Part shown: positions 1-64,000 of the stretch, one piece after another
Numbering within the stretch: position 1 is the stretch's first letter
How the letters are laid out: the number at the start of each line of letters is the position of its first letter
DNA from: Chamaesiphon minutus PCC 6605
Lineage (GTDB): Bacteria; Cyanobacteriota; Cyanobacteriia; Cyanobacteriales; Chamaesiphonaceae
Assembly (NCBI RefSeq): GCF_000317145.1
Contig: NC_019697.1
Location: 5,034,886 to 5,098,885, forward strand
DNA: 64,000 nucleotides
Direction of reading: 5' to 3'
The notes under the pieces: model-generated
The model's database searches: none
Told to the model about the DNA's origin: nothing
Seen by the model: the letters and a program-made list of their open reading frames with translations, nothing else
Made by a program: the position numbers and the translations under genes

Positions 1-522
1 ACCAGCAGGAATGGTAAATCTTAGCGATGTAACAACTCGGTCTAACTCACCTTTTGCGTTCGGTTCTAGCCGAGAAATCTCCACGTCTCGCACGCAGCCT
101 AGCAGAGCATCATTAAATTCGATCCCTAAATCGACATATAAGTCTTCTCCACGCGAAGGCGATTTAGGAATTTTAGTTTCTGGATCGATCTTTACATCAT
201 TGCGTTTTTGTTCTTTTGCTGGCGATGCAACGAGCAAACAAAGATACAAGTCTCCTGGTTTACCCCCATATCTACAAGCATCACCTTGTCCCTTCAATCT
301 CAATTTACTACCATGATTTGTGCCCGCAGGAATATTAACGTTGAGCGACTTAACAACTTGTTCTAATTTCCCATCCTCTGTCATCCCTAGTCGAGAAATC
401 CTAATTCTTTGCTCGCAGCCTCGAATCGCATCATCACATCCGATCGTCAGATCGAGTCGTAAATCTTCACCAAAAGTATCGCCTTGTTCTACTTGCTGAA
501 TTTCTGTATTTAATAACAGCAT
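1..522 (-). CDS. Tandem DnaJ C-terminal-domain protein without J domain (partial, runs off left edge)
   Basis: Seen: an uninterrupted minus-strand frame that leaves the window at base 1, so the C-terminus is missing. It holds two copies of a DnaJ/CbpA-like peptide-binding module. Copy one carries GEDLRLDLTIG and GGKPGDLYL; copy two begins SRGEDLYVDLGIEFNDALLG and reaches the FTIPAG motif at the window edge. No J domain (HPD) and no zinc-finger CxxCxG repeats are present. Family knowledge: such domains hold unfolded clients and normally hand them to DnaK. The ATG at 522 is chosen; an in-frame ATG at 561 lies inside a perfect palindrome and is a possible alternative. It lies downstream of, and is related to, the DnaJ-CTD gene at 1835-2353, from which it is separated by an IS982-type element. 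It may be the continuation of that gene or a tandem paralogue. Confidence 0.7.
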   Translation of the reverse strand, partial: MLLLNTEIQQVEQGDTFGEDLRLDLTIGCDDAIRGCEQRIRISRLGMTEDGKLEQVVKSLNVNIPAGTNHGSKLRLKGQGDACRYGGKPGDLYLCLLVASPAKEQKRNDVKIDPETKIPKSPSRGEDLYVDLGIEFNDALLGCVRDVEISRLEPNAKGELDRVVTSLRFTIPAG

Positions 523-543
523 TTTTGACAAGTCTCGATTAAC

Positions 544-578
544 CTGAGTTCGATGAGGCATAGCCTCATCGAACTCAG
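544..578. repeat. Perfect 16-bp palindrome
   Basis: Arms CTGAGTTCGATGAGGC (544-559) and its exact complement (563-578) around ATA. The right half (about 555-578) recurs at 1856-1880 on the other side of the IS982-type transposase, in the same orientation. There the left arm is only 8 bp. The two copies may mark the junctions of an insertion or be a small mobile repeat. Confidence 0.7.
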
Positions 579-634
579 ATGTGACAACATGTTCAGCTTA
601 ATAGCAAATTTTATGTAAATTTTGGCACGATAAA

Positions 635-1649
635 ACCCATCATTAAGATGATTAATGATTGAAAATATTGAGTTAAGTTAATAAATAAATAATCGGCTAA
701 ATAGGAACAATACTAAAGAAGTTTTGAGCAGGCTCATCTAGCTTCAAACTCGGCTTTTTAGGTTGATGAGTATAAGCAATTAATGCTGTAATCAGATTTA
801 GCATGAAATTATGCAAGCTCCGATGGCGAGAATGGACTAAATAACAAATATTTTTTAACTGGTCATTTACCGTTTCAATCAGCGAGCGTTTCCGAAGTGA
901 TATTTTGTCATCCATCAAGATGAGCTTGTTTTTCATATTAGATTTTAGTGGCGTAATTAGCTGCAATCCTTTATTTAATAATTCTTCAAATAGTTCTTTC
1001 TTAATATATCCTTTGTCTCCAAATATTTTTCCTGATATTCCCTGTGTCATTGATGGCAAATGTGTGCGGTCATCGACATTGCCAGGTGTGATTTTGCAGC
1101 TTAATATCTCTCCGCAATCATTAATAATTAAATGAAGCTTGAATCCAAAGTACCATCCCATAGAACTCTTACTCAGCTTGGCAGTTTCTTTGAAAACCTT
1201 ATTTCTTTTAATTCTTTTTGGGTGACAAACTGGAATAGCCGTGCTATCCACGAAACTAATTCCAGTCACCTTACCTTGACGAGAGTTGAGATAATAAAGG
1301 CAAGCTATTAAAACATTTGGCATCAACTCCACCATTCTATTGTAACTAACCAACTTTGGAAAATAATCAGTTAAGTTTTGACAAACATTTTTGAGGTAAT
1401 AATCCTTAAATGTTCGATAGCTTGACTGATGGAAATGAATAGAAATAGTCATGACCTCGCTCAGTGATAGGCCGCAGCGTTTTGGTAAGCTATTACCGTT
1501 GGCAGGGAAAGATATTGATGAAAAAGTTGCTAGCCAATCTTGGCAGAAATCATCTATTTCACAAAATAGTTCGGTTAAGTCCATCATCTAAGTGTGGTTT
1601 TCTAATATATATATTAATTTAACCAGAATCAGAGATTATACATAAGGGT
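635..1649 (-). mobile_element. IS982-family element (ends tentative)
   Basis: The transposase at 697-1587 fixes the family. Ends are guessed from ACCC at 635-638 and GGGT at 1646-1649, which would give about 1015 bp, the usual size for IS982 elements. The inverted match beyond ACCC is weak and no target duplication is obvious, so the boundaries should be treated as provisional. Confidence 0.35.
697..1587 (-). CDS. IS982-family transposase
   Basis: Length 296 aa, typical for IS982-family DDE transposases. Visible signatures: an N-terminal helical region, then the first catalytic Asp in SFVDSTAIPVCHPKR, the block GWYFGFKLHLIINDCGE, the second Asp in the region of TPGNVDDR/GDKGYIKK, and the catalytic Glu in LIETVNDQLKNI. 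The frame is open with no internal stop, so the enzyme looks intact. It cuts and pastes its own element. It is AT-rich and has no GCGATCGC sites, unlike neighbouring housekeeping genes, which fits recent arrival. It separates two DnaJ-CTD reading frames. Confidence 0.9.
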   Translation of the reverse strand: MMDLTELFCEIDDFCQDWLATFSSISFPANGNSLPKRCGLSLSEVMTISIHFHQSSYRTFKDYYLKNVCQNLTDYFPKLVSYNRMVELMPNVLIACLYYLNSRQGKVTGISFVDSTAIPVCHPKRIKRNKVFKETAKLSKSSMGWYFGFKLHLIINDCGEILSCKITPGNVDDRTHLPSMTQGISGKIFGDKGYIKKELFEELLNKGLQLITPLKSNMKNKLILMDDKISLRKRSLIETVNDQLKNICYLVHSRHRSLHNFMLNLITALIAYTHQPKKPSLKLDEPAQNFFSIVPI

Positions 1650-1746
1650 TGCAATGCTATTTGTACTTTTATTTGCCGACCGCTCCTCAGAACTTTTAAT
1701 AACTTATTAATTGTTAATTATTTGTAATTATCGATCGACGTTTTAC

Positions 1747-1793
1747 TTCCAAGTCATTATCAATAATCAAAGCTTATTGATAATGACTTGGAA
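1747..1793. other. Perfect 20-bp hairpin
   Basis: Arms 1747-1766 and 1774-1793 are exact complements around a 7-nt loop (TCAAAGC). The stem is AT-rich and has no T-run on either side, so it is not a standard intrinsic terminator. It lies between the IS982 transposase start and the end of the DnaJ-CTD gene. Confidence 0.75.
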
Positions 1794-1834
1794 ATATCTC
1801 ATTTTAATAATTGATGTTTATGACTCAAGCACAG

Positions 1835-2353
1835 TCAGAGACTTGATTTGATGATGAGGCACAGCCTCATCGAACTCAGGTGATTAAAGTTATCGGAAGC
1901 TACTTTGATGTTGGTAAAAATATCATTATTTAGCTCGTTATACTTTCGATCTTTGTCATCTTCGGGGATAACTAATACAATAAACAAGTCTCCTGGCTTA
2001 CCACCATGTTTGCTAGCATCACCCTGTTCTTTTAGTTTTAATGTACTTTCATGACCTTGCCCTTTGGGAATTGTGAATTTTAGTACTCTAGTTACTGTGT
2101 TTAATTCACCATTTGTCGTGACTTCTAACCTCCGAATCCTAATTTCTTGTTTAGAGCCTAGCATGGCATCATTAAAACAGAGCGAAAGATTATAATATAA
2201 ATCCTTCCCCCGTGGAACTTCCGGCATCTCTTTCCCTTGAAAGCCTTGCAGGAAAGCATTGAAAATTTCAGTCTTTAGTTGCTCTCCATCTAAAATATCT
2301 GAAGCTTTTTTAAAATCCTTGGCAATTTTATCAAAGTCAAAAGGATTAAACAT
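1835..2353 (-). CDS. DnaJ C-terminal-domain protein without J domain (probably truncated)
   Basis: Length 172 aa. After a short N-terminal segment (MFNPFDFDKIAKDF...) residues 48-133 match one DnaJ/CbpA substrate-binding module: GKDLYYNLSLCFNDAMLG, EIRIRRLE, FTIPKGQGHE and GGKPGDLFIVLVIPEDD. There is no J domain and no zinc finger. The last residues (about 155 onward) are encoded by the GATGAGGC...GCCTCATC repeat and look like readout of non-native sequence, which suggests the gene was cut by a nearby insertion. It starts 39 bp after the TPR membrane gene, so it probably belongs to the operon headed by the AAA+ ATPase. Inferred role: client binding in a chaperone-like module. Confidence 0.7.
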   Translation of the reverse strand: MFNPFDFDKIAKDFKKASDILDGEQLKTEIFNAFLQGFQGKEMPEVPRGKDLYYNLSLCFNDAMLGSKQEIRIRRLEVTTNGELNTVTRVLKFTIPKGQGHESTLKLKEQGDASKHGGKPGDLFIVLVIPEDDKDRKYNELNNDIFTNIKVASDNFNHLSSMRLCLIIKSSL

Positions 2354-2392
2354 TATAGTTATTGCTAATTATTAATTACGCTTGTTCGTTTT

Positions 2393-3220
2393 TTAATCTT
2401 TTATTATATAACGACGCATTAGAAAGAATAAAGTTATTATCAGAGCAGGTAAGCAAAACCACAACAATAAAGTCAAAAATTTAATTATGAATACTGGTAA
2501 AATACTCCAATTCAAGCCAATTAGTGAAATAATTAATAATCCACTCCAAAATAACTTGATTATTAAAGCTGAACTGGAAATCAAGTATTTACGATAATGA
2601 GGATTAAACCAGATTCTAAATTCTGTGTAAGTTCCCTCTATCATGATAACTAAACCTACCATTGTTGCTCCTAAAGAAATCCCAGTTGGATATATCTGTA
2701 AGCCCCAAATATTATAGAAACAAAAATTTTCTTCAAAAACTAACAAGTTTTTTATTAAGTACAAAATAGAGCTGATATGCTCTGGATTAATTGCCAAACT
2801 TTTTCTAGAAGCTTCAACTCCTTTTTCTAGGAATTTTTTCCTTTTTTCATGTGTAAGATTGTGAGAACATCCTCGCAGCCAGTAAAGCTCGGATAAGGAC
2901 GCATAAAAATCTGGGCACTCTGGATTTAACTCGATCGCTTCAGATAGATATTCTTCAGCCGGATCTAGTTGCTGCAATCGGATATACAGAAAACCTAAAA
3001 CCCAATATGGATAAGGATTTTCTGGTACTAACTCGATCGCTTTTTTGGCGGACTCGATTGCCTCATCATGGCGGGAAAGATCGAATAAACACATTGCCAG
3101 CATCGTATGAGCGCGTGCATCATCTGGGTTTTCGCTCAGGTGTTTGCGAATTTCTTGCTCAGATCGCTCGAATCGATTGCTACCCATCAAAATCCAAGCG
3201 CGATCGAGTGTTTTATCCAT
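2393..3220 (-). CDS. TPR protein with C-terminal membrane segments
   Basis: Length 275 aa. Residues about 1-150 are tetratricopeptide repeats, for example DDARAHTMLAMCLFDLSRHD, NPYPYWVLGFLYIRLQQLDP and a third copy starting CPDFYASLSELYWLRG. From about residue 185 there are three or four hydrophobic stretches (LGATMVGLVIMIEG, LIIKLFWSGLLIISLIGL, FIIKFLTLLLWFCLPALIIT), so it is a membrane protein with a soluble TPR scaffold. It sits 42 bp after the AAA+ gene and 39 bp before the DnaJ-CTD gene, consistent with co-transcription. Specific function is not known; it could recruit the ATPase to the membrane. Confidence 0.75.
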   Translation of the reverse strand: MDKTLDRAWILMGSNRFERSEQEIRKHLSENPDDARAHTMLAMCLFDLSRHDEAIESAKKAIELVPENPYPYWVLGFLYIRLQQLDPAEEYLSEAIELNPECPDFYASLSELYWLRGCSHNLTHEKRKKFLEKGVEASRKSLAINPEHISSILYLIKNLLVFEENFCFYNIWGLQIYPTGISLGATMVGLVIMIEGTYTEFRIWFNPHYRKYLISSSALIIKLFWSGLLIISLIGLNWSILPVFIIKFLTLLLWFCLPALIITLFFLMRRYIIKD

Positions 3221-3262
3221 AACTTTTTATACGGTTTTAAATTTGATATTGCGAAGTCTAAA

Positions 3263-4567
3263 TTACATCTTCAGATATTTCAAAATCTCATCATAATTAC
3301 CATCCTGATTGGCATGGATGGCATAATTCCGAGCCGTCCTAAACCACTCGCGCGTAGAAGGTTTCACCCCACTGGCTGCTGTCGCTAAATCCTTCGTAGT
3401 TAACGGCTCAGGAATACCTGTTTTCATCGCTGCTTGGAGCTTCTTCTCCACCGCTAGATCTACTACCAGCTTCAAATCCGATCCAGAACAGCCATCTGTC
3501 TTCTGAGCGAGGAATTGATAGTCGAGATCGGAGATCGGCTTGCCCTGACACAGCAGGCGCAGAATGCTGGCACGCGCGGCGGCATCTGGGGGTGGTACGA
3601 AGAGGATGCGATCGAATCTGCCAGGGCGACGGAAGGCGGTATCTAAGTGCCAAGGCGCATTAGTCGCGGCGAGAATTAATACGCATTCATTGGAATATTG
3701 CACCCCATCTAATTCGGTGAGAAATTGATTGATGAGTTGTTTGCCGCTACTTTGGCGCAGATCCGCACGACTGGCGGCGAGGGCATCGACTTCATCGAAG
3801 AATAAAACGGAGGGCTGATTGCGGCGCGCTCGATCGAATAATTGATGCAGATTTTTCTCGCTATTACCGATCCACATATCCAGAATGTCATTCAAACCGA
3901 CGGGAATAAACCCAGCCCGAATTTCGCCTGCTGTCGCTCTGGCTAAATGGGTTTTACCGCATCCAGGCGGGCCGTATAATAGAATGCCACCCCCGATCGA
4001 TTTACCGTAGGCACGATACATATCGGCATGGGTAAGCGGATAAATAATCTTCAGGCGAATTTCTTCTTTCACCGTTTCCATTCCACCCACATCTTCAAAG
4101 CAAATAGTCGATTTCTCGATGCCTTCGGGAGATGGTGTGTCAGGCTCGAAGCTCTCAGCATGTTTGACACCCAATCGATCGACTAATTCCGAATCCTGTA
4201 AGCTGGGATCTTGAGAAATCGCTTTGCGAAATTGTTGAGCGGCGGTATGTGAGTCACCCGATCTCATCAGTAACCGCGCGTGTAGAGTTAAGATCGTCGC
4301 CGAAGTCTCACCCCGATCGAGTAAATCTTCGATAATTACTAATGCGGCGGAATCTTTCTCCTCCTGATAAAAGGCTCTCGCCAAACCCAGTTTGAGATCG
4401 AGATTGGCTGGTGCGAGGGCTAATGCTTGCTGAAATTCGATCGCCGCCGCCGCCGCTTCACCCCGATTGAGCAATGTATCGGCGATATGTTGGCGCAGCG
4501 GGATATTATCGGGGGAAAATTTGAGGGCTTCCCGTAAGGCTAGCAATGGATCGTTGGAATTAGTCAT
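3263..4567 (-). CDS. TPR-AAA+ ATPase, CDC48/VCP-like module
   Basis: Length 434 aa from the ATG at 4567. Residues 1-125 are TPR-like repeats. The AAA+ domain (about 155-400) shows Walker A GPPGCGKT (199-206), Walker B VLFFDEVDA (254-262), sensor-1 ATNAPW and the arginine-finger region RRPGRFDR (313-320). Family knowledge: such ATPases thread or remodel proteins as hexamers. The frame is open upstream to 4675, but that extension is encoded by the left end of an IS1182-type element, so M37 of the longer frame is preferred. The IS inserted only about 30 bp upstream of the start and probably removed or replaced the native promoter. First gene of a leftward cluster with a TPR membrane protein and DnaJ-CTD proteins. 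Confidence 0.85.
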   Translation of the reverse strand: MTNSNDPLLALREALKFSPDNIPLRQHIADTLLNRGEAAAAAIEFQQALALAPANLDLKLGLARAFYQEEKDSAALVIIEDLLDRGETSATILTLHARLLMRSGDSHTAAQQFRKAISQDPSLQDSELVDRLGVKHAESFEPDTPSPEGIEKSTICFEDVGGMETVKEEIRLKIIYPLTHADMYRAYGKSIGGGILLYGPPGCGKTHLARATAGEIRAGFIPVGLNDILDMWIGNSEKNLHQLFDRARRNQPSVLFFDEVDALAASRADLRQSSGKQLINQFLTELDGVQYSNECVLILAATNAPWHLDTAFRRPGRFDRILFVPPPDAAARASILRLLCQGKPISDLDYQFLAQKTDGCSGSDLKLVVDLAVEKKLQAAMKTGIPEPLTTKDLATAASGVKPSTREWFRTARNYAIHANQDGNYDEILKYLKM

Positions 4568-4658
4568 GCTGGATAGCGGCAAAATAGCACTATCTCTAGC
4601 AGCCTGTCGGAGATAAGATTTTTCGGTTAGGATCGGGAGACTACTAAGGGTAAAACGA

Positions 4659-5477
4659 TTGGTGCGGAAATTCAAAACGGTAGATTACGAGGCAATGCTA
4701 AAACAAACAGTGAGTATCGAAGAATGCTTGCCACCAGACCATCTTGCCCGATTTGTAGTGCAAACGATCGCTCAACTCGACCTCAGTAGTATTTATAGTG
4801 CATATGGAGCCAAGGGTGGAACACCAATTGCACCAGAAATTTTGTTAGGAATGCTTGTATACGGTTACGCGACTGGAATCTTTAGTTCGCGAGGATTGGA
4901 AAAAGCGAGCTACGAATCAATGCCAGTTCGATTTATAGCTGGTAACTTACATCCAGACCATGATACGATTGCCAACTTTAGGAGTAGATTTCTAGAACAG
5001 ATTAAAGAACTATTTGTACAAATATTGGAAATGGCAGTTGCAGCTAATGTATTGAAAGTTGAAGACATTAGTGTTGATGGGACAAAGATTCACGCAGATG
5101 CGTCCAAAAGTAAGGCAGTGAGCCACAAACGTTTAGAAGAAATTCAGATGCAATTACGAACGGAAGTGGAAAAATTGATAAAATTGGGTCAAAAAGCAGA
5201 TGGAATTAAGATAGACAAAGAAGTCGATGTTGTTGCCGAAATTGCGCGGAGGAAGGAGCGATTAGCTCATCTTGAGAAGGCAAAACAAGAATTACATAAT
5301 CGAGCGCAAGAGCAATACGAATTAGACCAGTCTAAATACGTTGAAAAAATGGCAGAACGAGCAGCATATATTGAAAAAACAGGGAAAAAGCCGAGCGGAA
5401 GGGTTCCATCACCCCCTTTTTTGCCATCACCGATCGAGCGCAATACAATTTCACCGATCCTCAATCACGGATCATGA
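4659..5477 (+). CDS. IS1182-family transposase, N-terminal frame
   Basis: Length 272 aa. Starts at TTG 4659 or GTG 4662, with AAGGG upstream at 4646-4650. The DUF772-type N-terminal domain is clear (LPPDHLARFVVQTIAQLDLS, PIAPEILLGMLVYGYATGIF, NLHPDHDTIANFRSRF), followed by the first catalytic Asp in EDISVDGTKIHADASKS and a long charged coiled-coil insertion. After about residue 250 the frame no longer matches the family. The correct continuation lies in the -1 frame, reached through the homopolymer at 5417-5422. Together with the next frame it forms a full-size (about 460 aa) transposase; either it is made by programmed frameshifting or the gene is broken. Confidence 0.85.
   Translation: MVRKFKTVDYEAMLKQTVSIEECLPPDHLARFVVQTIAQLDLSSIYSAYGAKGGTPIAPEILLGMLVYGYATGIFSSRGLEKASYESMPVRFIAGNLHPDHDTIANFRSRFLEQIKELFVQILEMAVAANVLKVEDISVDGTKIHADASKSKAVSHKRLEEIQMQLRTEVEKLIKLGQKADGIKIDKEVDVVAEIARRKERLAHLEKAKQELHNRAQEQYELDQSKYVEKMAERAAYIEKTGKKPSGRVPSPPFLPSPIERNTISPILNHGS
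5417..5423 (+). other. TTTTTTG slippery heptamer (possible -1 frameshift site)
   Basis: In the zero frame the bases read CCT TTT TTG. Slipping back by one gives CCT TTT TTT GCC ATC ACC GAT, which runs straight into the family sequence DRAQYNFTDPQSRIMKNSG. The X-XXY-YYZ pattern is the classic bacterial -1 slip site. A one-base indel in the T-run would look the same. Confidence 0.55.
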
Positions 5478-6040
5478 AAAATAGTGGTAACAAAGGCTTT
5501 GACCAGCATTATAATGGTCAGATTGCGATCGAGCATCAAGCTTTATTAATTATTTCCAACACTCTATCCAATCATCCTAATGACCAACTTGATGCACTAC
5601 CAACTGTCGATGCGATCGATCGTAGAGTCGGCAAGCCCAAGCGAGCAGCATTAGATACTGGCTACTTCAGCGTGACTAATATTGAGGGTTTGGAGACACG
5701 TCAAATTGAGCCATACATAGCTACCGGGCGGCATTCTCATCAGGATTATTGGCAAACTATATTGTCACAACAACCAGATCCACCAGTGGCAGCGGCAACA
5801 CTGAAAGCACAGATGGCATACAAGCTGCAAACCGATGAAGGAAGAGCATTTTATCGGTTACGAAAGTGTACCGTCGAACCGATTATTGGTATTATCAAAG
5901 AAACAATAGGGTTTCGCCAGTTCTCTTTAAGAGGCTTGACCAAAGCAGCCGGAGAATGGAATCTTGTCTGCCTCGCCTACAATTTCAGACGTTTGCATCG
6001 ATTAATGGGGATTAAATGTGTTTCTCCGACAGGCTGCTAG
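5474..6040 (+). CDS. IS1182-family transposase, C-terminal frame
   Basis: Length 188 aa as an independent frame (MKNSGNKGFDQHYNGQIAIE), but its open frame extends upstream into the slip site at 5417-5423. Carries the second catalytic Asp in AALDTGYFS and the Glu in VEPIIGIIKETIGFRQFSLRG, so the DDE triad is complete only in the fused product. Overlaps the upstream frame by 4 nt (ATGA at 5474). Its stop codon is formed at the element boundary. Confidence 0.85.
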   Translation: MKNSGNKGFDQHYNGQIAIEHQALLIISNTLSNHPNDQLDALPTVDAIDRRVGKPKRAALDTGYFSVTNIEGLETRQIEPYIATGRHSHQDYWQTILSQQPDPPVAAATLKAQMAYKLQTDEGRAFYRLRKCTVEPIIGIIKETIGFRQFSLRGLTKAAGEWNLVCLAYNFRRLHRLMGIKCVSPTGC

Positions 6041-6160
6041 ACTACCCATCTCGATCGAGTTAATTTCAGTTCTGGCGTAATGTCAGGAAAATAGATTGGG
6101 GCGATGATTTGGTACGGGTGGTGAAGCAACAGTGCGGGTTACAGCCGATTTATTTGTGAA

Positions 6161-6187
6161 CTACCCGACTCTCACCCTATCGGGTAG
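6161..6187 (-). other. Right-end hairpin of the TnpB element
   Basis: CTACCCGA at 6161-6168 pairs with TCGGGTAG at 6180-6187. It overlaps the 3' end of tnpB. Family knowledge: IS200/IS605 right ends carry such hairpins, and the guide (omega) RNA of TnpB is transcribed from this side and ends at the element boundary. The exact RNA ends cannot be read here. Confidence 0.5.
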
Positions 6188-7379
6188 AGAGCGGGCTTCC
6201 AGCTTCGCGGGGAACAGCGTCCGACAAGACCGAAATCTTGCCACCACGACTTACATCCCCTCCACTGGCAGCAGCACTAGTTCCTAATGCCAAAAACCGC
6301 AAGGCTTCATCTCTGATGTTTTTTGCCGCATTTACGTCGCGATCGTTTCGAGATTTACATTTAGGGCAATCCCAATGACGAACATCCAATGGCATCTCAG
6401 ATACTTTGTACAGACAATTATTGCAAGTCTTAGAGCTAGGGAAAAATCGGTCAACCTCAATATAGGTTTTCCCATCTTTCTCGGCTTTGTACTTGAGCAT
6501 TGTTCCGAGCATCCCCCACCCAGCATCGCTAATTGCTTTGGCTAGACAGTGGTTGCGTACCATACCTTTGACATTTAGATCTTCTACTGCAATAACTTGG
6601 TTTTCGTCTACTATCTTGCGGGATAGTTTGTGCAGAAAATCTTCACGAACGCGCTTGATTTTAGAGTGGACTTTTGCCACTAATCTTCTGGCTTTATGTC
6701 TGGTGCTACTCCCCTTCTGTTTACGACTGAGTTTTTGCTGTTTGCGCTTGAGATTTTTACTATGTTTCTTGAGGTGACGAGGGTTTTTATACTTACTGCC
6801 ATCACTAGTTACACAGAAGTCAATCAAGCCTACATCTACACCAATTGCCTTGCCGTCTGTATTAGTATCTACACTGGGAATGCCGTCATCAACCAAGATA
6901 GAAACAAAATATTTTCCATCTGGGTTTTTAGATACGGTGACAGTCTTTACCGTGCCATCAAAAGTACGATGAATTTTACAATTCACTTCACCAATGATAG
7001 GTAGCTTGATAGACTTGTCGCCGACTTTGACATTCTGAGGATAACTGACAGATTGCCGTCCATGCTTTGATTTGAAGCTAGGAAAACCAGCTTTTTTCTC
7101 AAAGAAGTTTTGATAAGCAACAGATAGGTTTAGAGCTACAACTTGCAAAGACTGCGAGTAAGCACCTTTCTTTAGCCAAGGATATTCTATCTTTAGCTGA
7201 GGCAACAGACCTTGGATCGCACCTCGACTTAGCCCCTTACCAGTAGCCTTGTATGTTTCCTGACAAAGATTTAGGCTGTAATTCCAGAACCAACGCGAAC
7301 AACCAAAAGCACCAGCAAAATATTGCTGCTGTTCGGCTGTTGGGTATAGTCGGAATTTGTAAGCTTGGTACATTATCAT
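6177..7379 (-). CDS. tnpB: TnpB, RNA-guided nuclease of IS200/IS605 type
   Basis: Length 400 aa, full size. N-terminal helix-turn-helix (MYQAYKFRLYPTAEQQQYF), a RuvC-like core with D182 in IGVDVGLIDF, E266 in IAVEDLNVKG and D348 in NDRDVNAAKNI, and a four-cysteine zinc finger C319-C322-C338-C341. All catalytic and zinc ligands are present, so it should be active. Family knowledge: TnpB uses an RNA from the element's right end to cut DNA next to a short target motif, helping the element persist. No TnpA transposase gene is nearby, so this is a lone copy moved in trans or a domesticated one. It lies directly downstream of the IS1182 element. Confidence 0.93.
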   Translation of the reverse strand: MIMYQAYKFRLYPTAEQQQYFAGAFGCSRWFWNYSLNLCQETYKATGKGLSRGAIQGLLPQLKIEYPWLKKGAYSQSLQVVALNLSVAYQNFFEKKAGFPSFKSKHGRQSVSYPQNVKVGDKSIKLPIIGEVNCKIHRTFDGTVKTVTVSKNPDGKYFVSILVDDGIPSVDTNTDGKAIGVDVGLIDFCVTSDGSKYKNPRHLKKHSKNLKRKQQKLSRKQKGSSTRHKARRLVAKVHSKIKRVREDFLHKLSRKIVDENQVIAVEDLNVKGMVRNHCLAKAISDAGWGMLGTMLKYKAEKDGKTYIEVDRFFPSSKTCNNCLYKVSEMPLDVRHWDCPKCKSRNDRDVNAAKNIRDEALRFLALGTSAAASGGDVSRGGKISVLSDAVPREAGSPLSTR

Positions 7380-7603
7380 TAACTAAGGTTGCTGATAATA
7401 TTGTAATGAATATACAAAGAAAAGGCAAGGAAGTTGCTCATCTCCTCATACCCGCTCTCCTTCTCGAAGCAGCGTCGCTTGTCGGGTTTGTCGAGCGGGC
7501 AATCGTCGCTTCGCTCGGCTTTCATCCCGACGCTCATCCGAAACGGATAGAGCGCGGGACTTCCCGCCTGTCCATTAAAAACTGACCTTTCCCCAGAATT
7601 AGC

Positions 7604-8014
7604 CTACAATCTGACCTCGCCAACTAAACCATCAAATTCTACTAAACATTGATTCAAAACATCTCTGCCGATAATGGCATGTCCATTCAGATTTTCTAAT
7701 CCACAAGCGTATGCACGGATCGCGGCAAAGTGGCGGGTGCCAATACCCAGATCTACATAGCATCCTAACCCTTGCATTTGTCCGCCACCGACGCCGACAA
7801 TCGCCGCATTAGCCTTAAAAGTAGTCAAATTTAATACGGAAATTGCCTCCAGTGGCAGCAAGGTACAATCGGAGCCAGTATCCAAAAATGCGGTACAAGA
7901 ATAACAAAGCTCCCCCGTCGTCGCTCGTTCCCATTCAGGGGGATAAACAGTCAGCATTACGATTGGCGCAGGCGGTAAACCAGCTCCCAAATCGACATAT
8001 TTGAAATGGAACAT
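7604..8014 (-). CDS. Retropepsin-like aspartic protease
   Basis: Length 136 aa. The active-site motif AFLDTGSDCTLLP (about residues 43-55) and the flap-like segment AAIVGVGGGQMQGLG, followed by NGHAIIGRDVLNQCLVEFDG, fit a single-domain clan-AA aspartic protease that would act as a dimer with one catalytic Asp per chain. No signal peptide, so probably cytoplasmic. It starts directly after the stop codon of the DUF5678-like gene (no gap), forming a two-gene unit common in cyanobacteria. The substrate is unknown. Confidence 0.8.
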   Translation of the reverse strand: MFHFKYVDLGAGLPPAPIVMLTVYPPEWERATTGELCYSCTAFLDTGSDCTLLPLEAISVLNLTTFKANAAIVGVGGGQMQGLGCYVDLGIGTRHFAAIRAYACGLENLNGHAIIGRDVLNQCLVEFDGLVGEVRL

Positions 8015-8299
8015 CTAATGAATGGGAAATAAATGACCAGCAGCAGACACAGATAATTGAGGTTCGGGATCGCAGACATATTCAATAAAGATATCTCGAT
8101 GTCCGTATTTAGCATATATGCGGTGCATTAGCTGTCGATCGTCTAGATCGCTATCCAATACCACTCCGTTCTCAAATGCTATATATTGTCCTTGATATCG
8201 AGCGAGTAGTTCTGATTTGTTAGCTTGGTAGATGTGTTCTTGCTGTAATAAGTATTCGATCCGATCGTTCGCTATTGGTTCGGCGCGGTTTGAGTTCAT
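8015..8299 (-). CDS. Small DUF5678-like protein
   Basis: Length 94 aa. The core ELLARYQGQYIAFENGVVLD and the following HRIYAKYGHRDIFIEYV resemble the short DUF5678 family. Its conserved partner is the adjacent aspartic-protease gene, whose start abuts this stop codon. No membrane segment or signal. Function unknown; the strict pairing suggests a regulatory or substrate role for the protease. Confidence 0.6.
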   Translation of the reverse strand: MNSNRAEPIANDRIEYLLQQEHIYQANKSELLARYQGQYIAFENGVVLDSDLDDRQLMHRIYAKYGHRDIFIEYVCDPEPQLSVSAAGHLFPIH

Positions 8300-8362
8300 A
8301 GCAAAGTTTTATTTACTAATTATATTTTAGCTTGCTTTCAATTACAGCATCAAAAATTCAGT

Positions 8363-10102
8363 CTAGTTTTGCTGGCTGAATTGTCGAGCATAAAACTGAG
8401 CATAGCGTCCAGATCGATCGAGTAATTCGCTATGAGTACCTGCTTCGATAATCTCGCCATTTTCGACGACCAAAATTCGATCGGCTTTGCGGACTGTTGC
8501 TAGACGGTGAGCGATAATAAATACCGTGCGATCGGCCATAATTCTTTCTAATGCTTCTTGTACTAAGGCTTCTGATTCGGAGTCTAGCGCGGAAGTTGCT
8601 TCGTCGAGAATTAGAATGCGTGGATTAAAGAATACCGCTCTGGCGATCGCAATCCGTTGTTTTTGTCCTCCCGATAAAGTCGTCCCTTTCTCGCCGACAT
8701 AAGTATAATAACCTTGCGAAAGTTGAGAGATGAATTGATGTGCATTAGCGATTTTAGCAGCTTCTTCGACATCTTTAATATCGAAATCGGTCTGTCCAAA
8801 AGCAATGTTTTGAGCGATATGTCCCGATAGTAATACCGTATCTTGCGGGACGATACCGATTTGACGGCGCAGACTTTTGAGCGTCACATTGCGGATATCG
8901 ATACCATCGATCGAGATGCTGCCAGATGATACGTCATGAAAGCGATTTAATAAACTCAGAATCGTACTTTTCCCCGCTCCTGAAGTACCAACTAGCGCGA
9001 TAGTTTCTCCAGCTTTGACAGTGAGATTAAAATCTTTGAGAATGGTTTTGTCGGATGTATAGCCGAAGTTAACATTACGATATTCAATTTTACTAGTTGC
9101 TGGTGGCAACGCTATCGCATCTGGACGCTCGGTAATAGTTTGTGGAATAGTCAACAATTCAAAAACTCGATCGACTGAAGCTTCTGCTTGTTTTAGCTCG
9201 TTATAGTTACTGGTAGTCAGCGCGATCGGGCTGATAATTAAAACGATATTAGTAAGGTAAATCACAAATTCAGCAGATGTTAAATTACCTGCCGAAATCT
9301 GAAGACCAGCTAATACAAATATAAATAGAATACTAACGACTTGTAAGAAACTAACGATCGGATGCTGCAAGGCATTAATCTTTTCAGTCAAATATTTAGC
9401 CTGCCGATTAAACTCAGCTTCTTGCCCGAACTTGATGCGAGCGTAATCTTCAGCCGCAAAAGCTTGAATCATCCGAATCCCACCGAGGTCTTCGGTTACT
9501 AGCGAAGATAAATCAGCAATCTGGTTTTGACTCTTTAATGATTGCTTTTGCAGTTTTTCGCCAAACCAGCCAACTAAAACGGCAATTACTGGCGCAATGA
9601 GAAATACCGCTAATGTCAATTGCCAGTTGATATAAACCATATATCCCAGGATGACAATAAGCTGGAGCACACACGGGATAAATTGATGAAAAATCTTATT
9701 AATAATTTCGCCAATTTTATCGATATCTTCAGTTAATCGATATGATAAATCGCCCAATTGTATCTGCGATAATCGATCGCCGCTCAAGCCCAACAGGTGT
9801 CCGTAAGTATGTTTGCGTAGATCTAGCGTAATGCCAAAAGCAGCCTTGGCCATCAACGTATTCATACAATATTGAGCGATACCTTGGAAGATATATACCA
9901 GTCCTCCAGCTACCGCAATTTTAGCCAGCATAGTGACATCAGTACCCACATATTTACTGATTTGTCCGGCTAACCACGCCTGAATCGGCCAAAAAGCAGT
10001 ATAAACTCCGATCCACAACAACGCTAACAAAATTGTCAGTCTGTGTGGACGAATATAAGGAAGAAGTTGCCAATAGTTAGAACGCTGTTTCAAATGACTC
10101 AC
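8363..10102 (-). CDS. ABC exporter, fused membrane and ATPase domains
   Basis: Length 579 aa, a half-transporter of MsbA/multidrug type. Residues about 1-320 hold six membrane helices (first TILLALLWIGVYTAFW). The ATPase shows Walker A GTSGAGKST, the Q-loop in IGIVPQDTVLL, signature LSGGQKQR, Walker B ILILDEAT and the switch His in IIAHRLATV. It would dimerise and move a lipid or hydrophobic substrate across the inner membrane. The following gene (10201-11472, LpxB-related) is on the same strand about 100 bp upstream, but substrate coupling is only a guess. Confidence 0.9.
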   Translation of the reverse strand: MSHLKQRSNYWQLLPYIRPHRLTILLALLWIGVYTAFWPIQAWLAGQISKYVGTDVTMLAKIAVAGGLVYIFQGIAQYCMNTLMAKAAFGITLDLRKHTYGHLLGLSGDRLSQIQLGDLSYRLTEDIDKIGEIINKIFHQFIPCVLQLIVILGYMVYINWQLTLAVFLIAPVIAVLVGWFGEKLQKQSLKSQNQIADLSSLVTEDLGGIRMIQAFAAEDYARIKFGQEAEFNRQAKYLTEKINALQHPIVSFLQVVSILFIFVLAGLQISAGNLTSAEFVIYLTNIVLIISPIALTTSNYNELKQAEASVDRVFELLTIPQTITERPDAIALPPATSKIEYRNVNFGYTSDKTILKDFNLTVKAGETIALVGTSGAGKSTILSLLNRFHDVSSGSISIDGIDIRNVTLKSLRRQIGIVPQDTVLLSGHIAQNIAFGQTDFDIKDVEEAAKIANAHQFISQLSQGYYTYVGEKGTTLSGGQKQRIAIARAVFFNPRILILDEATSALDSESEALVQEALERIMADRTVFIIAHRLATVRKADRILVVENGEIIEAGTHSELLDRSGRYAQFYARQFSQQN

Positions 10103-10200
10103 TCGATCGCTAAATAATCGATCTACTTGACGCCCCCATGTTTTGGTTTGTTCGCAAAGTCAAGATCGTATGTAGATCGTAGCTTAGATCGACCGCTCGA

Positions 10201-11472
10201 TTAACTCATAACATCGATTAAACATTTGGCAATGCGTCGCGCCGCGCCAGGAGTACCCATGCGTAATAAACCATTTTCTGCGATCGATTGCAAGCGATCG
10301 GGCTGTTGTAATAATTGCCAGATTTCTAATCCCACATCCTTTGGCTGCGGAACTAAAATTACCGACTCACCCAACAAGCGAGTTTGCGCTTCGGCAAAAG
10401 CAGGCGTAAACTGAGGGCCAGCACCAGGAATGATAAAAGCTGGTTTTCCCAAACCGATAAATTGTTCCGTCGCCGTCCCCGCCATTGCAATCGCGCAGTC
10501 ACCTTGCTGCATAAACTGAGCGTAAGCTTGAGTACTAATCGCGATCGCGATCTGGTCGCGACGATAATAAATCGTACCCGGAGCGGCGATCGCATCGGTT
10601 AAATCTCGATCGATCCGAACCACTCGCTCCCATCCCAAATCGCACAGAATACCCCCTAAAATCTCCAGATCTAACGTGGGGACGATTGCAGCCAAACAAA
10701 CAATTTCCCGCTGCTTAAAAGCTAAAATCAGGCTATTTACAGCTATTAAAATGCACCGCCAATTGGCATAAGCTTCCGGCGGACGCGAACCAGGTAGCAA
10801 GGTAACTATTAGCGGACGAGCTAATTCTAATTGTGCTGAATGAGGTCGATAAAATACTGGCGCGATCGCACTCGCAACTCCATCCGTCATCGGATTGCCC
10901 AGATCGAAAGTGGGAATCTGCCATCGTCGTAAGATCTCGGCGGTGAGTTTATCGCGCGCAAACACGGCTTTACATCTACTGCGACTCAATAACCACCGTT
11001 CCCATGGCAAATAATACGAGCCAGTTTTAACTTCGATCGAGTTGAGCTGCGAGGGTAAAACTTGGCCGTGCCGATCGCGAATATAATACTCCGATTTGGC
11101 CGTACCGATAAAAGCATATTCCGCCCCACTCAACCAGGCAAATAACAGCGGCACGATATCGCCAACAGCCAGAATTTTACCCCCAGCTTGCGCCCACCCA
11201 CGAGCAGTCCGAATTTGATCGATCGTCAATCCTACCAATCCCCCCTGAAGATCTCGTACCAATTGCCGATTATCCTGGTTGAGAAATCCCCCCGATGGCA
11301 TTACCTGGACTTTACTGGCGATCGAGAAACCGTTACTACTATAAGCCTTACCCACACCCACGATCGGTAAAGCAATTATTTCTATCGCCGGACTTAATTT
11401 TCGCAATTCTTGAAGCACTGGCAATGCGATCGCATCTTCACCATGTCCGTTGCTGATGCAGAGAAGTTTCAT
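10201..11472 (-). CDS. Lipid-A-disaccharide-synthase-related protein
   Basis: Length 423 aa. Starts MKLLCISNGHGEDAIALPVL, with AVGDIVPLLFAWLSGAEYAF and the nucleotide-sugar region IVTLLPGSRPPEAYANW, then AGTATEQFIGLGKPAFIIPG. This matches the cyanobacterial/plant family annotated as lipid-A-disaccharide synthase-related, which has the GT-B fold of LpxB but is not orthologous to it. The true substrate is not established. The ATG is followed upstream by a run of GGGGATA heptamers and then ssrA on the opposite strand. Confidence 0.8.
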   Translation of the reverse strand: MKLLCISNGHGEDAIALPVLQELRKLSPAIEIIALPIVGVGKAYSSNGFSIASKVQVMPSGGFLNQDNRQLVRDLQGGLVGLTIDQIRTARGWAQAGGKILAVGDIVPLLFAWLSGAEYAFIGTAKSEYYIRDRHGQVLPSQLNSIEVKTGSYYLPWERWLLSRSRCKAVFARDKLTAEILRRWQIPTFDLGNPMTDGVASAIAPVFYRPHSAQLELARPLIVTLLPGSRPPEAYANWRCILIAVNSLILAFKQREIVCLAAIVPTLDLEILGGILCDLGWERVVRIDRDLTDAIAAPGTIYYRRDQIAIAISTQAYAQFMQQGDCAIAMAGTATEQFIGLGKPAFIIPGAGPQFTPAFAEAQTRLLGESVILVPQPKDVGLEIWQLLQQPDRLQSIAENGLLRMGTPGAARRIAKCLIDVMS

Positions 11473-11476
11473 AAAC

Positions 11477-11507
11477 TAGGGGATAGGGGATAGGGGATAG
11501 GGAATAG
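11477..11507. repeat. GGGGATA heptamer tandem repeat, left copy
   Basis: Four head-to-tail heptamers (the last degenerate, GGGAATA). A complementary array is at 11611-11640, so the two form an inverted pair with about 100 bp between them. This is the STRR type of short tandem repeat known from cyanobacteria. Confidence 0.8.
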
Positions 11508-11610
11508 AAGTTTGGGGGTAGAGTTTAGTCTATAAATTAGACTCCGATATTTAAAACGCTTTTGGATGTTCGATTTCATTAACTATCTGAAAAGTAATAG
11601 TCTCAAAAAA

Positions 11611-11640
11611 CTATCCCCTATCCCCTATCCCCTATTCCCT
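11611..11640. repeat. TATCCCC heptamer tandem repeat, right copy
   Basis: Inverted partner of the array at 11477-11507. No gene is visible between them. It ends about 45 bp before the start of tmRNA. Confidence 0.8.
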
Positions 11641-11669
11641 TTACCCTCCCCAAATCTCCAAAATTACTA

Positions 11670-11675
11670 TATAAT
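11670..11675 (+). promoter_or_regulatory. -10 box of ssrA
   Basis: Perfect TATAAT ending 10 nt before the predicted tmRNA 5' end at 11686. No convincing -35 element is seen. Confidence 0.6.
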
Positions 11676-11685
11676 AAAAGAACTT

Positions 11686-12079
11686 GGGGCTGTAAAGGTT
11701 TCGACGTGTTGGCGAAAGCTGCACTGTGATACAGGTCGAGAGGGAGTCTACTCTCGTTAATATCGGCTCAACTAAATACAAATGCAAACAACATTGTACC
11801 TTTCGCTCGTAAAGCCGCTCCTGTAGCTGCCTAAAAACACTTAAGATTAATTTCTAAGTCCGAGCATTTATAGTATGACTCCGTTAAATACTATAAATAA
11901 CCCTCAACGGATGCTCTATTTAATCGTCTCTGGTAGATTAGATAGCTAAGATTCATCAGAGCATCCTGCGACCTGGGATAATAGGTCACTCCCGTCTAGA
12001 GGATTAGATAGACTATACCTGTGAACGAGCGGAAAGTTAATACCCAGGGCGGACGGCAGTTCGACTCTGCCCAGCTCCA
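11686..12079 (+). ncRNA. ssrA: tmRNA
   Basis: The 5' end GGGGCTGTAAAGGTTTCGAC and the 3' end GTTCGACTCTGCCCAGCTCCA are the signature tmRNA ends. GGGGCTG pairs with CAGCTCC to form the seven-base acceptor stem, with the discriminator A at 12079 and CCA not encoded. The tag reading frame runs from 11784 (GCA) to the TAA at 11832-11834 and encodes ANNIVPFARKAAPVAA, a typical cyanobacterial tag ending in the protease-recognised VAA. The molecule is one piece, not permuted. It rescues stalled ribosomes together with SmpB and marks the product for degradation. It has its own -10 box and a strong terminator, so it is an independent unit. Confidence 0.97.
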
Positions 12080-12089
12080 CTTTCAATCT

Positions 12090-12123
12090 AAACCCCGATC
12101 GAGATTATTTTCGATCGGGGTTT
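12090..12123 (+). terminator. ssrA intrinsic terminator
   Basis: AAACCCCGATCGA pairs with TCGATCGGGGTTT across a short AT loop, followed by TTAATTTATT. Eleven bases after the tmRNA 3' end. Confidence 0.85.
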
Positions 12124-12147
12124 AATTTATTCACTATCGACTATCCC

Positions 12148-12999
12148 CTACAAACTAGCGTAATCCTTAACAAACTCGATCGGAATCGCCCAGCTAGAAT
12201 TATTAATCTGTTCTTGCAGTGCATCGTTAACAGTCGAGCCATTTTCGAGCGTTTCGGGAATATCCCAGAGGGGATTGGAATGAAGGCCATTGATCCCAAC
12301 TAATTCGCCCGAACCGTCGATTGTAGGGCCACCACTCATGCCTTTTTTAATCGCCCGATCGAAGCCAATCCCATAGCCCCCAGTAATGGCAATCGGCAAA
12401 ACTTGGGTAATTTTACCATCAACTATCTCTAGTCCCCAAGCAGGCTTGGTTTTGGGACTCGACACCTCAGTAGATTCCGATCCAGTAAGTGGGAATCCTG
12501 ACGACCAGACACGATCGCCAACTTTGGGACTAGCAGCAGCTAAAGTCGCGATCGGATAATTGCCTTTGGCACTTTGAAACCGGAGTACGATCAGATCGCG
12601 ATTTTGTCCGGTAGGGGGCGGAATCAGCGCGGCAGCATAGATTTGCCCGTCGGGGGTTTGAATTTGGAACGGTGCGCTAGCAGCTTGAATGACATGGGCA
12701 TTGGTGACCACAGTATAGACTTGTTGCTGTCGCTTGAGTAGCACTCCAGAACCGATAGTTTCTTTATTGGCCAACACTTTAACCGAAATCGCTCGCAATT
12801 GCTGCTGTAATTTCTGCTCTTGAATGACTGCATACTCCGCTTTGCCCCAAGGCTGAGTCAACATTCGGGGAATGACGATCGTCAGTGATGTTACGAACAA
12901 CATTGGTACTACCCTGGCAATCCAGTATTGCCATCTGGCAGATGCTACTTGCTCGGTGGGCGATCGATCGGCGGAATCGGGTGGTGTAAGCTTAGACAT
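12148..12999 (-). CDS. Membrane-anchored trypsin-like serine protease
   Basis: Length 283 aa. One N-terminal membrane segment (about 26-48, WIARVVPMLFVTSLTIVIPR) anchors a chymotrypsin-fold domain on the outer side. The triad is visible: His in VVTNAHVIQA, Asp in NRDLIVLRF and Ser in KKGMSGGPTID. No PDZ domain follows, so it is shorter than HtrA/DegP. Family knowledge: such proteases are common and poorly characterised in cyanobacteria. It converges with ssrA, and the divergent neighbour is the glutathione-transferase gene. Confidence 0.88.
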   Translation of the reverse strand: MSKLTPPDSADRSPTEQVASARWQYWIARVVPMLFVTSLTIVIPRMLTQPWGKAEYAVIQEQKLQQQLRAISVKVLANKETIGSGVLLKRQQQVYTVVTNAHVIQAASAPFQIQTPDGQIYAAALIPPPTGQNRDLIVLRFQSAKGNYPIATLAAASPKVGDRVWSSGFPLTGSESTEVSSPKTKPAWGLEIVDGKITQVLPIAITGGYGIGFDRAIKKGMSGGPTIDGSGELVGINGLHSNPLWDIPETLENGSTVNDALQEQINNSSWAIPIEFVKDYASL

Positions 13000-13109
13000 T
13001 ATAGATAGGATCGGAGTGAAAACCGTAAATTTATAGACATGTATTTCACTGTTGATGTTCTAGGATAAATGGTAGTGCTGTTGTCAATTCTGCTCGAACA
13101 TAAAAAGAC

Positions 13110-13919
13110 ATGCTGGAACTATATCAATTTGAATTATCGCAATTTTCGGAAAAAGTTAGATTAATTCTTGACTATAAAGGGTTAGCATACCGCAAAATCG
13201 AAGTCGTACCAGGAATAGGTCAACTAGAATTATTCCGGCTTTCTGGGCAGCGACAAGTGCCCGTGCTCAAAGATGGAAACACTGTCATTGCTGACTCTAC
13301 CGCTATTGCTCTGTATCTAGACAAAACTTATCCAGATCGTCCGATTATCCCAACTAATCCCCAACAAAAAGCAAATTGCTTGCTCTTAGAGCAGTGGGCC
13401 GATCGCTCGATCGGGAGTGAAGCGCGATCGATTTTATTAGAAGGCTTGAAAAATATCAACCTGCGTACTTCTATATTACCAACAGGTACCCCCGATGTCC
13501 TCAAAAATCTAGTCGGCTCGATCCCCAAAGAAGCGATCGACATACTGGGACTGGGATTGGGCTTAACGCCAGATGCGATTAAAGCTAGCAAAGCCGAAAT
13601 GCACCGCAGTCTAGAATCGATCTGTATGCTGCTGTCGCAAAATTCTTGTGCGTATCTGACGGGTGATACCCCTACTCTGGCAGACTTGACGGTAGCAGGA
13701 TTGAGTCTAGTCCTCAAAATTCCTGAAGGCCCTTATCTAGATATTCCTTTCAATCTCAAGGGTAAAGGAGTCCCCGGTTTTGCAGATAATCCTGAATACG
13801 ATCTATTTTTCACTTGGCGCGATAAACTTTATGCGGATTTCCGTAAGCCACATTTGCCAAACATCAATAACAATTCTGGAGCCGCACCTACCACACCCAC
13901 AACGATCTCGATCGACTAA
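13110..13919 (+). CDS. Glutathione S-transferase family protein
   Basis: Length 269 aa. The thioredoxin-like N-terminal domain starts MLELYQFELSQFSEKVRLIL, has the cis-Pro motif GQRQVPVLKDG and the glutathione-binding IADSTAIALYLDKTYP. An all-helical C-terminal domain contains the N-capping motif TLADLTVAGLSL. The residue at the usual catalytic position is a serine (SQFSEKV), so thiol transfer or peroxidase activity is possible. The C-terminus ends in a low-complexity Asn/Thr/Pro tail. Single gene with short flanks. Confidence 0.85.
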   Translation: MLELYQFELSQFSEKVRLILDYKGLAYRKIEVVPGIGQLELFRLSGQRQVPVLKDGNTVIADSTAIALYLDKTYPDRPIIPTNPQQKANCLLLEQWADRSIGSEARSILLEGLKNINLRTSILPTGTPDVLKNLVGSIPKEAIDILGLGLGLTPDAIKASKAEMHRSLESICMLLSQNSCAYLTGDTPTLADLTVAGLSLVLKIPEGPYLDIPFNLKGKGVPGFADNPEYDLFFTWRDKLYADFRKPHLPNINNNSGAAPTTPTTISID

Positions 13920-14041
13920 TTACGCTCGATCGACAAGCACTAACTAGTGCGATTATAAAATCGGCTGACGAAAGCGAGCAGTTGATTCGACTGCTCGTTT
14001 CCCTTTCTAAAATGTCTAAAGTTGAGGCTTTACTGGCAATC

Positions 14042-15265
14042 TTAAGATGATTGAATTAGTTCAGCTACTCGCATTGCCGAGCAAATCGCCCCTTCATGCA
14101 GGCCATCGGCAAGGTAAGCACCAGCATGATAAGTATGATATTCGCCATTGGTAGCGACGACTTCATCGCGATAGCGAAACGACTCGACCGTATATTTGGG
14201 GGTGTGATGCTGTTGAATGTGGACGATCTGTGTCGGATCGATCGAGTCTTCTAGATGAAAAGCTAAATTATATTGACGCGGCGAAGTAATCCCACAAAGT
14301 TGGTTGAGATAAGCGTTGTAGCCCCAACCGTGGGGGGTTTGAAAGAAGTCAAATTCAGTCAGTTGTTTGATGCCATAGCGAGCGTACATTGAGGTATCGG
14401 TATGGACGATCGTTGTAGCATAATTGGGTTGCCAAGCACCAAAGCGGCGAAGTTCGGCATCAGTAGGATCGGCAAGTAATACCAAGACTCGATCGGGTGG
14501 CGTCGCAAACACTACTTTATCGAATAATTGCGGCAGTTTGCCTGCTAGTTTCACGCGCACTTTACCCTCTGGCGTCCGCCATACCTCGGTAACATCGACA
14601 TTCAGCAGCACCGTTCCTCTAAAGCGTTCGAGAATTTTTTCGATATAGGAATACACCCCACCTTTGATGCATACCCATTCAGTCAGCACGTAATCGCGCA
14701 GTGAGGGAATCGCCAATTCGGCGGGGACATCATCGATTTGCTCGAAGGGGATCGAATAACTATACATCGTCAGTAATTTTAACCAATAATTGCGCGCGCA
14801 CTTTGTTGGCAAATATTTAGATAATGGTCGATCGTAAAGGCTCTGAATGTTGGCAAAATGCATCTTCAATTGCAGTCCAATCGATCGAATATAGAGACTG
14901 TCTAAGCGCAGATACTCAGTCAGACGTTGTATAACTGTGATATTTTTGCGAATTGTGGTAGCGGATAAAAATCGATTGCCATCCTTGAAATACAATGCGG
15001 AGCCGAGTTCGACTGGTTCGAGTTCTACGTCCAGTTCTTGCATCAATGCGATAAAGTTATGAAATTTGCGAGTAAATTCAACTACGCCTGCTTCGAGAAA
15101 TAGATCGCGATTTTGGGAATCGGTTTTGACATTTTTGTTAAGCGATCGAATGTGTCCGCCTAGGATTGGTTGTTTTTCAAATACTGTGACTTGATGCCCT
15201 TTTTTGTCGAGTAAGTATGCTGTAACTATGCCGCTGGCTCCGCCGCCGATGACTGCTATTTTCAT
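14042..15265 (-). CDS. FAD-dependent amine-oxidase-like oxidoreductase
   Basis: Length 407 aa. Rossmann dinucleotide motif at the N-terminus (IAVIGGGASGIVTAYLLDKK), FAD-binding continuation VFEKQPILGGHIRS and the second FAD motif near the C-terminus (YHAGAYLADGLHEGAICSA). It resembles the NAD(P)-binding amine oxidase/protoporphyrinogen oxidase superfamily. Substrate not identifiable. The next gene upstream on the same strand is another FAD oxidoreductase of the phytoene desaturase type, which hints at isoprenoid or lipid chemistry. Confidence 0.8.
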   Translation of the reverse strand: MKIAVIGGGASGIVTAYLLDKKGHQVTVFEKQPILGGHIRSLNKNVKTDSQNRDLFLEAGVVEFTRKFHNFIALMQELDVELEPVELGSALYFKDGNRFLSATTIRKNITVIQRLTEYLRLDSLYIRSIGLQLKMHFANIQSLYDRPLSKYLPTKCARNYWLKLLTMYSYSIPFEQIDDVPAELAIPSLRDYVLTEWVCIKGGVYSYIEKILERFRGTVLLNVDVTEVWRTPEGKVRVKLAGKLPQLFDKVVFATPPDRVLVLLADPTDAELRRFGAWQPNYATTIVHTDTSMYARYGIKQLTEFDFFQTPHGWGYNAYLNQLCGITSPRQYNLAFHLEDSIDPTQIVHIQQHHTPKYTVESFRYRDEVVATNGEYHTYHAGAYLADGLHEGAICSAMRVAELIQSS

Positions 15266-15420
15266 AAGATTAGCTCCTTATTGTGGTAAGATAAGTGATG
15301 AATTAAAGTTAGATGTTGCTGTAACTAGCGACTGCAAATTGATAGACTCGATCGACAAGTCTATATCTGCTTAAGATGCTGTTTGAAAATTTGAATAAGA
15401 CCTGAAAATTGACAGTGAGG

Positions 15421-15480
15421 TGGGCGGGTTTGTGCGAGCATTATCTTTACACTCGCCACCGATCTCATAAACCCGCCCCT
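15421..15480. repeat. Inverted repeat of the GGGCGGGTTT type
   Basis: TGGGCGGGTTT at 15421-15431 faces AAACCCGCCCC at 15469-15479, with an inner GCGAG/CTCGC pair. A dispersed GC-rich palindrome in the gap between the two oxidoreductase genes; no coding content. Confidence 0.6.
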
Positions 15481-15553
15481 ACAGTCCCATATTATCCATC
15501 GCGGTCGAAAGATCGTAAATCCAAACCCGCTCTATATTTTCAGGTAGATCCGA

Positions 15554-17086
15554 TTAGCCTAAAATTGGATCGCCTGATAGTTTTTGATACAGACTCGCTC
15601 CAGTCCAAAATGTGGGTGCGAAGCCGGGATAGCCGGATGATGCGTTGCAAAAGTAGAAATTATTTAAAGATGTTTCAGCATTGAGTCTCCCGATGCCCAT
15701 GTTTTTGGGAGTGAGACTAGAACCGTAAGAATTGCCTTCCGGACACCAACAATAATCTTCATTAGTAGTTGGACTACCCGTAATATTGAAGACTAAATGT
15801 TTGCGTAAGTTGGGAATATAGTTAGCTTCGACGACATCGACGATCGAGTCAAATATTTCTGTCTTTTTCTGTCTATATGCTTTGGGATCTGTTGATTTGA
15901 GATTTTTAAAATAATCATAATTAGCAACAGTCAAAAACTCAATGATTTGACAGTCTTCGGGACAATCTCGATGTGCGGAAGTGAGTAATGTCGGAGTAGT
16001 AATTGCAAAACTGGGATTAGAAAAATCGTGCTCGTAATACATGCGATTGAATGCGCGATTGAGATCCGGATCGCCTGTATGAAAAGTATTCCATTTACCA
16101 AAGCCATAGTCGCGCAGATCGAGATCTTTGACGACGCAGTAAGCCATGAAGTTGGATGGTGAATAGTCGTAATTTAGCTTGCGGCGTACTGTCGGCGAAA
16201 ATCGATCGAGTCCGATGGTGCGTGCGGCTTGTTGCGGGTCGATATTGCAAATAATCGTATCTGCGGTGAATTCTTCGAGCTGTTTTGTCTTGAGATTTTC
16301 AGCGAGTACCCCCGTCACCGTGCGATCGCGAATGATAAATTCATTTACCTCATGGTTTAGCAAAACTTCGCCACCACAATCGACGATCGTCTTGACTAAT
16401 GAGTTAATTACATGCTCGAAATGTTGAGTTGGATAAAAAGCTCCATTTTGATAACCAGTAAACAAAATTACCCACGCATAAAATGATAATCGATCGGGTG
16501 GTAACAAAAAATCTGGCCATTGCGATGCTAATAAAGTTTGGGCTGGGAGTGGTAGATCGAACTTATTAAAGACATCTTGTAAGGTGCTATTTAAATATAG
16601 GAGCGTTTTGGACACTCCGCCCAGGTTACGAACGAAATCCTGCGGTTTAATCGGTGGTGAAAGCACTTTTAAGCTATCACTAACCGTTTGAATCTCTTTA
16701 ATAAATCTCTCGATCTTATCGGTAGATTTGGGGAAAAGTGCAGTCAATCTTTGACTTAACGTCTCTGATGAAGAGGGAATTGCTAGCGTATAACCGGGCA
16801 TGTACATTCGATCGAATCCGTCTGGATCGTAACGTTCAAAAGTTACTTCTCGATCGAGTTCGAGTTTGTTAAGAACTCGATTTACAGTTTTACCTTCGCC
16901 ACAATCCCAGACATAATGCAATTGCGCGTTAAATTTATATTTCTTGGCCATGGTAAAAGTATGCCCAAAGCCACCTGGATATTCATGCGCTTCCAAGACT
17001 CTAACTCTGTTTCCAGCTTTAGCCATGAGCGAACCAAATACTAATGCTGATAAACCACTGCCGACAACGAGGTAATCTGTTTGCAT
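15554..17086 (-). CDS. Phytoene desaturase/CrtISO-type FAD oxidoreductase
   Basis: Length 510 aa from the ATG at 17086, which has AAAGAGA upstream; the open frame extends 12 codons further but lacks such a site. N-terminal DYLVVGSGLSALVFGSLMAK and VRVLEAHEYPGGFGHTF bind FAD. The C-terminal signature FYFCNASSGYPGFAPTFWTG is typical of the carotenoid-isomerase/RetSat-like group. It lacks the LGG-rich ends of classical CrtI. Possible substrates are carotenoids, retinoids or lipids; assignment to a pathway is not possible from the sequence. Confidence 0.8.
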   Translation of the reverse strand: MQTDYLVVGSGLSALVFGSLMAKAGNRVRVLEAHEYPGGFGHTFTMAKKYKFNAQLHYVWDCGEGKTVNRVLNKLELDREVTFERYDPDGFDRMYMPGYTLAIPSSSETLSQRLTALFPKSTDKIERFIKEIQTVSDSLKVLSPPIKPQDFVRNLGGVSKTLLYLNSTLQDVFNKFDLPLPAQTLLASQWPDFLLPPDRLSFYAWVILFTGYQNGAFYPTQHFEHVINSLVKTIVDCGGEVLLNHEVNEFIIRDRTVTGVLAENLKTKQLEEFTADTIICNIDPQQAARTIGLDRFSPTVRRKLNYDYSPSNFMAYCVVKDLDLRDYGFGKWNTFHTGDPDLNRAFNRMYYEHDFSNPSFAITTPTLLTSAHRDCPEDCQIIEFLTVANYDYFKNLKSTDPKAYRQKKTEIFDSIVDVVEANYIPNLRKHLVFNITGSPTTNEDYCWCPEGNSYGSSLTPKNMGIGRLNAETSLNNFYFCNASSGYPGFAPTFWTGASLYQKLSGDPILG

Positions 17087-17288
17087 AATCTCTTTTCTGC
17101 AACTAGATGATTTATATTTCAATCTTTACGCTAGTTTCTGTCTAACAGCAGACATATTTACATTTCTTAGTAATCGATTTTTAATTAATTAAAAAACTGT
17201 GAGATTTTAAAAAAACGTTGATTCCTTCACAATTTCCTCACATTTTTTTGATAAAATGATATCAATCGTTTGCCTGCGAAAATCTTTG

Positions 17289-17939
17289 ATGAATAAAAGG
17301 TTTCGAGATCGGGCTGAAGCTGGAAAATTGCTGGCCCAACAACTACTAGATTATGCCGAGCGTCCGCAAGCGATCGTGTTGGCATTGCCGCGCGGTGGGG
17401 TACCCGTTGCCCACCCAATCGCGCAGACACTGCAAGTGCCGCTAGATATTTGCCTGGTACACAAATTAGGAATACCCAGAAACCCAGAAGTAGCCATGGG
17501 TGCGATCGATCTTCAGGGGAATAAATATCTCAACGAGCGAATTGTTAGAGAACTGGACATCTCTATGGCAACGATCGATCGGATTGCCGCTAATGAGCTG
17601 CGCGAACTGCAACGTCGAGAACGCACCTATCGCGGAAATCGTCCTGCTGTCGATCTGCGCGATCGAATCGCGATCGTGGTAGATGACGGATTGGCAACTG
17701 GAGCCACTATGAGAGCTGCAATTGAAGCAATCCGTCGCCAACAACCCGCCCAGATGACGATCGCCGTGCCAGTAGCCTTTCAGGGGACGATCGACCGATT
17801 GCGTGCTAGTGTGGATCGGATCGTCTGTTTGATGATGCCCGAACCGTTTGAGGCAATCGGTTGTTGGTATGATAATTTCTCGCAAACTACAGATGCTGAG
17901 GTTTGTGCGGCATTGCAGGAGTCAGGGGTGAATGGTTAG
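17289..17939 (+). CDS. Phosphoribosyltransferase-domain protein
   Basis: Length 216 aa from ATG 17289; the frame extends upstream to 17256. The PRPP-binding loop IAIVVDDGLATGATMRAAIE is complete, and the N-terminal part carries LALPRGGVPVAHPIA and KLGIPRNPEVAMGAI, diagnostic of the stand-alone family often annotated as a predicted phosphoribosyltransferase near stress genes. The base specificity is unknown. Located next to the DUF2382 cluster on the opposite strand. Confidence 0.85.
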   Translation: MNKRFRDRAEAGKLLAQQLLDYAERPQAIVLALPRGGVPVAHPIAQTLQVPLDICLVHKLGIPRNPEVAMGAIDLQGNKYLNERIVRELDISMATIDRIAANELRELQRRERTYRGNRPAVDLRDRIAIVVDDGLATGATMRAAIEAIRRQQPAQMTIAVPVAFQGTIDRLRASVDRIVCLMMPEPFEAIGCWYDNFSQTTDAEVCAALQESGVNG

Positions 17940-17973
17940 GGGGACGGGAAGCATTCTCTTCCCACCCCACAAA

Positions 17974-19488
17974 CTAGCTCTTCGTCCGATCGAGATCGAT
18001 ATCTAGTTCTTCGTGGCGAACCTGTGCTTGGCTCGTAGCGGTTTCTATTTCGATTTTTTTGGCGATCTTGACTTCCTCGCGGACGAAAGTTTCCTTCCGC
18101 ACTTGGGGGATTTCTTCATAAGTTTCGATGCGGGTACGACCCTCTCCAAATACCAGATTGCCAGCGACTCGATCGTGTTTTGGCACCAGCCGCTGGATGA
18201 CAATCCGCTCTTTTTCGATCGGGACAGACACTTGTGCTTGTTGAGTCTCTACCCGCTTGCTAATGGCGACATCGCCAACTTTTTGGCGAGTCTTGTCAGC
18301 AACCAATTTTTCTTCGTATAGCTCGATCCGATCTTGCACAGGAGCGGCTAGATTAATGGGTTTGGCGATCGGGATGACTGGAGCGACTGGAACTAACGGG
18401 ATCGCTGGAGCAACTGGCGGCGGTACGATAACCGGACGCGGTGCGGTGGCAATCGGTGGTGCCGGACGCGGCGATCGCTTGAGTAACCACCACAATCCAC
18501 CTAATAACGGTAGGAATAGCAACCACAGCCAAGGAGTAGCATCTGTGGCATCTGTGGCAGTTGTTTCGGTGATTTGAGTAGTTTGAGTTGTTTGTGGTGC
18601 AGCGGGGACAACGGCAGGTGCGGCAGCAGTAGCCGCAGGTACGCCACCCAAGAATGCAATGATGGCTGGAGTGGGGTTGCCTTTATAAACGTAGGCAAAG
18701 GGTTGAGAGAATGGATACCGAGGGTCGAGCGGTAAAGTCTTGTGCATCGGCACGATCCGCACACCCTGGAGATCGGCGATGCCATCGGCGTTGGCATAGC
18801 TAATGCCGTTATCGCCCAATTGACCGACCATCGTCACTGGTCGATCGTCCGCTAGCTTCACAGCATTAGGTGTGGCGACAAATGGAGCTTGCTGGAAAAC
18901 TGAATACTGCTGAAAAGATAGCCGCGTGTCATTGGTTGCGGGTCGATCGATTAGTTTAATCTCTCTGGAGGGGCCACCCACTTGTGCCCAATTAGTAATT
19001 TCGCCGCGAAAGATCTGAGCAAATTGCTCGAAGGTAAGATTGCCAACAAATGGATTGGTAGCTCCCACCACGATCGCGATTTTTTGGCGTTTTTGAGGGA
19101 CGAAAACCAGTCCTTGCTCGAACTCTTCGGGCGTCAGCGAACGACCGATGGCGGCGATGTCGGCGGTGCCATCGAGTACTGATTGCAAGGCTTTGTCTGC
19201 ACCATTGTAGCTAGTTTGAATTTCCAGATTCGGGTACTGCCGTTTGAGCTGCTGCTTGCGGATCTCATTCGATGGCTCCATGCTGGTCGAACCGTCGATT
19301 CTGAGCGTGCCGCTCGGCGTGGTGGCTGACGAATCGGTAGGGGTTGATTGCGCCAATACGGTATTCGTATCAAATAACGCGCCCATTGGTTCGATCGCGC
19401 CTCCCATACTCAGCATTAGTGCGACTGATACGACTGTGGCTTTAGCAGGCTCTTTCAACCACTGAGTGTTGGGATTAATTTTTTTCAT
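17974..19488 (-). CDS. PstS-like substrate-binding domain fused to DUF2382
   Basis: Length 504 aa. A signal/anchor segment near residues 17-45 is followed by a phosphate-binding-protein-like domain (GTLRIDGSTSMEPSNEIRKQ, ADIAAIGRSLTPEEF, FAQIFRGEITNWAQVGG) to about residue 285. Then come a Thr-rich linker, a membrane segment (TPWLWLLFLPLLGGLWWLLK, about 320-340), a Pro-rich linker and a C-terminal DUF2382 domain (ELYEEKLVADKTRQKVGDVA ... VRHEELDID). The order puts the binding domain outside and DUF2382 on the opposite face of the membrane. DUF2382 occurs in general-stress proteins such as YsnF/AvaK. The fusion looks like a sensor. Two more stress-type genes follow upstream on the same strand. 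Confidence 0.85.
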   Translation of the reverse strand: MKKINPNTQWLKEPAKATVVSVALMLSMGGAIEPMGALFDTNTVLAQSTPTDSSATTPSGTLRIDGSTSMEPSNEIRKQQLKRQYPNLEIQTSYNGADKALQSVLDGTADIAAIGRSLTPEEFEQGLVFVPQKRQKIAIVVGATNPFVGNLTFEQFAQIFRGEITNWAQVGGPSREIKLIDRPATNDTRLSFQQYSVFQQAPFVATPNAVKLADDRPVTMVGQLGDNGISYANADGIADLQGVRIVPMHKTLPLDPRYPFSQPFAYVYKGNPTPAIIAFLGGVPAATAAAPAVVPAAPQTTQTTQITETTATDATDATPWLWLLFLPLLGGLWWLLKRSPRPAPPIATAPRPVIVPPPVAPAIPLVPVAPVIPIAKPINLAAPVQDRIELYEEKLVADKTRQKVGDVAISKRVETQQAQVSVPIEKERIVIQRLVPKHDRVAGNLVFGEGRTRIETYEEIPQVRKETFVREEVKIAKKIEIETATSQAQVRHEELDIDLDRTKS

Positions 19489-19498
19489 ATTAAATTAA

Positions 19499-19519
19499 TT
19501 GATAATTGATAATTGATAA
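19499..19519. repeat. TTGATAA heptamer repeat
   Basis: Three exact copies in tandem just upstream of the PstS-like/DUF2382 gene. Confidence 0.8.
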
Positions 19520-19706
19520 CTAAGGGATTTCAACATCTGTTGTTTGTCGATCGATGTTGCATAAATTTATCGTTTCAAAAACATGGACTCCAGTCATATT
19601 TGGGCGTTGACCCTATGACTGAAGTCCCAAATTTAAGCAGATCGCTCAGCTCTTCTAAAACATCTCGATTTTTGGCAGAGTTACCTAGCATCGGTTGTCT
19701 GGATGC

Positions 19707-20660
19707 TTACTTCTGGCTGCCAAAGATTTCCGCTTTGGTGCGATCGATCGCTTGCATCAGTTCTTTACGATCTTGCTCGCGAATCACATAGCGCAATACA
19801 AAGCGTACCGTGTAGATTAGACCGACTACTTTCAGAATTGGCGACATTAATGGGATACTATCGACTGCATTCAACCCAGCAAACAACAGTTTGATCGCGA
19901 CAAATGCGACTATAGTCAAGCCCAACCAATCAAAAAGCTGGCGATTATTTTGGTAATAATCAGCAACGGATGACTTGGCATTGTCTAACAGCTCGTCTTT
20001 ATTGCTTTGCAGTGATTGCCAGATTTCTTTAGCAGAATCGGCGATCGACTTATCATCGGCGGCGTCAGATGTAGCGGGGATTGTAGCTTCCAGCTCCATA
20101 CTAGTAACTGTGGGCGCATACTCATTATCGACAATGGCGTCGGAACTACTATGCAAACTAGCTTCAATTTCGCCAGCAGATTTTTCCAGAGACTTCTGGT
20201 CGTATTTCATGGCATCGTCATCGAGATCGATCGTTACTGGCGATTCATTGGCAATCTTGACGTCGCTGTCATTGGTGGCCATGGTGTCATCTAGAGTAGG
20301 CGTAGCAATTGCTTCGCTAGGCGATGTGTCGGGAACGTCTTCGTTGGCAACCATCATATCTTCACCGAGATCGGGCATAGTTACCGATTCACTATCGGCA
20401 TCAGCCATGACATTTTCATCATTAGCCATAGCCATTTCGGCGCGATCGTCCATAGTCTCGATCGAGTCTGCGGTAGGTACTTCGGTAAACTCTGCCTCAT
20501 CTACCATCGGAGCCATGTTTTCTAGAGTGGAGTTTTCAACATGTGCATTGTCGTATTCTTCAGCTTCTTTAGACTTATGCTCTTCTGTCTTGGTAGTTCG
20601 ATCGTGGTTGGGGTCGTGTTCGTCAATGCGGGAAAGTTCAGTTGTTAGATCGATGCTCAT
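19707..20660 (-). CDS. CAAD-domain membrane protein with acidic N-terminus
   Basis: Length 317 aa. Residues 1-215 are low-complexity and very acidic, full of Asp, Glu, Thr and Met. The last 95 residues match the cyanobacterial CAAD domain: an amphipathic helix, two membrane helices (LFDWLGLTIVAFVAIKLLFA and PILKVVGLIYTVRFVLRYV) and a charged helical tail. Family knowledge: CAAD domains anchor proteins, including some aminoacyl-tRNA synthetases, to thylakoids, and stand-alone versions are related to plant CURT1 membrane-curving proteins. The long acidic extension is unusual for this family. It lies between two DUF2382 genes. Confidence 0.85.
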   Translation of the reverse strand: MSIDLTTELSRIDEHDPNHDRTTKTEEHKSKEAEEYDNAHVENSTLENMAPMVDEAEFTEVPTADSIETMDDRAEMAMANDENVMADADSESVTMPDLGEDMMVANEDVPDTSPSEAIATPTLDDTMATNDSDVKIANESPVTIDLDDDAMKYDQKSLEKSAGEIEASLHSSSDAIVDNEYAPTVTSMELEATIPATSDAADDKSIADSAKEIWQSLQSNKDELLDNAKSSVADYYQNNRQLFDWLGLTIVAFVAIKLLFAGLNAVDSIPLMSPILKVVGLIYTVRFVLRYVIREQDRKELMQAIDRTKAEIFGSQK

Positions 20661-20829
20661 GAGCGGTAATCCACTTATTAAAGGGTGATGCGTTTTTGGA
20701 GCGACAAACGACTTTCAGCTCCGATCGTCTTTATAAGCACAAGAGCCAATGCGCTTTGCATCGGCTACAAGTAGTTAGGTGCGAACTTCCGGATTTGTGT
20801 TTACGAATCCGGAAGCTCGATCGAGTAAA

Positions 20830-21693
20830 TTAAATCTTGTTATCGACAACTGGGTTGCCATCAACATCTACATCTAATTCTTCGCGACGCAGTTGCTCTT
20901 GAGCCGTAGCATTTTCGGTGTCTACAACTTTGCTAACTTTGACTTCTTCGCGGACGAATGCTTCTTTACGAAATTCTGGAACCTCTTCGTAGACATCCAT
21001 CCGAGCGACTTCGCCTTCTTTAAAGACATCGGTACCTACGGGGATGGTGGTACCTGTACCACTAACAGGCATCCGCTCGACAACTACGCGTTCTTTATCG
21101 ACCGAAACCGAAGCTGTTGCCGTCTCAGTTTCGACATGCTTGCTAATTACTGCTTCGCCAGTTTTTTGACGAGTTTTTCCAGCAACCAGACGTTCTTCAT
21201 ATAGTTTGAGCGTCGAGTTATTCTCATCGGTCATTCCATACAAATCTGGCTCGCGATCGTAAGTATAGCTATCCCGATCCATCATGGCTGTGCCCATTGC
21301 TGGCGCACCAACGCTTGAGGATACATCTTGCTGCATGGGCGTACCACCACGATATACACCTCTGACTTGCTCTTCATGGTCGTAATCGACAACCATCTCG
21401 TTGGTGAATTCTGGTAAAGCTTCGACTTGAGCTTTAGTCAGCTCGATCGCATAAACGCGTTTGGCGTTGTCATCAACTCTGGCGCGACCGATCGGGAGTA
21501 ACACTTTCTTACCGATAATCCAAGCTCCCGTATTGATTACCAAATAGCGAAACTGTCCGCCATCATCTACTAAAACATCATCAACCGAACCGATTTTATC
21601 GTCAGCTACATATACGTCTAGTCCCTTAATATCCCGATCGCCAAAGTGTTCTTTATAGTCTGGGTTAAAGTCTTTGATTTTGTGGAGAGCCAT
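20830..21693 (-). CDS. PRC-barrel and DUF2382 stress protein
   Basis: Length 287 aa from the ATG at 21693, preceded by AGGA; the frame continues upstream to 21738. Residues 1-115 form a PRC-barrel (DRDIKGLDVYVADDKIGSVD, FRYLVINTGAWIIGKKVLLP). The C-terminal part is DUF2382 (LKLYEERLVAGKTRQKTGEA ... LRREELDVDVDG). This architecture is that of AvaK-type proteins, linked to stress or dormancy in cyanobacteria. The DUF2382 domain is closely similar to that of the PstS-like fusion two genes away, pointing to local duplication. No signal peptide, so cytoplasmic. Confidence 0.88.
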   Translation of the reverse strand: MALHKIKDFNPDYKEHFGDRDIKGLDVYVADDKIGSVDDVLVDDGGQFRYLVINTGAWIIGKKVLLPIGRARVDDNAKRVYAIELTKAQVEALPEFTNEMVVDYDHEEQVRGVYRGGTPMQQDVSSSVGAPAMGTAMMDRDSYTYDREPDLYGMTDENNSTLKLYEERLVAGKTRQKTGEAVISKHVETETATASVSVDKERVVVERMPVSGTGTTIPVGTDVFKEGEVARMDVYEEVPEFRKEAFVREEVKVSKVVDTENATAQEQLRREELDVDVDGNPVVDNKI

Positions 21694-21961
21694 TTGATTT
21701 AGTCCTACTTGTAAAGTCTTTGAATACCTGATACTCATCAGCTTACAAGTCTGGCTCTAGATATTTATCCTTCGATCTACCGATCTAGCGCACACCATTG
21801 GATAGAGACTAAAAACTCTCATATTTTCGGTCGATCGAATAATATTTTAATTGTTTATTTAGTCTCAATTGTGACTGACTCTATACTACTTCTAACGAGC
21901 ATACATCTAACGACAACCCCGACTTCTTCAAGAAGTCGGGAGTACAAAGCCGAGCGTAATC

Positions 21962-23422
21962 TTAGATGGCAATACAACCGCTCCGAGGTGGGATCTCGAT
22001 CCTCAGAGTCCCCCCATTATCTGGATCGAACTCAATCTCCGCCATACCAAATGCCAACCGTTTCGGCGGAGATTTAGAGCTGAGACTGGCTAAATCTAAA
22101 CTTATTTTGACCGACTCCATCCCGATATTGACCGCGACGACGATCTCTTCATCATCTAGGCTACGTGCGAACGCATAACCATTGCCATGTGCAAATAACA
22201 CTCGATAAGTGCCGATCCGTAAGGCGCGATGAGCTTTGCGTAAAGCAATCAGTTCGCGGTGGTAGTTGAATACCTCTGAATCCCACTCCGTTTCGGCTGG
22301 AAATCCGCGCCGCGCATCCGGATCGAGCGCGCCGACTAAGCCGACTTCATCGCCATAATAAATACTCACCGCACCAGGAAAAGTCAGTAACAATAAAGTC
22401 CCCAACGCCATGCTCGCGCGATCGCCTTGTGCGATCGAAATCAGTCTGGCGGTATCATGACTGGCTAATTGATTTAATTGCGTTAGTTGAATTTCCCAGG
22501 GATAGAGATCGAGCAATGCCTGAATTTTTTGGGCGTAATCGGGGGCTGATAGAGCCGGGTAGGGGTCATAACTGCGCGACTCGACTAAATCCATGGCCAC
22601 GCGATCGCCAGCGACAAAGGCGATTGTCGGTGCCGTAAATAGGTAATTCATCACGCCATCAAACTGGGTACCATCGAGCCAATGACGGGCATCGCGCCAA
22701 ACTTCGCCGACGATATAAGCTTCGGGGTTGATGGCTTTGACTCGATCGCGAAATTCTTGCCAGAAACCCTCTGTTTTAATTTCAAACGGAACGTCTAGCC
22801 GCCAGCCGTCGATGCCGAGGCGAATCCAGTGCTCGGCAATCTGCATCAGGTATTCGCGGACGTCGGGATTGTCGTGATTGAAGACGGGTAAGGCGCGATT
22901 GCCGACCCAACCTTTGTAGTTAGGTGGTAGCGATCCATCGTAGGCAGACAGCGGCCAATCATAGATGGTAAACCAATCTACCCAGGGGGAATTGGGGCCG
23001 TTTTCTAAGATGTCATTGAAGAAGAAAAAGCCTCGGCTGGCGTGGTTGAAGACGCCATCGAGGACGACTTTCATGTCGCGTTGGTGAGCGGCGGTTAGGA
23101 GGGCTTCAAATGCCCGATTGCCGCCGAGGATCGGATCGACTTGATAGAAGTCGTGGGTGTGGTAGCGGTGGTTGCAAGTGGACTGAAAAATTGGCGTGAA
23201 GTAGAGGGTGTCGATACCTAAGTTCTGAAGATAATCGAGTCGTTCGATGACACCCCACAGGTCGCCGCCTTTATAGCCTTGGAGGGTTGGCGGTGCGTTC
23301 CAATCTTCCCAGTGAGGATTTTTTAAGAGGGGTTGTTGGGGGTGGTTGCCGATCGCGAATCGATCGGGAAAAATTTGATAGAAAACGGCGTGTTTGACCC
23401 ATTCTGGTGTCTGGATTGACAT
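21962..23422 (-). CDS. Glycoside hydrolase family 13, alpha-amylase/neopullulanase type
   Basis: Length 486 aa with no signal peptide. A short N-terminal segment (WVKHAVFYQIFPDRFAIG) leads into the (beta/alpha)8 barrel. Conserved regions are visible: DGVFNHASRGF, GWRLDVPFEI with the nucleophile Asp, YIVGEVWRDAR with the acid/base Glu, and NQLASHDTARL with the third acid. All three catalytic residues are present. It probably trims intracellular alpha-glucans such as glycogen-derived maltodextrins. Transcribed alone; the downstream gene is 220 bp away. Confidence 0.9.
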   Translation of the reverse strand: MSIQTPEWVKHAVFYQIFPDRFAIGNHPQQPLLKNPHWEDWNAPPTLQGYKGGDLWGVIERLDYLQNLGIDTLYFTPIFQSTCNHRYHTHDFYQVDPILGGNRAFEALLTAAHQRDMKVVLDGVFNHASRGFFFFNDILENGPNSPWVDWFTIYDWPLSAYDGSLPPNYKGWVGNRALPVFNHDNPDVREYLMQIAEHWIRLGIDGWRLDVPFEIKTEGFWQEFRDRVKAINPEAYIVGEVWRDARHWLDGTQFDGVMNYLFTAPTIAFVAGDRVAMDLVESRSYDPYPALSAPDYAQKIQALLDLYPWEIQLTQLNQLASHDTARLISIAQGDRASMALGTLLLLTFPGAVSIYYGDEVGLVGALDPDARRGFPAETEWDSEVFNYHRELIALRKAHRALRIGTYRVLFAHGNGYAFARSLDDEEIVVAVNIGMESVKISLDLASLSSKSPPKRLAFGMAEIEFDPDNGGTLRIEIPPRSGCIAI

Positions 23423-23589
23423 GGTTGAAGATAGTGATTATTTGTGTTTAGTGTATAGGCAAACTCATTAACTGGTGCTCGGTAGAGTTTATCGGGGCTA
23501 GGAGAACCTGGAGCTGGGGGTGCCGACCCCCAGACCCCCCGTTGAGGGTACCGTGCATACACATCTCTGGCTCGAAGCGAAAACCCTGG

Positions 23590-23720
23590 AAATCACCCTG
23601 CTTGGTGCGCTTCCTTTCGCGGGGAACCCGCGCGGAGCGCATCCGCTAAATCCTCCTTAAAAAGCGGATGCAATCACGCGGAGAGTGGAGGAGCATGTGT
23701 TGCACCAAGCAGGGGGATTT
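23590..23720. repeat. 131-bp MITE-like element
   Basis: Terminal inverted repeat of 19 bp with one mismatch: AAATCACCCTGCTTGGTGC at 23590-23608 against the complement of 23702-23720. The interior contains a second hairpin (GCATCCGC ... GCGGATGC) and no gene. A related piece, GCACCAAGCAG, occurs at about 58097. Confidence 0.65.
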
Positions 23721-24143
23721 AGATCTAGAAACGAAGTCTAGCCGACTTGTGTATACATGGTAGCCGTTGCTAAGTGAGGCATCTGTCCGATGTCTGACTA
23801 GTGGCTACGGGGTAGGGTTCAATATTTAATAACTATCGATCGCTCGGCACCAAACTCTCCCCTACACGTAGATCTACATAACAGGATCGGAGCTTTAACA
23901 AATCGGGTTTTTTACTCCTATTTTCCCTACGCTGTTACAGCCCAATCATTCACTCATCTTCATCCCCCTATCCACGCGAATCTACCTCTTTGGGCATACC
24001 CAAAGTATTACCCGCTCCGTCATAAGGAGGTTGGCGAAGGGGTGCGATCGGAGATTGAATAGTTTAAACAAGCTCGATCGAATGCCGATTTTTCGATCTT
24101 AGTTACGCCTTTAACTCTAATCTCACAATCATAGGAGCGAGCG
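23721..24143. other. Gene-free stretch upstream of the large repeat protein
   Basis: No coding frame is convincing. It contains the short palindrome TTTGGGCATACCCAAA near 23993, part of the leader of the gene starting at 24144, which has AGGAGCGAGCG just before its ATG. From 23423 to 23590 there is also nothing recognisable except GC-rich palindromic sequence. Confidence 0.6.
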
Positions 24144-27100
24144 ATGTTGGCTATTAGGTCACTTTTTGATAGTTATGGAGTCACGTTGCTGGCTCAAACC
24201 GCAGTCGTGCGGGAGACGGCATTTTTTTCGGGGCCACAATTTTTCACGGCGTTAGTTTCGGGGTTATTTTTGACCTTCGGCTTTCAGATGCTGTTGACTA
24301 ATTTGTCGGTGGCAACGGGGATTTCGGCTTTTAGTTTGGCACCCAATGACGAGCATAAGTCCGATCGCCATGATGGTAGTGGTAGTTCGCTGCCTGGGAT
24401 TGGCACGATGGCTGGGATCTGGACGGTAGTGACGGTCTCGATCGCGTTGTTTGTCGCTTGTTCGCTGGCTGTCAAGTTGAGCCTGGTGCCAACTGCCACC
24501 ATGGGAATGACGGTGGGACTGTCGATTTGGGCGGCATATTTCTCGATTTTGGTGTGGATTAGTTCGACGACTGTTGGGTCGCTGGTTGGCTCGGTGGTGA
24601 GTACTGCGACTAGAGGCTTTCAGGCAGTATTTGGGACGGCGACAGCGGCATTGGGGATGAAGGCGGCTGGCTCGGAGCTGGTTTCGTCGGCGGAAGCCGC
24701 AGCCGCAGCCGTGCGTCGCGAAATGACGTCTTATATCGATCCGCAAGAGGTGCAGTCTTCGTTTAAGGATTTACTCAGTTCGGTGAAACCAGCAGAACTG
24801 AACATCCAAGATATTCGCGCCGAATTTGAGAAAATTATTAAGGATTCGGACTTGAGTAAGGCGATCGATAAAGATAATTTGCCTACTCTAAGTCGCGAAA
24901 CTTTTGAAAATCTGCTCAAGGAGCGCACGGATCTGTCGCCGCGCGATGTCAAGAAGATCGTCGATGAATTGGATCGATCGTGGCATGGTACTTTGGGCGG
25001 CGGGAAGCAAAGTGGCGGACTGGGCAAACTGATCGAGCAAGTCCGCTCTGCCAAGCCTCAAGATTTGCTCTCTGGCAATTTTACGCAGCAACTCGATCGA
25101 TTTATTCAGGATATGGGTAAAGGCGAGAATCCCAGCCAATTAGAGCAAGCTTTGAGCACTCTGATGGGGGTTGTTTTAGGGCGGGTAGATTTATCCGATT
25201 TGGATGTCGAAAAAATTAAGGGTCAAGTTAAGGATGTTCAGTCTCAGCTCAAAGATGGAGCTGGGAAAGTAGCCGATAAGGTTGCTACTCCGACGCTATC
25301 ACCAGGAGCGAGCGTGATTCGTGCTGATGTCGAGCACTACCTGCGCGAGGCTTATTCTTGGCAAATGACGCCCGATCGCATCGAGCGTGAGTTTCGGGAC
25401 GTGCTCTACGATCCGAATGCAGATGCTAGAACGATCCGTCAGGCGATCGAAACGCTCAAGCCGGAGGAATTTACTACCCAATTACAAGCGCGTGGGGTGT
25501 TTACCCAAGACAAGATCGCCGAGATCGTCTCCGTACTCGATCGCGTCCGCTTGAGAGTCCTCACTGAAGTACGCGCCGCTGAAGCTGCGGGAATGCTCGA
25601 AAAAACCCAGACGGCGATCGATGTCTATCTGCGCGCGACTCCCAAGCAACGGTTACTCTCTAATGAGTCGGCGCGCGAGTTCAAAACTTTACTGCTCGAT
25701 GACGATGCCGATCCGCAGGAGTTGCACTCGCGGTTGTCGCAAATTAAGCAGTATCGGTTTTTTAGCGTCCTTCAGCAGCGTAACGATTTGAGCGAAACCG
25801 AAAAGACGCAAATCGTTCAAATGCTCGATCCCGTCTTGGAAGTCGCGATCGCCGATACAGAGGGGTTACAAGCAGGCGTCAAGGCGCGCGTCGATACCCA
25901 GTGGCAGCAGGTGCAAGAGTACCTCCGCAGTACGGGTAAGGACGAACTCAACCCAGAGGGCATCAAACGCGATTTACAGAAGCTGCTAGAAGATCCGCAA
26001 GCTGGTATTCACGACCTCAAACATCGTGCTTCTAGCTTCGATCGGGATACCCTGGTGCAACTGTTGAGCCAGCGTAAAGACCTCAGCCAAGACCAAGTGA
26101 ATGATATCCTCGATCGAGTCGAATCTAACTGGAAACAAGCCCTCCACGCGCCAGCCGCGATCGTCGATAAGGCCAAAACTCAGTATGAAGACACCACCCA
26201 TGCGATCGCCGATTATCTACGCCGGACTGGTAAATCGGAACTCAACCCCGATGGTATCAAACGCGATTTGACCACATTATTGCAAGATCCCAAAACCGGA
26301 TTGGAATCGATCCGCGACAGGATCTCACATATCGACCGCGATACCTTGGTGCAATTGCTGCGCCAGCGCGAAGACTTCACCGAAGAAGAAGCCAACGCCG
26401 CAGTCGATCGCGTTCAGGATACCATTCGGCAGGTACTCCGCACACCGCAACGGCTGGCTATTCGCGCCCAAAACCGCGTTAATGACTTCCAAACGGCACT
26501 GGGAGACTACCTCCGCAACACGGACAAAGACGAACTCAATCCCGATGGTATCAAACGCGATCTCGGATTGCTCTTTCAAGATCCGCGCTTAGGAGTGGAA
26601 CACCTCGGAGATCGGCTCTCCAAAGTCGATCGCGAAACTATCGTCGCGCTGCTCTCTCAACGGCAAGACATTTCTCCCGCCGAAGCAGAACAGATCGTCG
26701 ATCGCGTCCTCGCAGTACGAGATCGGTTTGTCGGACAACTCGAAGCCATCAAAGCCAAAGTCCAATCCGCGATCGATAGCGTCTTAGCCAAAATCCGCGA
26801 CTATCTAAATAGCTTAGAGCGTCCCGAACTCAACTACGACGGTATCACTCAAGATGTCCGCAAACTGTTCGACGACCCTAATGCCGGATTTGAAGCACTC
26901 CGCGACAGACTCTCACATTTCGATCGCGATACCCTCGTTGCCGTCATCAGCTCGCGAGACGATATCTCCGAAGCCGATGCCAACCGAATTATCGATCGTG
27001 TCGATGGCGTCCGCACCAATGTCCTCCACCGCGCCGAACGGATTCAAACTCAAATCCAAAATCGCCTCGATGACATCAAGCACCAAGCTCAAGCCCAAGC

Positions 27101-27221
27101 CGAAGCCACGCGTAAAGCCGCTGCAACCGCAGCCTGGTGGTTGTTCGCCACCGGATTGACTTCGGGAATTGCCGCCGCGATCGCTGGTGCGCTGGCTGTC
27201 GGTCCGATCGTGGTTGGGTAG
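24144..27221 (+). CDS. 1025-aa membrane protein with six helical repeats
   Basis: N-terminal membrane segments at about 33-60, 88-112 and 117-150. From about residue 395 there are six tandem copies of a 90-100-residue helical unit (about 395-482, 490-575, 590-680, 690-775, 786-870, 885-970). The consensus core is ELNPDGIKRDL, then a DP motif, then DRDTLVQLLSQR and an IVDRV-type end. A degenerate copy may lie at 195-280. The C-terminus has another hydrophobic stretch (about 995-1025, AAWWLFATGLTSGIAAAIAG). No enzyme motif is seen. Start chosen for AGGAGCGAGCG upstream. I recognise the repeat style from large uncharacterised cyanobacterial proteins but know no function. The stop codon lies inside a TAGTGGA heptamer repeat. 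Confidence 0.85.
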   Translation: MLAIRSLFDSYGVTLLAQTAVVRETAFFSGPQFFTALVSGLFLTFGFQMLLTNLSVATGISAFSLAPNDEHKSDRHDGSGSSLPGIGTMAGIWTVVTVSIALFVACSLAVKLSLVPTATMGMTVGLSIWAAYFSILVWISSTTVGSLVGSVVSTATRGFQAVFGTATAALGMKAAGSELVSSAEAAAAAVRREMTSYIDPQEVQSSFKDLLSSVKPAELNIQDIRAEFEKIIKDSDLSKAIDKDNLPTLSRETFENLLKERTDLSPRDVKKIVDELDRSWHGTLGGGKQSGGLGKLIEQVRSAKPQDLLSGNFTQQLDRFIQDMGKGENPSQLEQALSTLMGVVLGRVDLSDLDVEKIKGQVKDVQSQLKDGAGKVADKVATPTLSPGASVIRADVEHYLREAYSWQMTPDRIEREFRDVLYDPNADARTIRQAIETLKPEEFTTQLQARGVFTQDKIAEIVSVLDRVRLRVLTEVRAAEAAGMLEKTQTAIDVYLRATPKQRLLSNESAREFKTLLLDDDADPQELHSRLSQIKQYRFFSVLQQRNDLSETEKTQIVQMLDPVLEVAIADTEGLQAGVKARVDTQWQQVQEYLRSTGKDELNPEGIKRDLQKLLEDPQAGIHDLKHRASSFDRDTLVQLLSQRKDLSQDQVNDILDRVESNWKQALHAPAAIVDKAKTQYEDTTHAIADYLRRTGKSELNPDGIKRDLTTLLQDPKTGLESIRDRISHIDRDTLVQLLRQREDFTEEEANAAVDRVQDTIRQVLRTPQRLAIRAQNRVNDFQTALGDYLRNTDKDELNPDGIKRDLGLLFQDPRLGVEHLGDRLSKVDRETIVALLSQRQDISPAEAEQIVDRVLAVRDRFVGQLEAIKAKVQSAIDSVLAKIRDYLNSLERPELNYDGITQDVRKLFDDPNAGFEALRDRLSHFDRDTLVAVISSRDDISEADANRIIDRVDGVRTNVLHRAERIQTQIQNRLDDIKHQAQAQAEATRKAAATAAWWLFATGLTSGIAAAIAGALAVGPIVVG

Positions 27222-27244
27222 TGGATAGTGGATAGTGGATAGTG
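27219..27244. repeat. TAGTGGA heptamer repeat
   Basis: Three full copies and part of a fourth. The first TAG is the stop codon of the repeat-protein gene. Confidence 0.8.
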
Positions 27245-27398
27245 ACTCGAACAATAAGCTGTTAATTTACTTGTCTTCTCCCCACTCCCCGCTTTAAATA
27301 AAACCTGTTTACAGAAAAGGCAGTTGTGCGGACAAGGATTTAAAACCTTTCCCTACAACTGCTTTTTGTCTTTGCAAAACTTGTGCTCGAGCGAGCGA

Positions 27399-27662
27399 CT
27401 AACTGACAACTTTGACTCTGGTGGTAGAACCATTGGTCGGTAAACCACTACCTTTTTTGCTCAGCTTATGTCTGAGATACTCAGCTTTGAGCCAATTTGA
27501 TGATATGGTCTGCGGTGATTCACCTGTAAACCGGGTGAGTGCAGCAAAATAACTCTGTTCCCGCGATGGGTAGATTTGGAGGTAGGTCTGTGCGAGCTTT
27601 ACATAGTCAGCAGGCATGGGTTTACTGTTATTCGATGAATAGAGTTGCACGAATATTATCAT
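27399..27662 (-). CDS. Small hypothetical protein
   Basis: Up to 87 aa; a start at the internal ATG 27617 (MPADYVKLAQTYLQIYPSRE) would give 72 aa and looks more natural because the upstream part is less protein-like. The body is helical (YFAALTRFTGESPQTISSNW, LKAEYLRHKL) with a basic C-terminus. No family recognised. Short gap to a repeat region on one side and a hairpin-rich tail on the other (GCAGTTGTGCGG / CAACTGC near 27320-27361). Confidence 0.45.
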   Translation of the reverse strand: MIIFVQLYSSNNSKPMPADYVKLAQTYLQIYPSREQSYFAALTRFTGESPQTISSNWLKAEYLRHKLSKKGSGLPTNGSTTRVKVVS

Positions 27663-27768
27663 AGGTCAGTGACTTAGGATCGTATCTCGATCGCTGCGCT
27701 GAGATTTTTTTGCTGTATAATTGGGCATCAATCTCAAAAAGACGCAAAACTGGTCACGGCAATATGAT

Positions 27769-27939
27769 CTCGATCGGTTTGAGATGAGATTTAGAGCGGA
27801 TGGGAGAACGGATTGTGGCGATGTAACGATAACCTGTAGGGGCGGTGCCTCGTGCCCGCCCCACACCAATGTCGAGCGTACTAATGGTCGGTGCTATGTT
27901 GTAATTGGTGAGGGTACCCACAAGGGGCACCCCTACAGA
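27769..27939. repeat. About 171-bp direct repeat, copy 1
   Basis: Begins CTCGATCGGTTTGAGATGAG and ends with CACCCCTACAGAT. Nearly identical to 27954-28124. Contains the palindromic word GGGTACCCACAAGGGGCACCC (27912-27932), also found at 48651. Reading frames across it are artefacts of the repeat. Confidence 0.85.
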
Positions 27940-27953
27940 TCCTTGTTCTAACA

Positions 27954-28124
27954 CTCGATCGGTTTGAGATGAGATTTCGAGCGGATGGGAGAACGGATTG
28001 TGGCGATGTAACGATAGCCTGTAGGGGCGGTGCCTCGTGCCCGCCCCACACCAATGTCGAGCGTACTAATGGTCGGTGCTATGTTGTAATTGGTGAGGGT
28101 ACCCACAAGGGGCACCCTACAGAT
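27954..28124. repeat. About 171-bp direct repeat, copy 2
   Basis: Offset 185 bp from copy 1 with a handful of changes, including a lost C near the end. The remaining space from 28125 to 28313 shows no gene. Confidence 0.85.
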
Positions 28125-28313
28125 TTTGGCGATGTCATGATAATTCGATCGATTAAACAATATTCATCGTTGGCTCGAACGATCGAAATGATTATTTGCT
28201 GAGGTTGTGAATAATTTATGCCATCTCGATCGACGTCCGCCAGCAATGCTCTAAAGACCACACTTGGCTAATGAGTGTGATATCGTCAGATTGGGGACGA
28301 TCGAGAGGTAAAT

Positions 28314-30224
28314 ATGCAATTGAAACCTTGGCAGTGGGCTGTTTTAATATCGCCGATCGCGATTGTCGTCATTTTTCTGCTGATTGCGGCGGGAACCAAA
28401 ATTCATGAATGGGGATTAAATTGGATTTGGGCGGTATTTACCTTGCTGTTGGTGGGGTGGCGATGGTTGTTAGTACGCTGGACGCAAGCCTCGATCGGGA
28501 AAAGCGCGGATGTAATTGCCGCAGCCAGTCGCGAACTCGAAGCGATTACTGCCAATGCGACGCCACTGACTGGAGATGCCGCCGAACGCGTCACTGCGGT
28601 GCTGCAACAGGTAATTAATGAGTCACAACTCGATCGACCGATTTGGGAAGATTGGACGACATTTTGGGCGCGGTGTCAGGAATTGATTGTCGCCATTGCC
28701 AAGATTTATCATCCCGAAGTCAAATACCCGTTGCTCAACATCTATGTTACCCAAGCTTATGGACTGATTCGGGGTACCACGGATGATATGGATGCTTGGA
28801 TGCAAAAACTCGCACCCGCACTCGATCGCGTGACGATCGCGCAGACGTATGAGGCTTACGAGACGTATCAAAAATTAGCACCATCGGCGCAAAAACTCTT
28901 AAAAGTGTGGAACTGGGCGCAATGGGTACTCAATCCCGTCTCGGCGATCGCCAGAACGACCACTCAGAAGTCCGCTAACCTTGCCGATCGCCAGTTGTTA
29001 GTAAATTTAGGTCAATTGACTCGCGAAGCGGCCTTGACGAACCTTTGTCGTCAGGCTGTGGCTCTATATAGTGGCAAGATCCAAGCTTTACCAGCGATCG
29101 CGACTAAAGCTCCAGCGGCGGCGACTACTCAAACTCTGCGCGAGATCCTCGTCGCTGCCGAACCTCAAGAACGCATCGAACAAAAACCGATCGATATTTT
29201 GCTAGTCGGACGCACGGGTGCGGGGAAAAGCAGTCTAATTAATACATTATTCGCGGCAGATTTAGCCGTCGTGGATGTCTTGCCGAGTACGGATCGGATT
29301 CAAAATTATCACTGGGAGACTCCTAGTGGTGAGAGCCTGACGCTGTGGGATAGTCCTGGCTACGAGCAAGCCAGTCGGGAGGATTTGCGCGATCGGGTAT
29401 TAGAATATGCAGGAACGGCGGATTTACTATTATTAGTTACTCCCGCGCTCGATCCGGCGTTACAGATGGATCGGGATTTTTTGGAGGAGCTAAAGAAAAC
29501 GGTTCCAGATTTACCCGTTATTACGATCGTGACTCAAGTCGATCGCGTGCGTCCGGTGCGGGAGTGGACGCCGCCTTATGATTGGCAATGGGGGACGCGT
29601 CCTAAGGAAGTTGCCATTCGGGAAGCGACGGCTTATCGGAGTGAATTTTTAGCGGAATATTGCGATCTGGTTTTACCTGTTGTTAATAGTAATAGCGACC
29701 GAGCGGCGTGGGGTTTAGATACCTTATCATTGGCTTTGCTGGAGAAGATCGAGCCGAGCAAACAAATTCGGTTGGCGCGCTTTTTAAGCAATCTAGATGC
29801 ACGGATCTTGGCGGCGGCGCAAATTATCGATCGATACAGTCTCCAGATGACGACGACGCAGGGACTCACCCAATTGCTCAAAAGTCCGGTGCTGGAGTTT
29901 ATCTCGACAATGACGACTGGTTCTTCTGCACTGGCGCAATTACTCGCCGCCCAAATTCCCGTCGAACAGTTGCCCGTGGTCGTCGGCAAGTTACAAATGG
30001 CCTACGATCTGCACTCACTCTTGAATACCAGCCAAACTAAAGCAATTAAATTCGACTTATTATCGCTGTGGCCGTTATTACTAAATAACACCGCCGCGCC
30101 GAATCTCAATGCCTATGCTTTCGGTCATGCACTCGTAGAATATTGGACGCGATCGCTGACTACAGCGCAATTTCAGGCACGGTTTGAGTACTATTTGCAG
30201 GCTAATAACAGATCGACAATCTAA
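28314..30224 (+). CDS. Membrane-anchored Era-like GTPase
   Basis: Length 636 aa. Two N-terminal membrane helices (about 8-27, AVLISPIAIVVIFLLIAAG, and 34-55) and a helical region to about 285. The GTPase domain starts at IDILLVGRTGAGKSSLIN with G1 GRTGAGKS (299-306), G3 DSPG (346-349) and G4 TQVD (407-410, a TKxD variant). A helical C-terminal domain of about 150 residues follows. It belongs to the loose group of membrane-linked TrmE-Era-Septin GTPases, some of which remodel membranes. The preceding large membrane repeat protein is on the same strand, but about 1.1 kb of repeats separate them. Confidence 0.88.
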   Translation: MQLKPWQWAVLISPIAIVVIFLLIAAGTKIHEWGLNWIWAVFTLLLVGWRWLLVRWTQASIGKSADVIAAASRELEAITANATPLTGDAAERVTAVLQQVINESQLDRPIWEDWTTFWARCQELIVAIAKIYHPEVKYPLLNIYVTQAYGLIRGTTDDMDAWMQKLAPALDRVTIAQTYEAYETYQKLAPSAQKLLKVWNWAQWVLNPVSAIARTTTQKSANLADRQLLVNLGQLTREAALTNLCRQAVALYSGKIQALPAIATKAPAAATTQTLREILVAAEPQERIEQKPIDILLVGRTGAGKSSLINTLFAADLAVVDVLPSTDRIQNYHWETPSGESLTLWDSPGYEQASREDLRDRVLEYAGTADLLLLVTPALDPALQMDRDFLEELKKTVPDLPVITIVTQVDRVRPVREWTPPYDWQWGTRPKEVAIREATAYRSEFLAEYCDLVLPVVNSNSDRAAWGLDTLSLALLEKIEPSKQIRLARFLSNLDARILAAAQIIDRYSLQMTTTQGLTQLLKSPVLEFISTMTTGSSALAQLLAAQIPVEQLPVVVGKLQMAYDLHSLLNTSQTKAIKFDLLSLWPLLLNNTAAPNLNAYAFGHALVEYWTRSLTTAQFQARFEYYLQANNRSTI

Positions 30225-30361
30225 CAATTTAGCTACGACTCGCTCTATATTTACGCGATCGAACTGTCGATCGTTCAACTTTTGTATCAGTTCAAAGCTA
30301 ATCATAGCAAGTATTCTAGCAAGACACAGAAATAATCTCGATTTTATTTAGCAAGATTTCT

Positions 30362-30954
30362 GGAAAGTGAATCCATCGATCTGTAGATATTGGTACGAAC
30401 ACAAAAGACACAACTCAAACCCACAGTTAACCACTCGAAAACACAGATTAAAGTCTAAATTAAATCTCCAAGTTTTCCGAAATTAACTCAATAACATTTG
30501 TTGTCTTGAGTGTAAGTAACCACTAAAAAACCATCTCTACTTAAATAGGAATACTCAGCTCATGAACTTCAAATCTATCCTCGTTCTCGGTCTCGGCGTC
30601 GCTACATTGGGTCTGACTCTTCCCGCTCATGCTGATACAGCTAATGTTAATACCAGCAGCCAAACTACCGTGATTACTGGCAACAAAAACAAGATCGACC
30701 AACGGAACACTTCCACCATTCGCAACACGGGCATCGGTCGTCCGACTTTTGAAAGCACTGGTAGCAGCAATGATAACGCTCAAGCTGTAGATGTTTTCGG
30801 CAATCGCAACCGTGTCGAGCAAAAAAATACTAGCGACATCAAAAACGTTCGTGTCAACCCCCGCCGCTACTAAGGTGTGACTGAGGTTGTCAGTTCACTT
30901 CACTGACAACCGCCGCTATTTAAACTCTTTGATTCGATTTTAATTAATTAATTC
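30362..30954. repeat. 593-bp identical block, copy 1
   Basis: Matches 40539-41131 base for base as far as I can read, offset 10177 bp, in direct orientation. It includes about 200 bp of upstream DNA, a complete curlin-like gene and its downstream hairpin (GTTGTCAGT ... ACTGACAAC). Confidence 0.85.
30562..30873 (+). CDS. Small secreted curlin-like repeat protein, copy A
   Basis: Length 103 aa. Signal peptide with cleavage after LPAHA (residue 24). The mature part has two imperfect units: QTTVITGNKNKIDQRNTS and QAVDVFGNRNRVEQKNTS, i.e. Q-x5-GNxN-x3-Q, which resembles the strand-loop-strand spacing of curlin (CsgA/CsgB) repeats. The protein is Asn/Thr/Ser/Gln-rich and ends in basic PRRY. Inferred: an exported, surface or extracellular fibre-forming protein. 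Identical to copy C at 40739 and almost identical to copy B. No CsgG-type exporter is visible in the window. AGGA precedes the ATG. Confidence 0.75.
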   Translation: MNFKSILVLGLGVATLGLTLPAHADTANVNTSSQTTVITGNKNKIDQRNTSTIRNTGIGRPTFESTGSSNDNAQAVDVFGNRNRVEQKNTSDIKNVRVNPRRY

Positions 30955-30984
30955 ACTCGCTAATACAACAGGAATACCCACATC

Positions 30985-31296
30985 ATGAACTTCAAATCTA
31001 TCCTCGTTCTCGGTTTAGGCGTCGCTACATTGGGTCTGACTCTTCCCGCTCATGCTGATACAGCTAATGTTAATACCAGCAGCCAAACTACCGTGATTAC
31101 TGGCAACAAAAACAAGATCGACCAACGGAACACTTCCACCATTCGCAACACGGGCATCGGTCGTCCGACTTTTGAAAGCACTGGTAGCAGCAATGATAAT
31201 GCTCAAGCTGTAGATGTTTTCGGCAATCGCAACCGTGTCGAGCAAAAAAATACTAGCGACATCAAAAACGTTCGTGTCAACCCCCGCCGCTACTAA
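30985..31296 (+). CDS. Small secreted curlin-like repeat protein, copy B
   Basis: Length 103 aa, same protein sequence as copy A with only a few synonymous base changes (GGTTTAGGC for GGTCTCGGC, GATAAT for GATAAC). 111 bp downstream of copy A with AGGAATA before its ATG, so the two are probably one transcript ending at the hairpin at 31346. The near-identity shows recent duplication or gene conversion. Confidence 0.75.
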   Translation: MNFKSILVLGLGVATLGLTLPAHADTANVNTSSQTTVITGNKNKIDQRNTSTIRNTGIGRPTFESTGSSNDNAQAVDVFGNRNRVEQKNTSDIKNVRVNPRRY

Positions 31297-31345
31297 GATG
31301 TGACTGTGGTTTTAACTCCAAACTTGTTTAATAACTCGTTTTAAC

Positions 31346-31395
31346 TCAAATCGCTCATTTACGTAAATTAGTAAATGAGCGATTTGATTTTTTTC
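31346..31395 (+). terminator. Terminator after the curlin-like pair A/B
   Basis: Perfect 17-bp stem, 31346-31362 with 31371-31387, followed by eight T residues. The rest of the gap to 31601 holds no gene but is related to 40425-40555 upstream of copy C. Confidence 0.9.
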
Positions 31396-31601
31396 GGATA
31401 TAGCAATCCAAAATTAGAACCTTATTTACATACTGGCCAGATGTCGATCGTGAGTTGCTAATATCACAAATCATTTTCGGTACAATGCTTGTGCAGTAAG
31501 AACTTTATCAATATTTAACTTCAGGCAAAATTTTATTTGAGAAGATTTACAGAAAGTGAATCCATCCATCAGATGGTTGGCTGTCAAAGGTAGGCTTGCT
31601 A

Positions 31602-32282
31602 TTATACATATTCTTTCAACACATATCCCACACCACGAATCGTATATAGCAGGCGTTTGGGATTATTTACCTCTAATTTGAGCCGTAGGGCACGAATGTA
31701 GACTTCAATAATGTTCGACTCGCCCATAAAATCATATCCCCAAACTTTTTCCAAAATTTGTTCGCGGGTCATTACTTGGCGAGGATGTCGGAGTAAATAT
31801 TCTAATAAATCGAATTCTTTGGCAGTTAATTCGACTATTTTCCCCTGTCGATAAACCTCACGAGTGAGACGATTGAGCGTTAGGTCTTCAAATTCAAATC
31901 GATCGATATCCTCAGACTGCAACCGTCGTAGTCTGGCTTTTACTCTTGCTAATAATTCTTCGATACTGAAGGGTTTAGTGACATAATCATCCGCTCCAGC
32001 ATTTAATCCGGCAACTCGATCGGGAATTTCATCTTTGGCAGTGAGCATAATAATCGGTACCTGAATTCCAGTCGATCGCAAACGCAGACACAGGTCTAGT
32101 CCAGAAATTCCTGGTAACATCCAATCTAAAATCAACAGATCGGGCTGGATATTTCGGGCCATCGTTAATCCGTCTAAGCCATTTTGGGCGACAGTCACCT
32201 GATAGCCTTCTAATGTTAATTCTTCTTCAATTAACCCTGCTAGTTTTGGGTCATCTTCAACTAAAAGAATTCGATCGTTCAT
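31602..32282 (-). CDS. OmpR-family response regulator
   Basis: Length 226 aa from ATG 32282 (MNDRILLVEDD); the frame extends five codons upstream. Receiver domain with acidic pocket VEDD, phosphoacceptor Asp in LLILDWMLPG, Thr in IIMLTAKDE and Lys in YVTKPFS. C-terminal winged helix with RLTREVYRQGKIVELTAKEF and YIRALRLKLEVNNPKRLLYT. Controlled by phosphorylation, most likely by the histidine kinase at 33798-35240. A spondin/RTX gene now sits between the two; a relic of the kinase 3' end lies just upstream of this start. Confidence 0.92.
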   Translation of the reverse strand: MNDRILLVEDDPKLAGLIEEELTLEGYQVTVAQNGLDGLTMARNIQPDLLILDWMLPGISGLDLCLRLRSTGIQVPIIMLTAKDEIPDRVAGLNAGADDYVTKPFSIEELLARVKARLRRLQSEDIDRFEFEDLTLNRLTREVYRQGKIVELTAKEFDLLEYLLRHPRQVMTREQILEKVWGYDFMGESNIIEVYIRALRLKLEVNNPKRLLYTIRGVGYVLKEYV

Positions 32283-32311
32283 ATCGATGATTTCCAAGCT
32301 AGTAATGCAAT
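32263..32311. repeat. Relic of kinase-end/regulator-start junction, copy 1
   Basis: About 40 of 49 bases match 33782-33830. Upstream of the regulator ATG it still encodes IALLAWKSSI followed by TGA, mirroring the kinase C-terminus IALPIWKSSP. Confidence 0.75.
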
Positions 32312-32401
32312 GAAAGGGGTAAGAATCTAGTAGTGTGGTTACTTCGTTTCTTCCCCCCCCGATCTCATTATATTAGCCTCAAGAGCGATCGAACTGTTGT
32401 T

Positions 32402-33541
32402 TTAGACGAAAGCAGATCCCGTAATGTCAGCAGCACTGACATTTCTCAAAATTGCCAGTTCATCATTACCAAAACTAATCACCGTGTTACGACCAACTCC
32501 AGAGATTGTCAGATCGCCGAAGTTGAGACCATTTGACAACCCGATGCGATCGCCACTGCCAAGATTAAAATCAATAATGGTGTCAAAGCCTTCGCCTTCA
32601 GAGAGGGTGAACACATCGCTGCCAGCACCACCTGTTAACCGATTGAATCCGCTGCCACCAAACAGAGTATCGTTGCCGTTGCCACCAAACAGGGTATCAT
32701 CACCTTCATTGCCATACAAATAATCATTACCATTGCCTCCGTGGAGACGATCGTTCCCAAGTCCGCCGACTAGCTTATCGTTGCCCAGTTCACCGCGTAA
32801 GTTATCGTCCCCAGCACCCCCATTAATCAGATCGTCTTGTTTGGTTCCGGTCAGATTGTCGCTGCCATCGGTACCAGTGATGGTGTTGAAGATGCGGAAC
32901 CGAGCGATTTTGTAGTCAGGTGCAGTAAAATCACCATTGACAAATCGAGGATCGCTCAAAATCGCACCACCTGGAATAAATCCAGTCGCCGCGCGAACCA
33001 CCCCATTTTCGGTAGTACCCGTATTGGGGGCTGACTGTCCAAAGAAGGCAGTATTGGCGGGGATTTCATCATTGACTTCGGTACCAGCATCTAAAACTTG
33101 GCTGCCGAGTACAATGAAATCGGCACCGAGGAAGTTGCCTTTAGCATCAAAGATCTCATGGGCGCGCTCGTTACCATTGGCAATGAAAAAGTCATTGCTG
33201 GGGAGAACCATCGAAGCATAGTTAAAATAGCGGCTGTTGGGATTGCTGGCATCCAAAGTTACCGTAAAAGAGCCTGTTTCACCTGGATCGATCGGACCAG
33301 GCGCGCCTACTAATGGCCCAGTAACCACTCCAGCAACAGTTCCAAATCCTGACTGGAGGAACTCAGCACCAATAACGCTAACGGTACCATCTTCAGAAAT
33401 TCGCTCTACCCCCAGAGAAGCAGGGCGACCGCGATCGTATGTATCGAACATACCATTATGAAATCCAAACCAAACAGGCGTGAGCAAGGTACCTTTAGTC
33501 GGTGCCAGATTTTCGATTTCAATGGTGAGTTGAGTTTGCAT
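32402..33541 (-). CDS. Spondin-domain and RTX calcium-binding repeat protein
   Basis: Length 379 aa. Residues 1-215 match the spondin_N type domain found in bacterial secreted proteins (TPVWFGFHNGMFDTYDRGRP, SVIGAEFLQSGFGTVAG, SRYFNYASMVLPSNDFFIAN). Residues 225-305 are RTX nonapeptides (GGAGDDNLRGELGNDKL, GGNGNDTLFGGSG) that bind calcium in a beta-roll. A C-terminal segment (GSDVFTLSEGEGFDTIIDFN) is typical of serralysin-type ends. No N-terminal signal peptide, consistent with type I secretion. It lies between a kinase and its regulator, framed by a duplicated 49-bp junction, so it appears to have been inserted there. Confidence 0.88.
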   Translation of the reverse strand: MQTQLTIEIENLAPTKGTLLTPVWFGFHNGMFDTYDRGRPASLGVERISEDGTVSVIGAEFLQSGFGTVAGVVTGPLVGAPGPIDPGETGSFTVTLDASNPNSRYFNYASMVLPSNDFFIANGNERAHEIFDAKGNFLGADFIVLGSQVLDAGTEVNDEIPANTAFFGQSAPNTGTTENGVVRAATGFIPGGAILSDPRFVNGDFTAPDYKIARFRIFNTITGTDGSDNLTGTKQDDLINGGAGDDNLRGELGNDKLVGGLGNDRLHGGNGNDYLYGNEGDDTLFGGNGNDTLFGGSGFNRLTGGAGSDVFTLSEGEGFDTIIDFNLGSGDRIGLSNGLNFGDLTISGVGRNTVISFGNDELAILRNVSAADITGSAFV

Positions 33542-33781
33542 GGCGAGCGTATGAGAATAATTTGGTTATGACTGCTAAAAATTAATCTCGATCTCAAGCA
33601 AATTTCATGACGAGTAAAGTATTAGAACAAACGGCTCTAATACTTTACTGGGTCGAAGATTTACCCGCTCCAGAAGAATTTAAGCAACAATCAAATTAAA
33701 TGCTAGAAAAATGAGGATGAGATGAAGATTAGCTGGATACAAGATAAAGCTTTGCGTATAAATACTTACAATCCTGACTCG

Positions 33782-33830
33782 AACAGCATTCGATCGTTCA
33801 TGGTGATGATTTCCAGATTGGTAATGCAAT
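33782..33830. repeat. Relic of kinase-end/regulator-start junction, copy 2
   Basis: Contains the last codons of the kinase, and directly overlapping its stop (ATGA) a short frame MNDRMLFESG that mirrors the regulator start MNDRILLVEDD. Confidence 0.75.
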
Positions 33831-35240
33831 TGTAAAAACACTGCCTTCACCTGGCTTCGAGCGCAGTGTAATTTTGCCATTCATTCCTTCAATTAAACTT
33901 TTGACGATCGCTAAACCCAAACCCGTTCCATCCCTAGAGCGAGTTGATGATTCTTCAGCTCGATAAAAACGCTCGAAAATGCGGTTTTGATGTTCTAGAG
34001 CGATCCCAATTCCTCGATCTCGAATGTGAATAATTGCCAGATCTGCGGTTTGTGCGATCGAGATCGAGATATCACCATTCGAGTACTTAATCGCATTATC
34101 CACGAGATTAATTAAAACTTGCATCAGTCGATCCTGGTCGGCGAGTGCAACAATATCTGCTGTAGTTGCCATCATCTCAATCGGATACTTGCTGACTTTT
34201 TGGCTCATTTCGATGACTTCAGCAACCAATGTATTTAGAACGACTGGGCTATGGCGAAAATGAAGATTGCCGCTATCGGCGCGGGCGAGATCGAGTAAAT
34301 CTTGCAGCATTCGGATCGTCCGATCTGTTTCGGCGATTGCTGTTTCAACAGCATGTTGCTGGTGATTGCTTAAATTGTCACCCCGCCGCAATAAACTTTG
34401 CAGATAGCCTAAAACCACGGTTAGCGGTGTGCGGAGTTCGTGAGAAACATTACCCACAAATTGACGCTGTTGCTCCCATGCCCCTGATAATCTAACTGTC
34501 ATCTCATTAAAAGCGGTTGCCAGTCCCAAAATCTCATCTGGAGCCTGTTGAAGTTCGAGTTTAGCCGCACCCAGATCGTCAGCAGAAACGTTGCTGGCAA
34601 TTTGGCTCATCTGTGCCAAAGGTTGAAGCGTTTTGCGAATTCGCTGGGAGATGGCGATCGTCAGCAGACAAATTGCCAGCAGTCCGATCGCAATTAGGCG
34701 ACTAATTCCAGTAGTTAATTGATGTCGATCGGTCGTGATATCTTGAGAGAGATATACTTTGCCCACCAGCATACCATTGACGGTCAGGGGATTTCCACAC
34801 AACACCAGATAGCGATCGCCATATTGGACAATCGTCGGCTTGACAGGTGCTGATGTTTGACTAATGGTGTTGACAAGATCGATCGATGGCATATTCATCC
34901 CTGAAGATTTGCTCAGAATCTTGCCATTAGGCTCTTTCACCCAGATTGCTACCCCCGATGTCGAAAGTTTATCGATCGTTCGTTTTAAACTAATTTCAAT
35001 AGTTTTCCCTTCACTATACATTTCCACCTGTTCGGGAAAGCGCATTGCCACGTATTCTAGCAGTTGCTTGTGAGAGGTTACTAAATTTTGCTCCATCTGC
35101 CATCCCGCCCAGAAGGCGACAGCACTAACCCCGATGGCCGAGAGAGTCACCAATTCTAGCGTCAACCGAAACTGTAATGAAGTCGGTGAAACTCGCATTC
35201 TGAAAAAGTTACGGATTGATTTTGGGATACGAGAGGGCAT
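33798..35240 (-). CDS. Two-component sensor histidine kinase
   Basis: Length 480 aa. Membrane helices at about 25-48 and 178-200 flank an extracytoplasmic sensor loop, followed by a HAMP linker. The dimerisation/phosphoacceptor box is VGNVSHELRTPLTVVLGY, then N-box NLVDNAIKYSNGD, G1 HIRDRGIGIALEHQ and G2 RSRDGTGLGLAIVKSLI. All ATPase motifs are intact. It should phosphorylate the OmpR-type regulator at 31602-32282. Only the RTX gene separates them; the order kinase then regulator with an ATGA overlap can be reconstructed from sequence relics. Signal unknown. Confidence 0.92.
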   Translation of the reverse strand: MPSRIPKSIRNFFRMRVSPTSLQFRLTLELVTLSAIGVSAVAFWAGWQMEQNLVTSHKQLLEYVAMRFPEQVEMYSEGKTIEISLKRTIDKLSTSGVAIWVKEPNGKILSKSSGMNMPSIDLVNTISQTSAPVKPTIVQYGDRYLVLCGNPLTVNGMLVGKVYLSQDITTDRHQLTTGISRLIAIGLLAICLLTIAISQRIRKTLQPLAQMSQIASNVSADDLGAAKLELQQAPDEILGLATAFNEMTVRLSGAWEQQRQFVGNVSHELRTPLTVVLGYLQSLLRRGDNLSNHQQHAVETAIAETDRTIRMLQDLLDLARADSGNLHFRHSPVVLNTLVAEVIEMSQKVSKYPIEMMATTADIVALADQDRLMQVLINLVDNAIKYSNGDISISIAQTADLAIIHIRDRGIGIALEHQNRIFERFYRAEESSTRSRDGTGLGLAIVKSLIEGMNGKITLRSKPGEGSVFTIALPIWKSSP

Positions 35241-35257
35241 TGAGGGAAAGGGGGAAA

Positions 35258-35869
35258 TTAAAATATTTGGGCGGTGGAGTGAAGGGGATCGAATTCAAAG
35301 CGACGATCGTAATCGGTCGCACCATAGAGATTGAAGCTAATCGTGGGTTCGTCGCTGATGGCTTCAATCTGGTGAATGGCATCGGGCATCAAACAGAGAA
35401 TGTCACCAGGAACGAGAATTCGATCGCCTGTTGCTTCGATGAGATCGGGAAATTCGGTTGTGGGCGATCGTTGCCAAAAAGTGTTTTTTTCTCGTCCATC
35501 TAACAGTGCCACAATTCCCCAAGCTGCATGATTGTGGACTGGTGAAGCCGTCCCTGGCGACCAAACCACTGTTTGAATCGTTATTAGAAAATCTGGCTCG
35601 TCATAGAGCGTTTGCACCGACCACCCCGTTTCGGGATCTGGTGATAAAAAGTTCAGTTGCAACCACTCACAACTATTTAGCAGCCGTCTGACTAGGGGAC
35701 AGATACGTTGGAGGCGAAGGAGATCGTCACTTTCTCGATCGACAATATCTTCAATATCAGTGAGAAAGCGATAAAGTCGATAAGGTCGATCTCCCCAATT
35801 CTCCCGTGCGTCAGTTTCACAAGGAACGCACAGCCCTGCATCTGTCACCAACCAGTCTCGATCTAACAT
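35258..35869 (-). CDS. Cupin, cysteine-dioxygenase-like
   Basis: Length 203 aa from ATG 35869 (MLDRDWLVTDAG); the frame extends nine codons upstream. The cupin motif SPVHNHAAWGIVALLDGREK supplies two His ligands, and a third His lies in LCLMPDAIHQIEAIS. This matches the cysteine dioxygenase type-I/PCO-like group, which oxidises small thiols with non-haem iron. It neighbours the kinase gene (17 bp downstream) and faces the thiol-redox cluster on the other strand. Exact substrate unknown. Confidence 0.8.
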   Translation of the reverse strand: MLDRDWLVTDAGLCVPCETDARENWGDRPYRLYRFLTDIEDIVDRESDDLLRLQRICPLVRRLLNSCEWLQLNFLSPDPETGWSVQTLYDEPDFLITIQTVVWSPGTASPVHNHAAWGIVALLDGREKNTFWQRSPTTEFPDLIEATGDRILVPGDILCLMPDAIHQIEAISDEPTISFNLYGATDYDRRFEFDPLHSTAQIF

Positions 35870-36355
35870 ACTTGCTTCCCTAGTATCCGATCTCAAGTTT
35901 AAGAGCAGGATTATAGATCTAGGTGATTCTTAGCTAATAACAAGATGAATTTTTGCTGAAGATGACAATTTTTTAATAATTTACTAAGTGAGTAAAAAAT
36001 CCCATCCTTGGAGGAATGCCGCAGGCAGGGTGAGCAGATCTCCACATTAGGTGATTCCCAGAAATAAACATACGCTCGCCGTTGGTTCGATCCTGGTTCC
36101 AGAGGCTTCGCCAATGACTTCGCTCAACCAACTGATGGATCGAGGGTTGAGCGAAGTCGAAACCCGTCAATCGAGGTATATTCTTTGTCGAGAATCACCT
36201 TAACCAGAATCTAAATGGATTCGATCTCCCTTGATTTTATCTAATATCCATGTTTTCTTCATCTGAGACTCATCTTGCTAGATTTTAATTATAGGTAAGC
36301 CCAAAACATTGGGCACACCGAATCGATACCTAAGTATTTTTACACAGAGAATCTA
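35870..36355. other. Intergenic stretch with a degenerate repeat end and a dispersed hairpin
   Basis: No gene seen. Around 35994-36040 the sequence resembles a decayed end of the MITE at 44854 (AAAAATCCCATCCTTGGAGG). A perfect 14-bp hairpin follows at 36117-36159. GAGAATCT immediately precedes the ATG of the next gene. Confidence 0.5.
36117..36159. repeat. GACTTCGCTCAACC hairpin
   Basis: Exact 14-bp complementarity between 36117-36130 and 36146-36159. This word is a common dispersed repeat in cyanobacteria. Confidence 0.7.
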
Positions 36356-36880
36356 ATGAAAGTTCAATTTCTTGCTACATTTGCGGCGATCTCATTACTG
36401 AGCGTTACTGCCGTTGCTCCGACCATCTTCTTTGGTACAAACGCTGCGGTTGCTGGTTGTGCGGGTAAAACAAATCCTTGTGCTGCTAAACCCAATCCAT
36501 GTGCTGGTAAAAAAACTTCTAATTCTGTTGGTGGCCCCTTGGCAAAACAATTACAAGGGAAGCCAGTCGTTGTCGATATCTATGCTAGTTGGTGCCCCGC
36601 TTGCAAAAATATTGCCCCCACTGTTTCCAAAATCAAGCAGCAGTACGGTAACAAAATCACTTTCGTGACATTAGATGTATCTGACAAATCTAGCTCTGCT
36701 AAAGCTGAAGCCACGGCTAAAAAATTGGGTTTGAGTAAGTTTTTTGCAGCTAATAAAACTCAAACTGGTTCGCTGACGATCGTCGATCCAGCCACCGGGA
36801 ATATCTTAGGACAGGAACGTAACAATGCCGAGCTAACTGCTTATTCAACCGTATTAGATTCGGCGATCTCCAAAAAATAG
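36356..36880 (+). CDS. Exported thioredoxin-fold protein, probable lipoprotein
   Basis: Length 174 aa. The N-terminal signal ends in NAAVAGC, a plausible lipobox with Cys34, although a normal signal-peptidase site is possible. A short Cys/Pro/Lys segment with repeated NPCA follows. The thioredoxin domain has the active site YASWCPACKNIAP and a cis-Pro-like turn near SLTIVDPATGN. It resembles TlpA/TxlA-type thiol reductases or oxidants outside the cytoplasmic membrane. First of four co-directional genes with CcdA, thioredoxin reductase and a thioredoxin, which would feed it electrons. Confidence 0.85.
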   Translation: MKVQFLATFAAISLLSVTAVAPTIFFGTNAAVAGCAGKTNPCAAKPNPCAGKKTSNSVGGPLAKQLQGKPVVVDIYASWCPACKNIAPTVSKIKQQYGNKITFVTLDVSDKSSSAKAEATAKKLGLSKFFAANKTQTGSLTIVDPATGNILGQERNNAELTAYSTVLDSAISKK

Positions 36881-37112
36881 ACCTGTTCGTAGAAGTAAGC
36901 GGATACTCTATTCTCTTTCCCTTCACGAAGTCTCTGCCTGCGCAGAAGCTGTTCTATGCAGGCAAAGTCTACGCCAATGATGTTATTCCATTTACTCCTC
37001 CTAATTTTTTTATTGTTTATAAAAAACATTCGTCAAAAATCATGAACGATCTGAGAGTGATTATTTTAATTTAGCATGGCTATCATTCGATCGCAAATAT
37101 CAGGAAAATATT

Positions 37113-37973
37113 ATGAAATTAGAGCAAGAACAAGATCTTGAGTCGCACCCAAATGGGCGCGAAAAAATACATCCAAAGATCGCCAAGAAATGGGTTTTGT
37201 TCGGTGGTTTAGCACTACTGGGCTTGGTATTAGCATTACTGATTACTGGCCCAATTTCTCAAGGAATCGAACACATAATTTCACTTGCAGAAAACCGCTA
37301 TCAGCAATGGTTTTCTAAACAAGATACGGCTAATCCATTAGTATTAGTGCCATTAGCTTTTATCGGCGGCTTAATCGCCAGTGTTTCCCCCTGTATTCTG
37401 GCACTGTTACCACTGAATTTGAGCTATATTGGCACCCGTAATATTACTTCTCGTGGTGATGCTTTTGTTAAAGCTGGATTGTTCGTACTCGGTAATGTCA
37501 TCATTCTCGGTTTGTTTGGGTTAGTATCATCATTTGCTGGCGCAGTAATGGTGGAATATCGCGGTCATATTAATATGGTAGTCGGCGCGATTATACTAAT
37601 TATGGGTTTTGGCCTATTAGGATTGATTAAAATCCCCTTACCCCAAATTAATGTCGATGGCTCAAATTTTGGCCCCTTTGGTGTGGGTTTAACATTTGCT
37701 TTAGTTAGTTCGCCTTGTGCGAGTCCAGTCTTATTTGCCGTTCTCGCTGCCGCAGGTGCTAGCGGTTCCCAATTACTCGCCGTACTGACAATGGCAAGTT
37801 ATGCCTTTGGTTATACGATTATTATCTTTCTAGCTAGTTTGCTAACTGGTTTTGCCAAGCAAGCAAATCTACTATTAAAACATTCACAGAATATTACCAG
37901 ATTTGGTAGTGTATCTCTAATTTTGGCAGGGATTTACTATCTATTTACTGGGGCACAATGGTTTTTCGCTTAG
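37113..37973 (+). CDS. ccdA: CcdA/DsbD-type transmembrane thiol-electron transporter
   Basis: Length 286 aa. A longer-than-usual charged N-terminus and an extra first helix (WVLFGGLALLGLVLALLITG) precede the conserved CcdA core of about six helices. The redox cysteines are in GLIASVSPCILALLPLNLSY and ALVSSPCASPVLFAVLAA. Family knowledge: these two Cys shuttle electrons from cytoplasmic thioredoxin across the membrane for cytochrome c maturation or disulfide reduction. The neighbouring reductase, thioredoxin and exported thioredoxin-like protein supply the donors and acceptor. The extra N-terminal helix is atypical. 232 bp after the lipoprotein gene; TrxB follows in 26-34 bp. Confidence 0.92.
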   Translation: MKLEQEQDLESHPNGREKIHPKIAKKWVLFGGLALLGLVLALLITGPISQGIEHIISLAENRYQQWFSKQDTANPLVLVPLAFIGGLIASVSPCILALLPLNLSYIGTRNITSRGDAFVKAGLFVLGNVIILGLFGLVSSFAGAVMVEYRGHINMVVGAIILIMGFGLLGLIKIPLPQINVDGSNFGPFGVGLTFALVSSPCASPVLFAVLAAAGASGSQLLAVLTMASYAFGYTIIIFLASLLTGFAKQANLLLKHSQNITRFGSVSLILAGIYYLFTGAQWFFA

Positions 37974-38007
37974 TTGTTGCTTTTGGGCTAATTAATGGAT
38001 GAGAACT

Positions 38008-38946
38008 ATGATAGAAAAGCTCGTAATTATTGGTTCGGGTCCAGCAGGTTATACGGCAGCAATCTATGCCGGACGCGCTCAATTGCAACCATTGATGTTT
38101 GAAGGTTTTGTGGTTGGAGGATTGCCAGGTGGTCAATTAATGACTACCACAGAAGTGGAGAATTTCCCTGGCTTTCCAGAGGGAATTCAGGGGCCACATT
38201 TGATGAAAGAAATGCGCCAGCAAGCTGTTCGCTGGGGGGCAAAATTAATTACTGATGATGTAGTTAGAGTCAATTTTAGTTATAGACCATTTACGATCGC
38301 GACTGATGACCTAGAAATAAAAGCTCAAGCGGTAATTATTTGTACTGGTGCAACTGCCAAGCGACTGCATATTGTGGGAGAACAGCAATTTTGGAATAAT
38401 GGGATCTCTGCCTGTGCAATTTGCGATGGTACAAATCCCTTATTTAAAAATGTAGAAATTGCGGTAGTTGGCGGTGGTGATTCGGCAGCGGAAGAGGCCT
38501 TGTATTTAACTAAATATGCCAGCAAAGTACATATGTTAGTCAGAAGCGATCGATTGCGAGCTTCTAAAATTATGCAGGAGCGGGTTTTAAAACATGATAA
38601 AATTCGAGTGCATTGGCAAGCATTACCAATTAGTGCTGATGGCGATGATGTCCTTCGTAACGTGCAGATTCAAGACCAAAAATCTGGCGTAATAACTGAG
38701 TTAAAAGTTGGTGGTTTATTTTACGCGATCGGACATACGCCCAATACCCAACTTTTTCAAGACATATTAGATTTAGACGATAAAGGTTATATCAAAACCA
38801 TTGGTAAATCCACTGCCACCAATATTGCAGGTGTATGGGCTGCTGGTGATGTCCAAGACCACATCTACCGTCAAGCAATTACGGCGGCTGGTACTGGCTG
38901 TATGGCAGCACTAGAAGCCGAACGCTGGTTAGCCGAAATTTATTAA
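38008..38946 (+). CDS. trxB: Thioredoxin reductase
   Basis: Length 312 aa from the ATG at 38008, which has GGA eight bases upstream; an in-frame ATG at 37999 gives 315 aa. FAD motif [19 protein letters not shown], redox-active CAIC in [14 protein letters not shown] motif [15 protein letters not shown] (seen as [14 protein letters not shown]) and the C-terminal FAD motif [20 protein letters not shown]. All elements of low-molecular-weight TrxB are present. CAIC instead of CATC is a minor variant. It would reduce the thioredoxin encoded 30 bp downstream with NADPH. In cyanobacteria many thioredoxins depend on ferredoxin, so a dedicated NADPH branch next to CcdA is notable. Confidence 0.93.
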
Positions 38947-38976
38947 TTCAAAGATAATTTAGAGGTAATATTTAAG

Positions 38977-39306
38977 ATGTCAGCATCAACTTTTCCCCAA
39001 GGTCGTCCAGCTTTTGAACAATTGAAAAGTGACTCTAATAAACTAATTCTAGTCGAAGTGAGCGCGCCGCACTGTAGCTCTTGCGATACGCTCAGACCTA
39101 TTTTGCATCAACTAGCCACCGAACAAAATGGCAACTTCGATCTAGTAGAAATCGATATGACTGAAGAACCAGATCTCGCGATCGATCTCGGCATTCGTAG
39201 CGTTCCAACTGTCGTTTTATTTAAAGATGGTCAATTGCTAGAAAAAATTGTGGGACTAAAGCCTAAAAAGTTATATATAGAAACAATTCAGAAATGGGTT
39301 CGCTAA
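38977..39306 (+). CDS. Thioredoxin with atypical CSSC active site
   Basis: Length 109 aa, single thioredoxin domain without signal peptide. The active site reads APHCSSCDTLRP, so WCGPC is replaced by HCSSC, which should alter redox potential. The cis-Pro is in IRSVPTVVLFKDG. TAGAGGT-type site precedes the ATG (AGAGGTAATATTTAAG). Follows trxB by 30 bp and overlaps the next gene by 13 bp, so it is in one operon. Likely the cytoplasmic carrier from TrxB to CcdA. Confidence 0.9.
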   Translation: MSASTFPQGRPAFEQLKSDSNKLILVEVSAPHCSSCDTLRPILHQLATEQNGNFDLVEIDMTEEPDLAIDLGIRSVPTVVLFKDGQLLEKIVGLKPKKLYIETIQKWVR

Positions 39307-40112
39307 ACTCGATCTTTATTCAGGAGCAAGGTTGTATTTTGAAATTATTATCGGTTCCAAGTCTGACAGGATTGATGGTGGGTTTACTGGTGTCGGCAAG
39401 TTATGTGCCTTCGGCTCAGGCTAGCTATATTTGTGCGAATGGCCCTGGTGCTGACGAAGTACAGGTGGGGTGGACTTATGCTCCCAGCGGCGGTAGTGGT
39501 AGTAATCGTTTCCGGCTATGCGAAAAAAACCGGAATGGCGGAGGTTCTAACTCAGGCTCATCCGCCGAGCCAAGACCCGATCCGTTCAAAGGAAGGCTAG
39601 AGGCGATATCTGCGGTAACGAGTGCCCTGCAAGGCAATTTAGCAGAGCGAGAACGCATTATCAAGAGTCCGAAGTACCAAGCATACATGAATGGCGAATG
39701 GGAATTTTCAGGTAAAAATGGTGGGCCTTGTGCGGCTATTTATTCACGAAAGGGTGAGATTGTTGTGATGTCAGGGCTAGGTGGGAAATCCAAAAACGGC
39801 TCCTTAATCTTCCTTAGCAGCAATATCCCCCGTCCAGCCAGCCCCAAAATCATTAGTGTCACACTGAGCCAAGATAATTATCAGCCGCAAACAGTGAAAG
39901 CCGCCAACCATACATTGACATTGACCAACACATCACTTGGGGCGATTGAGCTAGCCATACCAAACCTGGAAGCTGGCTTAGCGGGGGGGAAAAGCACAAA
40001 CCGTTACAATTTAGCAATGGACGGTAAGTCCATAGTAAATATTGAGTTTCAGGGCGGTTCGGAGGTAATCGACAGACTTCGTAAATGTCTGAGTACCCGC
40101 GCCAATAAGTAG
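39294..40112 (+). CDS. Secreted protein of unknown function
   Basis: Length 272 aa from ATG 39294, overlapping the thioredoxin gene by 13 bp. A TTG at 39339 preceded by AAGG is a possible alternative start and would put the signal peptide at the N-terminus (LLSVPSLTGLMVGLLVSASY, cleavage near AQA). The mature part has a Gly/Ser/Asn-rich linker (about 75-95), a pair-rich middle region with one Cys in GGPCAAIYSRKG, and a beta-rich C-terminal half. Four cysteines in total in the mature part (YICANG, RLCEK, GPCAA, RKCLS) are possible targets of the upstream redox genes. No family recognised. Confidence 0.7.
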   Translation: MGSLNSIFIQEQGCILKLLSVPSLTGLMVGLLVSASYVPSAQASYICANGPGADEVQVGWTYAPSGGSGSNRFRLCEKNRNGGGSNSGSSAEPRPDPFKGRLEAISAVTSALQGNLAERERIIKSPKYQAYMNGEWEFSGKNGGPCAAIYSRKGEIVVMSGLGGKSKNGSLIFLSSNIPRPASPKIISVTLSQDNYQPQTVKAANHTLTLTNTSLGAIELAIPNLEAGLAGGKSTNRYNLAMDGKSIVNIEFQGGSEVIDRLRKCLSTRANK

Positions 40113-40538
40113 GTGTTTTGCTCGATCCATTTCTGTTTGGATTGCTGAGTTTAAGGAAGTTATCTGATGAGATGACTTCCCAGCCTCCGCGCATTGTCTT
40201 GGCTGGAAATGGCAAATTCGGAACTGACAAATTGAGAAAATCTAGGAACTAATCAATAGACAATTTAGCCAGTAGGTTAGGGTCGTCAGGGTCATTAGGG
40301 TCAGGATGGCCAAAGAAGCCACTCCAATTTTTGCAATTACGGATAGTCAGTCAGTGCAAATTCTATGCGATCGGTTGCTGTAAATGATTTGCCAGTACTA
40401 GAAATTATCCACTTTATATATAGGTGAGATGTCGCTCATGAGTTATTAACATCATGAGTAATTTTCATTGAAATGCTTGTGTGGCGAGAGTTTTGGCGAC
40501 ATTTAATTTCGGAAGAAATTTTATTTGAGAAGTCTTGC
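40113..40538. other. Gene-free stretch upstream of curlin-like copy C
   Basis: No supported gene. Bases from about 40425 are related to 31430-31575 after copy B (shared ATTTTATTTGAGAAG and AAAGTGAATCCATC), showing that the two loci descend from one duplicated region. Confidence 0.6.
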
Positions 40539-41131
40539 GGAAAGTGAATCCATCGATCTGTAGATATTGGTACGAACACAAAAGACACAACTCAAACCCA
40601 CAGTTAACCACTCGAAAACACAGATTAAAGTCTAAATTAAATCTCCAAGTTTTCCGAAATTAACTCAATAACATTTGTTGTCTTGAGTGTAAGTAACCAC
40701 TAAAAAACCATCTCTACTTAAATAGGAATACTCAGCTCATGAACTTCAAATCTATCCTCGTTCTCGGTCTCGGCGTCGCTACATTGGGTCTGACTCTTCC
40801 CGCTCATGCTGATACAGCTAATGTTAATACCAGCAGCCAAACTACCGTGATTACTGGCAACAAAAACAAGATCGACCAACGGAACACTTCCACCATTCGC
40901 AACACGGGCATCGGTCGTCCGACTTTTGAAAGCACTGGTAGCAGCAATGATAACGCTCAAGCTGTAGATGTTTTCGGCAATCGCAACCGTGTCGAGCAAA
41001 AAAATACTAGCGACATCAAAAACGTTCGTGTCAACCCCCGCCGCTACTAAGGTGTGACTGAGGTTGTCAGTTCACTTCACTGACAACCGCCGCTATTTAA
41101 ACTCTTTGATTCGATTTTAATTAATTAATTC
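40539..41131. repeat. 593-bp identical block, copy 2
   Basis: Direct repeat of 30362-30954. The match ends at TTAATTAATTC, after which the two loci differ. Confidence 0.85.
40739..41050 (+). CDS. Small secreted curlin-like repeat protein, copy C
   Basis: Length 103 aa, identical to copy A at base level because it lies in the 593-bp repeated block. Signal peptide to AHA, then two Q-x5-GNxN-x3-Q units. First of a pair with copy D. Confidence 0.75.
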   Translation: MNFKSILVLGLGVATLGLTLPAHADTANVNTSSQTTVITGNKNKIDQRNTSTIRNTGIGRPTFESTGSSNDNAQAVDVFGNRNRVEQKNTSDIKNVRVNPRRY

Positions 41132-41157
41132 GCTCGCTCATCAGGAATACTCAGCTC

Positions 41158-41466
41158 ATGAACTTCAAATCTATCCTCGTTCTCGGTCTCGGCGTCGCTA
41201 CATTAGGTCTGACTCTTCCCGCTCATGCTGATACGGCTAGTGTCAATAGCAACAACCAAAGCACCGTCATTACTGGTAATAACAACGTCGTCAATCAAAG
41301 AAATACTTCTAGGATTCGCAATACTCAAACTGGTGGTCGCACTTTTGAGAATACTGGTAGTGTCAATGATAGCAATCAAGTTGTCGATATCTTCGGTGAT
41401 GGCAACCGTGTCGATCAAACAAATCGCAGCGACATCAACAATGTTCGTCATAACCGCCGCAGATAA
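41158..41466 (+). CDS. Small secreted curlin-like repeat protein, copy D (diverged)
   Basis: Length 102 aa. The first 25 codons (signal peptide) are almost identical in DNA to copies A-C, but the mature part differs: ASVNSNNQSTVITGNNNVVN and VDIFGDGNRVDQTNRSDINN. The glutamine/asparagine spacing of the repeat is kept while other residues vary, which is what selection for an amyloid-like fold would leave. Ends in basic NRRR. 108 bp after copy C; terminator at 41517. Confidence 0.75.
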   Translation: MNFKSILVLGLGVATLGLTLPAHADTASVNSNNQSTVITGNNNVVNQRNTSRIRNTQTGGRTFENTGSVNDSNQVVDIFGDGNRVDQTNRSDINNVRHNRRR

Positions 41467-41516
41467 TGTTACTGCACTCAATTAAATCCGAACTTGGATA
41501 ATAACTCGATTTCAAA

Positions 41517-41562
41517 CAACTCGCTCATTTACCAAATTGCGTAAGTGAGCGAGTTGTTTTTG
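41517..41562 (+). terminator. Terminator after the curlin-like pair C/D
   Basis: 16-bp stem, 41517-41532 with 41541-41556, one G-U pair, followed by five T residues. Its stem is homologous to the terminator at 31346. The remaining sequence to 41777 shows no gene. Confidence 0.85.
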
Positions 41563-41777
41563 GCTGTAATACTTGACTTGACTCATGATATGTCACCAAA
41601 TAAAACAGATCGAAGGTTGCCAAGTTGTTATATATTAAGTAACCGACCTTATGGTAATTTGGATTCGTTAGCTAATTGGCAGCTTGTGACGATGCTCTCG
41701 ATCCAAAGGCCGTGTCTAGAGAGAGGCTGCCGTAAAGGCGATCGGCTCTTAAATTATTATGGTAATTACTTACATCT

Positions 41778-43388
41778 ATGAATAGATGGCGTCATGTTAG
41801 CTTAGTTTCGATCGCGCTACTGTTGGTAACGAGTTGCTCGCAAAGCAGCAATAATTCGCCAACGGCGATCGCCAGTAGCGATGAAGGTAGAATTACGGTG
41901 GGGACGACGCAAAAACCGCGCACCCTCGATCCTGCGGATGCTTACGAACTGAGATCGATCGCCTTGATTCGGAATTTGAGCGACAGGTTGTATACTTACG
42001 ATCCGGGTAGCACCGAACTCAAGCCCCAGCTAGCCATCACATTACCTACAGTTAGTCCCGATGGTTTGACTTATACCATTCCCTTGCGGCAGGGAGTCGT
42101 CTTTCACGATGGCACACCGTTTAATGCCGCTGCGATGGCTTTTTCGCTGCAACGGTTCATTCAAAATAAAGGTAAACCATCATCCCTATTATCCGATCGA
42201 ATCGAGACAATTACCGCCACTGGAACTTATGAACTGACTATTAAACTCAAAAAACCCTTTAGTGCCCTGGCTTCAGTCTTGGCATTTCCTGGCACATGTG
42301 CGGTATCTCCTAAAGCTTATAAAATTGGTAAAAATCAATTTGAAGCTAATACCTTTGTCGGCACGGGGCCTTACAAACTTACAGAATATGGTACCGATCG
42401 GGTAAAATTAACCGCATTCGATCGCTATTGGGGTGCCAAACCACTCAATCGCGGCGTCAATCTCCAGATTTTCAACAGCAATTCCGCCAATCTCTATAAC
42501 TCCTTCCGCACCGGAGCCGTCGATGTCGCCTTCCAATCTCTCGAACCCGATCAGGTTAAAAGTCTGGAAGAAGGAGCCAAAGCAGGCAAATGGCAATCGA
42601 TCGCGATCGATGGTAGCGTGACTAGTTATCTGATCCTCAACGTCCTCCAGAAGCCCCTAGATAACCCCCTAGTCCGTCAAGCACTCGCCGCCTTAATCGA
42701 TCGACCCACCATCAACGAACGCGTCTTGTACGGCCAGGGCAGCCCCTTATACAGCATCTTACCCAGCACCTTTAGCGTCTCCCAACCAGTTTTTAAAAAC
42801 GCATATGGCGATGGTAATATCGCCAAAGCCAAACAACTCCTCACCCAAGCCGGATTTTCGCCTCAGAACCCCGCCAAAATCCAAATCTGGTATCCCTCCG
42901 GTTCCACCCCGCGCCGCCTCACGTCGGGCTTTCTACGCGCCTATGCCAAGCAAAAATTGGGCGGGATGCTAGAGATCGAACCCAACACGATCGAGTCGGC
43001 ATCGTTCTTTAAATACGCCAGTAAGAATATTTATCCAGCCACCCTCCAAGACTGGTACCCCGACTTTCTCGATCCCGACAACTTCGTCCAACCTTTCCTC
43101 GAATGTCCCAAAGGCTCGGTGGCTAAAGGCTGCGAAGAGGGCAGCAGTCAATCGCAAGGCTCATTTTATTATAGCGATCGGATGAATCAACTCCTTACCG
43201 CCCAAGGCAAAGAAACAGACCCCACCAAACGCAAACAAATCTACGCTGATATTCAAACCCTCATTCAACAAGATGTCCCCCTAATTCCCCTCTGGCAAAC
43301 CAAAGATTTTGTCTTCGCCAAAAAAGGCATGAGCGGCATCCAGCTCGATCCGCTTCAGAATTTGTTGTATTCGCAAATGAAGAAGTAG
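41778..43388 (+). CDS. Peptide/nickel-type ABC transporter substrate-binding lipoprotein
   Basis: Length 536 aa. Lipoprotein signal with lipobox LVTSC (Cys20). Family-5 solute-binding domain: GTTQKPRTLDPADAYELRSI, TYTIPLRQGVVFHDGTPFNA and VGTGPYKLTEY. It would capture oligopeptides or similar ligands in the periplasm. The cognate permease gene follows at 43818, but a four-helix-bundle gene framed by inverted repeats lies between them. No second permease or ATPase gene is present here, so the rest of the transporter must be elsewhere. Confidence 0.9.
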   Translation: MNRWRHVSLVSIALLLVTSCSQSSNNSPTAIASSDEGRITVGTTQKPRTLDPADAYELRSIALIRNLSDRLYTYDPGSTELKPQLAITLPTVSPDGLTYTIPLRQGVVFHDGTPFNAAAMAFSLQRFIQNKGKPSSLLSDRIETITATGTYELTIKLKKPFSALASVLAFPGTCAVSPKAYKIGKNQFEANTFVGTGPYKLTEYGTDRVKLTAFDRYWGAKPLNRGVNLQIFNSNSANLYNSFRTGAVDVAFQSLEPDQVKSLEEGAKAGKWQSIAIDGSVTSYLILNVLQKPLDNPLVRQALAALIDRPTINERVLYGQGSPLYSILPSTFSVSQPVFKNAYGDGNIAKAKQLLTQAGFSPQNPAKIQIWYPSGSTPRRLTSGFLRAYAKQKLGGMLEIEPNTIESASFFKYASKNIYPATLQDWYPDFLDPDNFVQPFLECPKGSVAKGCEEGSSQSQGSFYYSDRMNQLLTAQGKETDPTKRKQIYADIQTLIQQDVPLIPLWQTKDFVFAKKGMSGIQLDPLQNLLYSQMKK

Positions 43389-43394
43389 GGGTAT

Positions 43395-43812
43395 AGTTGA
43401 TAGTTGATAGTTGATAGTTGATAAGTAGTGAGTAAATATATTGTTAGAGATAAATCATTTAATTTCGCATTACGAATAATAAAATCATACAAATATCTGA
43501 CAGAGCAAAAAAGAGAATATGTTTTAAGCAAGCAAGTGCTGCGAAGCGGTACAGCAATTGGAGCATTGATTAGAGAAGCTGAGCAAGGTGAGAGCAAGGC
43601 AGATTTTATTCATAAGTTGGCAATTGCTCTCAAAGAAGCTAAAGAGACAGAATATTGGCTAGATCTTTTATTTCATTCTGACTATATCGAAGAAAAAAGC
43701 TATGAATCTATCCATGCGGACGTAGAAGAGCTAATTAAACTACTAATTTCCATCATTAAAACATCTAAAAATATCTAAAACCATCAACTATCAACTATCA
43801 ACTATCAACTAA
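43395..43812. mobile_element. Candidate mobile cassette: S23 gene framed by 29-bp inverted heptamer repeats
   Basis: Left arm 43395-43423 and right arm 43784-43812 are perfect complements, each four copies of TAGTTGA plus one base. The 418-bp unit contains only the four-helix-bundle gene and sits exactly between the stop of the binding protein (43388) and the start of the permease (43818). Confidence 0.6.
43428..43778 (+). CDS. Four-helix-bundle protein of the S23/IVS family
   Basis: Length 116 aa. The core VLSKQVLRSGTAIGALIREA and the KADFIHKLAIALKEAKETEY block are diagnostic of the family first seen inside 23S rRNA intervening sequences and related to Avd of diversity-generating retroelements. 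Family knowledge: pentameric helical bundles with basic surfaces that bind nucleic acid; function as stand-alone genes unknown. Start at GTG 43428 or nearby. No reverse transcriptase is present. AT-rich and free of HIP1 sites, unlike the flanking transporter genes. Confidence 0.88.
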   Translation: MSKYIVRDKSFNFALRIIKSYKYLTEQKREYVLSKQVLRSGTAIGALIREAEQGESKADFIHKLAIALKEAKETEYWLDLLFHSDYIEEKSYESIHADVEELIKLLISIIKTSKNI

Positions 43813-43817
43813 ACCTT

Positions 43818-44843
43818 ATGTCCCGCTCCAAAGCCCTCCAATACTACCTGACTGCGCGGTTGCTCCTAGCTCCCTTGATGTTATGGACGATCGTTACCCT
43901 AGTCTTTTTCTTGCTCAAAGCCACACCTGGCGATCCGGCAGATGCCTTTTTAGGCAATCGTGCCTCAGAAGCAGTCAAAGCAGAATTAAGAGAACAATTA
44001 GGACTAAATCGACCGATATATGTACAGTATTTTAGCTACTTATTCAATCTCCTCCAGGGAGACTTTGGTAAATCGATTACTAGTTCTGGGAAATATGTTG
44101 TAGATGTAATTCGCGAAAACTTTCCAGCTACATTAGAACTTGCGATCGGCAGTATGTTAGTCGCTTTTATCGTCGGCGTCACTGTCGGCACGATTTCGGC
44201 ATCTCGTCCCGGTACGGTTTCCGAAGCCAGCGGGAGATTATTTGGGATAATTAGCTATTCCTTGCCGATTTTTTGGGTGGGGATGTTATTGCAATTAGTC
44301 TTTGCCGTGCAATTACGTATTTTCCCCCTCGGTGGGAGATTTCCGGCAAACTTAACACCGCCAGCCAAAATTACCGGACTATATTCGATCGATAGTTTAT
44401 TGCACTTCGACCTGGGCAGCTTTTTTGTCTCGCTGCATCATCTGGCTTTACCATGTCTGACACTAGGCGTTCTACTTAGCGGCATCTTCGAGCGAATCGT
44501 GCGAGTGAATCTCAAGCAAAGTATGAAAGCCGAATATGTCGAAGCCGCCAGAGCCAGAGGTATTCCCGAACAGAAGATTCTGATCTCTCATTCGCTCAAA
44601 AATGCAATGATTCCAGTCATTACCGTCTTGGGTTTGACCACTGCTTCTCTCTTGGGTGGTGCGGTACTCACCGAAGTTACCTTTTCTTGGCCGGGATTGG
44701 CAAGTCAATTATACGAAGCCATCTCCAATCGGGATTATCCCACAGTCCAAGGTATTATGGTCTTCTTTGCCGCGATCGTGGTAATTGCCAGTATCCTCAT
44801 CGATCTCATCAACGCCTGGATCGATCCACGCATTAAATACTAA
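43818..44843 (+). CDS. Dipeptide/oligopeptide-type ABC permease, DppB-like
   Basis: Length 341 aa, six membrane helices. N-terminal signature LMLWTIVTLVFFLLKATPGD, then LREQLGLNRPIYVQYFSYL. The ATPase-contacting EAA loop is EYVEAARARGIPEQKILISH. Partner of the binding protein at 41778, with the S23 cassette in between. The DppC-type permease and ATPases are not found in this window. Confidence 0.92.
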   Translation: MSRSKALQYYLTARLLLAPLMLWTIVTLVFFLLKATPGDPADAFLGNRASEAVKAELREQLGLNRPIYVQYFSYLFNLLQGDFGKSITSSGKYVVDVIRENFPATLELAIGSMLVAFIVGVTVGTISASRPGTVSEASGRLFGIISYSLPIFWVGMLLQLVFAVQLRIFPLGGRFPANLTPPAKITGLYSIDSLLHFDLGSFFVSLHHLALPCLTLGVLLSGIFERIVRVNLKQSMKAEYVEAARARGIPEQKILISHSLKNAMIPVITVLGLTTASLLGGAVLTEVTFSWPGLASQLYEAISNRDYPTVQGIMVFFAAIVVIASILIDLINAWIDPRIKY

Positions 44844-44853
44844 CCAATCGCCT

Positions 44854-45050
44854 AAAAATCCCCTCCTAGGAGGGGTGCCCATCGGGCGGGGTGGGTTCGC
44901 CATCTATACTAATTACCAATAATCTAACATGACCATCAACGTCAAATTATCCTCGATTTAAGAGTGCTAAATTCGATCGAAGACGGATTGGTAAATAGTG
45001 AGGATCTACCCACCCCGCCCTACGGGCACCCCTCCCAAGAGGGGATTTTT
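44854..45050. repeat. 197-bp MITE-like element
   Basis: 43-bp imperfect terminal inverted repeats (44854-44896 and 45008-45050, about 39 of 43 matching), each starting AAAAATCCCCTC and itself internally palindromic (CCTCCTAGGAGG). No gene inside. A decayed relative lies near 35994. Confidence 0.75.
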
Positions 45051-45094
45051 TTTGATAGGTTGCGTATTGAGGAATCTAATGTTCCCACATACCT

Positions 45095-45376
45095 TTAATC
45101 TTGAAACTGTGCTAAATATTTAGCCTCATTGCTACGATCGATCGCCAATAAGCCGCCATAACTAGCTCCGGTTAATGCCAATGTCAGAAAAGTAGCGATC
45201 GCTAAACGCTGTGGCTCATTTTGAATATCTTCGATCGAAATCTTTATAGATTTTACCCGATCTGCTTTTTCCTCTTTTTGAGCAATTTGTAATGCCTGTC
45301 GATCGTCGGCGATTGCTTCTTCCTTCCTACCTAACTGATGTTTAGCAAATGCGCGATCGCTATATAAATAACTATC
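45095..45376 (-). pseudogene. C-terminal remnant of a TPR protein
   Basis: The minus-strand frame from 45376 to the TAA at 45095 encodes a TPR-like helix pair (YLYSDRAFAKHQLGRKEEAI, ADDRQALQIAQKEEKADRV) followed by a hydrophobic tail (ATFLTLALTGASYGGLLAID). A TAG directly precedes it and there is no start codon, so the 5' part has been lost. The stretch up to 45641 has no gene, only two TATAAT words upstream of the next gene. Confidence 0.55.
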
Positions 45377-45641
45377 CTACAACAAGTGCAATGGTACGTA
45401 AAACTATTAGCGATCGATGTACTATTCGGAAGTCTTTAGTCAATTGAGGTGGAGGATTGAAGACTAGAATATCTGGACTCGGTCGCTCGATCGTCATAGT
45501 AAGGAAGAGGATGAGGCTACCTTTGTTACTATGCCCACTTTGAGAATTTTCATATCATTGCGATCGATATCCAATTGACTGTGAGATCGAGTTATATAAT
45601 AAGTAAGCTAGCTATAATAACTCTAGCGAAAAATAAGATTG

Positions 45642-47099
45642 ATGAAATCTCTTTCCGCTCTTTTAATTGTCGATCTTCAGAACGATTTCTTATCCCAGGA
45701 CGGTGCTTTTAGTAAGTGGCATATCGAACCCCAACAACTCTGCGATGCTGTCAATTGGTTGGTACAAGCCGCACGACAACAACAGCGACAGGTAGTGTGG
45801 ATTGCTTCTAATTATGGCGAAGTCACTGGAGAGCCTGAAGAACTCCAAGGTAAAACCCACATTGGGAAGTTTTGTTGTGTCAAAGATACTTGGGGTAGCA
45901 AAATCGTTCCGGCTTTGCAAAGTGCTTTTGAGCAAAGAACGGATGATGAACTTGCGATCGTCAAATATTGGTACGATGCTTTCGTTGGCGTAGCCTCTCA
46001 GAATGAGAATCGGACGACATTGCACGAATGGTTACAAGCAAAGCAAATTACCAAACTGTCTATTTGTGGCGTCCCGACGAATGTGTGTGTGTTTCAGACT
46101 GCCAAGTCTGCGCTGCGCTTGGGCTATCAGGTAGAGATTTTAGAAGAAGCTACTTCTGCCAGCACGCCAGGTAAACACCTACTGGCAATTCGCGAACTGG
46201 AAAAACTCGGCGGTACCACCAGACACTGGGGAGAACTGCTCTCCGAAAGCAATCCAGTCCGACTGAGCGGTATTGCTGGCGATAGTAGTTTGGATTGTGC
46301 GGCTCTCTCGTCTTGCATTGATGAGAGTACATTCGAGACTCTGCACGATGAGGTGGCTTGGCATCACATGATTCATCGCGGTAGCGCGGTACCGCGTCTG
46401 ATTGCGCTCCAAGGCATGAAGGAAGCCGATGGCGTCGAACCCTTGTACCGCCACCCAGCAGACGAGCAGCCCCCTTTAACCTACTGGACGCCGACTGTTG
46501 ATGCGATTCGACAAGAGGTGGAAGGTCGCATCGGTCATCCATTAAATCATTGTTTGATTCAACTCTATCGCAACGGGCGCGATTTTATCGGCGAACATGC
46601 GGATAAAACGCTGGATGTGATGCGTCCTTCTTTGATTGTCAACGTCTCGCTGGGAGCCACGCGCTCGATGTTATTTCGATCGAAAACAACCAAAGGAACG
46701 GTACCCCAAAAACTGCCGTTACCCCACGGCTCGTTGTTTATGTTGAACTTAGAGAGCAACCAAAAGTTCTATCACGGTATCAAACAACTGGGGAGCGACA
46801 GCACGGATGCACTGCGAATTTCGTTGACGCTGCGGTACATCGGCACCTATTACGATCCTATTAATGGAGCCGTCTGGGGGATCGGTGCGCCCAGCAAAAC
46901 CAGAGCGGAGGCAAATGCTAGAGTTAAATGGAGCGATTCTCTTTCCCTTGAAGAAAAACTTGCCAAGGAAACCGCAGAAGCCGATTGCCTGTTGAGACTC
47001 TTTCGCGAGGAAAATATTAATGAGAATTTCGATGCCAATGCCTATCAGCCTGGATTCGATATTTTAGATTTTCAAGGATTTGTCGATCGACGATCGTGA
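45642..47099 (+). CDS. Isochorismatase-like hydrolase fused to AlkB-like dioxygenase
   Basis: Length 485 aa from ATG 45642 (a TTG precedes it in frame). Residues 1-200 match cysteine hydrolases of the isochorismatase/nicotinamidase fold: LLIVDLQNDFLSQDG with the Asp, a Lys in IVKYWYDAF and the nucleophile Cys in ICGVPTNVCVFQ. Residues 240-410 match AlkB-type 2-oxoglutarate/Fe(II) oxygenases: NHCLIQLYRNGRDFIGEHAD with the HxD pair, distal His in NQKFYHGIKQ and the 2OG-binding Arg in ALRISLTLRYIG. A helical C-terminal tail follows. Both active sites look complete. The fusion suggests sequential chemistry on one substrate or repair coupled to nucleotide scavenging; neither is proven. Confidence 0.88.
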   Translation: MKSLSALLIVDLQNDFLSQDGAFSKWHIEPQQLCDAVNWLVQAARQQQRQVVWIASNYGEVTGEPEELQGKTHIGKFCCVKDTWGSKIVPALQSAFEQRTDDELAIVKYWYDAFVGVASQNENRTTLHEWLQAKQITKLSICGVPTNVCVFQTAKSALRLGYQVEILEEATSASTPGKHLLAIRELEKLGGTTRHWGELLSESNPVRLSGIAGDSSLDCAALSSCIDESTFETLHDEVAWHHMIHRGSAVPRLIALQGMKEADGVEPLYRHPADEQPPLTYWTPTVDAIRQEVEGRIGHPLNHCLIQLYRNGRDFIGEHADKTLDVMRPSLIVNVSLGATRSMLFRSKTTKGTVPQKLPLPHGSLFMLNLESNQKFYHGIKQLGSDSTDALRISLTLRYIGTYYDPINGAVWGIGAPSKTRAEANARVKWSDSLSLEEKLAKETAEADCLLRLFREENINENFDANAYQPGFDILDFQGFVDRRS

Positions 47100-47210
47100 T
47101 TACCTACCGCCAGTATATGGTAGCGATCGACAGTAAAATTAGAGATGTAATGATGGTCGAGATATCCGCTCTGACCTGCTGGGCTTGAGACCCATTTTCT
47201 TGGTAAAGTC

Positions 47211-48023
47211 ATGACATCCTTCAGCTTAAATATCGAAGTCACATTTATTGATGATGCTACTGATGAATCGATCGGTGTTACCCAAATACCAGCTAATAAT
47301 CTGCCAGATTCATTCGAGCGAGACACCATTATCAACCTTAGTGGCGCAGATTGGAATGTCCTGAATGCGCGACCAAAAACTCGCGCTCAGTACACGAAAT
47401 CCAAAACATTGATCTTGTGGATTCGTCGAATAGAAATGGTTAATCCCCACGATATTCTCTACAGCCTCCCTTCAATCTGCGATCCGATTCCAGAAGTAAA
47501 CGATCGAGATATTTCCGGTGATGAATTGACAATTGCTGAAGATGATTGGCGGCAATTTGAATTAATTTCTAATAAACTAGCCGATAAGGTTGATAAGGAA
47601 ATTGCGAAAATTCGACTCATTAATGAAAATGCCGCTGTAGGAGTGGGCTGGCGAGAAATGCACATTCGCAAGAAACCAGAAATCCCGATCGCCAGCAATA
47701 TTGCCTTGCCTCATTTAGCAAGTTTATTGAAAGTACCCAATAAATCTACAGGCATAACTTACCATGGCTCGCGATCGCTAATTACTGACGGTTATTCATT
47801 GACATTAAATGATGACTTTTCTGTATATGGAATAGCTCCAAATGGCAGAGTACAAGTAATTGCGATCGGTCAAGATTCCAATATATCCGCAAGCGTAGAA
47901 TCGATCGAGCTACTCCTACAAATCGCTCGCAAATTCAATCTCGATTTGGTACATTGGTGTCGTTGTATCCGCGTCAGTCCAGACGATCCAGCCTTTCGAT
48001 CTTTGTTAGCGCAAAGTGAATAG
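47211..48023 (+). CDS. Hypothetical protein
   Basis: Length 270 aa. No signal or membrane segment. N-terminal beta-rich region (SFSLNIEVTFIDDATDESIG), a charged helix near 115-145 (LISNKLADKVDKEIAKIRLI) and a C-terminal alpha/beta part with LDLVHWCRCIRVSPDDPAF. No family recognised. It sits 111 bp after the isochorismatase-AlkB fusion on the same strand, so it could be cotranscribed. Confidence 0.7.
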   Translation: MTSFSLNIEVTFIDDATDESIGVTQIPANNLPDSFERDTIINLSGADWNVLNARPKTRAQYTKSKTLILWIRRIEMVNPHDILYSLPSICDPIPEVNDRDISGDELTIAEDDWRQFELISNKLADKVDKEIAKIRLINENAAVGVGWREMHIRKKPEIPIASNIALPHLASLLKVPNKSTGITYHGSRSLITDGYSLTLNDDFSVYGIAPNGRVQVIAIGQDSNISASVESIELLLQIARKFNLDLVHWCRCIRVSPDDPAFRSLLAQSE

Positions 48024-48024
48024 G

Positions 48025-48047
48025 CTTTAGGCTTTAGGCTTGAGGAT
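48025..48047. repeat. TTTAGGC heptamer repeat
   Basis: About three tandem copies (GGCTTTAGGCTTTAGGCTTG) right after the stop codon of the hypothetical gene, followed by a C-rich tract to 48105. Confidence 0.7.
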
Positions 48048-48109
48048 TAACTTCTCCCAGTCCCCCCGTCTCCCCGTCCCCCAGTCGCCCCCTCTCTCCC
48101 TCCCCACAT

Positions 48110-48601
48110 ATGCCCCAACGCATCCCACCCCAGCCAGGCCAAGAATCAGTCTGGGACTACCCGCGACCCCCACGTTTAGAGCCTGTTAGCAAACGAATTC
48201 AGATTATCTTTAACGGTCAAACCATCGCAGACACCACTGCTGGCTATCGCGTGCTCGAAACCAGCCATCCGCCTGTATATTACTTACCCCCCGCAGATAT
48301 TCAGATGCAATATTTGCAAGCGACGACACGCGGTTCTTTCTGCGAGTGGAAGGGTAATGCTCTGTATTATCACCTCAGCGTCGGCGATAAGCGCGTTGAA
48401 AACGTGGCTTGGGCGTATCCAACCCCCACCAAGAATTTTCAATCGATCGCGAATTATCTAGCTTTCTACGCGCAGCCGATGGATGCTTGTTATGTCAATA
48501 GCGAGTTGGTAACACCCCAACCTGGCGAGTTCTATGGCGGTTGGATTACCAAAGATATCGTCGGGCCATTTAAGGGCACTCCTGGAAGCTGGGGTTGGTA
48601 A
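48110..48601 (+). CDS. DUF427 protein
   Basis: Length 163 aa, single DUF427 domain: RIQIIFNGQTIADTTAGYRV, RVLETSHPPVYYLPPADI, SFCEWKGNALYYHLSVGD and ENVAWAYPTPTKNF. The family is a small beta-tent-like fold found widely in bacteria, with no established reaction. No signal peptide. The start has a C-rich leader with no clear ribosome site. Confidence 0.85.
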   Translation: MPQRIPPQPGQESVWDYPRPPRLEPVSKRIQIIFNGQTIADTTAGYRVLETSHPPVYYLPPADIQMQYLQATTRGSFCEWKGNALYYHLSVGDKRVENVAWAYPTPTKNFQSIANYLAFYAQPMDACYVNSELVTPQPGEFYGGWITKDIVGPFKGTPGSWGW

Positions 48602-48650
48602 CCTCACATCTTGCATTAATAGATAGAGACTAGTACCAGCATAAATCTGA

Positions 48651-48711
48651 GGGTACCCACAAGGGGCACCCATACACAATTAACCTGTAGGGGTGCCCCT
48701 TGTGGGTACCC
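48651..48711. repeat. Inverted repeat of the GGGTACCCACAAGGGG word
   Basis: A perfect 21-bp stem, 48651-48671 with 48691-48711, around a 19-base loop. The same 21-mer occurs at 27912-27932 and 28097-28117, so it is a dispersed family in this genome. Confidence 0.85.
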
Positions 48712-48758
48712 TGGGTCTACACCAAGCACTAGTAGATTTCAACTGATGCAATACGTGA

Positions 48759-49019
48759 GTAAACACATTTGTCGAGAACGATCTCATCAGAGAAATCCCC
48801 TCTACACGCAAGAAACGCTGGATTATTCTCAAGTGGTTGGTGCAGAAGTTTGAATTCGATCGACTCTATCCCGAACAGGAGCTAAACGCGATAATTAAGC
48901 CCATCCACTGGGATACTGCGACTCTTCGACGGGAAATGGTTGGGTACAACATGCTGTTTAGGGAGCACAGTATCTATCAGCGCGTTCCCGCATCCGACTG
49001 GCGAATCGATACCAACTAA
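48759..49019 (+). pseudogene. DUF2087-type domain, start codon missing
   Basis: The open frame from 48759 to the TAA at 49017-49019 reads STRKKRWIILKWLVQKFEF, YPEQELNAIIKPIHWDTATL and RREMVGYNMLFREHSIYQRV, matching the DUF2087 winged-helix-like domain over nearly its whole length. No ATG, GTG or TTG occurs before the domain; the only start (TTG 48837) would delete its first third. It is therefore probably a relic or a fragment of a larger gene. Confidence 0.6.
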
Positions 49020-49432
49020 CTAATCGATCGGTAATCTCAGCACCAAAACTCAATCGATTGTTTGTAAAATAGAGATCCTCTCTAGATTTGCATCTAACTT
49101 CACGACCTGTTATTTTAGATATTCCTGAGTAAATCATCGTTGAAATCGTAGATATTCATCGATCGAAATCCTCTGCGATCGGGCAGTTGATTGACTCCCA
49201 TCACTCGTACCTAGAAGCTCGCATATTTTTCGGCGGCTACATCGAGAGCGTTAGCAAAGCGGACAAAGTAGCCAGCTATACATAAAATCAACTCGAAATC
49301 CTGGTAGAAGCTATAGATCCGTGTTAACAGCACTATCGATTTTGTCACCATTGGCGGCTGCTGTCGATCGAATGCGCCGCAAACGCTCCACCCTTATTAA
49401 ATCACCTATCGCGCTGCCCGCACTATCCAACT
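49020..49432. other. Leader of glutamate synthase
   Basis: No gene seen. Probable promoter region for the large synthase gene, but no box stands out enough to mark. Confidence 0.4.
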
Positions 49433-52400
49433 ATGAACCACTCAGACAATCATTGGCGCATGAACCATTCCTCTGTTTCGACTGCTGCTAACCAAGAACC
49501 TTATCTCGGCCCGCGTTGGTTGGTAGAAGAACGGGATGCTTGCGGGGTGGGTTTTATTGCTTGTCCGTCAGGAGAAACCAGCCACAAGCTGATTCAACAG
49601 ACGTTGACGGCTTTGACTTGTATGGAGCATCGTGGGGGTTGTAGTGCCGATCGCGACTCTGGCGACGGTGCGGGGATTTTGACGCAGGTTCCTTGGGCGT
49701 TATTCGATCCGTTAGTGCAAGGTAAAGATCGATCGCGGCTGGGTGTAGGAATGGTATTTTTACCCCAGGATGCTGCTAAACGTGCTGTGGCAAAAAAGAT
49801 CGTTGCTGAGGTCGTCACTCAAGAGCAATGTGAATTAATCGGCTGGCGCGAAGTTCCGGTCGATCCAGAGACATTGGGCACTCAAGCACGCGAAAATCAG
49901 CCATACATCGAGCAGGTAGTCATCGCTGGAACTAGCACTGAGGATGAATTGGAGCGACAGCTATATTTGGTGCGCCGCAAGATCGTTAAGGCTATCCAAG
50001 CTGACGGGACGATCGAGCCTGGAGATGATTTTTATATCTGTTCGCTCTCCAATCGGACGATCGTCTACAAGGGGATGGTACGCTCGGCAGTATTGGGCGA
50101 GTTTTATAGCGACTTGACTAACCCAGAATTTACGGCGGCATTTGCTGTATATCATCGCCGCTTTAGCACCAATACCCTGCCTAAATGGCCGCTGGCACAA
50201 CCGATGCGGATGTTGGGACATAATGGCGAAATCAATACCCTGTTGGGCAATATCAACGGGATGACGGCGCGGGAAAGCGACCTCAATCATCCGATGTGGA
50301 ACGACAGATTGCGAGAGTTACAGCCGATTCTCAATCTCGATAATAGCGATTCGGGGACACTAGATAACGTCTTGGAATTGATCGTCCGCTCTGGTCGGAG
50401 TCCGATCGAAGGGCTGGCGATTATGGTACCAGAAGCTTATAAAAATCAGCCAGAATTAGATAAATATCCCGAAATTACGGACTTCTACGAATACTATTCG
50501 GGATTGCAAGAAGCTTGGGATGGGCCAGCTTTACTATCGTTTAGCGATGGTAAAGTTGTCGGCGCGTCACTCGATCGCAATGGCTTACGACCAGCGCGGT
50601 ACTGTATTACCAAAGATGGCTATATCTACGTCGGTTCTGAAGCTGGCGTGGTCGATTTACCTGTCGAGGAAATCGTCGAAAAAGGTCGGCTCGGCCCCGG
50701 AGAGACGATCGTCGTAGACTTAGAAACCAAAGAGATTCTCCATAATTGGGAAGTCAAAGAACGAATCGCGCGCGCGCATCCCTACGGTGCATGGCTCAAA
50801 GAATATCGTCAAACATTAACCAGCCAAGCGTTTGAAAATACTCTAAAAGTAGAACCGTCGAATCTGCTCAATCAGCAGACGGCATTCGGCTACACCGAAG
50901 AAGACATCGCCATGATCGTCAATGACATGGCAGAAAACGGCAAAGAGCCGACGTTCTGCATGGGCGATGATATTCCCTTGGCGGTATTGTCCGAAAAAGC
51001 GCATCCCCTATACGATTATTTCAAACAACGCTTCGCCCAGGTCACCAACCCCGCGATCGACCCGTTGCGCGAAAAATTAGTGATGTCGCTCGATGTCAGC
51101 CTGGGTAAAAAGGGGAACTTACTCGAAGCCAAACCCGAACATGCGGGGATGTTAAAGTTAACTAGTCCCATTCTAAATGAGGCGGAATTAGAAGTAATTA
51201 AAACTTCCTCCCTCGGCAGTGAATTTCTTTCGACACTGTATTCAGTTAACGATGGCGTCGGCGGATTGAAACTGGCGATCGACAAATTGTGCGCTACCGC
51301 GCTCGCTGCTGTCAATGCAGGCAAACAAATTCTCATCCTCAGCGATTGGTCGGCTGACGGCTTAACCGATGCAATCACTTATATTCCCCCGCTCGTCGCT
51401 GTCGGTGCGGTGCATCATTACCTCACTGAGCAAGGCTTGCGCGCGCGCACTTCGATCGTCGTCGATACCGCTCAGTGTTGGAGTACCCACCATTTCGCCT
51501 GTCTGATCGGTTTTGGGGCATCCGCCGTCTGTCCGTATCTGGCTTGGGAATCCGTTCGCAGTTGGTGGCATTCCTCTAAAACCCAAGCCGCCATCGGTCG
51601 GGGCGAACTTCAGATTACGATCGATAAAGCGCAAGCTAACTACCGTAAAGCGATCGAAGATGGCTTGCTCAAAATCCTCTCTAAAATGGGGATTTCCTTG
51701 CTCTCATCCTATCAAGGAGCGCAAATCTTTGAAGCGATCGGGATCGGACGCGAAGTTCTAGATATCGCCTTCAAAGGCACCACTTCCCGCATCGGTGGCT
51801 TGACGATGGCCGATATCGCTCAAGAAACGATGACTTTTCATCACAAAGCCTTCCCCAAAGAACTCAAGAAACTCGAAAACCTCGGCTTCTTCAACTACCG
51901 TCCCAGTGGCGAGTACCACATGAATAGCCCCCAACTCGCCAAAGCTCTCCACAAAGCCGTGGATGCTTATGCGACTCAGGAAGGTTACGACCACTATGAG
52001 ACTTATAAAAAGTATCTCCAAGACCGTCCCTTAACAGCCCTACGCGACTTATTAGACTTCAAGAGCGATCGTCAGCCGATTGCCCTCGATGAAGTCGAGT
52101 CTGTCAGCGAGATTGTCACCCGCTTCTGTACGGGCGGCATGTCTCTGGGCGCACTCTCTCGTGAAGCCCATGAAGTCCTCGCCATCGCCATGAACCGCAT
52201 TGGCGCGAAATCTAATAGCGGCGAAGGCGGCGAAGATCCGGTACGGTATAAAACGATCGACGATGCCGTCGATGGTAAATCCGCGATCTTGCCCCACCTC
52301 AAAGGCTTGCGCAATGGTGACACCGCTAAAAGTGCGATCGTCCAAATCGCATCGGGACGCTTTGGTGTCACCCCGCAATACCTAATTAACGGCAAACAAA

Positions 52401-54055
52401 TCGAAATCAAACTCGCTCAGGGTGCGAAACCAGGTGAAGGCGGTCAACTTCCAGGGCCAAAAGTCAGCCAATACATCGCCATGCTCCGCCGCTCCAAACC
52501 CGGCGTGATGTTAATTTCACCCCCACCGCACCACGATATTTACTCGATCGAAGATCTAGAGCAACTCATCCACGATCTCCACCAAATCAACCCCAAAGCG
52601 AAAGTCTCCGTCAAACTCGTCGCCGAAATTGGCATCGGCACGATCGCCGCAGGCGTCGCCAAAGCCAACGCCGACATCATCCAAATCTCTGGACACGACG
52701 GCGGTACGGGTGCCTCCCCCCTCTCCAGCATCAAACATGCAGGCAGTCCTTGGGAACTCGGTTTAACCGAAGTTCACCGCGTCCTAATGAACAATCAACT
52801 TCGCGATCGAGTATTATTGCGTGTGGATGGTGGATTAAAATCCGGTTGGGATATTATCGTCGCCGCCCTGATGGGAGCCGAAGAATACGGCTTTGGCTCG
52901 ATCGCGATGATTGCCGAAGGCTGCATTATGGCACGAGTCTGTCATACCAATAAATGTCCCGTCGGTGTCGCCTCCCAGCGAGAAGATCTCCGTGCCCGCT
53001 TCCCCGGCATCCCCGAACAAGTTGTTAACTTCTTCCTATTCATTGCCGAAGAAGTCCGCAGCATTTTAGCCCGTCTCGGCTACAAATCTCTCAACGACCT
53101 TATCGGACGTGCAGATCTATTTACCCTGCGCCCAGGCGCCAAATTAACCAAGTTAGAGAGCATAAATCTCGACTGCCTCACCCAACTGCCAGATACCAAA
53201 CTCGATCGATCCTTCCTCGTTCATGGCGATATCCATACCAACGGAGCCGTATTAGACGACGAAATCCTCGCAGATGTAGATATTCGGAACGCGATCGACA
53301 ACCAAGGCACCGCCACCAAATCCTACACCGTCGTCAATACCGATCGATCTGTGGGCGCGCGCATTTCTGGTGCGATCGCTGCTAAATACGGCGATAGCGC
53401 ATTTGAAGGACAACTCACCCTCAACTTCGAGGGAGCCGCCGGACAAAGCTTCGGCGCATTCAACCACGAAGGAGTCAGCCTCAACCTCACAGGCGAAAGC
53501 AACGACTACGTAGGCAAAGGCATCAACGGGGGCGAAATCGTCATCAAACCCTACACAGGCACGATCTTCGACACCAGCCGCAACGTCATCATCGGCAACA
53601 CCTGCCTCTACGGAGCCACAGGCGGCTACCTATATGCCAACGGACGCGCAGGCGAACGCTTCGCCGTCCGCAACTCCCGCGCCACAGCCGTAGTCGAAGG
53701 CACAGGCGATCACTGTTGCGAATACATGACAGGCGGTGTCGTCGTCGTCCTCGGCCAAGTCGGACGCAACGTCGGCGCAGGCATGACAGGCGGTTTGGGT
53801 TACTTCTTAGATGAAGACGACACCTTCATCGCCAAAATCAACCCCGAAATCGTCAAATGGCAACGGGTACAAACAGCCGCAGGCGAGAAGCAATTGAAGG
53901 ATCTAGTTGCAGCTCATGGTGCGAAAACCGGAAGTCAGAAAGCACAGGAAATCTTGAGTCGCTGGACGGAATATCTGCCTAAGTTCTGGCAGTTGGTACC
54001 TCCTTCGGAGGCGGAAACACCGGAGGCTAGTGCTAAACAGGCTGTGAGTGCTTAG
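49433..54055 (+). CDS. gltS: Ferredoxin-dependent glutamate synthase
   Basis: Length 1540 aa, full size. After a propeptide of about 33 residues the class-II amidotransferase begins at the catalytic Cys in [14 protein letters not shown]. Central and FMN domains follow, with [20 protein letters not shown] and [20 protein letters not shown]. The 3Fe-4S ligands are in [15 protein letters not shown]. The C-terminal GXGXG beta-helix carries [11 protein letters not shown] and [20 protein letters not shown]. It converts 2-oxoglutarate and glutamine to two glutamates with reduced ferredoxin, the main ammonium assimilation step in cyanobacteria. No small NADPH subunit gene is adjacent, which supports the ferredoxin type. 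A second in-frame ATG is nine codons downstream. Single transcript ending at 54076-54108. Confidence 0.97.
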
Positions 54056-54075
54056 ATTCTGACATAACTCATGTG

Positions 54076-54108
54076 AGGTAAAGTGGATTGACCTACTTTA
54101 CCTTTTTT
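54076..54108 (+). terminator. Glutamate synthase terminator
   Basis: AGGTAAAGT at 54076-54084 pairs with ACTTTACCT at 54095-54103, followed by a T-run. Confidence 0.85.
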
Positions 54109-54224
54109 GTTGTGTGAGTCCATTTTAACTAATGTCTTAGTGGTGTCGAGTGTCAATATTTGGGAAGACTAATAGTATTGGTCGATCTATTCCTTGTTTA
54201 GTTTAGTATGGTGAGTAGTTTAAT

Positions 54225-55445
54225 ATGGCAGAATTAGCAAGCAACATAAATAGTGAGAACATTGAAGCTTCTCAGGATCATGAATTCGCGACATGGTTTG
54301 AAAGTGAACCCCAACCTGATGAAGGATATTCAATCAATGAGTACGAAATAACAACATCACCTAATGATTTCAACATCAAGACAATGTATGACTTCATAAA
54401 ATCTGGTGCTATTAATATTCCAGGCTTTCAACGTAATTACGTCTGGGATATAAAGAGAGCATCTAAACTAATCGAATCGATAGTAATTGGATTACCAATT
54501 CCACAAATTTTTCTTTACCAAGAATCAAGAAATAAATTCTTGGTGATAGATGGACAACAAAGATTAATGTCTCTTTATTACTTTATCGAGCAGCGTTTTC
54601 CAAAAGATGAGAAGAGAACCACTTTAAGACGCATTTTTGAGGAGAATGGAAAAATCCCAGTTGAAATTTTGGGAGATGATAATTATTTTACGAAATTCAA
54701 CTTGCAGTTGCCACCAACATTACCTGGTCAACCGAATAAACTTCACGGAATTAACTATTCAACATTAGATGAATATAAAATCTCATTTGACTTGCGAACA
54801 ATGAGAAATATTATAGTAAAGCAAAACTTCCCAGAAGAGGATGATTCTTGTATACATGAAATTTTCAATAGATTGAATTCTGGAGGCATTAATTTGAAAC
54901 CTCAAGAGATTAGAACAAGCATGTATTATTCGGATTTTTACAACATGTTGTATCGGCTAAATACTCTTCCTGAGTGGAGAAAAATAATTGGTGTCGAAGA
55001 GCCAGATCTAAACATGAAGGACATCGAAATTCTTTTAAGAGGATTTGCAATGTTAATGAAGAAGGAAGAATATCAATCATCTATGGTTAGATTTCTTAAC
55101 AGCTTTTCAAAGGAATGTAAGAGATTAAAAGATGAGCAAATAAAATATCTTGAAGAACTATTCAAATCTTTTTTAGCAACTTGTTCAGAACTGCCTGATA
55201 GATCATTTCAATTGAAAACTACTAATAAATTCAATATCTCTGTCTTTGAAGCAGTGTTTTTTGCACAGTGTAGAAGATCTTTTGAGAGCAAAAAACTTGC
55301 TGAAGGGAAAATAGATTATGAGAAACTAGAAAAATTGAAGAACGATTCAGGTTTTATTGATGCGATACGGTCTCAAACTACTAGCAAGGAAAATGTTACA
55401 AAGAGACTAGAAAGAGCTACACGTATTTTATGTGAACAGTGTTAG
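54225..55445 (+). CDS. DUF262 (GmrSD/ParB-like) protein
   Basis: Length 406 aa. The N-terminal DUF262 domain has NIPGFQRNYVWDIKRASKLI, ESIVIGLPIPQIFLYQ and the catalytic-type motif FLVIDGQQRLMSLYYF, then a conserved IFNRLNSGGINLKPQEIR. The C-terminal half is helical and lacks the HNH-containing DUF1524 of full GmrD-type enzymes. Family knowledge: DUF262 proteins are ParB-fold NTPase/nickase-like components of type IV restriction and other phage-defence systems. Low GC and no HIP1 sites mark it as foreign. The next gene, a HEPN protein, starts 6 bp later, so they form one unit. Confidence 0.88.
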   Translation: MAELASNINSENIEASQDHEFATWFESEPQPDEGYSINEYEITTSPNDFNIKTMYDFIKSGAINIPGFQRNYVWDIKRASKLIESIVIGLPIPQIFLYQESRNKFLVIDGQQRLMSLYYFIEQRFPKDEKRTTLRRIFEENGKIPVEILGDDNYFTKFNLQLPPTLPGQPNKLHGINYSTLDEYKISFDLRTMRNIIVKQNFPEEDDSCIHEIFNRLNSGGINLKPQEIRTSMYYSDFYNMLYRLNTLPEWRKIIGVEEPDLNMKDIEILLRGFAMLMKKEEYQSSMVRFLNSFSKECKRLKDEQIKYLEELFKSFLATCSELPDRSFQLKTTNKFNISVFEAVFFAQCRRSFESKKLAEGKIDYEKLEKLKNDSGFIDAIRSQTTSKENVTKRLERATRILCEQC

Positions 55446-55451
55446 TTTATT

Positions 55452-56042
55452 ATGGACAAGCAGAGTATTGTAGATAAAATTTATCAAGAGAACTTAGAAA
55501 TATTAAAGTTTCTAACAGACAAAAACGAACCGTCATTCACTGTCCAATTCAACACTATTTTTACTAAAACTTTGCTACTTTCTGCTGCCAGTTATTTCGA
55601 GTATGAAATTTGCAGAATGGTTCAATCTTTTATTGAGTACAAGGCACAAAATGATGAGTGCATTATTGCAATAGTTAAACAGAAAGCGATTGATAGGCAA
55701 TATCATACCTACTTTGATTGGACTGGTAAAAACGCCAATAAATTCTTTTCTCTCTTTGGTAACACTTTTAAAGAAGATAGATCGAAACAGGTAGAAAATG
55801 ACCCTAAGTTAAAATCCGCAATAAATTCATTTATAGCATTAGGCAGCGAACGAAATAAATTAGTTCACCAAAATTTCGCAGATTGTACTGTTGATAAGAC
55901 GGCAGAAGAAGTTTATTTGCTTTATCAAGATGCTATATTGTTTATTGATTTTTTAGAGATTCAATTTAAACGTCCTATCAATGAGCAAGACTCGACCTCA
56001 ATCGAAAAACAGGCTAAAATAGAGACAAGTATTCAGAGGTAG
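55452..56042 (+). CDS. HEPN-domain putative ribonuclease (MAE_28990/MAE_18760-like)
   Basis: Length 196 aa, mostly helical. The HEPN RNase signature Rx4H is present in GSERNKLVHQNFAD, and TLLLSAASYFEYEICRMVQS is typical of the family. Family knowledge: HEPN RNases act as toxins in abortive-infection and toxin-antitoxin modules, degrading RNA when released. It is paired with a DUF262 protein 6 bp upstream, which may be the sensor or the neutraliser. AT-rich like its partner. Confidence 0.8.
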   Translation: MDKQSIVDKIYQENLEILKFLTDKNEPSFTVQFNTIFTKTLLLSAASYFEYEICRMVQSFIEYKAQNDECIIAIVKQKAIDRQYHTYFDWTGKNANKFFSLFGNTFKEDRSKQVENDPKLKSAINSFIALGSERNKLVHQNFADCTVDKTAEEVYLLYQDAILFIDFLEIQFKRPINEQDSTSIEKQAKIETSIQR

Positions 56043-56046
56043 AAAG

Positions 56047-56253
56047 ATGAGTCCTCAATTACAACAAGTACTGGCAGAGATCGATCGATTGTCACCAACA
56101 GAGCAAATTCAAGTCATCGAATATATTAACACTAGACAACGAAGCTCAGTATTAGAAACTATTACAAACCTTCGATCTCAACAAGCATCATTCAAGACAC
56201 CCGAAGAAATTGATGCTGAAATCCTCGAAGAAAAAGCCTCATGGACAAATTGA
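56047..56253 (+). CDS. VapB-type antitoxin
   Basis: Length 68 aa. Short, helical and acidic (MSPQLQQVLAEIDRLSPTEQIQVIEYINTR as a first helix pair; conserved PEEIDAEILEEKASW at the end, which should wrap around the toxin). AGAGGTAGAAAG is a clear ribosome site. It overlaps the PIN toxin start by 13 bp, the usual arrangement of VapBC modules. Confidence 0.75.
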   Translation: MSPQLQQVLAEIDRLSPTEQIQVIEYINTRQRSSVLETITNLRSQQASFKTPEEIDAEILEEKASWTN

Positions 56254-56684
56254 ATATACCGCAGGGTAGTAGAGTATATCTGGACTCATCAATCCTCATT
56301 TATACGGTAGAAGTAGATTTGACATTCTGGAAAGCTCTAGAAGTTTTATGGCGTAAATTCGCTGAAGGTGAGATTTCACTGATTAGTAGCGAACTCATCA
56401 TTACAGAAGTATTAGTTAAACCTCTCAAAAGCCAAAATGAACAATCAATTGATAGCTATAATAAACTACTCTTTGATTCTGGTATCGAACTAATACCAAT
56501 AACTAGGAGCTTATTAATATCAGCGACTAACCTACGCGCTAAACACAACTTAAAAACGCCAGATGCTATCCATGCAGCTACCTCGATCGATCTTAATTGC
56601 AATCGATTTTTGACTAACGATAAAGGCTTTACTAATATTCCACGTCTACCAACACTAATACTCAGTCAGATCGGGTTAGATTAA
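56241..56684 (+). CDS. VapC-type PIN ribonuclease toxin
   Basis: Length 147 aa. PIN motifs: first Asp in VYLDSSILIYTVE, Glu in ELIITEVLVKPL, then KTPDAIHAATSIDLNCNRFL and the last Asp in TNDKGFTNI. All acidic positions are present, so it should be active. Predicted to cleave RNA, often tRNA, unless bound by the antitoxin encoded just upstream. Confidence 0.88.
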   Translation: MDKLNIPQGSRVYLDSSILIYTVEVDLTFWKALEVLWRKFAEGEISLISSELIITEVLVKPLKSQNEQSIDSYNKLLFDSGIELIPITRSLLISATNLRAKHNLKTPDAIHAATSIDLNCNRFLTNDKGFTNIPRLPTLILSQIGLD

Positions 56685-56863
56685 TGGGAGTGATTGCGAT
56701 AGATCCTAGACAAGAATTTAGTGCTTTGAGTTGTCGATCGATTACATGGATACTTACATGGTGATATTGGCTCTCGCCCTAAGTCATCGGAATGGTCAAA
56801 ATCGGGATTTAGGTTTAATCTAGAGGTGGAGACCATTTGACTCCCGATCGGGTCTTAATAGTT

Positions 56864-57181
56864 ATGCAGTATCAAATTTTCGTTGAAAGTCGATCCGCGA
56901 GACATTTTGTGGCTTCAGTAATTGGAATGCCGACAGTTTCGGTAGATGGCTATACCGAATTAGAAGCGATCTCCAATGTCAAAGCGGCTTTGAATTCACA
57001 GTTATCTAAGGGTAAAGTGGTAACTATCGATCTTGATGAGCCTCAAGAGAGCAATCTAACATATACCAGTCCAATGCAACATGCAGGTATTTTAGAGACA
57101 GATCCAACCTTTGATGATTGGATGGATAAATTAGCTGAAATTCGTCGAGCTGCTAATGAGATTAACGACGATGAACGATGA
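56864..57181 (+). CDS. Antitoxin-like small protein
   Basis: Length 105 aa from ATG 56864; the frame also opens at TTG 56837. N-terminal segment resembles HicB-like or DUF-type antitoxins (GMPTVSVDGYTELEAISNVK) and the C-terminal part is acidic (DDWMDKLAEIRRAANEINDD). It overlaps the PIN gene by 4 nt (ATGA), strongly suggesting an antitoxin function. Confidence 0.7.
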   Translation: MQYQIFVESRSARHFVASVIGMPTVSVDGYTELEAISNVKAALNSQLSKGKVVTIDLDEPQESNLTYTSPMQHAGILETDPTFDDWMDKLAEIRRAANEINDDER

Positions 57182-57552
57182 CACTATACATCCTGGATAC
57201 AGATCATCTCAGCTTGTATGGACGCAATCATCCAGCACTAATCGAACGGTTGCAAGTCGATTCTGTGAATTTAACAACGACAGCCATTAATGTAGAAGAG
57301 CAGTTGCGTGGGAGACTTGCCCAAGTAGCAGAAGCAAAAGCAGGTGTATCGTCAACAAATGCGTACAGATGGTTATCTGAAACTGTCAAATTGCTTGCAG
57401 ATTTTGAAATTTTACAGTTTACAGAAGAAGCTCAGTTAATTTATCAAGATTTTAAATCGCAACGGATATCCCTCCCTCTGATTTATGGCGCGCTGGATGG
57501 CCATGCCAAGACCTCATCACCGCCAATACAGAACGAACGGGATTGTCTGTAG
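57178..57552 (+). pseudogene. PIN-domain toxin with lost C-terminus
   Basis: Length 124 aa. Starts well (MTLYILDTDHLSLYGRNHPA with the first catalytic Asp; TTAINVEEQLRGRLAQVA) and follows the family to about residue 97 (LIYQDFKSQRI). The usual GTxDLxIAA and TRNxxDF segments, which supply the remaining acidic residues, are absent. Instead the frame reads ISLPLIYGALDGHAKTSS, which belongs to the neighbouring methyltransferase relic. Probably inactive. Confidence 0.7.
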
Positions 57553-57900
57553 ATCCGATTTTCGTCAAGTCGCTCTCCGAAACAATCCGCTTGTGGTACA
57601 ACGTCGCGGTGGCTTCGGGTATACAATGGCAAAAGCATCTGCCCCACGCTACGCGCCCAAACTGGAGGACATCAAGGCGGCCATTCAGATCGACCGATAC
57701 TCTGTGGCGAGAAACTTGACCTGGACAGAGTGGGAGCGGCTGATGGGGTTTCCTCCCGGCTGGACGGTCGTAGAGGGAAACTCCTTGGCAATGCCGTCAT
57801 CCCAACAATCAGCGAATGGATTGGAAAGCGAATCTCAGAAATTGAAATAATGGTAGATTCAAATAATACCCATGCAAATAGATCGAGTGTGGAGCAATAA
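57485..57900 (+). pseudogene. DNA cytosine methyltransferase C-terminal remnant
   Basis: One frame carries ARNLTWTEWERLMGFPPGWT, the C5-methyltransferase motif of the target-recognition/motif IX region. After about 57780 the matching continues in another frame as LLGNAVIPTISEWIGKRI, motif X of the same family, ending at TAA 57898-57900. So a frameshift separates motifs IX and X, and the N-terminal catalytic part is missing. It starts within the damaged PIN gene, giving a chimeric junction near 57470-57485. Confidence 0.7.
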
Positions 57901-57903
57901 AAT

Positions 57904-58209
57904 ATGTCCCCCAACCTAACTCAACTAATCGAACGATCGGCAGCACTTTCACCACAGGAAAGATTAGAAGGCTTTGCTGGATTAAGGTACGGAAAACTAG
58001 AAGAGAGAGCGAGGAGCGGGGAGCGGCTCGCAGCCGGGAGGTTTCCTCCCGGATTATGCGGATGCGCTCCGGTCGGGTTTCCCGACCATGGAAGCGCACC
58101 AAGCAGCTCCCTTCGGGAAGGCTCCGCCAACGACCGGGAGGTTGTCTTGATGCGCTATCCCGGTTGTGTGCGTCAAGACAAGACAGTGGGGAAAGAAATG
58201 GCTGGTTAA
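57904..58209 (+). CDS. Doubtful small ORF running through palindromic repeats
   Basis: Up to 101 aa. Only the first 40 residues look like protein (MSPNLTQLIERSAALSPQER, then LEGFAGLRYGKLEERARSG). From about 58020 the frame crosses GC-rich palindromes (GGGAGGTTTCCTCCC; GGTCGGGTTTCCCGACC) and becomes meaningless. Likely the head of a broken gene interrupted by a repeat. From 58210 to 58344 nothing is seen. Confidence 0.3.
   Translation: MSPNLTQLIERSAALSPQERLEGFAGLRYGKLEERARSGERLAAGRFPPGLCGCAPVGFPDHGSAPSSSLREGSANDREVVLMRYPGCVRQDKTVGKEMAG
58020..58160. repeat. Cluster of GC-rich short palindromes
   Basis: Contains CCGGGAGGTTTCCTCCCGG at 58034-58052 and GGTCGGGTTTCCCGACC, and the word GCACCAAGCAG shared with the MITE-like element at 23590. 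Resembles dispersed extragenic palindromes. Confidence 0.6.
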
Positions 58210-58344
58210 TTTCTGCCGCGTAGTACTATGCTCGTAGAGCAAACTGCACCGATCGAAATTGATGTCGATGGTGCAGCAAAAGTAAGTGAAATATGAGTAA
58301 CTCTAGATCCAGTTGTCGCTGCCTTTAATCAAAGTGCAGTATAT

Positions 58345-59733
58345 CTACTTGCGGTTGCGAGCGGGAGTGCGATCGCCTCTTTCTAGCTTGGTTTGAAGGC
58401 GATTTAAGCCCCACCAACCAAGCGTACCACCTAAGACTATACCGATCGAGATTAAGGCTGGAAATAGGGCATTTTCACTGCCAGTCAGTCCCAATATTGT
58501 CGTACTTATCCAAGCGAGTAGCGCGATAATGACGATCGCACTTTTGGCGGTTTGGATATTTTTATAAGCAGTACTGCAACTGTGACAATGTTCGGTATGG
58601 CTGTGATAGCGATCGAGTAATCGTTCGGTTGTTAAGGGTGGTTTAAAAGTTTGTCCCGGAAAAGGCTCGGCGCGATAATCATTCAACCACTGCCGATATT
58701 CAAATACGAAGGCGTCGGCTTTGGTGGGTAAATAAAAGGATTGACTAAAATTAGTACTCCCACCACTTTGTTCTAAATAACGTTCTTGATGGTGTAAGAA
58801 AATTTGATCGTCTTCTAAGATCGCATTGTTATTTATATGCGAGTACCATTCGGGTGTCGCTTTAATAAAAAATTCGGGAACTTTGCTGGCGAACTTGAAG
58901 GGAAATCTGGCAAAAATTCGACATTCACCTTTGCGCTTCGGCGTGGCATAAACTACTGTAATTGTCTCGCCAAATTGTTTGGATGTCAGCTCGTGCCACA
59001 TCAGACAGGGCGCAATAAAAGTAGTATTCTGTCTGCCTAATGTACCTTTGCGCGGCCCATCTGCCCAAGTTCCGGTAAATCCTAATTTATCGGATGAGGT
59101 GACTTCTAATTCTACCGGACTGGCATTCGATCGCTTGCCGACGCTACCGTGATGGGTATAGGGTAGATGACTCGGATCGAGGACATTTTCGAGCAAGGTG
59201 AGTGCGTCATATGGCAAATCGCGGAAGGTATTGAGTACCAGCCAGCCATCTGTCGGCTTGCCATCTACCATCGGTACTGGAATTAACGGGATGGGTGTCT
59301 GCTCGGCTCTGGCTGGCGTCCCAGCGTAGATAAATAGCAATCCCTGTTCGACGGCTGTCGGGAGCGATTTGACACAGGCGCGGCGGGAGGTTTCGGCTTT
59401 GGCATCTGGTAATTGTTGGGGGATGCGATCGCAAGTACCATTACCTGTAAATGCCCAGCCGTGATACGGACATTCTAATAAGCCATCTTCAGCGATTCTC
59501 CCTTCGGATAGTCGCGCCAGACGATGGGGACAGCGATCGTCAAATGCTCGCCATTGACTAGCCTGAGTATCCCACCAGATGACTAAATCTCGATCGAGTA
59601 ATGTAAAGGGTGTGGGTGTAAGTTTATCTAGATCTTCAATATAAAATACCGGATACCAGGACTCGATCGGGTCGAATTTGGTAGGATCGTCTCCACCTGC
59701 GGTCGTTCGCGCTGCTATTACTGCTGTTGTCAT
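58345..59733 (-). CDS. Pheophorbide-a-oxygenase-like Rieske protein
   Basis: Length 462 aa. Rieske 2Fe-2S ligands in DRCPHRLARLSEG and CPYHGWAFTGNGTC. The mononuclear iron site is ENVLDPSHLPYTHHGS. A C-terminal PaO-type domain carries a CHSC motif (SHTEHCHSCSTAYKN) followed by two membrane helices (IVIIALLAWISTTILGL and LISIGIVLGGTLGWWGL). This is the layout of the plant/cyanobacterial PaO/Tic55/CAO family, which oxygenates chlorophyll breakdown products or related pigments. The cyanobacterial members' substrates are mostly unknown. Transcribed alone. Confidence 0.9.
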   Translation of the reverse strand: MTTAVIAARTTAGGDDPTKFDPIESWYPVFYIEDLDKLTPTPFTLLDRDLVIWWDTQASQWRAFDDRCPHRLARLSEGRIAEDGLLECPYHGWAFTGNGTCDRIPQQLPDAKAETSRRACVKSLPTAVEQGLLFIYAGTPARAEQTPIPLIPVPMVDGKPTDGWLVLNTFRDLPYDALTLLENVLDPSHLPYTHHGSVGKRSNASPVELEVTSSDKLGFTGTWADGPRKGTLGRQNTTFIAPCLMWHELTSKQFGETITVVYATPKRKGECRIFARFPFKFASKVPEFFIKATPEWYSHINNNAILEDDQIFLHHQERYLEQSGGSTNFSQSFYLPTKADAFVFEYRQWLNDYRAEPFPGQTFKPPLTTERLLDRYHSHTEHCHSCSTAYKNIQTAKSAIVIIALLAWISTTILGLTGSENALFPALISIGIVLGGTLGWWGLNRLQTKLERGDRTPARNRK

Positions 59734-59939
59734 TGTCGATCTTTAATCCTCAGCGAATCTTGGGGTGGCTTCTCGATGGCGATCGCTTAACACTTGTTTA
59801 CATTCAGGATAACAATCGATCGCGGTTTGAGGCAAGTTCGGGTTAAAGATCTGTGCTGTGCGGTTTCTACTAGCACCAGAGAGCCTAGTACGGTAGCCGT
59901 TTTCAACCTATAACGTATCCTCTTTATAAAGAGAAACCG

Positions 59940-60045
59940 GGCGTTGCTGAATTGCAGTATGATTTTTCATTCTCGTATTCTTCTTTCCCGACTCCCCGCT
60001 CCCCGCTCCCTCCTCTAGCTTTTCATACCTAGATTCAGCAACGCC
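59940..60045. repeat. GGCGTTGCTGAAT inverted repeat element
   Basis: GGCGTTGCTGAAT at 59940-59952 faces its complement at 60033-60045, each preceded or followed by GAGAAACCG. The 106-bp unit includes CCCCGCT repeats. This word is a familiar end of small non-autonomous elements in cyanobacteria. The rest of the gap from 59734 has no gene. Confidence 0.6.
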
Positions 60046-60057
60046 GAGAAACCGACC

Positions 60058-61728
60058 TTACCACAATGGCGTGGAATCTTTAGGAGGATCGGATGGAGTA
60101 GATTTGGGCGTTTTGCTAGTTCCCGATTCAGGATCGGAATTTTGCTTGATTGGTGGCGAAAGCTCGATCGATGGAGTCGGAGTCGGAGTCGGTGTCGGAG
60201 TAGCTGTAGAGGGAGTAGGCGTCGGTGTCGGCGTCACCACAGGAGTAGGAGAAACATCAGGCAATGGCACCTCAATTGGCGTTGCCGACTCCAACGGATT
60301 GGGAGTAATTGCAGGAGTAGGCGCGACACTGGGAGTAGGGCTAGGAGTGCTAGTCACCCTCGGCGAAGGCACCACAATGGGTTTGGGACTCTCGGTTTTC
60401 GGAGTCGCAGTTGGTTTGGGTGTTGGTTTAATAACAGGGGCATTACAGCTTGCAATTTGGTTATTAAATACCCAACCAGTCGATCGATCCGCCATTTGGA
60501 TTTGGACGAAAACATCCTGCTCGGAACGGTAGACAATCTTGGTACCGCGAGCTAAAGTAGCAATAACTTTAGCATCGCGATCGGGTTGCGATCGCACCCG
60601 CGTCGAGGGTAAATCTGTCGGCGTAGCCACCCGACACAGCTCGGTACTTACATCTCTAGCAAAATCTTGTCGATCGAATATGCCGCGACTAAACCAGACA
60701 AAACTCCCGACTGCTGCCAAGATTGCCGCAACGCCACCAAAGACCGGGAATAAGTTCGGCCCCGAAGGATTGGCAAACGTCGGCGATGAGGATTGAGAAT
60801 TGGTTGTAGAGGGTCTTGGCGTAATGAGGGTAGCTGCTTGCGAGTCGAGATTGCGCGGTTGCGGCTGAGTAGTTTGAACGTAGGTAGCATCTGGCGAAAC
60901 CACAATGCCGCTAATTAGCCCTCTGACGGCCTTGAGAGCCTCCGCAGCCGTCTGATAACGATCTTTGAAGTGGTAGCGCGTCATCCGCTGGAGAATGGCA
61001 ATTAGCTGGGGATTAGCTAGCGTCAGATGTTCCCATTTGAGTTCGCCCGTGTTTTCATCGGTCGGCAGCTCGTAAGGATTGACACCAGTCAGAGCTTGAA
61101 TGCCGATCGTACCTAGAGAATACAGATCGCTACTCGCGCGCGGCGTGCCAGAGGCTTGCTCGATTGGCATATAACCGGGAGTGCCAATCGCTACTGTCAT
61201 GGTATTTTGTCCGTTCAACATCTGTTGATTGCGGACTTGTTTGATCGCACCAAAATCAATTAAAATCAATCGCCGATCGCGATTGCGGCGCATGATATTA
61301 TCGGGTTTGATATCGCGATGAATTACTCCCTGACTGTGAATAAACACTAGCACATCTAAAATCTCTTGCAGTAGCTCGATAACCTGTGCTTCGCTCCATT
61401 TGGTCCCTTTGGTCAGTTCTTTAGATAGTGGATGTCCGGGGACATATTCTTGAACTAAATAAAATTCTTGCTGCTCTTCAAAATAGGCAAGTAAACGCGG
61501 AATCCGATCGTGATTTCCTAGTTGTTGGAGCACGATAGCTTCTTTCTCAAACAAATTCCGCGCGATATCCAGCAATGACCGATCCGAGCTGGCTGGTTTG
61601 AGATGTTTGAGCACGCATTTCGGATTGCCAGGTAAATGCAAGTCTTCGGTAATATAGGTTTGCCCGAATCCCCCAGCCCCCAACACTTCAAGTACGCGAT
61701 AGTGTCCCGCTAATAACTGACCAATCAT
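60058..61728 (-). CDS. Serine/threonine protein kinase with SH3-like domain
   Basis: Length 556 aa. Kinase domain 1-270: P-loop LGAGGFGQTY, Lys in KCVLKHLKP, catalytic VIHRDIKPDN, DFG in LILIDFGAIKQ and the APE-like GTPGYMPIEQASG. Membrane segment around 325-345 (LFPVFGGVAAILAAVGSFVW). Then an SH3b-type domain (CRVATPTDLPSTRVRSQPDR ... WVFNNQIASC) and a long Pro/Thr repeat tail. Cytosolic kinase with an extracytoplasmic sensor is the natural reading. Typical cyanobacterial SpkB-like class. Targets unknown. Confidence 0.92.
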   Translation of the reverse strand: MIGQLLAGHYRVLEVLGAGGFGQTYITEDLHLPGNPKCVLKHLKPASSDRSLLDIARNLFEKEAIVLQQLGNHDRIPRLLAYFEEQQEFYLVQEYVPGHPLSKELTKGTKWSEAQVIELLQEILDVLVFIHSQGVIHRDIKPDNIMRRNRDRRLILIDFGAIKQVRNQQMLNGQNTMTVAIGTPGYMPIEQASGTPRASSDLYSLGTIGIQALTGVNPYELPTDENTGELKWEHLTLANPQLIAILQRMTRYHFKDRYQTAAEALKAVRGLISGIVVSPDATYVQTTQPQPRNLDSQAATLITPRPSTTNSQSSSPTFANPSGPNLFPVFGGVAAILAAVGSFVWFSRGIFDRQDFARDVSTELCRVATPTDLPSTRVRSQPDRDAKVIATLARGTKIVYRSEQDVFVQIQMADRSTGWVFNNQIASCNAPVIKPTPKPTATPKTESPKPIVVPSPRVTSTPSPTPSVAPTPAITPNPLESATPIEVPLPDVSPTPVVTPTPTPTPSTATPTPTPTPTPSIELSPPIKQNSDPESGTSKTPKSTPSDPPKDSTPLW

Positions 61729-61989
61729 GCAATAAACTTATCTCCTCAGATATCTCAACTTTACTCTTCTATTGGATAATTGACGAGAACTTAAGTTTGA
61801 ATGGTGCTACACCCAAGATGTGGAGTACGGGATCGAGTTTAGAGTAGTAACCGATCGCGCGTGCAATAAACTTAGCTCTTTGTGAATATCTCAACTTTAA
61901 CCCGATTAGAGGGTTGATGAAAACTAGAATTTTTAGTGGCCGATCGACTGCGATCGTTTTTTTTACAGTCGATCGAGAGTTATTTACTC

Positions 61990-63297
61990 TCAACTGTCGA
62001 TCGATGTCATCTGCCAAACTCGATCGATCGCCCAACTCGGACAACCTCGCTGAATTTTAGTGACTTTGCGATCGATCTCTTGCCCTTGAGCATTTTTCAA
62101 TACTTCTGTCCGAACGATCCGCTCGCCATCTTGAAGATATGTCGCTAATACTTGCATGGCTTTGAGTTTGAGCGATACTTGTCGCTCGGAAATCGACAGC
62201 GGCGGCGCAGTTGGAGTCGGATTGACAACTAGTTCTTTGGTCTTAGTTGGCACTTGGACGGGAGCGACTGCGCTGGTAAGTGTGGGTGGTGTCGTTTCGA
62301 TGGGTACGGCTACGCTGGTAAGTGCAGGTGGTGTCGTTTCGATGGGTGCGGGTTCGCTCTCGACTGGGGACGGTACCGTTAGATTTTCTAAGACATTAGT
62401 GCCACTGAGTAGTTCGCTAATATTATAGATGCCTTCGATCCGATCGACATCTTCGGTATCCTCAGTATTAAAAGTATTTAGATATGACTCTAAATCGATC
62501 TCGATCGAGGAATCTTCGATCGCCTCTGCCGACTCTTGGCTGACAGGTGTTGCTACTGGAGTCGATTGGCGCGGCTGCGGACGAGACGATAATTCAGAGG
62601 ATGAAGATTCAGACATGGGGAATGTAGCAGAATCGGATACATTATTATCCCTTGACTCTGGTGGGTCGTCCTGTGTCGGTGTGGGCAGATCGAGCCAGAC
62701 GACATATTCTTCAGGCTCGATCGTAATTTCGCCCCTAGCGATTCTAATCGTAAAGTTACCCTGTTTGGGTTGCAGATCTTCGACCAAATACCATTTACCT
62801 TTACTAAAGGTTAAAATATTAACTGGTGGATTGGGATTGTTAAGTTGGTAACGTTTGTTATTCCACCAAATCCGCCACAACTGAATCACTTCCGTGTAAT
62901 TTAAGTGATAGCCATCGGGAATTTTGAAGTGATGGTATTCTGTGAATTCTGGATGCGATGACTTTTGCCTAGTAATAAATCCTAAAGCTGTTAAATTCCG
63001 CACGATTCTCGCTCTAAAAAGCGAATTATTACCGATCAGGACTTTGCGCTGCCACTGATTTACTTGCTTGCTAATCCCGATTAGCTTGGAATTACCATCG
63101 CTCAATCTAATCGATGTTTCGGTAAATTCTAACTTTAAATTTTCGCTAGCGGCAGAGTGCTTTTCCCCTCTAGCAAAGTAGCCAATGATGTCGAGTTCTT
63201 CAGCGGTCGGAGCGGGATCGAGATCGTTAGTGGAGTCGGCTGTACCAGATGACAAACTATTACCAGTGCCACGGGATACAAAATTTGAGTCTGTCAT
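61990..63297 (-). CDS. Cyanobacterial protein of unknown function
   Basis: Length 435 aa. Residues 30-225 are an ordered region (AEELDIIGYFARGEKHSAAS, LRIWWNNKR-type core WRIWWNNKRYQLNN, and FTIRIARGEITIEPEEYVVW). Then a long low-complexity linker rich in Pro, Ser, Thr and Glu with two copies of PIETTPPALTS-like units. A conserved C-terminus (LKAMQVLATYLQDGERIVRT, GCPSWAIDRVWQMTSIDS) closes it. No membrane segment or known motif. Upstream of it, on the opposite strand, is rpmF. Confidence 0.75.
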   Translation of the reverse strand: MTDSNFVSRGTGNSLSSGTADSTNDLDPAPTAEELDIIGYFARGEKHSAASENLKLEFTETSIRLSDGNSKLIGISKQVNQWQRKVLIGNNSLFRARIVRNLTALGFITRQKSSHPEFTEYHHFKIPDGYHLNYTEVIQLWRIWWNNKRYQLNNPNPPVNILTFSKGKWYLVEDLQPKQGNFTIRIARGEITIEPEEYVVWLDLPTPTQDDPPESRDNNVSDSATFPMSESSSSELSSRPQPRQSTPVATPVSQESAEAIEDSSIEIDLESYLNTFNTEDTEDVDRIEGIYNISELLSGTNVLENLTVPSPVESEPAPIETTPPALTSVAVPIETTPPTLTSAVAPVQVPTKTKELVVNPTPTAPPLSISERQVSLKLKAMQVLATYLQDGERIVRTEVLKNAQGQEIDRKVTKIQRGCPSWAIDRVWQMTSIDS

Positions 63298-63859
63298 GGG
63301 GTTAGATCGGGTACGATTTAGATATACGAAATTTTTAAATATAAGTTGGACTACTATACGACTGTTACTATGTTGAGAAAATATATAGTAGTTGTATCTT
63401 TGTCCCCTAATTTTAGCCAGTCAATTTTAAGATCGGTCAGTGGGTTCGCTAATTTTGAGCATTTTGACTTACGCAAGATGTGCAGCCAATTGCTGATGCT
63501 GGTAATCTTCATAATTGGATGTCGTTGCTACCGAACGGATCGAGATCTCTTAAATGTAGCGATCTCGATCGAAGCGATCGCCTAAATTCAGACGATCTTG
63601 CAAGTAATTTTACTGTTAATCCGAGCGATATCTACCATTACAACAGTCGATCGCCTCAAACATACATTCGCGCAGCCACCAGTGAATCTAAATCTACACT
63701 ACGATCGCTCTATATTCCCGACAGCGGTAGTAGTGATAAAGCTCGTTTGTCGATCGCAATTGCATCGCCAAGGAGCGCGGAGCATTGAGTCTATACTTTT
63801 TCAGAGACCGGAGTTCGATCCTGTTATACTAGGAAGGCTGTGCCTAAATATTTACTCAT
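63298..63859. other. Gene-free stretch before rpmF
   Basis: No reading frame here has protein-like composition; several CGATCG sites. It should hold divergent promoters for the unknown gene and rpmF, but no clear boxes are seen. Confidence 0.5.
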
Positions 63860-64000
63860 ATGGCAGTTCCAAAGAAGAAAACATCCAAATCCAAACGTGA
63901 CAAACGCCGCGCTACTTGGCGTAACAAAGCCGCTATTCAAGCTAGAAAAGCACTCTCATTAGGTAAATCCGTTCTGACTGGACGCTCTACTAGCTTTGTT
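63860..64000 (+). CDS. rpmF: 50S ribosomal protein L32 (partial, runs off right edge)
   Basis: 47 codons from ATG 63860: starts [20 protein letters not shown], then [20 protein letters not shown]. This is the L32 N-terminus, highly basic. L32 is normally about 57-60 aa, so roughly ten residues lie beyond the window. The zinc-ligand cysteines of some L32 proteins are not seen in this part. Confidence 0.95.

Follow-up and report, generated by a model that had tools for sequence, protein, structure and literature searches.

A thioredoxin-CcdA gene cluster of Chamaesiphon minutus PCC 6605 as a possible inducible relay of reducing power to the cell envelope

In Chamaesiphon minutus PCC 6605, genes for an exported thioredoxin-fold protein, a CcdA-type membrane carrier, an NADPH-thioredoxin reductase and an atypical thioredoxin follow one another, facing genes for a cupin, a sensor kinase and a response regulator across a divergent gap. 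This arrangement raises the question of whether the genes belong together, where their electrons would come from and which thiols they would serve. Our preferred answer, to which we assign a probability of about 0.6, is that the cluster encodes a relay that supplies the cell envelope with reducing power and is induced under soft-metal or thiol stress.

Genes of the cluster and their order across genomes

The window, i.e., the whole stretch analyzed, comprises 64,000 nucleotides (assembly GCF_000317145.1, NC_019697.1, 5,034,886-5,098,885), and all coordinates are window positions (Table 1). The genes claimed in the original prediction (exported thioredoxin fold, CcdA, TrxB and CSSC thioredoxin) are present where it had placed them, as judged by Pfam and TIGRFAM scores. 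The intergenic gaps after CcdA, preceding TrxB and TrxE, measure 25 and 30 bp. Promoter-like sites (5, versus 9.4 in shuffled sequences) and terminator-like sites (2 versus 4.2) were fewer than in the shuffles.

Table 1. Features of the cluster and its neighbors, in window positions.
Feature	Position	Strand	Evidence or remark
OmpR-type response regulator	31602..32297	-	PF00072 and PF00486; 41% identity to pSYSX CopR/RppA
RTX-repeat protein, between kinase and regulator genes	32402..33541	-	PF00353, 106 bits
Direct-repeat box preceding RTX gene	33709..33726	-	Exact match to YTCATCTNNNNYTCATYT; ~167 bp from RTX start
Sensor histidine kinase	33798..35240	-	HisKA, HAMP, HATPase_c; AlphaFold2 pLDDT 78.5
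Thiol-dioxygenase-like cupin	35258..35896	-	phmmer versus 3uss, E 4.2e-16
Weaker box near cupin start	35943..35959	-	10/12 positions
Direct-repeat box TTCATCTGAGACTCATCT preceding exported thioredoxin	36258..36275	+	12/12 positions
Exported thioredoxin-fold protein, WCPAC (Cys 80, 83)	36356..36880	+	PF00085, 50.5 bits
CcdA-type membrane electron carrier	37113..37973	+	PF02683, 38.4 bits (cut-off 27.1)
NTR1-type NADPH-thioredoxin reductase TrxB (CAIC)	37999..38946	+	TIGR01292, 386.9 bits (cut-off 343.45); tree
TrxE-type thioredoxin, site APHCSSC	38977..39306	+	PF00085, 72.5 bits; tree with NTRC thioredoxin domains
Secreted-looking protein, four Cys, without Pfam family	39339..40112	+	Neighbor, judged outside the system

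The extra N-terminal helix ascribed to CcdA was seen both by hydropathy (segment 23-53) and in the AlphaFold2 model (helix 25-69, mean pLDDT 73.9). The first transmembrane cysteine is residue 94, versus 48 and 38 (by eye) in this genome's two further CcdA-like proteins, and Cys94 and Cys202 are invariant in 26 aligned sequences. PF02683 was the sole domain in a Pfam scan at E 0.1, which detected no periplasmic domain ahead of the membrane domain. ScsB has a periplasmic domain in front of its membrane domain. The DsbD and ScsABCD systems represent the same type of route, in which cytosolic thioredoxin feeds a membrane domain of the CcdA/DsbD type and this domain in turn feeds an exported thioredoxin-fold protein; here, however, the membrane domain stands alone, an NADPH reductase and a thioredoxin are encoded alongside, and the exported thioredoxin bears a Cys-repeat stretch. 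The Scs (suppressor of copper sensitivity) relay is linked to copper in the portions of the literature available to us.

The Cys-repeat stretch comprises three cysteines in NPCAxK-type repeats (residues 35, 42 and 49), and separate exported proteins with such repeats occur in 12 of 44 cupin-centred loci. A literature search by motif strings of this type found nothing related. The designation of the exported thioredoxin as a lipoprotein is doubtful: VAGC is a possible lipobox, but the nearest relative has AVANPC at that place.

In a survey sample of 388 genomes, a CcdA ortholog was detected in 69 (E 1e-40), and gene order was counted over 69 fetched loci having a CcdA-labelled gene. The exported thioredoxin lies immediately upstream of CcdA in 48 of them, TrxE occurs at 18 and TrxB at 12, while the cupin and the kinase are each found at 25. 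A sigma/anti-sigma pair replaces or accompanies the cupin or kinase at seven loci. The conserved core is the exported thioredoxin with CcdA, often beside a thiol-dioxygenase-like cupin, a histidine kinase and a response regulator. TrxB adjoins CcdA in all 12 loci that carry it (with a different order in locus L156 and an intervening gene in L151). The order pointed out in the original prediction (exported thioredoxin, CcdA, TrxB, thioredoxin) recurs in other genomes, beyond chance; on the other hand, it occurs unevenly within the family to which the window belongs, a close thioredoxin being found in 3 of 11 genomes, and TrxB is missing from 6 of the 18 loci with TrxE. Since TrxB is absent from 57 of the 69 loci and TrxE from 51, CcdA in most loci would have to be fed by another donor. 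Genes related to metals or thiols lie near some loci, including those for CopZ-type, AhpC/TSA, DUF3179, MerA-like and VTT proteins, arsM and egtB/egtD. A literature search, covering mostly titles and the beginnings of abstracts, found no description of the core together with cupin, kinase and regulator.

The reductase and its thioredoxin

By sequence kinship, TrxB and the CSSC thioredoxin are the pair already named NTR1/TrxE, whose members are unfused sister proteins of the NTRC halves. The cassette TrxB proteins form one clade (100/99) beside NTRC and free Pseudanabaena NTRs in a tree drawn with a midpoint root. The cassette thioredoxins group with the NTRC thioredoxin domains (100/99) and are not one clade, in a single-thioredoxin tree that has long branches and was built on a short alignment of few columns. 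The best 80 matches listed for TrxB hinted at a recent transfer from Chlamydiae or Verrucomicrobia, an origin that was rejected because the cassette TrxB falls with cyanobacterial NTR and NTRC (100/99).

The original prediction had read matching variants in reductase, thioredoxin and CcdA as signs of a dedicated, insulated pathway. Among 12 cassette reductases, ten have CAIC and two have CAVC, and CAIC is present in all 24 NTRC frames read; it therefore marks a lineage, and was rejected as a mark of specificity or insulation. Similarly, CSSC was found in 4 of 20 cassette-type thioredoxins, among which WCGPC was absent (0/20) and P[HY]CxxC was nearly general (19/20). In the window TrxB, WNNG precedes the CxxC and CDGTNPLF follows it, and the GR/KG and FF motifs are absent from the places where we presume them to lie from the E. 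coli TrxB. Loss of these thioredoxin-binding motifs is described as a mark of NTR1 in the part of a review consulted (PMC9025218), and any insulation would more plausibly be due to this loss than to CAIC.

Insulation from thioredoxins fed by FTR fared better, with experimental backing from the Anabaena sp. PCC 7120 orthologs Alr2204/Alr2205, which are likewise an adjacent NTR and atypical thioredoxin with kinship to the NTRC halves. According to the sections available of the study concerned, the Anabaena NTR reduces only its neighbor Alr2205, FTR cannot reduce Alr2205, two WCxxC thioredoxin-like genes lie upstream of the NTR, and the NTR/Trx genes may, in its authors' view, be pseudogenes (PMC7242069). 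The active site is YCPSC in Anabaena versus HCSSC here. CcdA is without mention in the main texts of PMC7242069 and PMC9025218, and in the portions covered a regulator, box or Cys repeats are not among the features described for NTR1/TrxE.

Exclusive service to the cassette is a different matter. No NTR-type match besides TrxB was found in the window genome, and in 7 of the 12 genomes with a cassette TrxB a search at E 1e-20 matched nothing else, so that a TrxB serving the cassette alone lacks support. Conversely, five of the six loci with TrxE and without TrxB lie in genomes with an NTRC-length match (the sixth, G001, has neither), and TrxE therefore need not depend on NTR1.

Cupin, kinase, regulator and box

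The cupin across the divergent gap, mentioned in the original prediction, recurs at related loci and is part of the system, together with the kinase and regulator that the prediction had left out. It is predicted to be thiol-dioxygenase-like, as kin of the cysteine and 3-mercaptopropionate dioxygenases (CDO/MDO) with three metal-binding histidines: its match is to the 3-mercaptopropionate dioxygenase 3uss, and an HxH (HNH) and a later His (IH) are kept in all 12 cupins printed (by eye). Unlike those enzymes, it lies beside a kinase and a regulator, and its score against PF05995 (CDO_I) is 19 bits, short of the cut-off (23). With occurrences in 182 of 388 genomes, far more than have the cassette, the cupin is not dedicated to it.

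A direct repeat, TCATCT-N5-TCATCT, precedes the exported thioredoxin in 27 of the 30 loci that have a cupin or kinase gene, versus 3 of the 19 that have neither. At a match of at least 11 of 12 positions, the box lies upstream of 30 of 48 exported-thioredoxin genes, compared with 4 of 682 unlabelled leading genes. The box TTCATCTGAGACTCATCT resembles the CopR-type repeat, given as TTCATN4-5TTCAT in the section consulted of PMC4182526, but has CTCAT after six bases. The CopMRS system of Synechocystis PCC 6803, as far as its published accounts were available (PMC4182526, PMC4335983), shares the divergent OmpR-type two-component regulation, and its direct-repeat box may be related. The two regulators are 41% identical, whereas the sensor part of the kinase did not align to CopS, and DUF305 (CopM), present at the CopMRS locus, was found in none of the cluster proteins scanned. 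Elsewhere in the window genome, CopM-like (DUF305) loci come with regulators of their own and with CopR-type boxes, and copper may therefore not be the signal here.

His57 and Cys148 of the kinase are kept in all 40 aligned orthologs. A fold search with the kinase model was uninformative, the judgeable listed matches fitting the kinase core. Relatives of the RTX-repeat protein lie directly upstream of the exported thioredoxin in loci L198 and L203, and this protein is a possible member of the regulon.

A candidate route and its alternatives

In the proposed relay, electrons would pass from NADPH to NTR1 (TrxB) and its own TrxE; the membrane protein CcdA would accept them from TrxE and hand them to the exported thioredoxin on the far side. 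The exported thioredoxin may act on envelope thiols, whether its own repeats, stand-alone Cys-repeat proteins elsewhere, or oxidized or metal-loaded proteins. The cupin, kinase and regulator genes would detect a signal that reacts with thiols on the outer side of the membrane, probably a soft metal (such as copper or mercury) or thiol oxidation, perhaps through His57 and Cys148, and the regulator would switch on the relay by binding the direct-repeat box. The route in the original prediction is thus plausible as far as the exported thioredoxin, with its genes all present, and loses the four-Cys secreted protein as its end.

That the relay exists to reduce this last protein is highly improbable. 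Its gene begins 32 bp after TrxE, and one congener (L148) has a 77% relative in the corresponding place behind TrxE. Matches at E 1e-4, however, were confined to 15 of 388 genomes; apart from the copy in the window itself, identities were 27-39%, and the 17 other listed places all lay outside the fetched cassette stretches. This distribution disfavored it as an end point. Its reported overlap with the thioredoxin gene was a matter of start-codon choice, since the L148 relative begins at the residue matching TTG at 39339, past the thioredoxin stop.

It is rather unlikely that two independent modules happen to share a neighborhood, NTR1/TrxE serving cytosolic targets and CcdA with the exported thioredoxin being fed by FTR-reduced thioredoxins. 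FTR is present in the genome, most loci with CcdA and exported thioredoxin lack TrxB/TrxE, and TrxB is the sole NTR-type reductase of this genome; against this stand the short gaps after CcdA and the constant place of TrxB beside it. A second system for cytochrome c maturation or lumen reduction, in which CcdA and the exported thioredoxin keep haem-site or lumenal cysteines reduced, accords with the CcdA family, whose Pfam name is cytochrome c biogenesis. It seems quite unlikely, given that the genome already has two further CcdA-like proteins, one directly followed by a long ORF resembling a cytochrome c biogenesis gene by eye (L307), and that most cyanobacteria lack the cassette.

Within the envelope relay, a more specific role for the repeats is possible and is put forward tentatively. 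The NPCAxK repeats might act, much like a metallothionein, as an exported thiol buffer against soft metals; this buffer could stay reduced in an oxidizing compartment because a dedicated line from NADPH through NTR1, TrxE and CcdA to the exported thioredoxin supplies it. The kinase would then read the metal or thiol state via its invariant His and Cys, and the thiol dioxygenase would tune or report the level of small thiols.

NTR1/TrxE has been studied biochemically, and the link to CcdA, a Cys-repeat thioredoxin and a regulator with its box gives the pair, so far without an assigned function, a candidate role. If the proposed relay is correct, some cyanobacteria would have a supply of NADPH electrons for envelope thiols that does not depend on the light-driven FTR, under a regulon found in several lineages.

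Genes of the locus and conservation of the core unit

The window occupies C1:5034886-5098885 of a 6.76-Mb genome in three contigs (G000). Its closest sequence relatives mark it as cyanobacterial, probably from a Chamaesiphon. The five genes on the forward strand and the cupin divergent from them all lie at the positions originally predicted. In Pfam and NCBIfam profile searches, the exported and cytosolic thioredoxins matched PF00085, the CcdA protein PF02683 and the reductase TIGR01292; the last ORF of the forward set matched no family in either collection. The original prediction was mistaken in placing this cysteine-bearing ORF at the end of the electron route, and its gene set, sound for the forward genes and the cupin, left out the regulator: beyond the cupin, the minus strand encodes a histidine kinase, an RTX-repeat protein and an OmpR-type response regulator, in that order. 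The tandem small ORFs share their first ~27 residues and appear to be a pair of secreted paralogs.

Features of the window
Feature	Positions	Strand
Response regulator, OmpR type	31602-32297	-
RTX-repeat gene	32402-33541	-
Histidine kinase	33798-35240	-
Cupin	35258-35896	-
Exported thioredoxin (WCPAC)	36356-36880	+
CcdA	37113-37973	+
TrxB (NTR1 type, CAIC)	37999-38946	+
TrxE (APHCSSC)	38977-39306	+
Last ORF	39339-40112	+
Tandem small ORFs	40739-41050; 41158-41466	

CcdA matches at E 1e-40 occurred in 69 of the 388 genomes sampled from the class. Stretches were fetched around these and the best thioredoxin matches, and genes were called by script (77 stretches, including the window); the 69 stretches with a CcdA-labelled gene, by its own cut-off, form the denominator for neighbors, whose absences are overcounted because some contigs stop within the cluster. 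The exported thioredoxin lies immediately 5' of CcdA in 48 loci, and at least two copies of it occur in 23. The cupin, kinase and regulator appear in 25, 25 and 20 loci (at least one of the three in 31), TrxB in 12 and TrxE in 18. The core unit is therefore the exported thioredoxin with CcdA, NTR1/TrxE being an addition. The cassette has a patchy distribution in the family to which the window belongs: 3 of 11 genomes have a close TrxE (84-100% identity), and in one of the three (G001, locus L149) TrxB is missing between CcdA and TrxE.

On plasmid pPg_02 of Pseudanabaena galeata CCNP1313 (L171, 18673-23255) the cassette is plasmid-borne, and an annotated IS630 transposase separates a shortened TrxB from the TrxE gene. 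Another locus (L153, 5001-6684) carries a second, incomplete set of short exported-thioredoxin and TrxE frames, adjoining CopZ-type and AhpC/TSA genes. A complete sigma/anti-sigma pair was present in 7 of the 69 loci, the sigma factor being named by eye and one anti-sigma relative confirmed as RskA_C. At L193, L198, L200, L201 and L203 the sigma-factor-like gene lies directly 3' of CcdA; four of these loci also have an anti-sigma-type gene, and the arrangement is apparently another control of the exported thioredoxin-CcdA unit.

The NTR1/TrxE pair and the exported cysteine repeats

The cassette reductases formed a single clade (12 rows, support 100/99). Together with 16 NTRC and six free Pseudanabaena NTR rows they constituted a single cyanobacterial branch (100/99) that excluded the 23 rows of other phyla. 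Ordinary thioredoxins lay apart from the cassette thioredoxins, which clustered with the thioredoxin domains of NTRC (100/99) but, in this short alignment, were not upheld as one clade. Judged by sequence, the cytoplasmic half of the cassette appears to be the pair that a review names NTR1/TrxE, in which NTR1 lacks thioredoxin-binding motifs and for which, as for NTRC, duplication is the stated origin; the Pseudanabaena NTRs are also classed there as NTR1, but inside the NTRC branch (PMC9025218). The significance originally attached to the CAIC motif of the reductase was misjudged.

In Anabaena, Mihara et al. reported that Alr2205 (YCPSC) is reduced by both the NTR (Alr2204) and NTRC, was the only tested thioredoxin so reduced, and is not reduced by FTR; two WCxxC thioredoxin-like genes lie upstream within a conserved series (PMC7242069). 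The main text of neither paper mentions CcdA. The window genome encodes the FTR catalytic subunit, and its sole NTR-type match is the cassette TrxB. Among 55 genomes examined, this TrxB was present in 12 and was the only match at E 1e-20 in seven of them (two being 74% and 82% complete), and an NTRC-length match occurred in five of the six genomes having TrxE without TrxB. Insulation is therefore likely for the protein pair, though the cassette may not be its sole user; the original prediction was right that reductase and thioredoxin are dedicated partners.

Both cysteines of CcdA, which has an extra N-terminal helix, were kept in 26 of 26 aligned sequences. In the exported thioredoxin, CAGKTNPCAAKPNPCAGKK precedes the WCPAC domain; by eye, its relatives range from no repeat to ~10 NPCA[AGS]K or DPCA[AGS]K units, and at several loci with doubled genes the first copy lacks repeats and the second carries them behind a lipobox-like site. 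The same repeats form 13 stand-alone, exported-looking proteins in 12 of 44 cupin-centered loci. Five of these proteins have a C-terminal part that is YHS-like by eye (one was tested and reached 20.6 bits against a cut-off of 30.3), and five genes of this kind are divergent partners of the cupin. These stand-alone genes are the strongest hint that the repeats form a functional thiol module under common control.

A direct-repeat box and a relative of CopRS

The word pair TGAG-N6-ATGA (with its complement) occurred in 23 of 34 divergent gaps adjoining cupin genes, versus 8 for the most frequent pair in shuffled gaps, and led to a direct repeat of 11-bp period, TCATCT-N5-TCATCT. Counted at 11 or more of 12 matching positions within 300 bp upstream, and scored on the loci of its discovery, this box preceded 30 of 48 exported-thioredoxin, 21 of 55 cupin, 5 of 16 kinase and 4 of 10 cysteine-repeat genes, 0 of 15 CcdA genes and 4 of 682 unlabelled leading genes; the cupin and thioredoxin counts are not independent, since divergent pairs share a single gap. 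The shuffled control gave 2 of 682 and none in the labelled groups. Of the 30 loci that have cupin or kinase, 27 had the box ahead of the first exported thioredoxin, against 3 of the 19 that have neither (Fisher p 2e-7, too small because the loci are related). In the window it begins 98 bp upstream of the exported thioredoxin. The RTX-repeat gene between kinase and regulator has its own box, and RTX relatives sit immediately 5' of the exported thioredoxin in L198 and L203.

Across the whole window genome, the box with up to one mismatch was not enriched over its reversed control (40 versus 35 sites). Eighteen sites are exact, two of them in the window; the other 16 have the form TTCATCTNNNTTTCATCT, 15 being TTCATCTNNATTTCATCT, and several adjoin DUF305 genes and regulators. 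Along C3 and C1 (L276-L293), several DUF305 (CopM-like) genes lie beside TTCATCTNNATTTCATCT-form sites, some with their own regulators, and the genome apparently carries multiple CopMRS-like loci. The box resembles the CopR site TTCATN4-5TTCAT (PMC4182526), and the layout of the DUF305 sites is similar to that on pSYSX of Synechocystis, whose RppA/RppB genes were taken, by position, as CopRS. The pSYSX regulator (RppA, taken as CopR) shares 41% identity with the window regulator and 55-56% with two regulators at the other exact sites; the window system is accordingly a cousin of CopRS, distinct from CopRS itself. His57 and Cys148 of the kinase, between two predicted membrane helices, were kept in 40 of 40 orthologs.

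The cupin, its neighbors and the overall reading

The cupin is closest to 3-mercaptopropionate dioxygenases and, with matches at E 1e-40 in 182 of the 388 genomes, also works beyond the cassette; among the 44 cupin-centered loci, 15 had a gene labelled as a kinase ortholog. At six loci lacking the kinase (L254-L258 and L270), the cupin is near three cytochrome oxidase subunit-like genes (by eye; clusters m11-m13) and an ArsC-like gene (m6).

The NTR1/TrxE pair itself is already known. In the literature searched, with most subscription journals outside its coverage, we found no description of its coupling to CcdA and a cysteine-repeat exported thioredoxin, or of the cupin-kinase-regulator set with its box.

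CopZ-type, AhpC/TSA and DUF3179 proteins occurred in four, five and three of the 77 stretches. In other records the regulator adjoins VTT-domain proteins together with a MerA-like oxidoreductase, arsM/arsS, or egtB/egtD of ergothioneine synthesis. These neighbors suggest a link with soft metals or with thiol stress, no single agent being favored. The predicted chain from NADPH through TrxB, thioredoxin and CcdA to the exported thioredoxin is right as a reading, and the locus is most economically interpreted as an inducible thiol relay that carries electrons from NADPH to the envelope.
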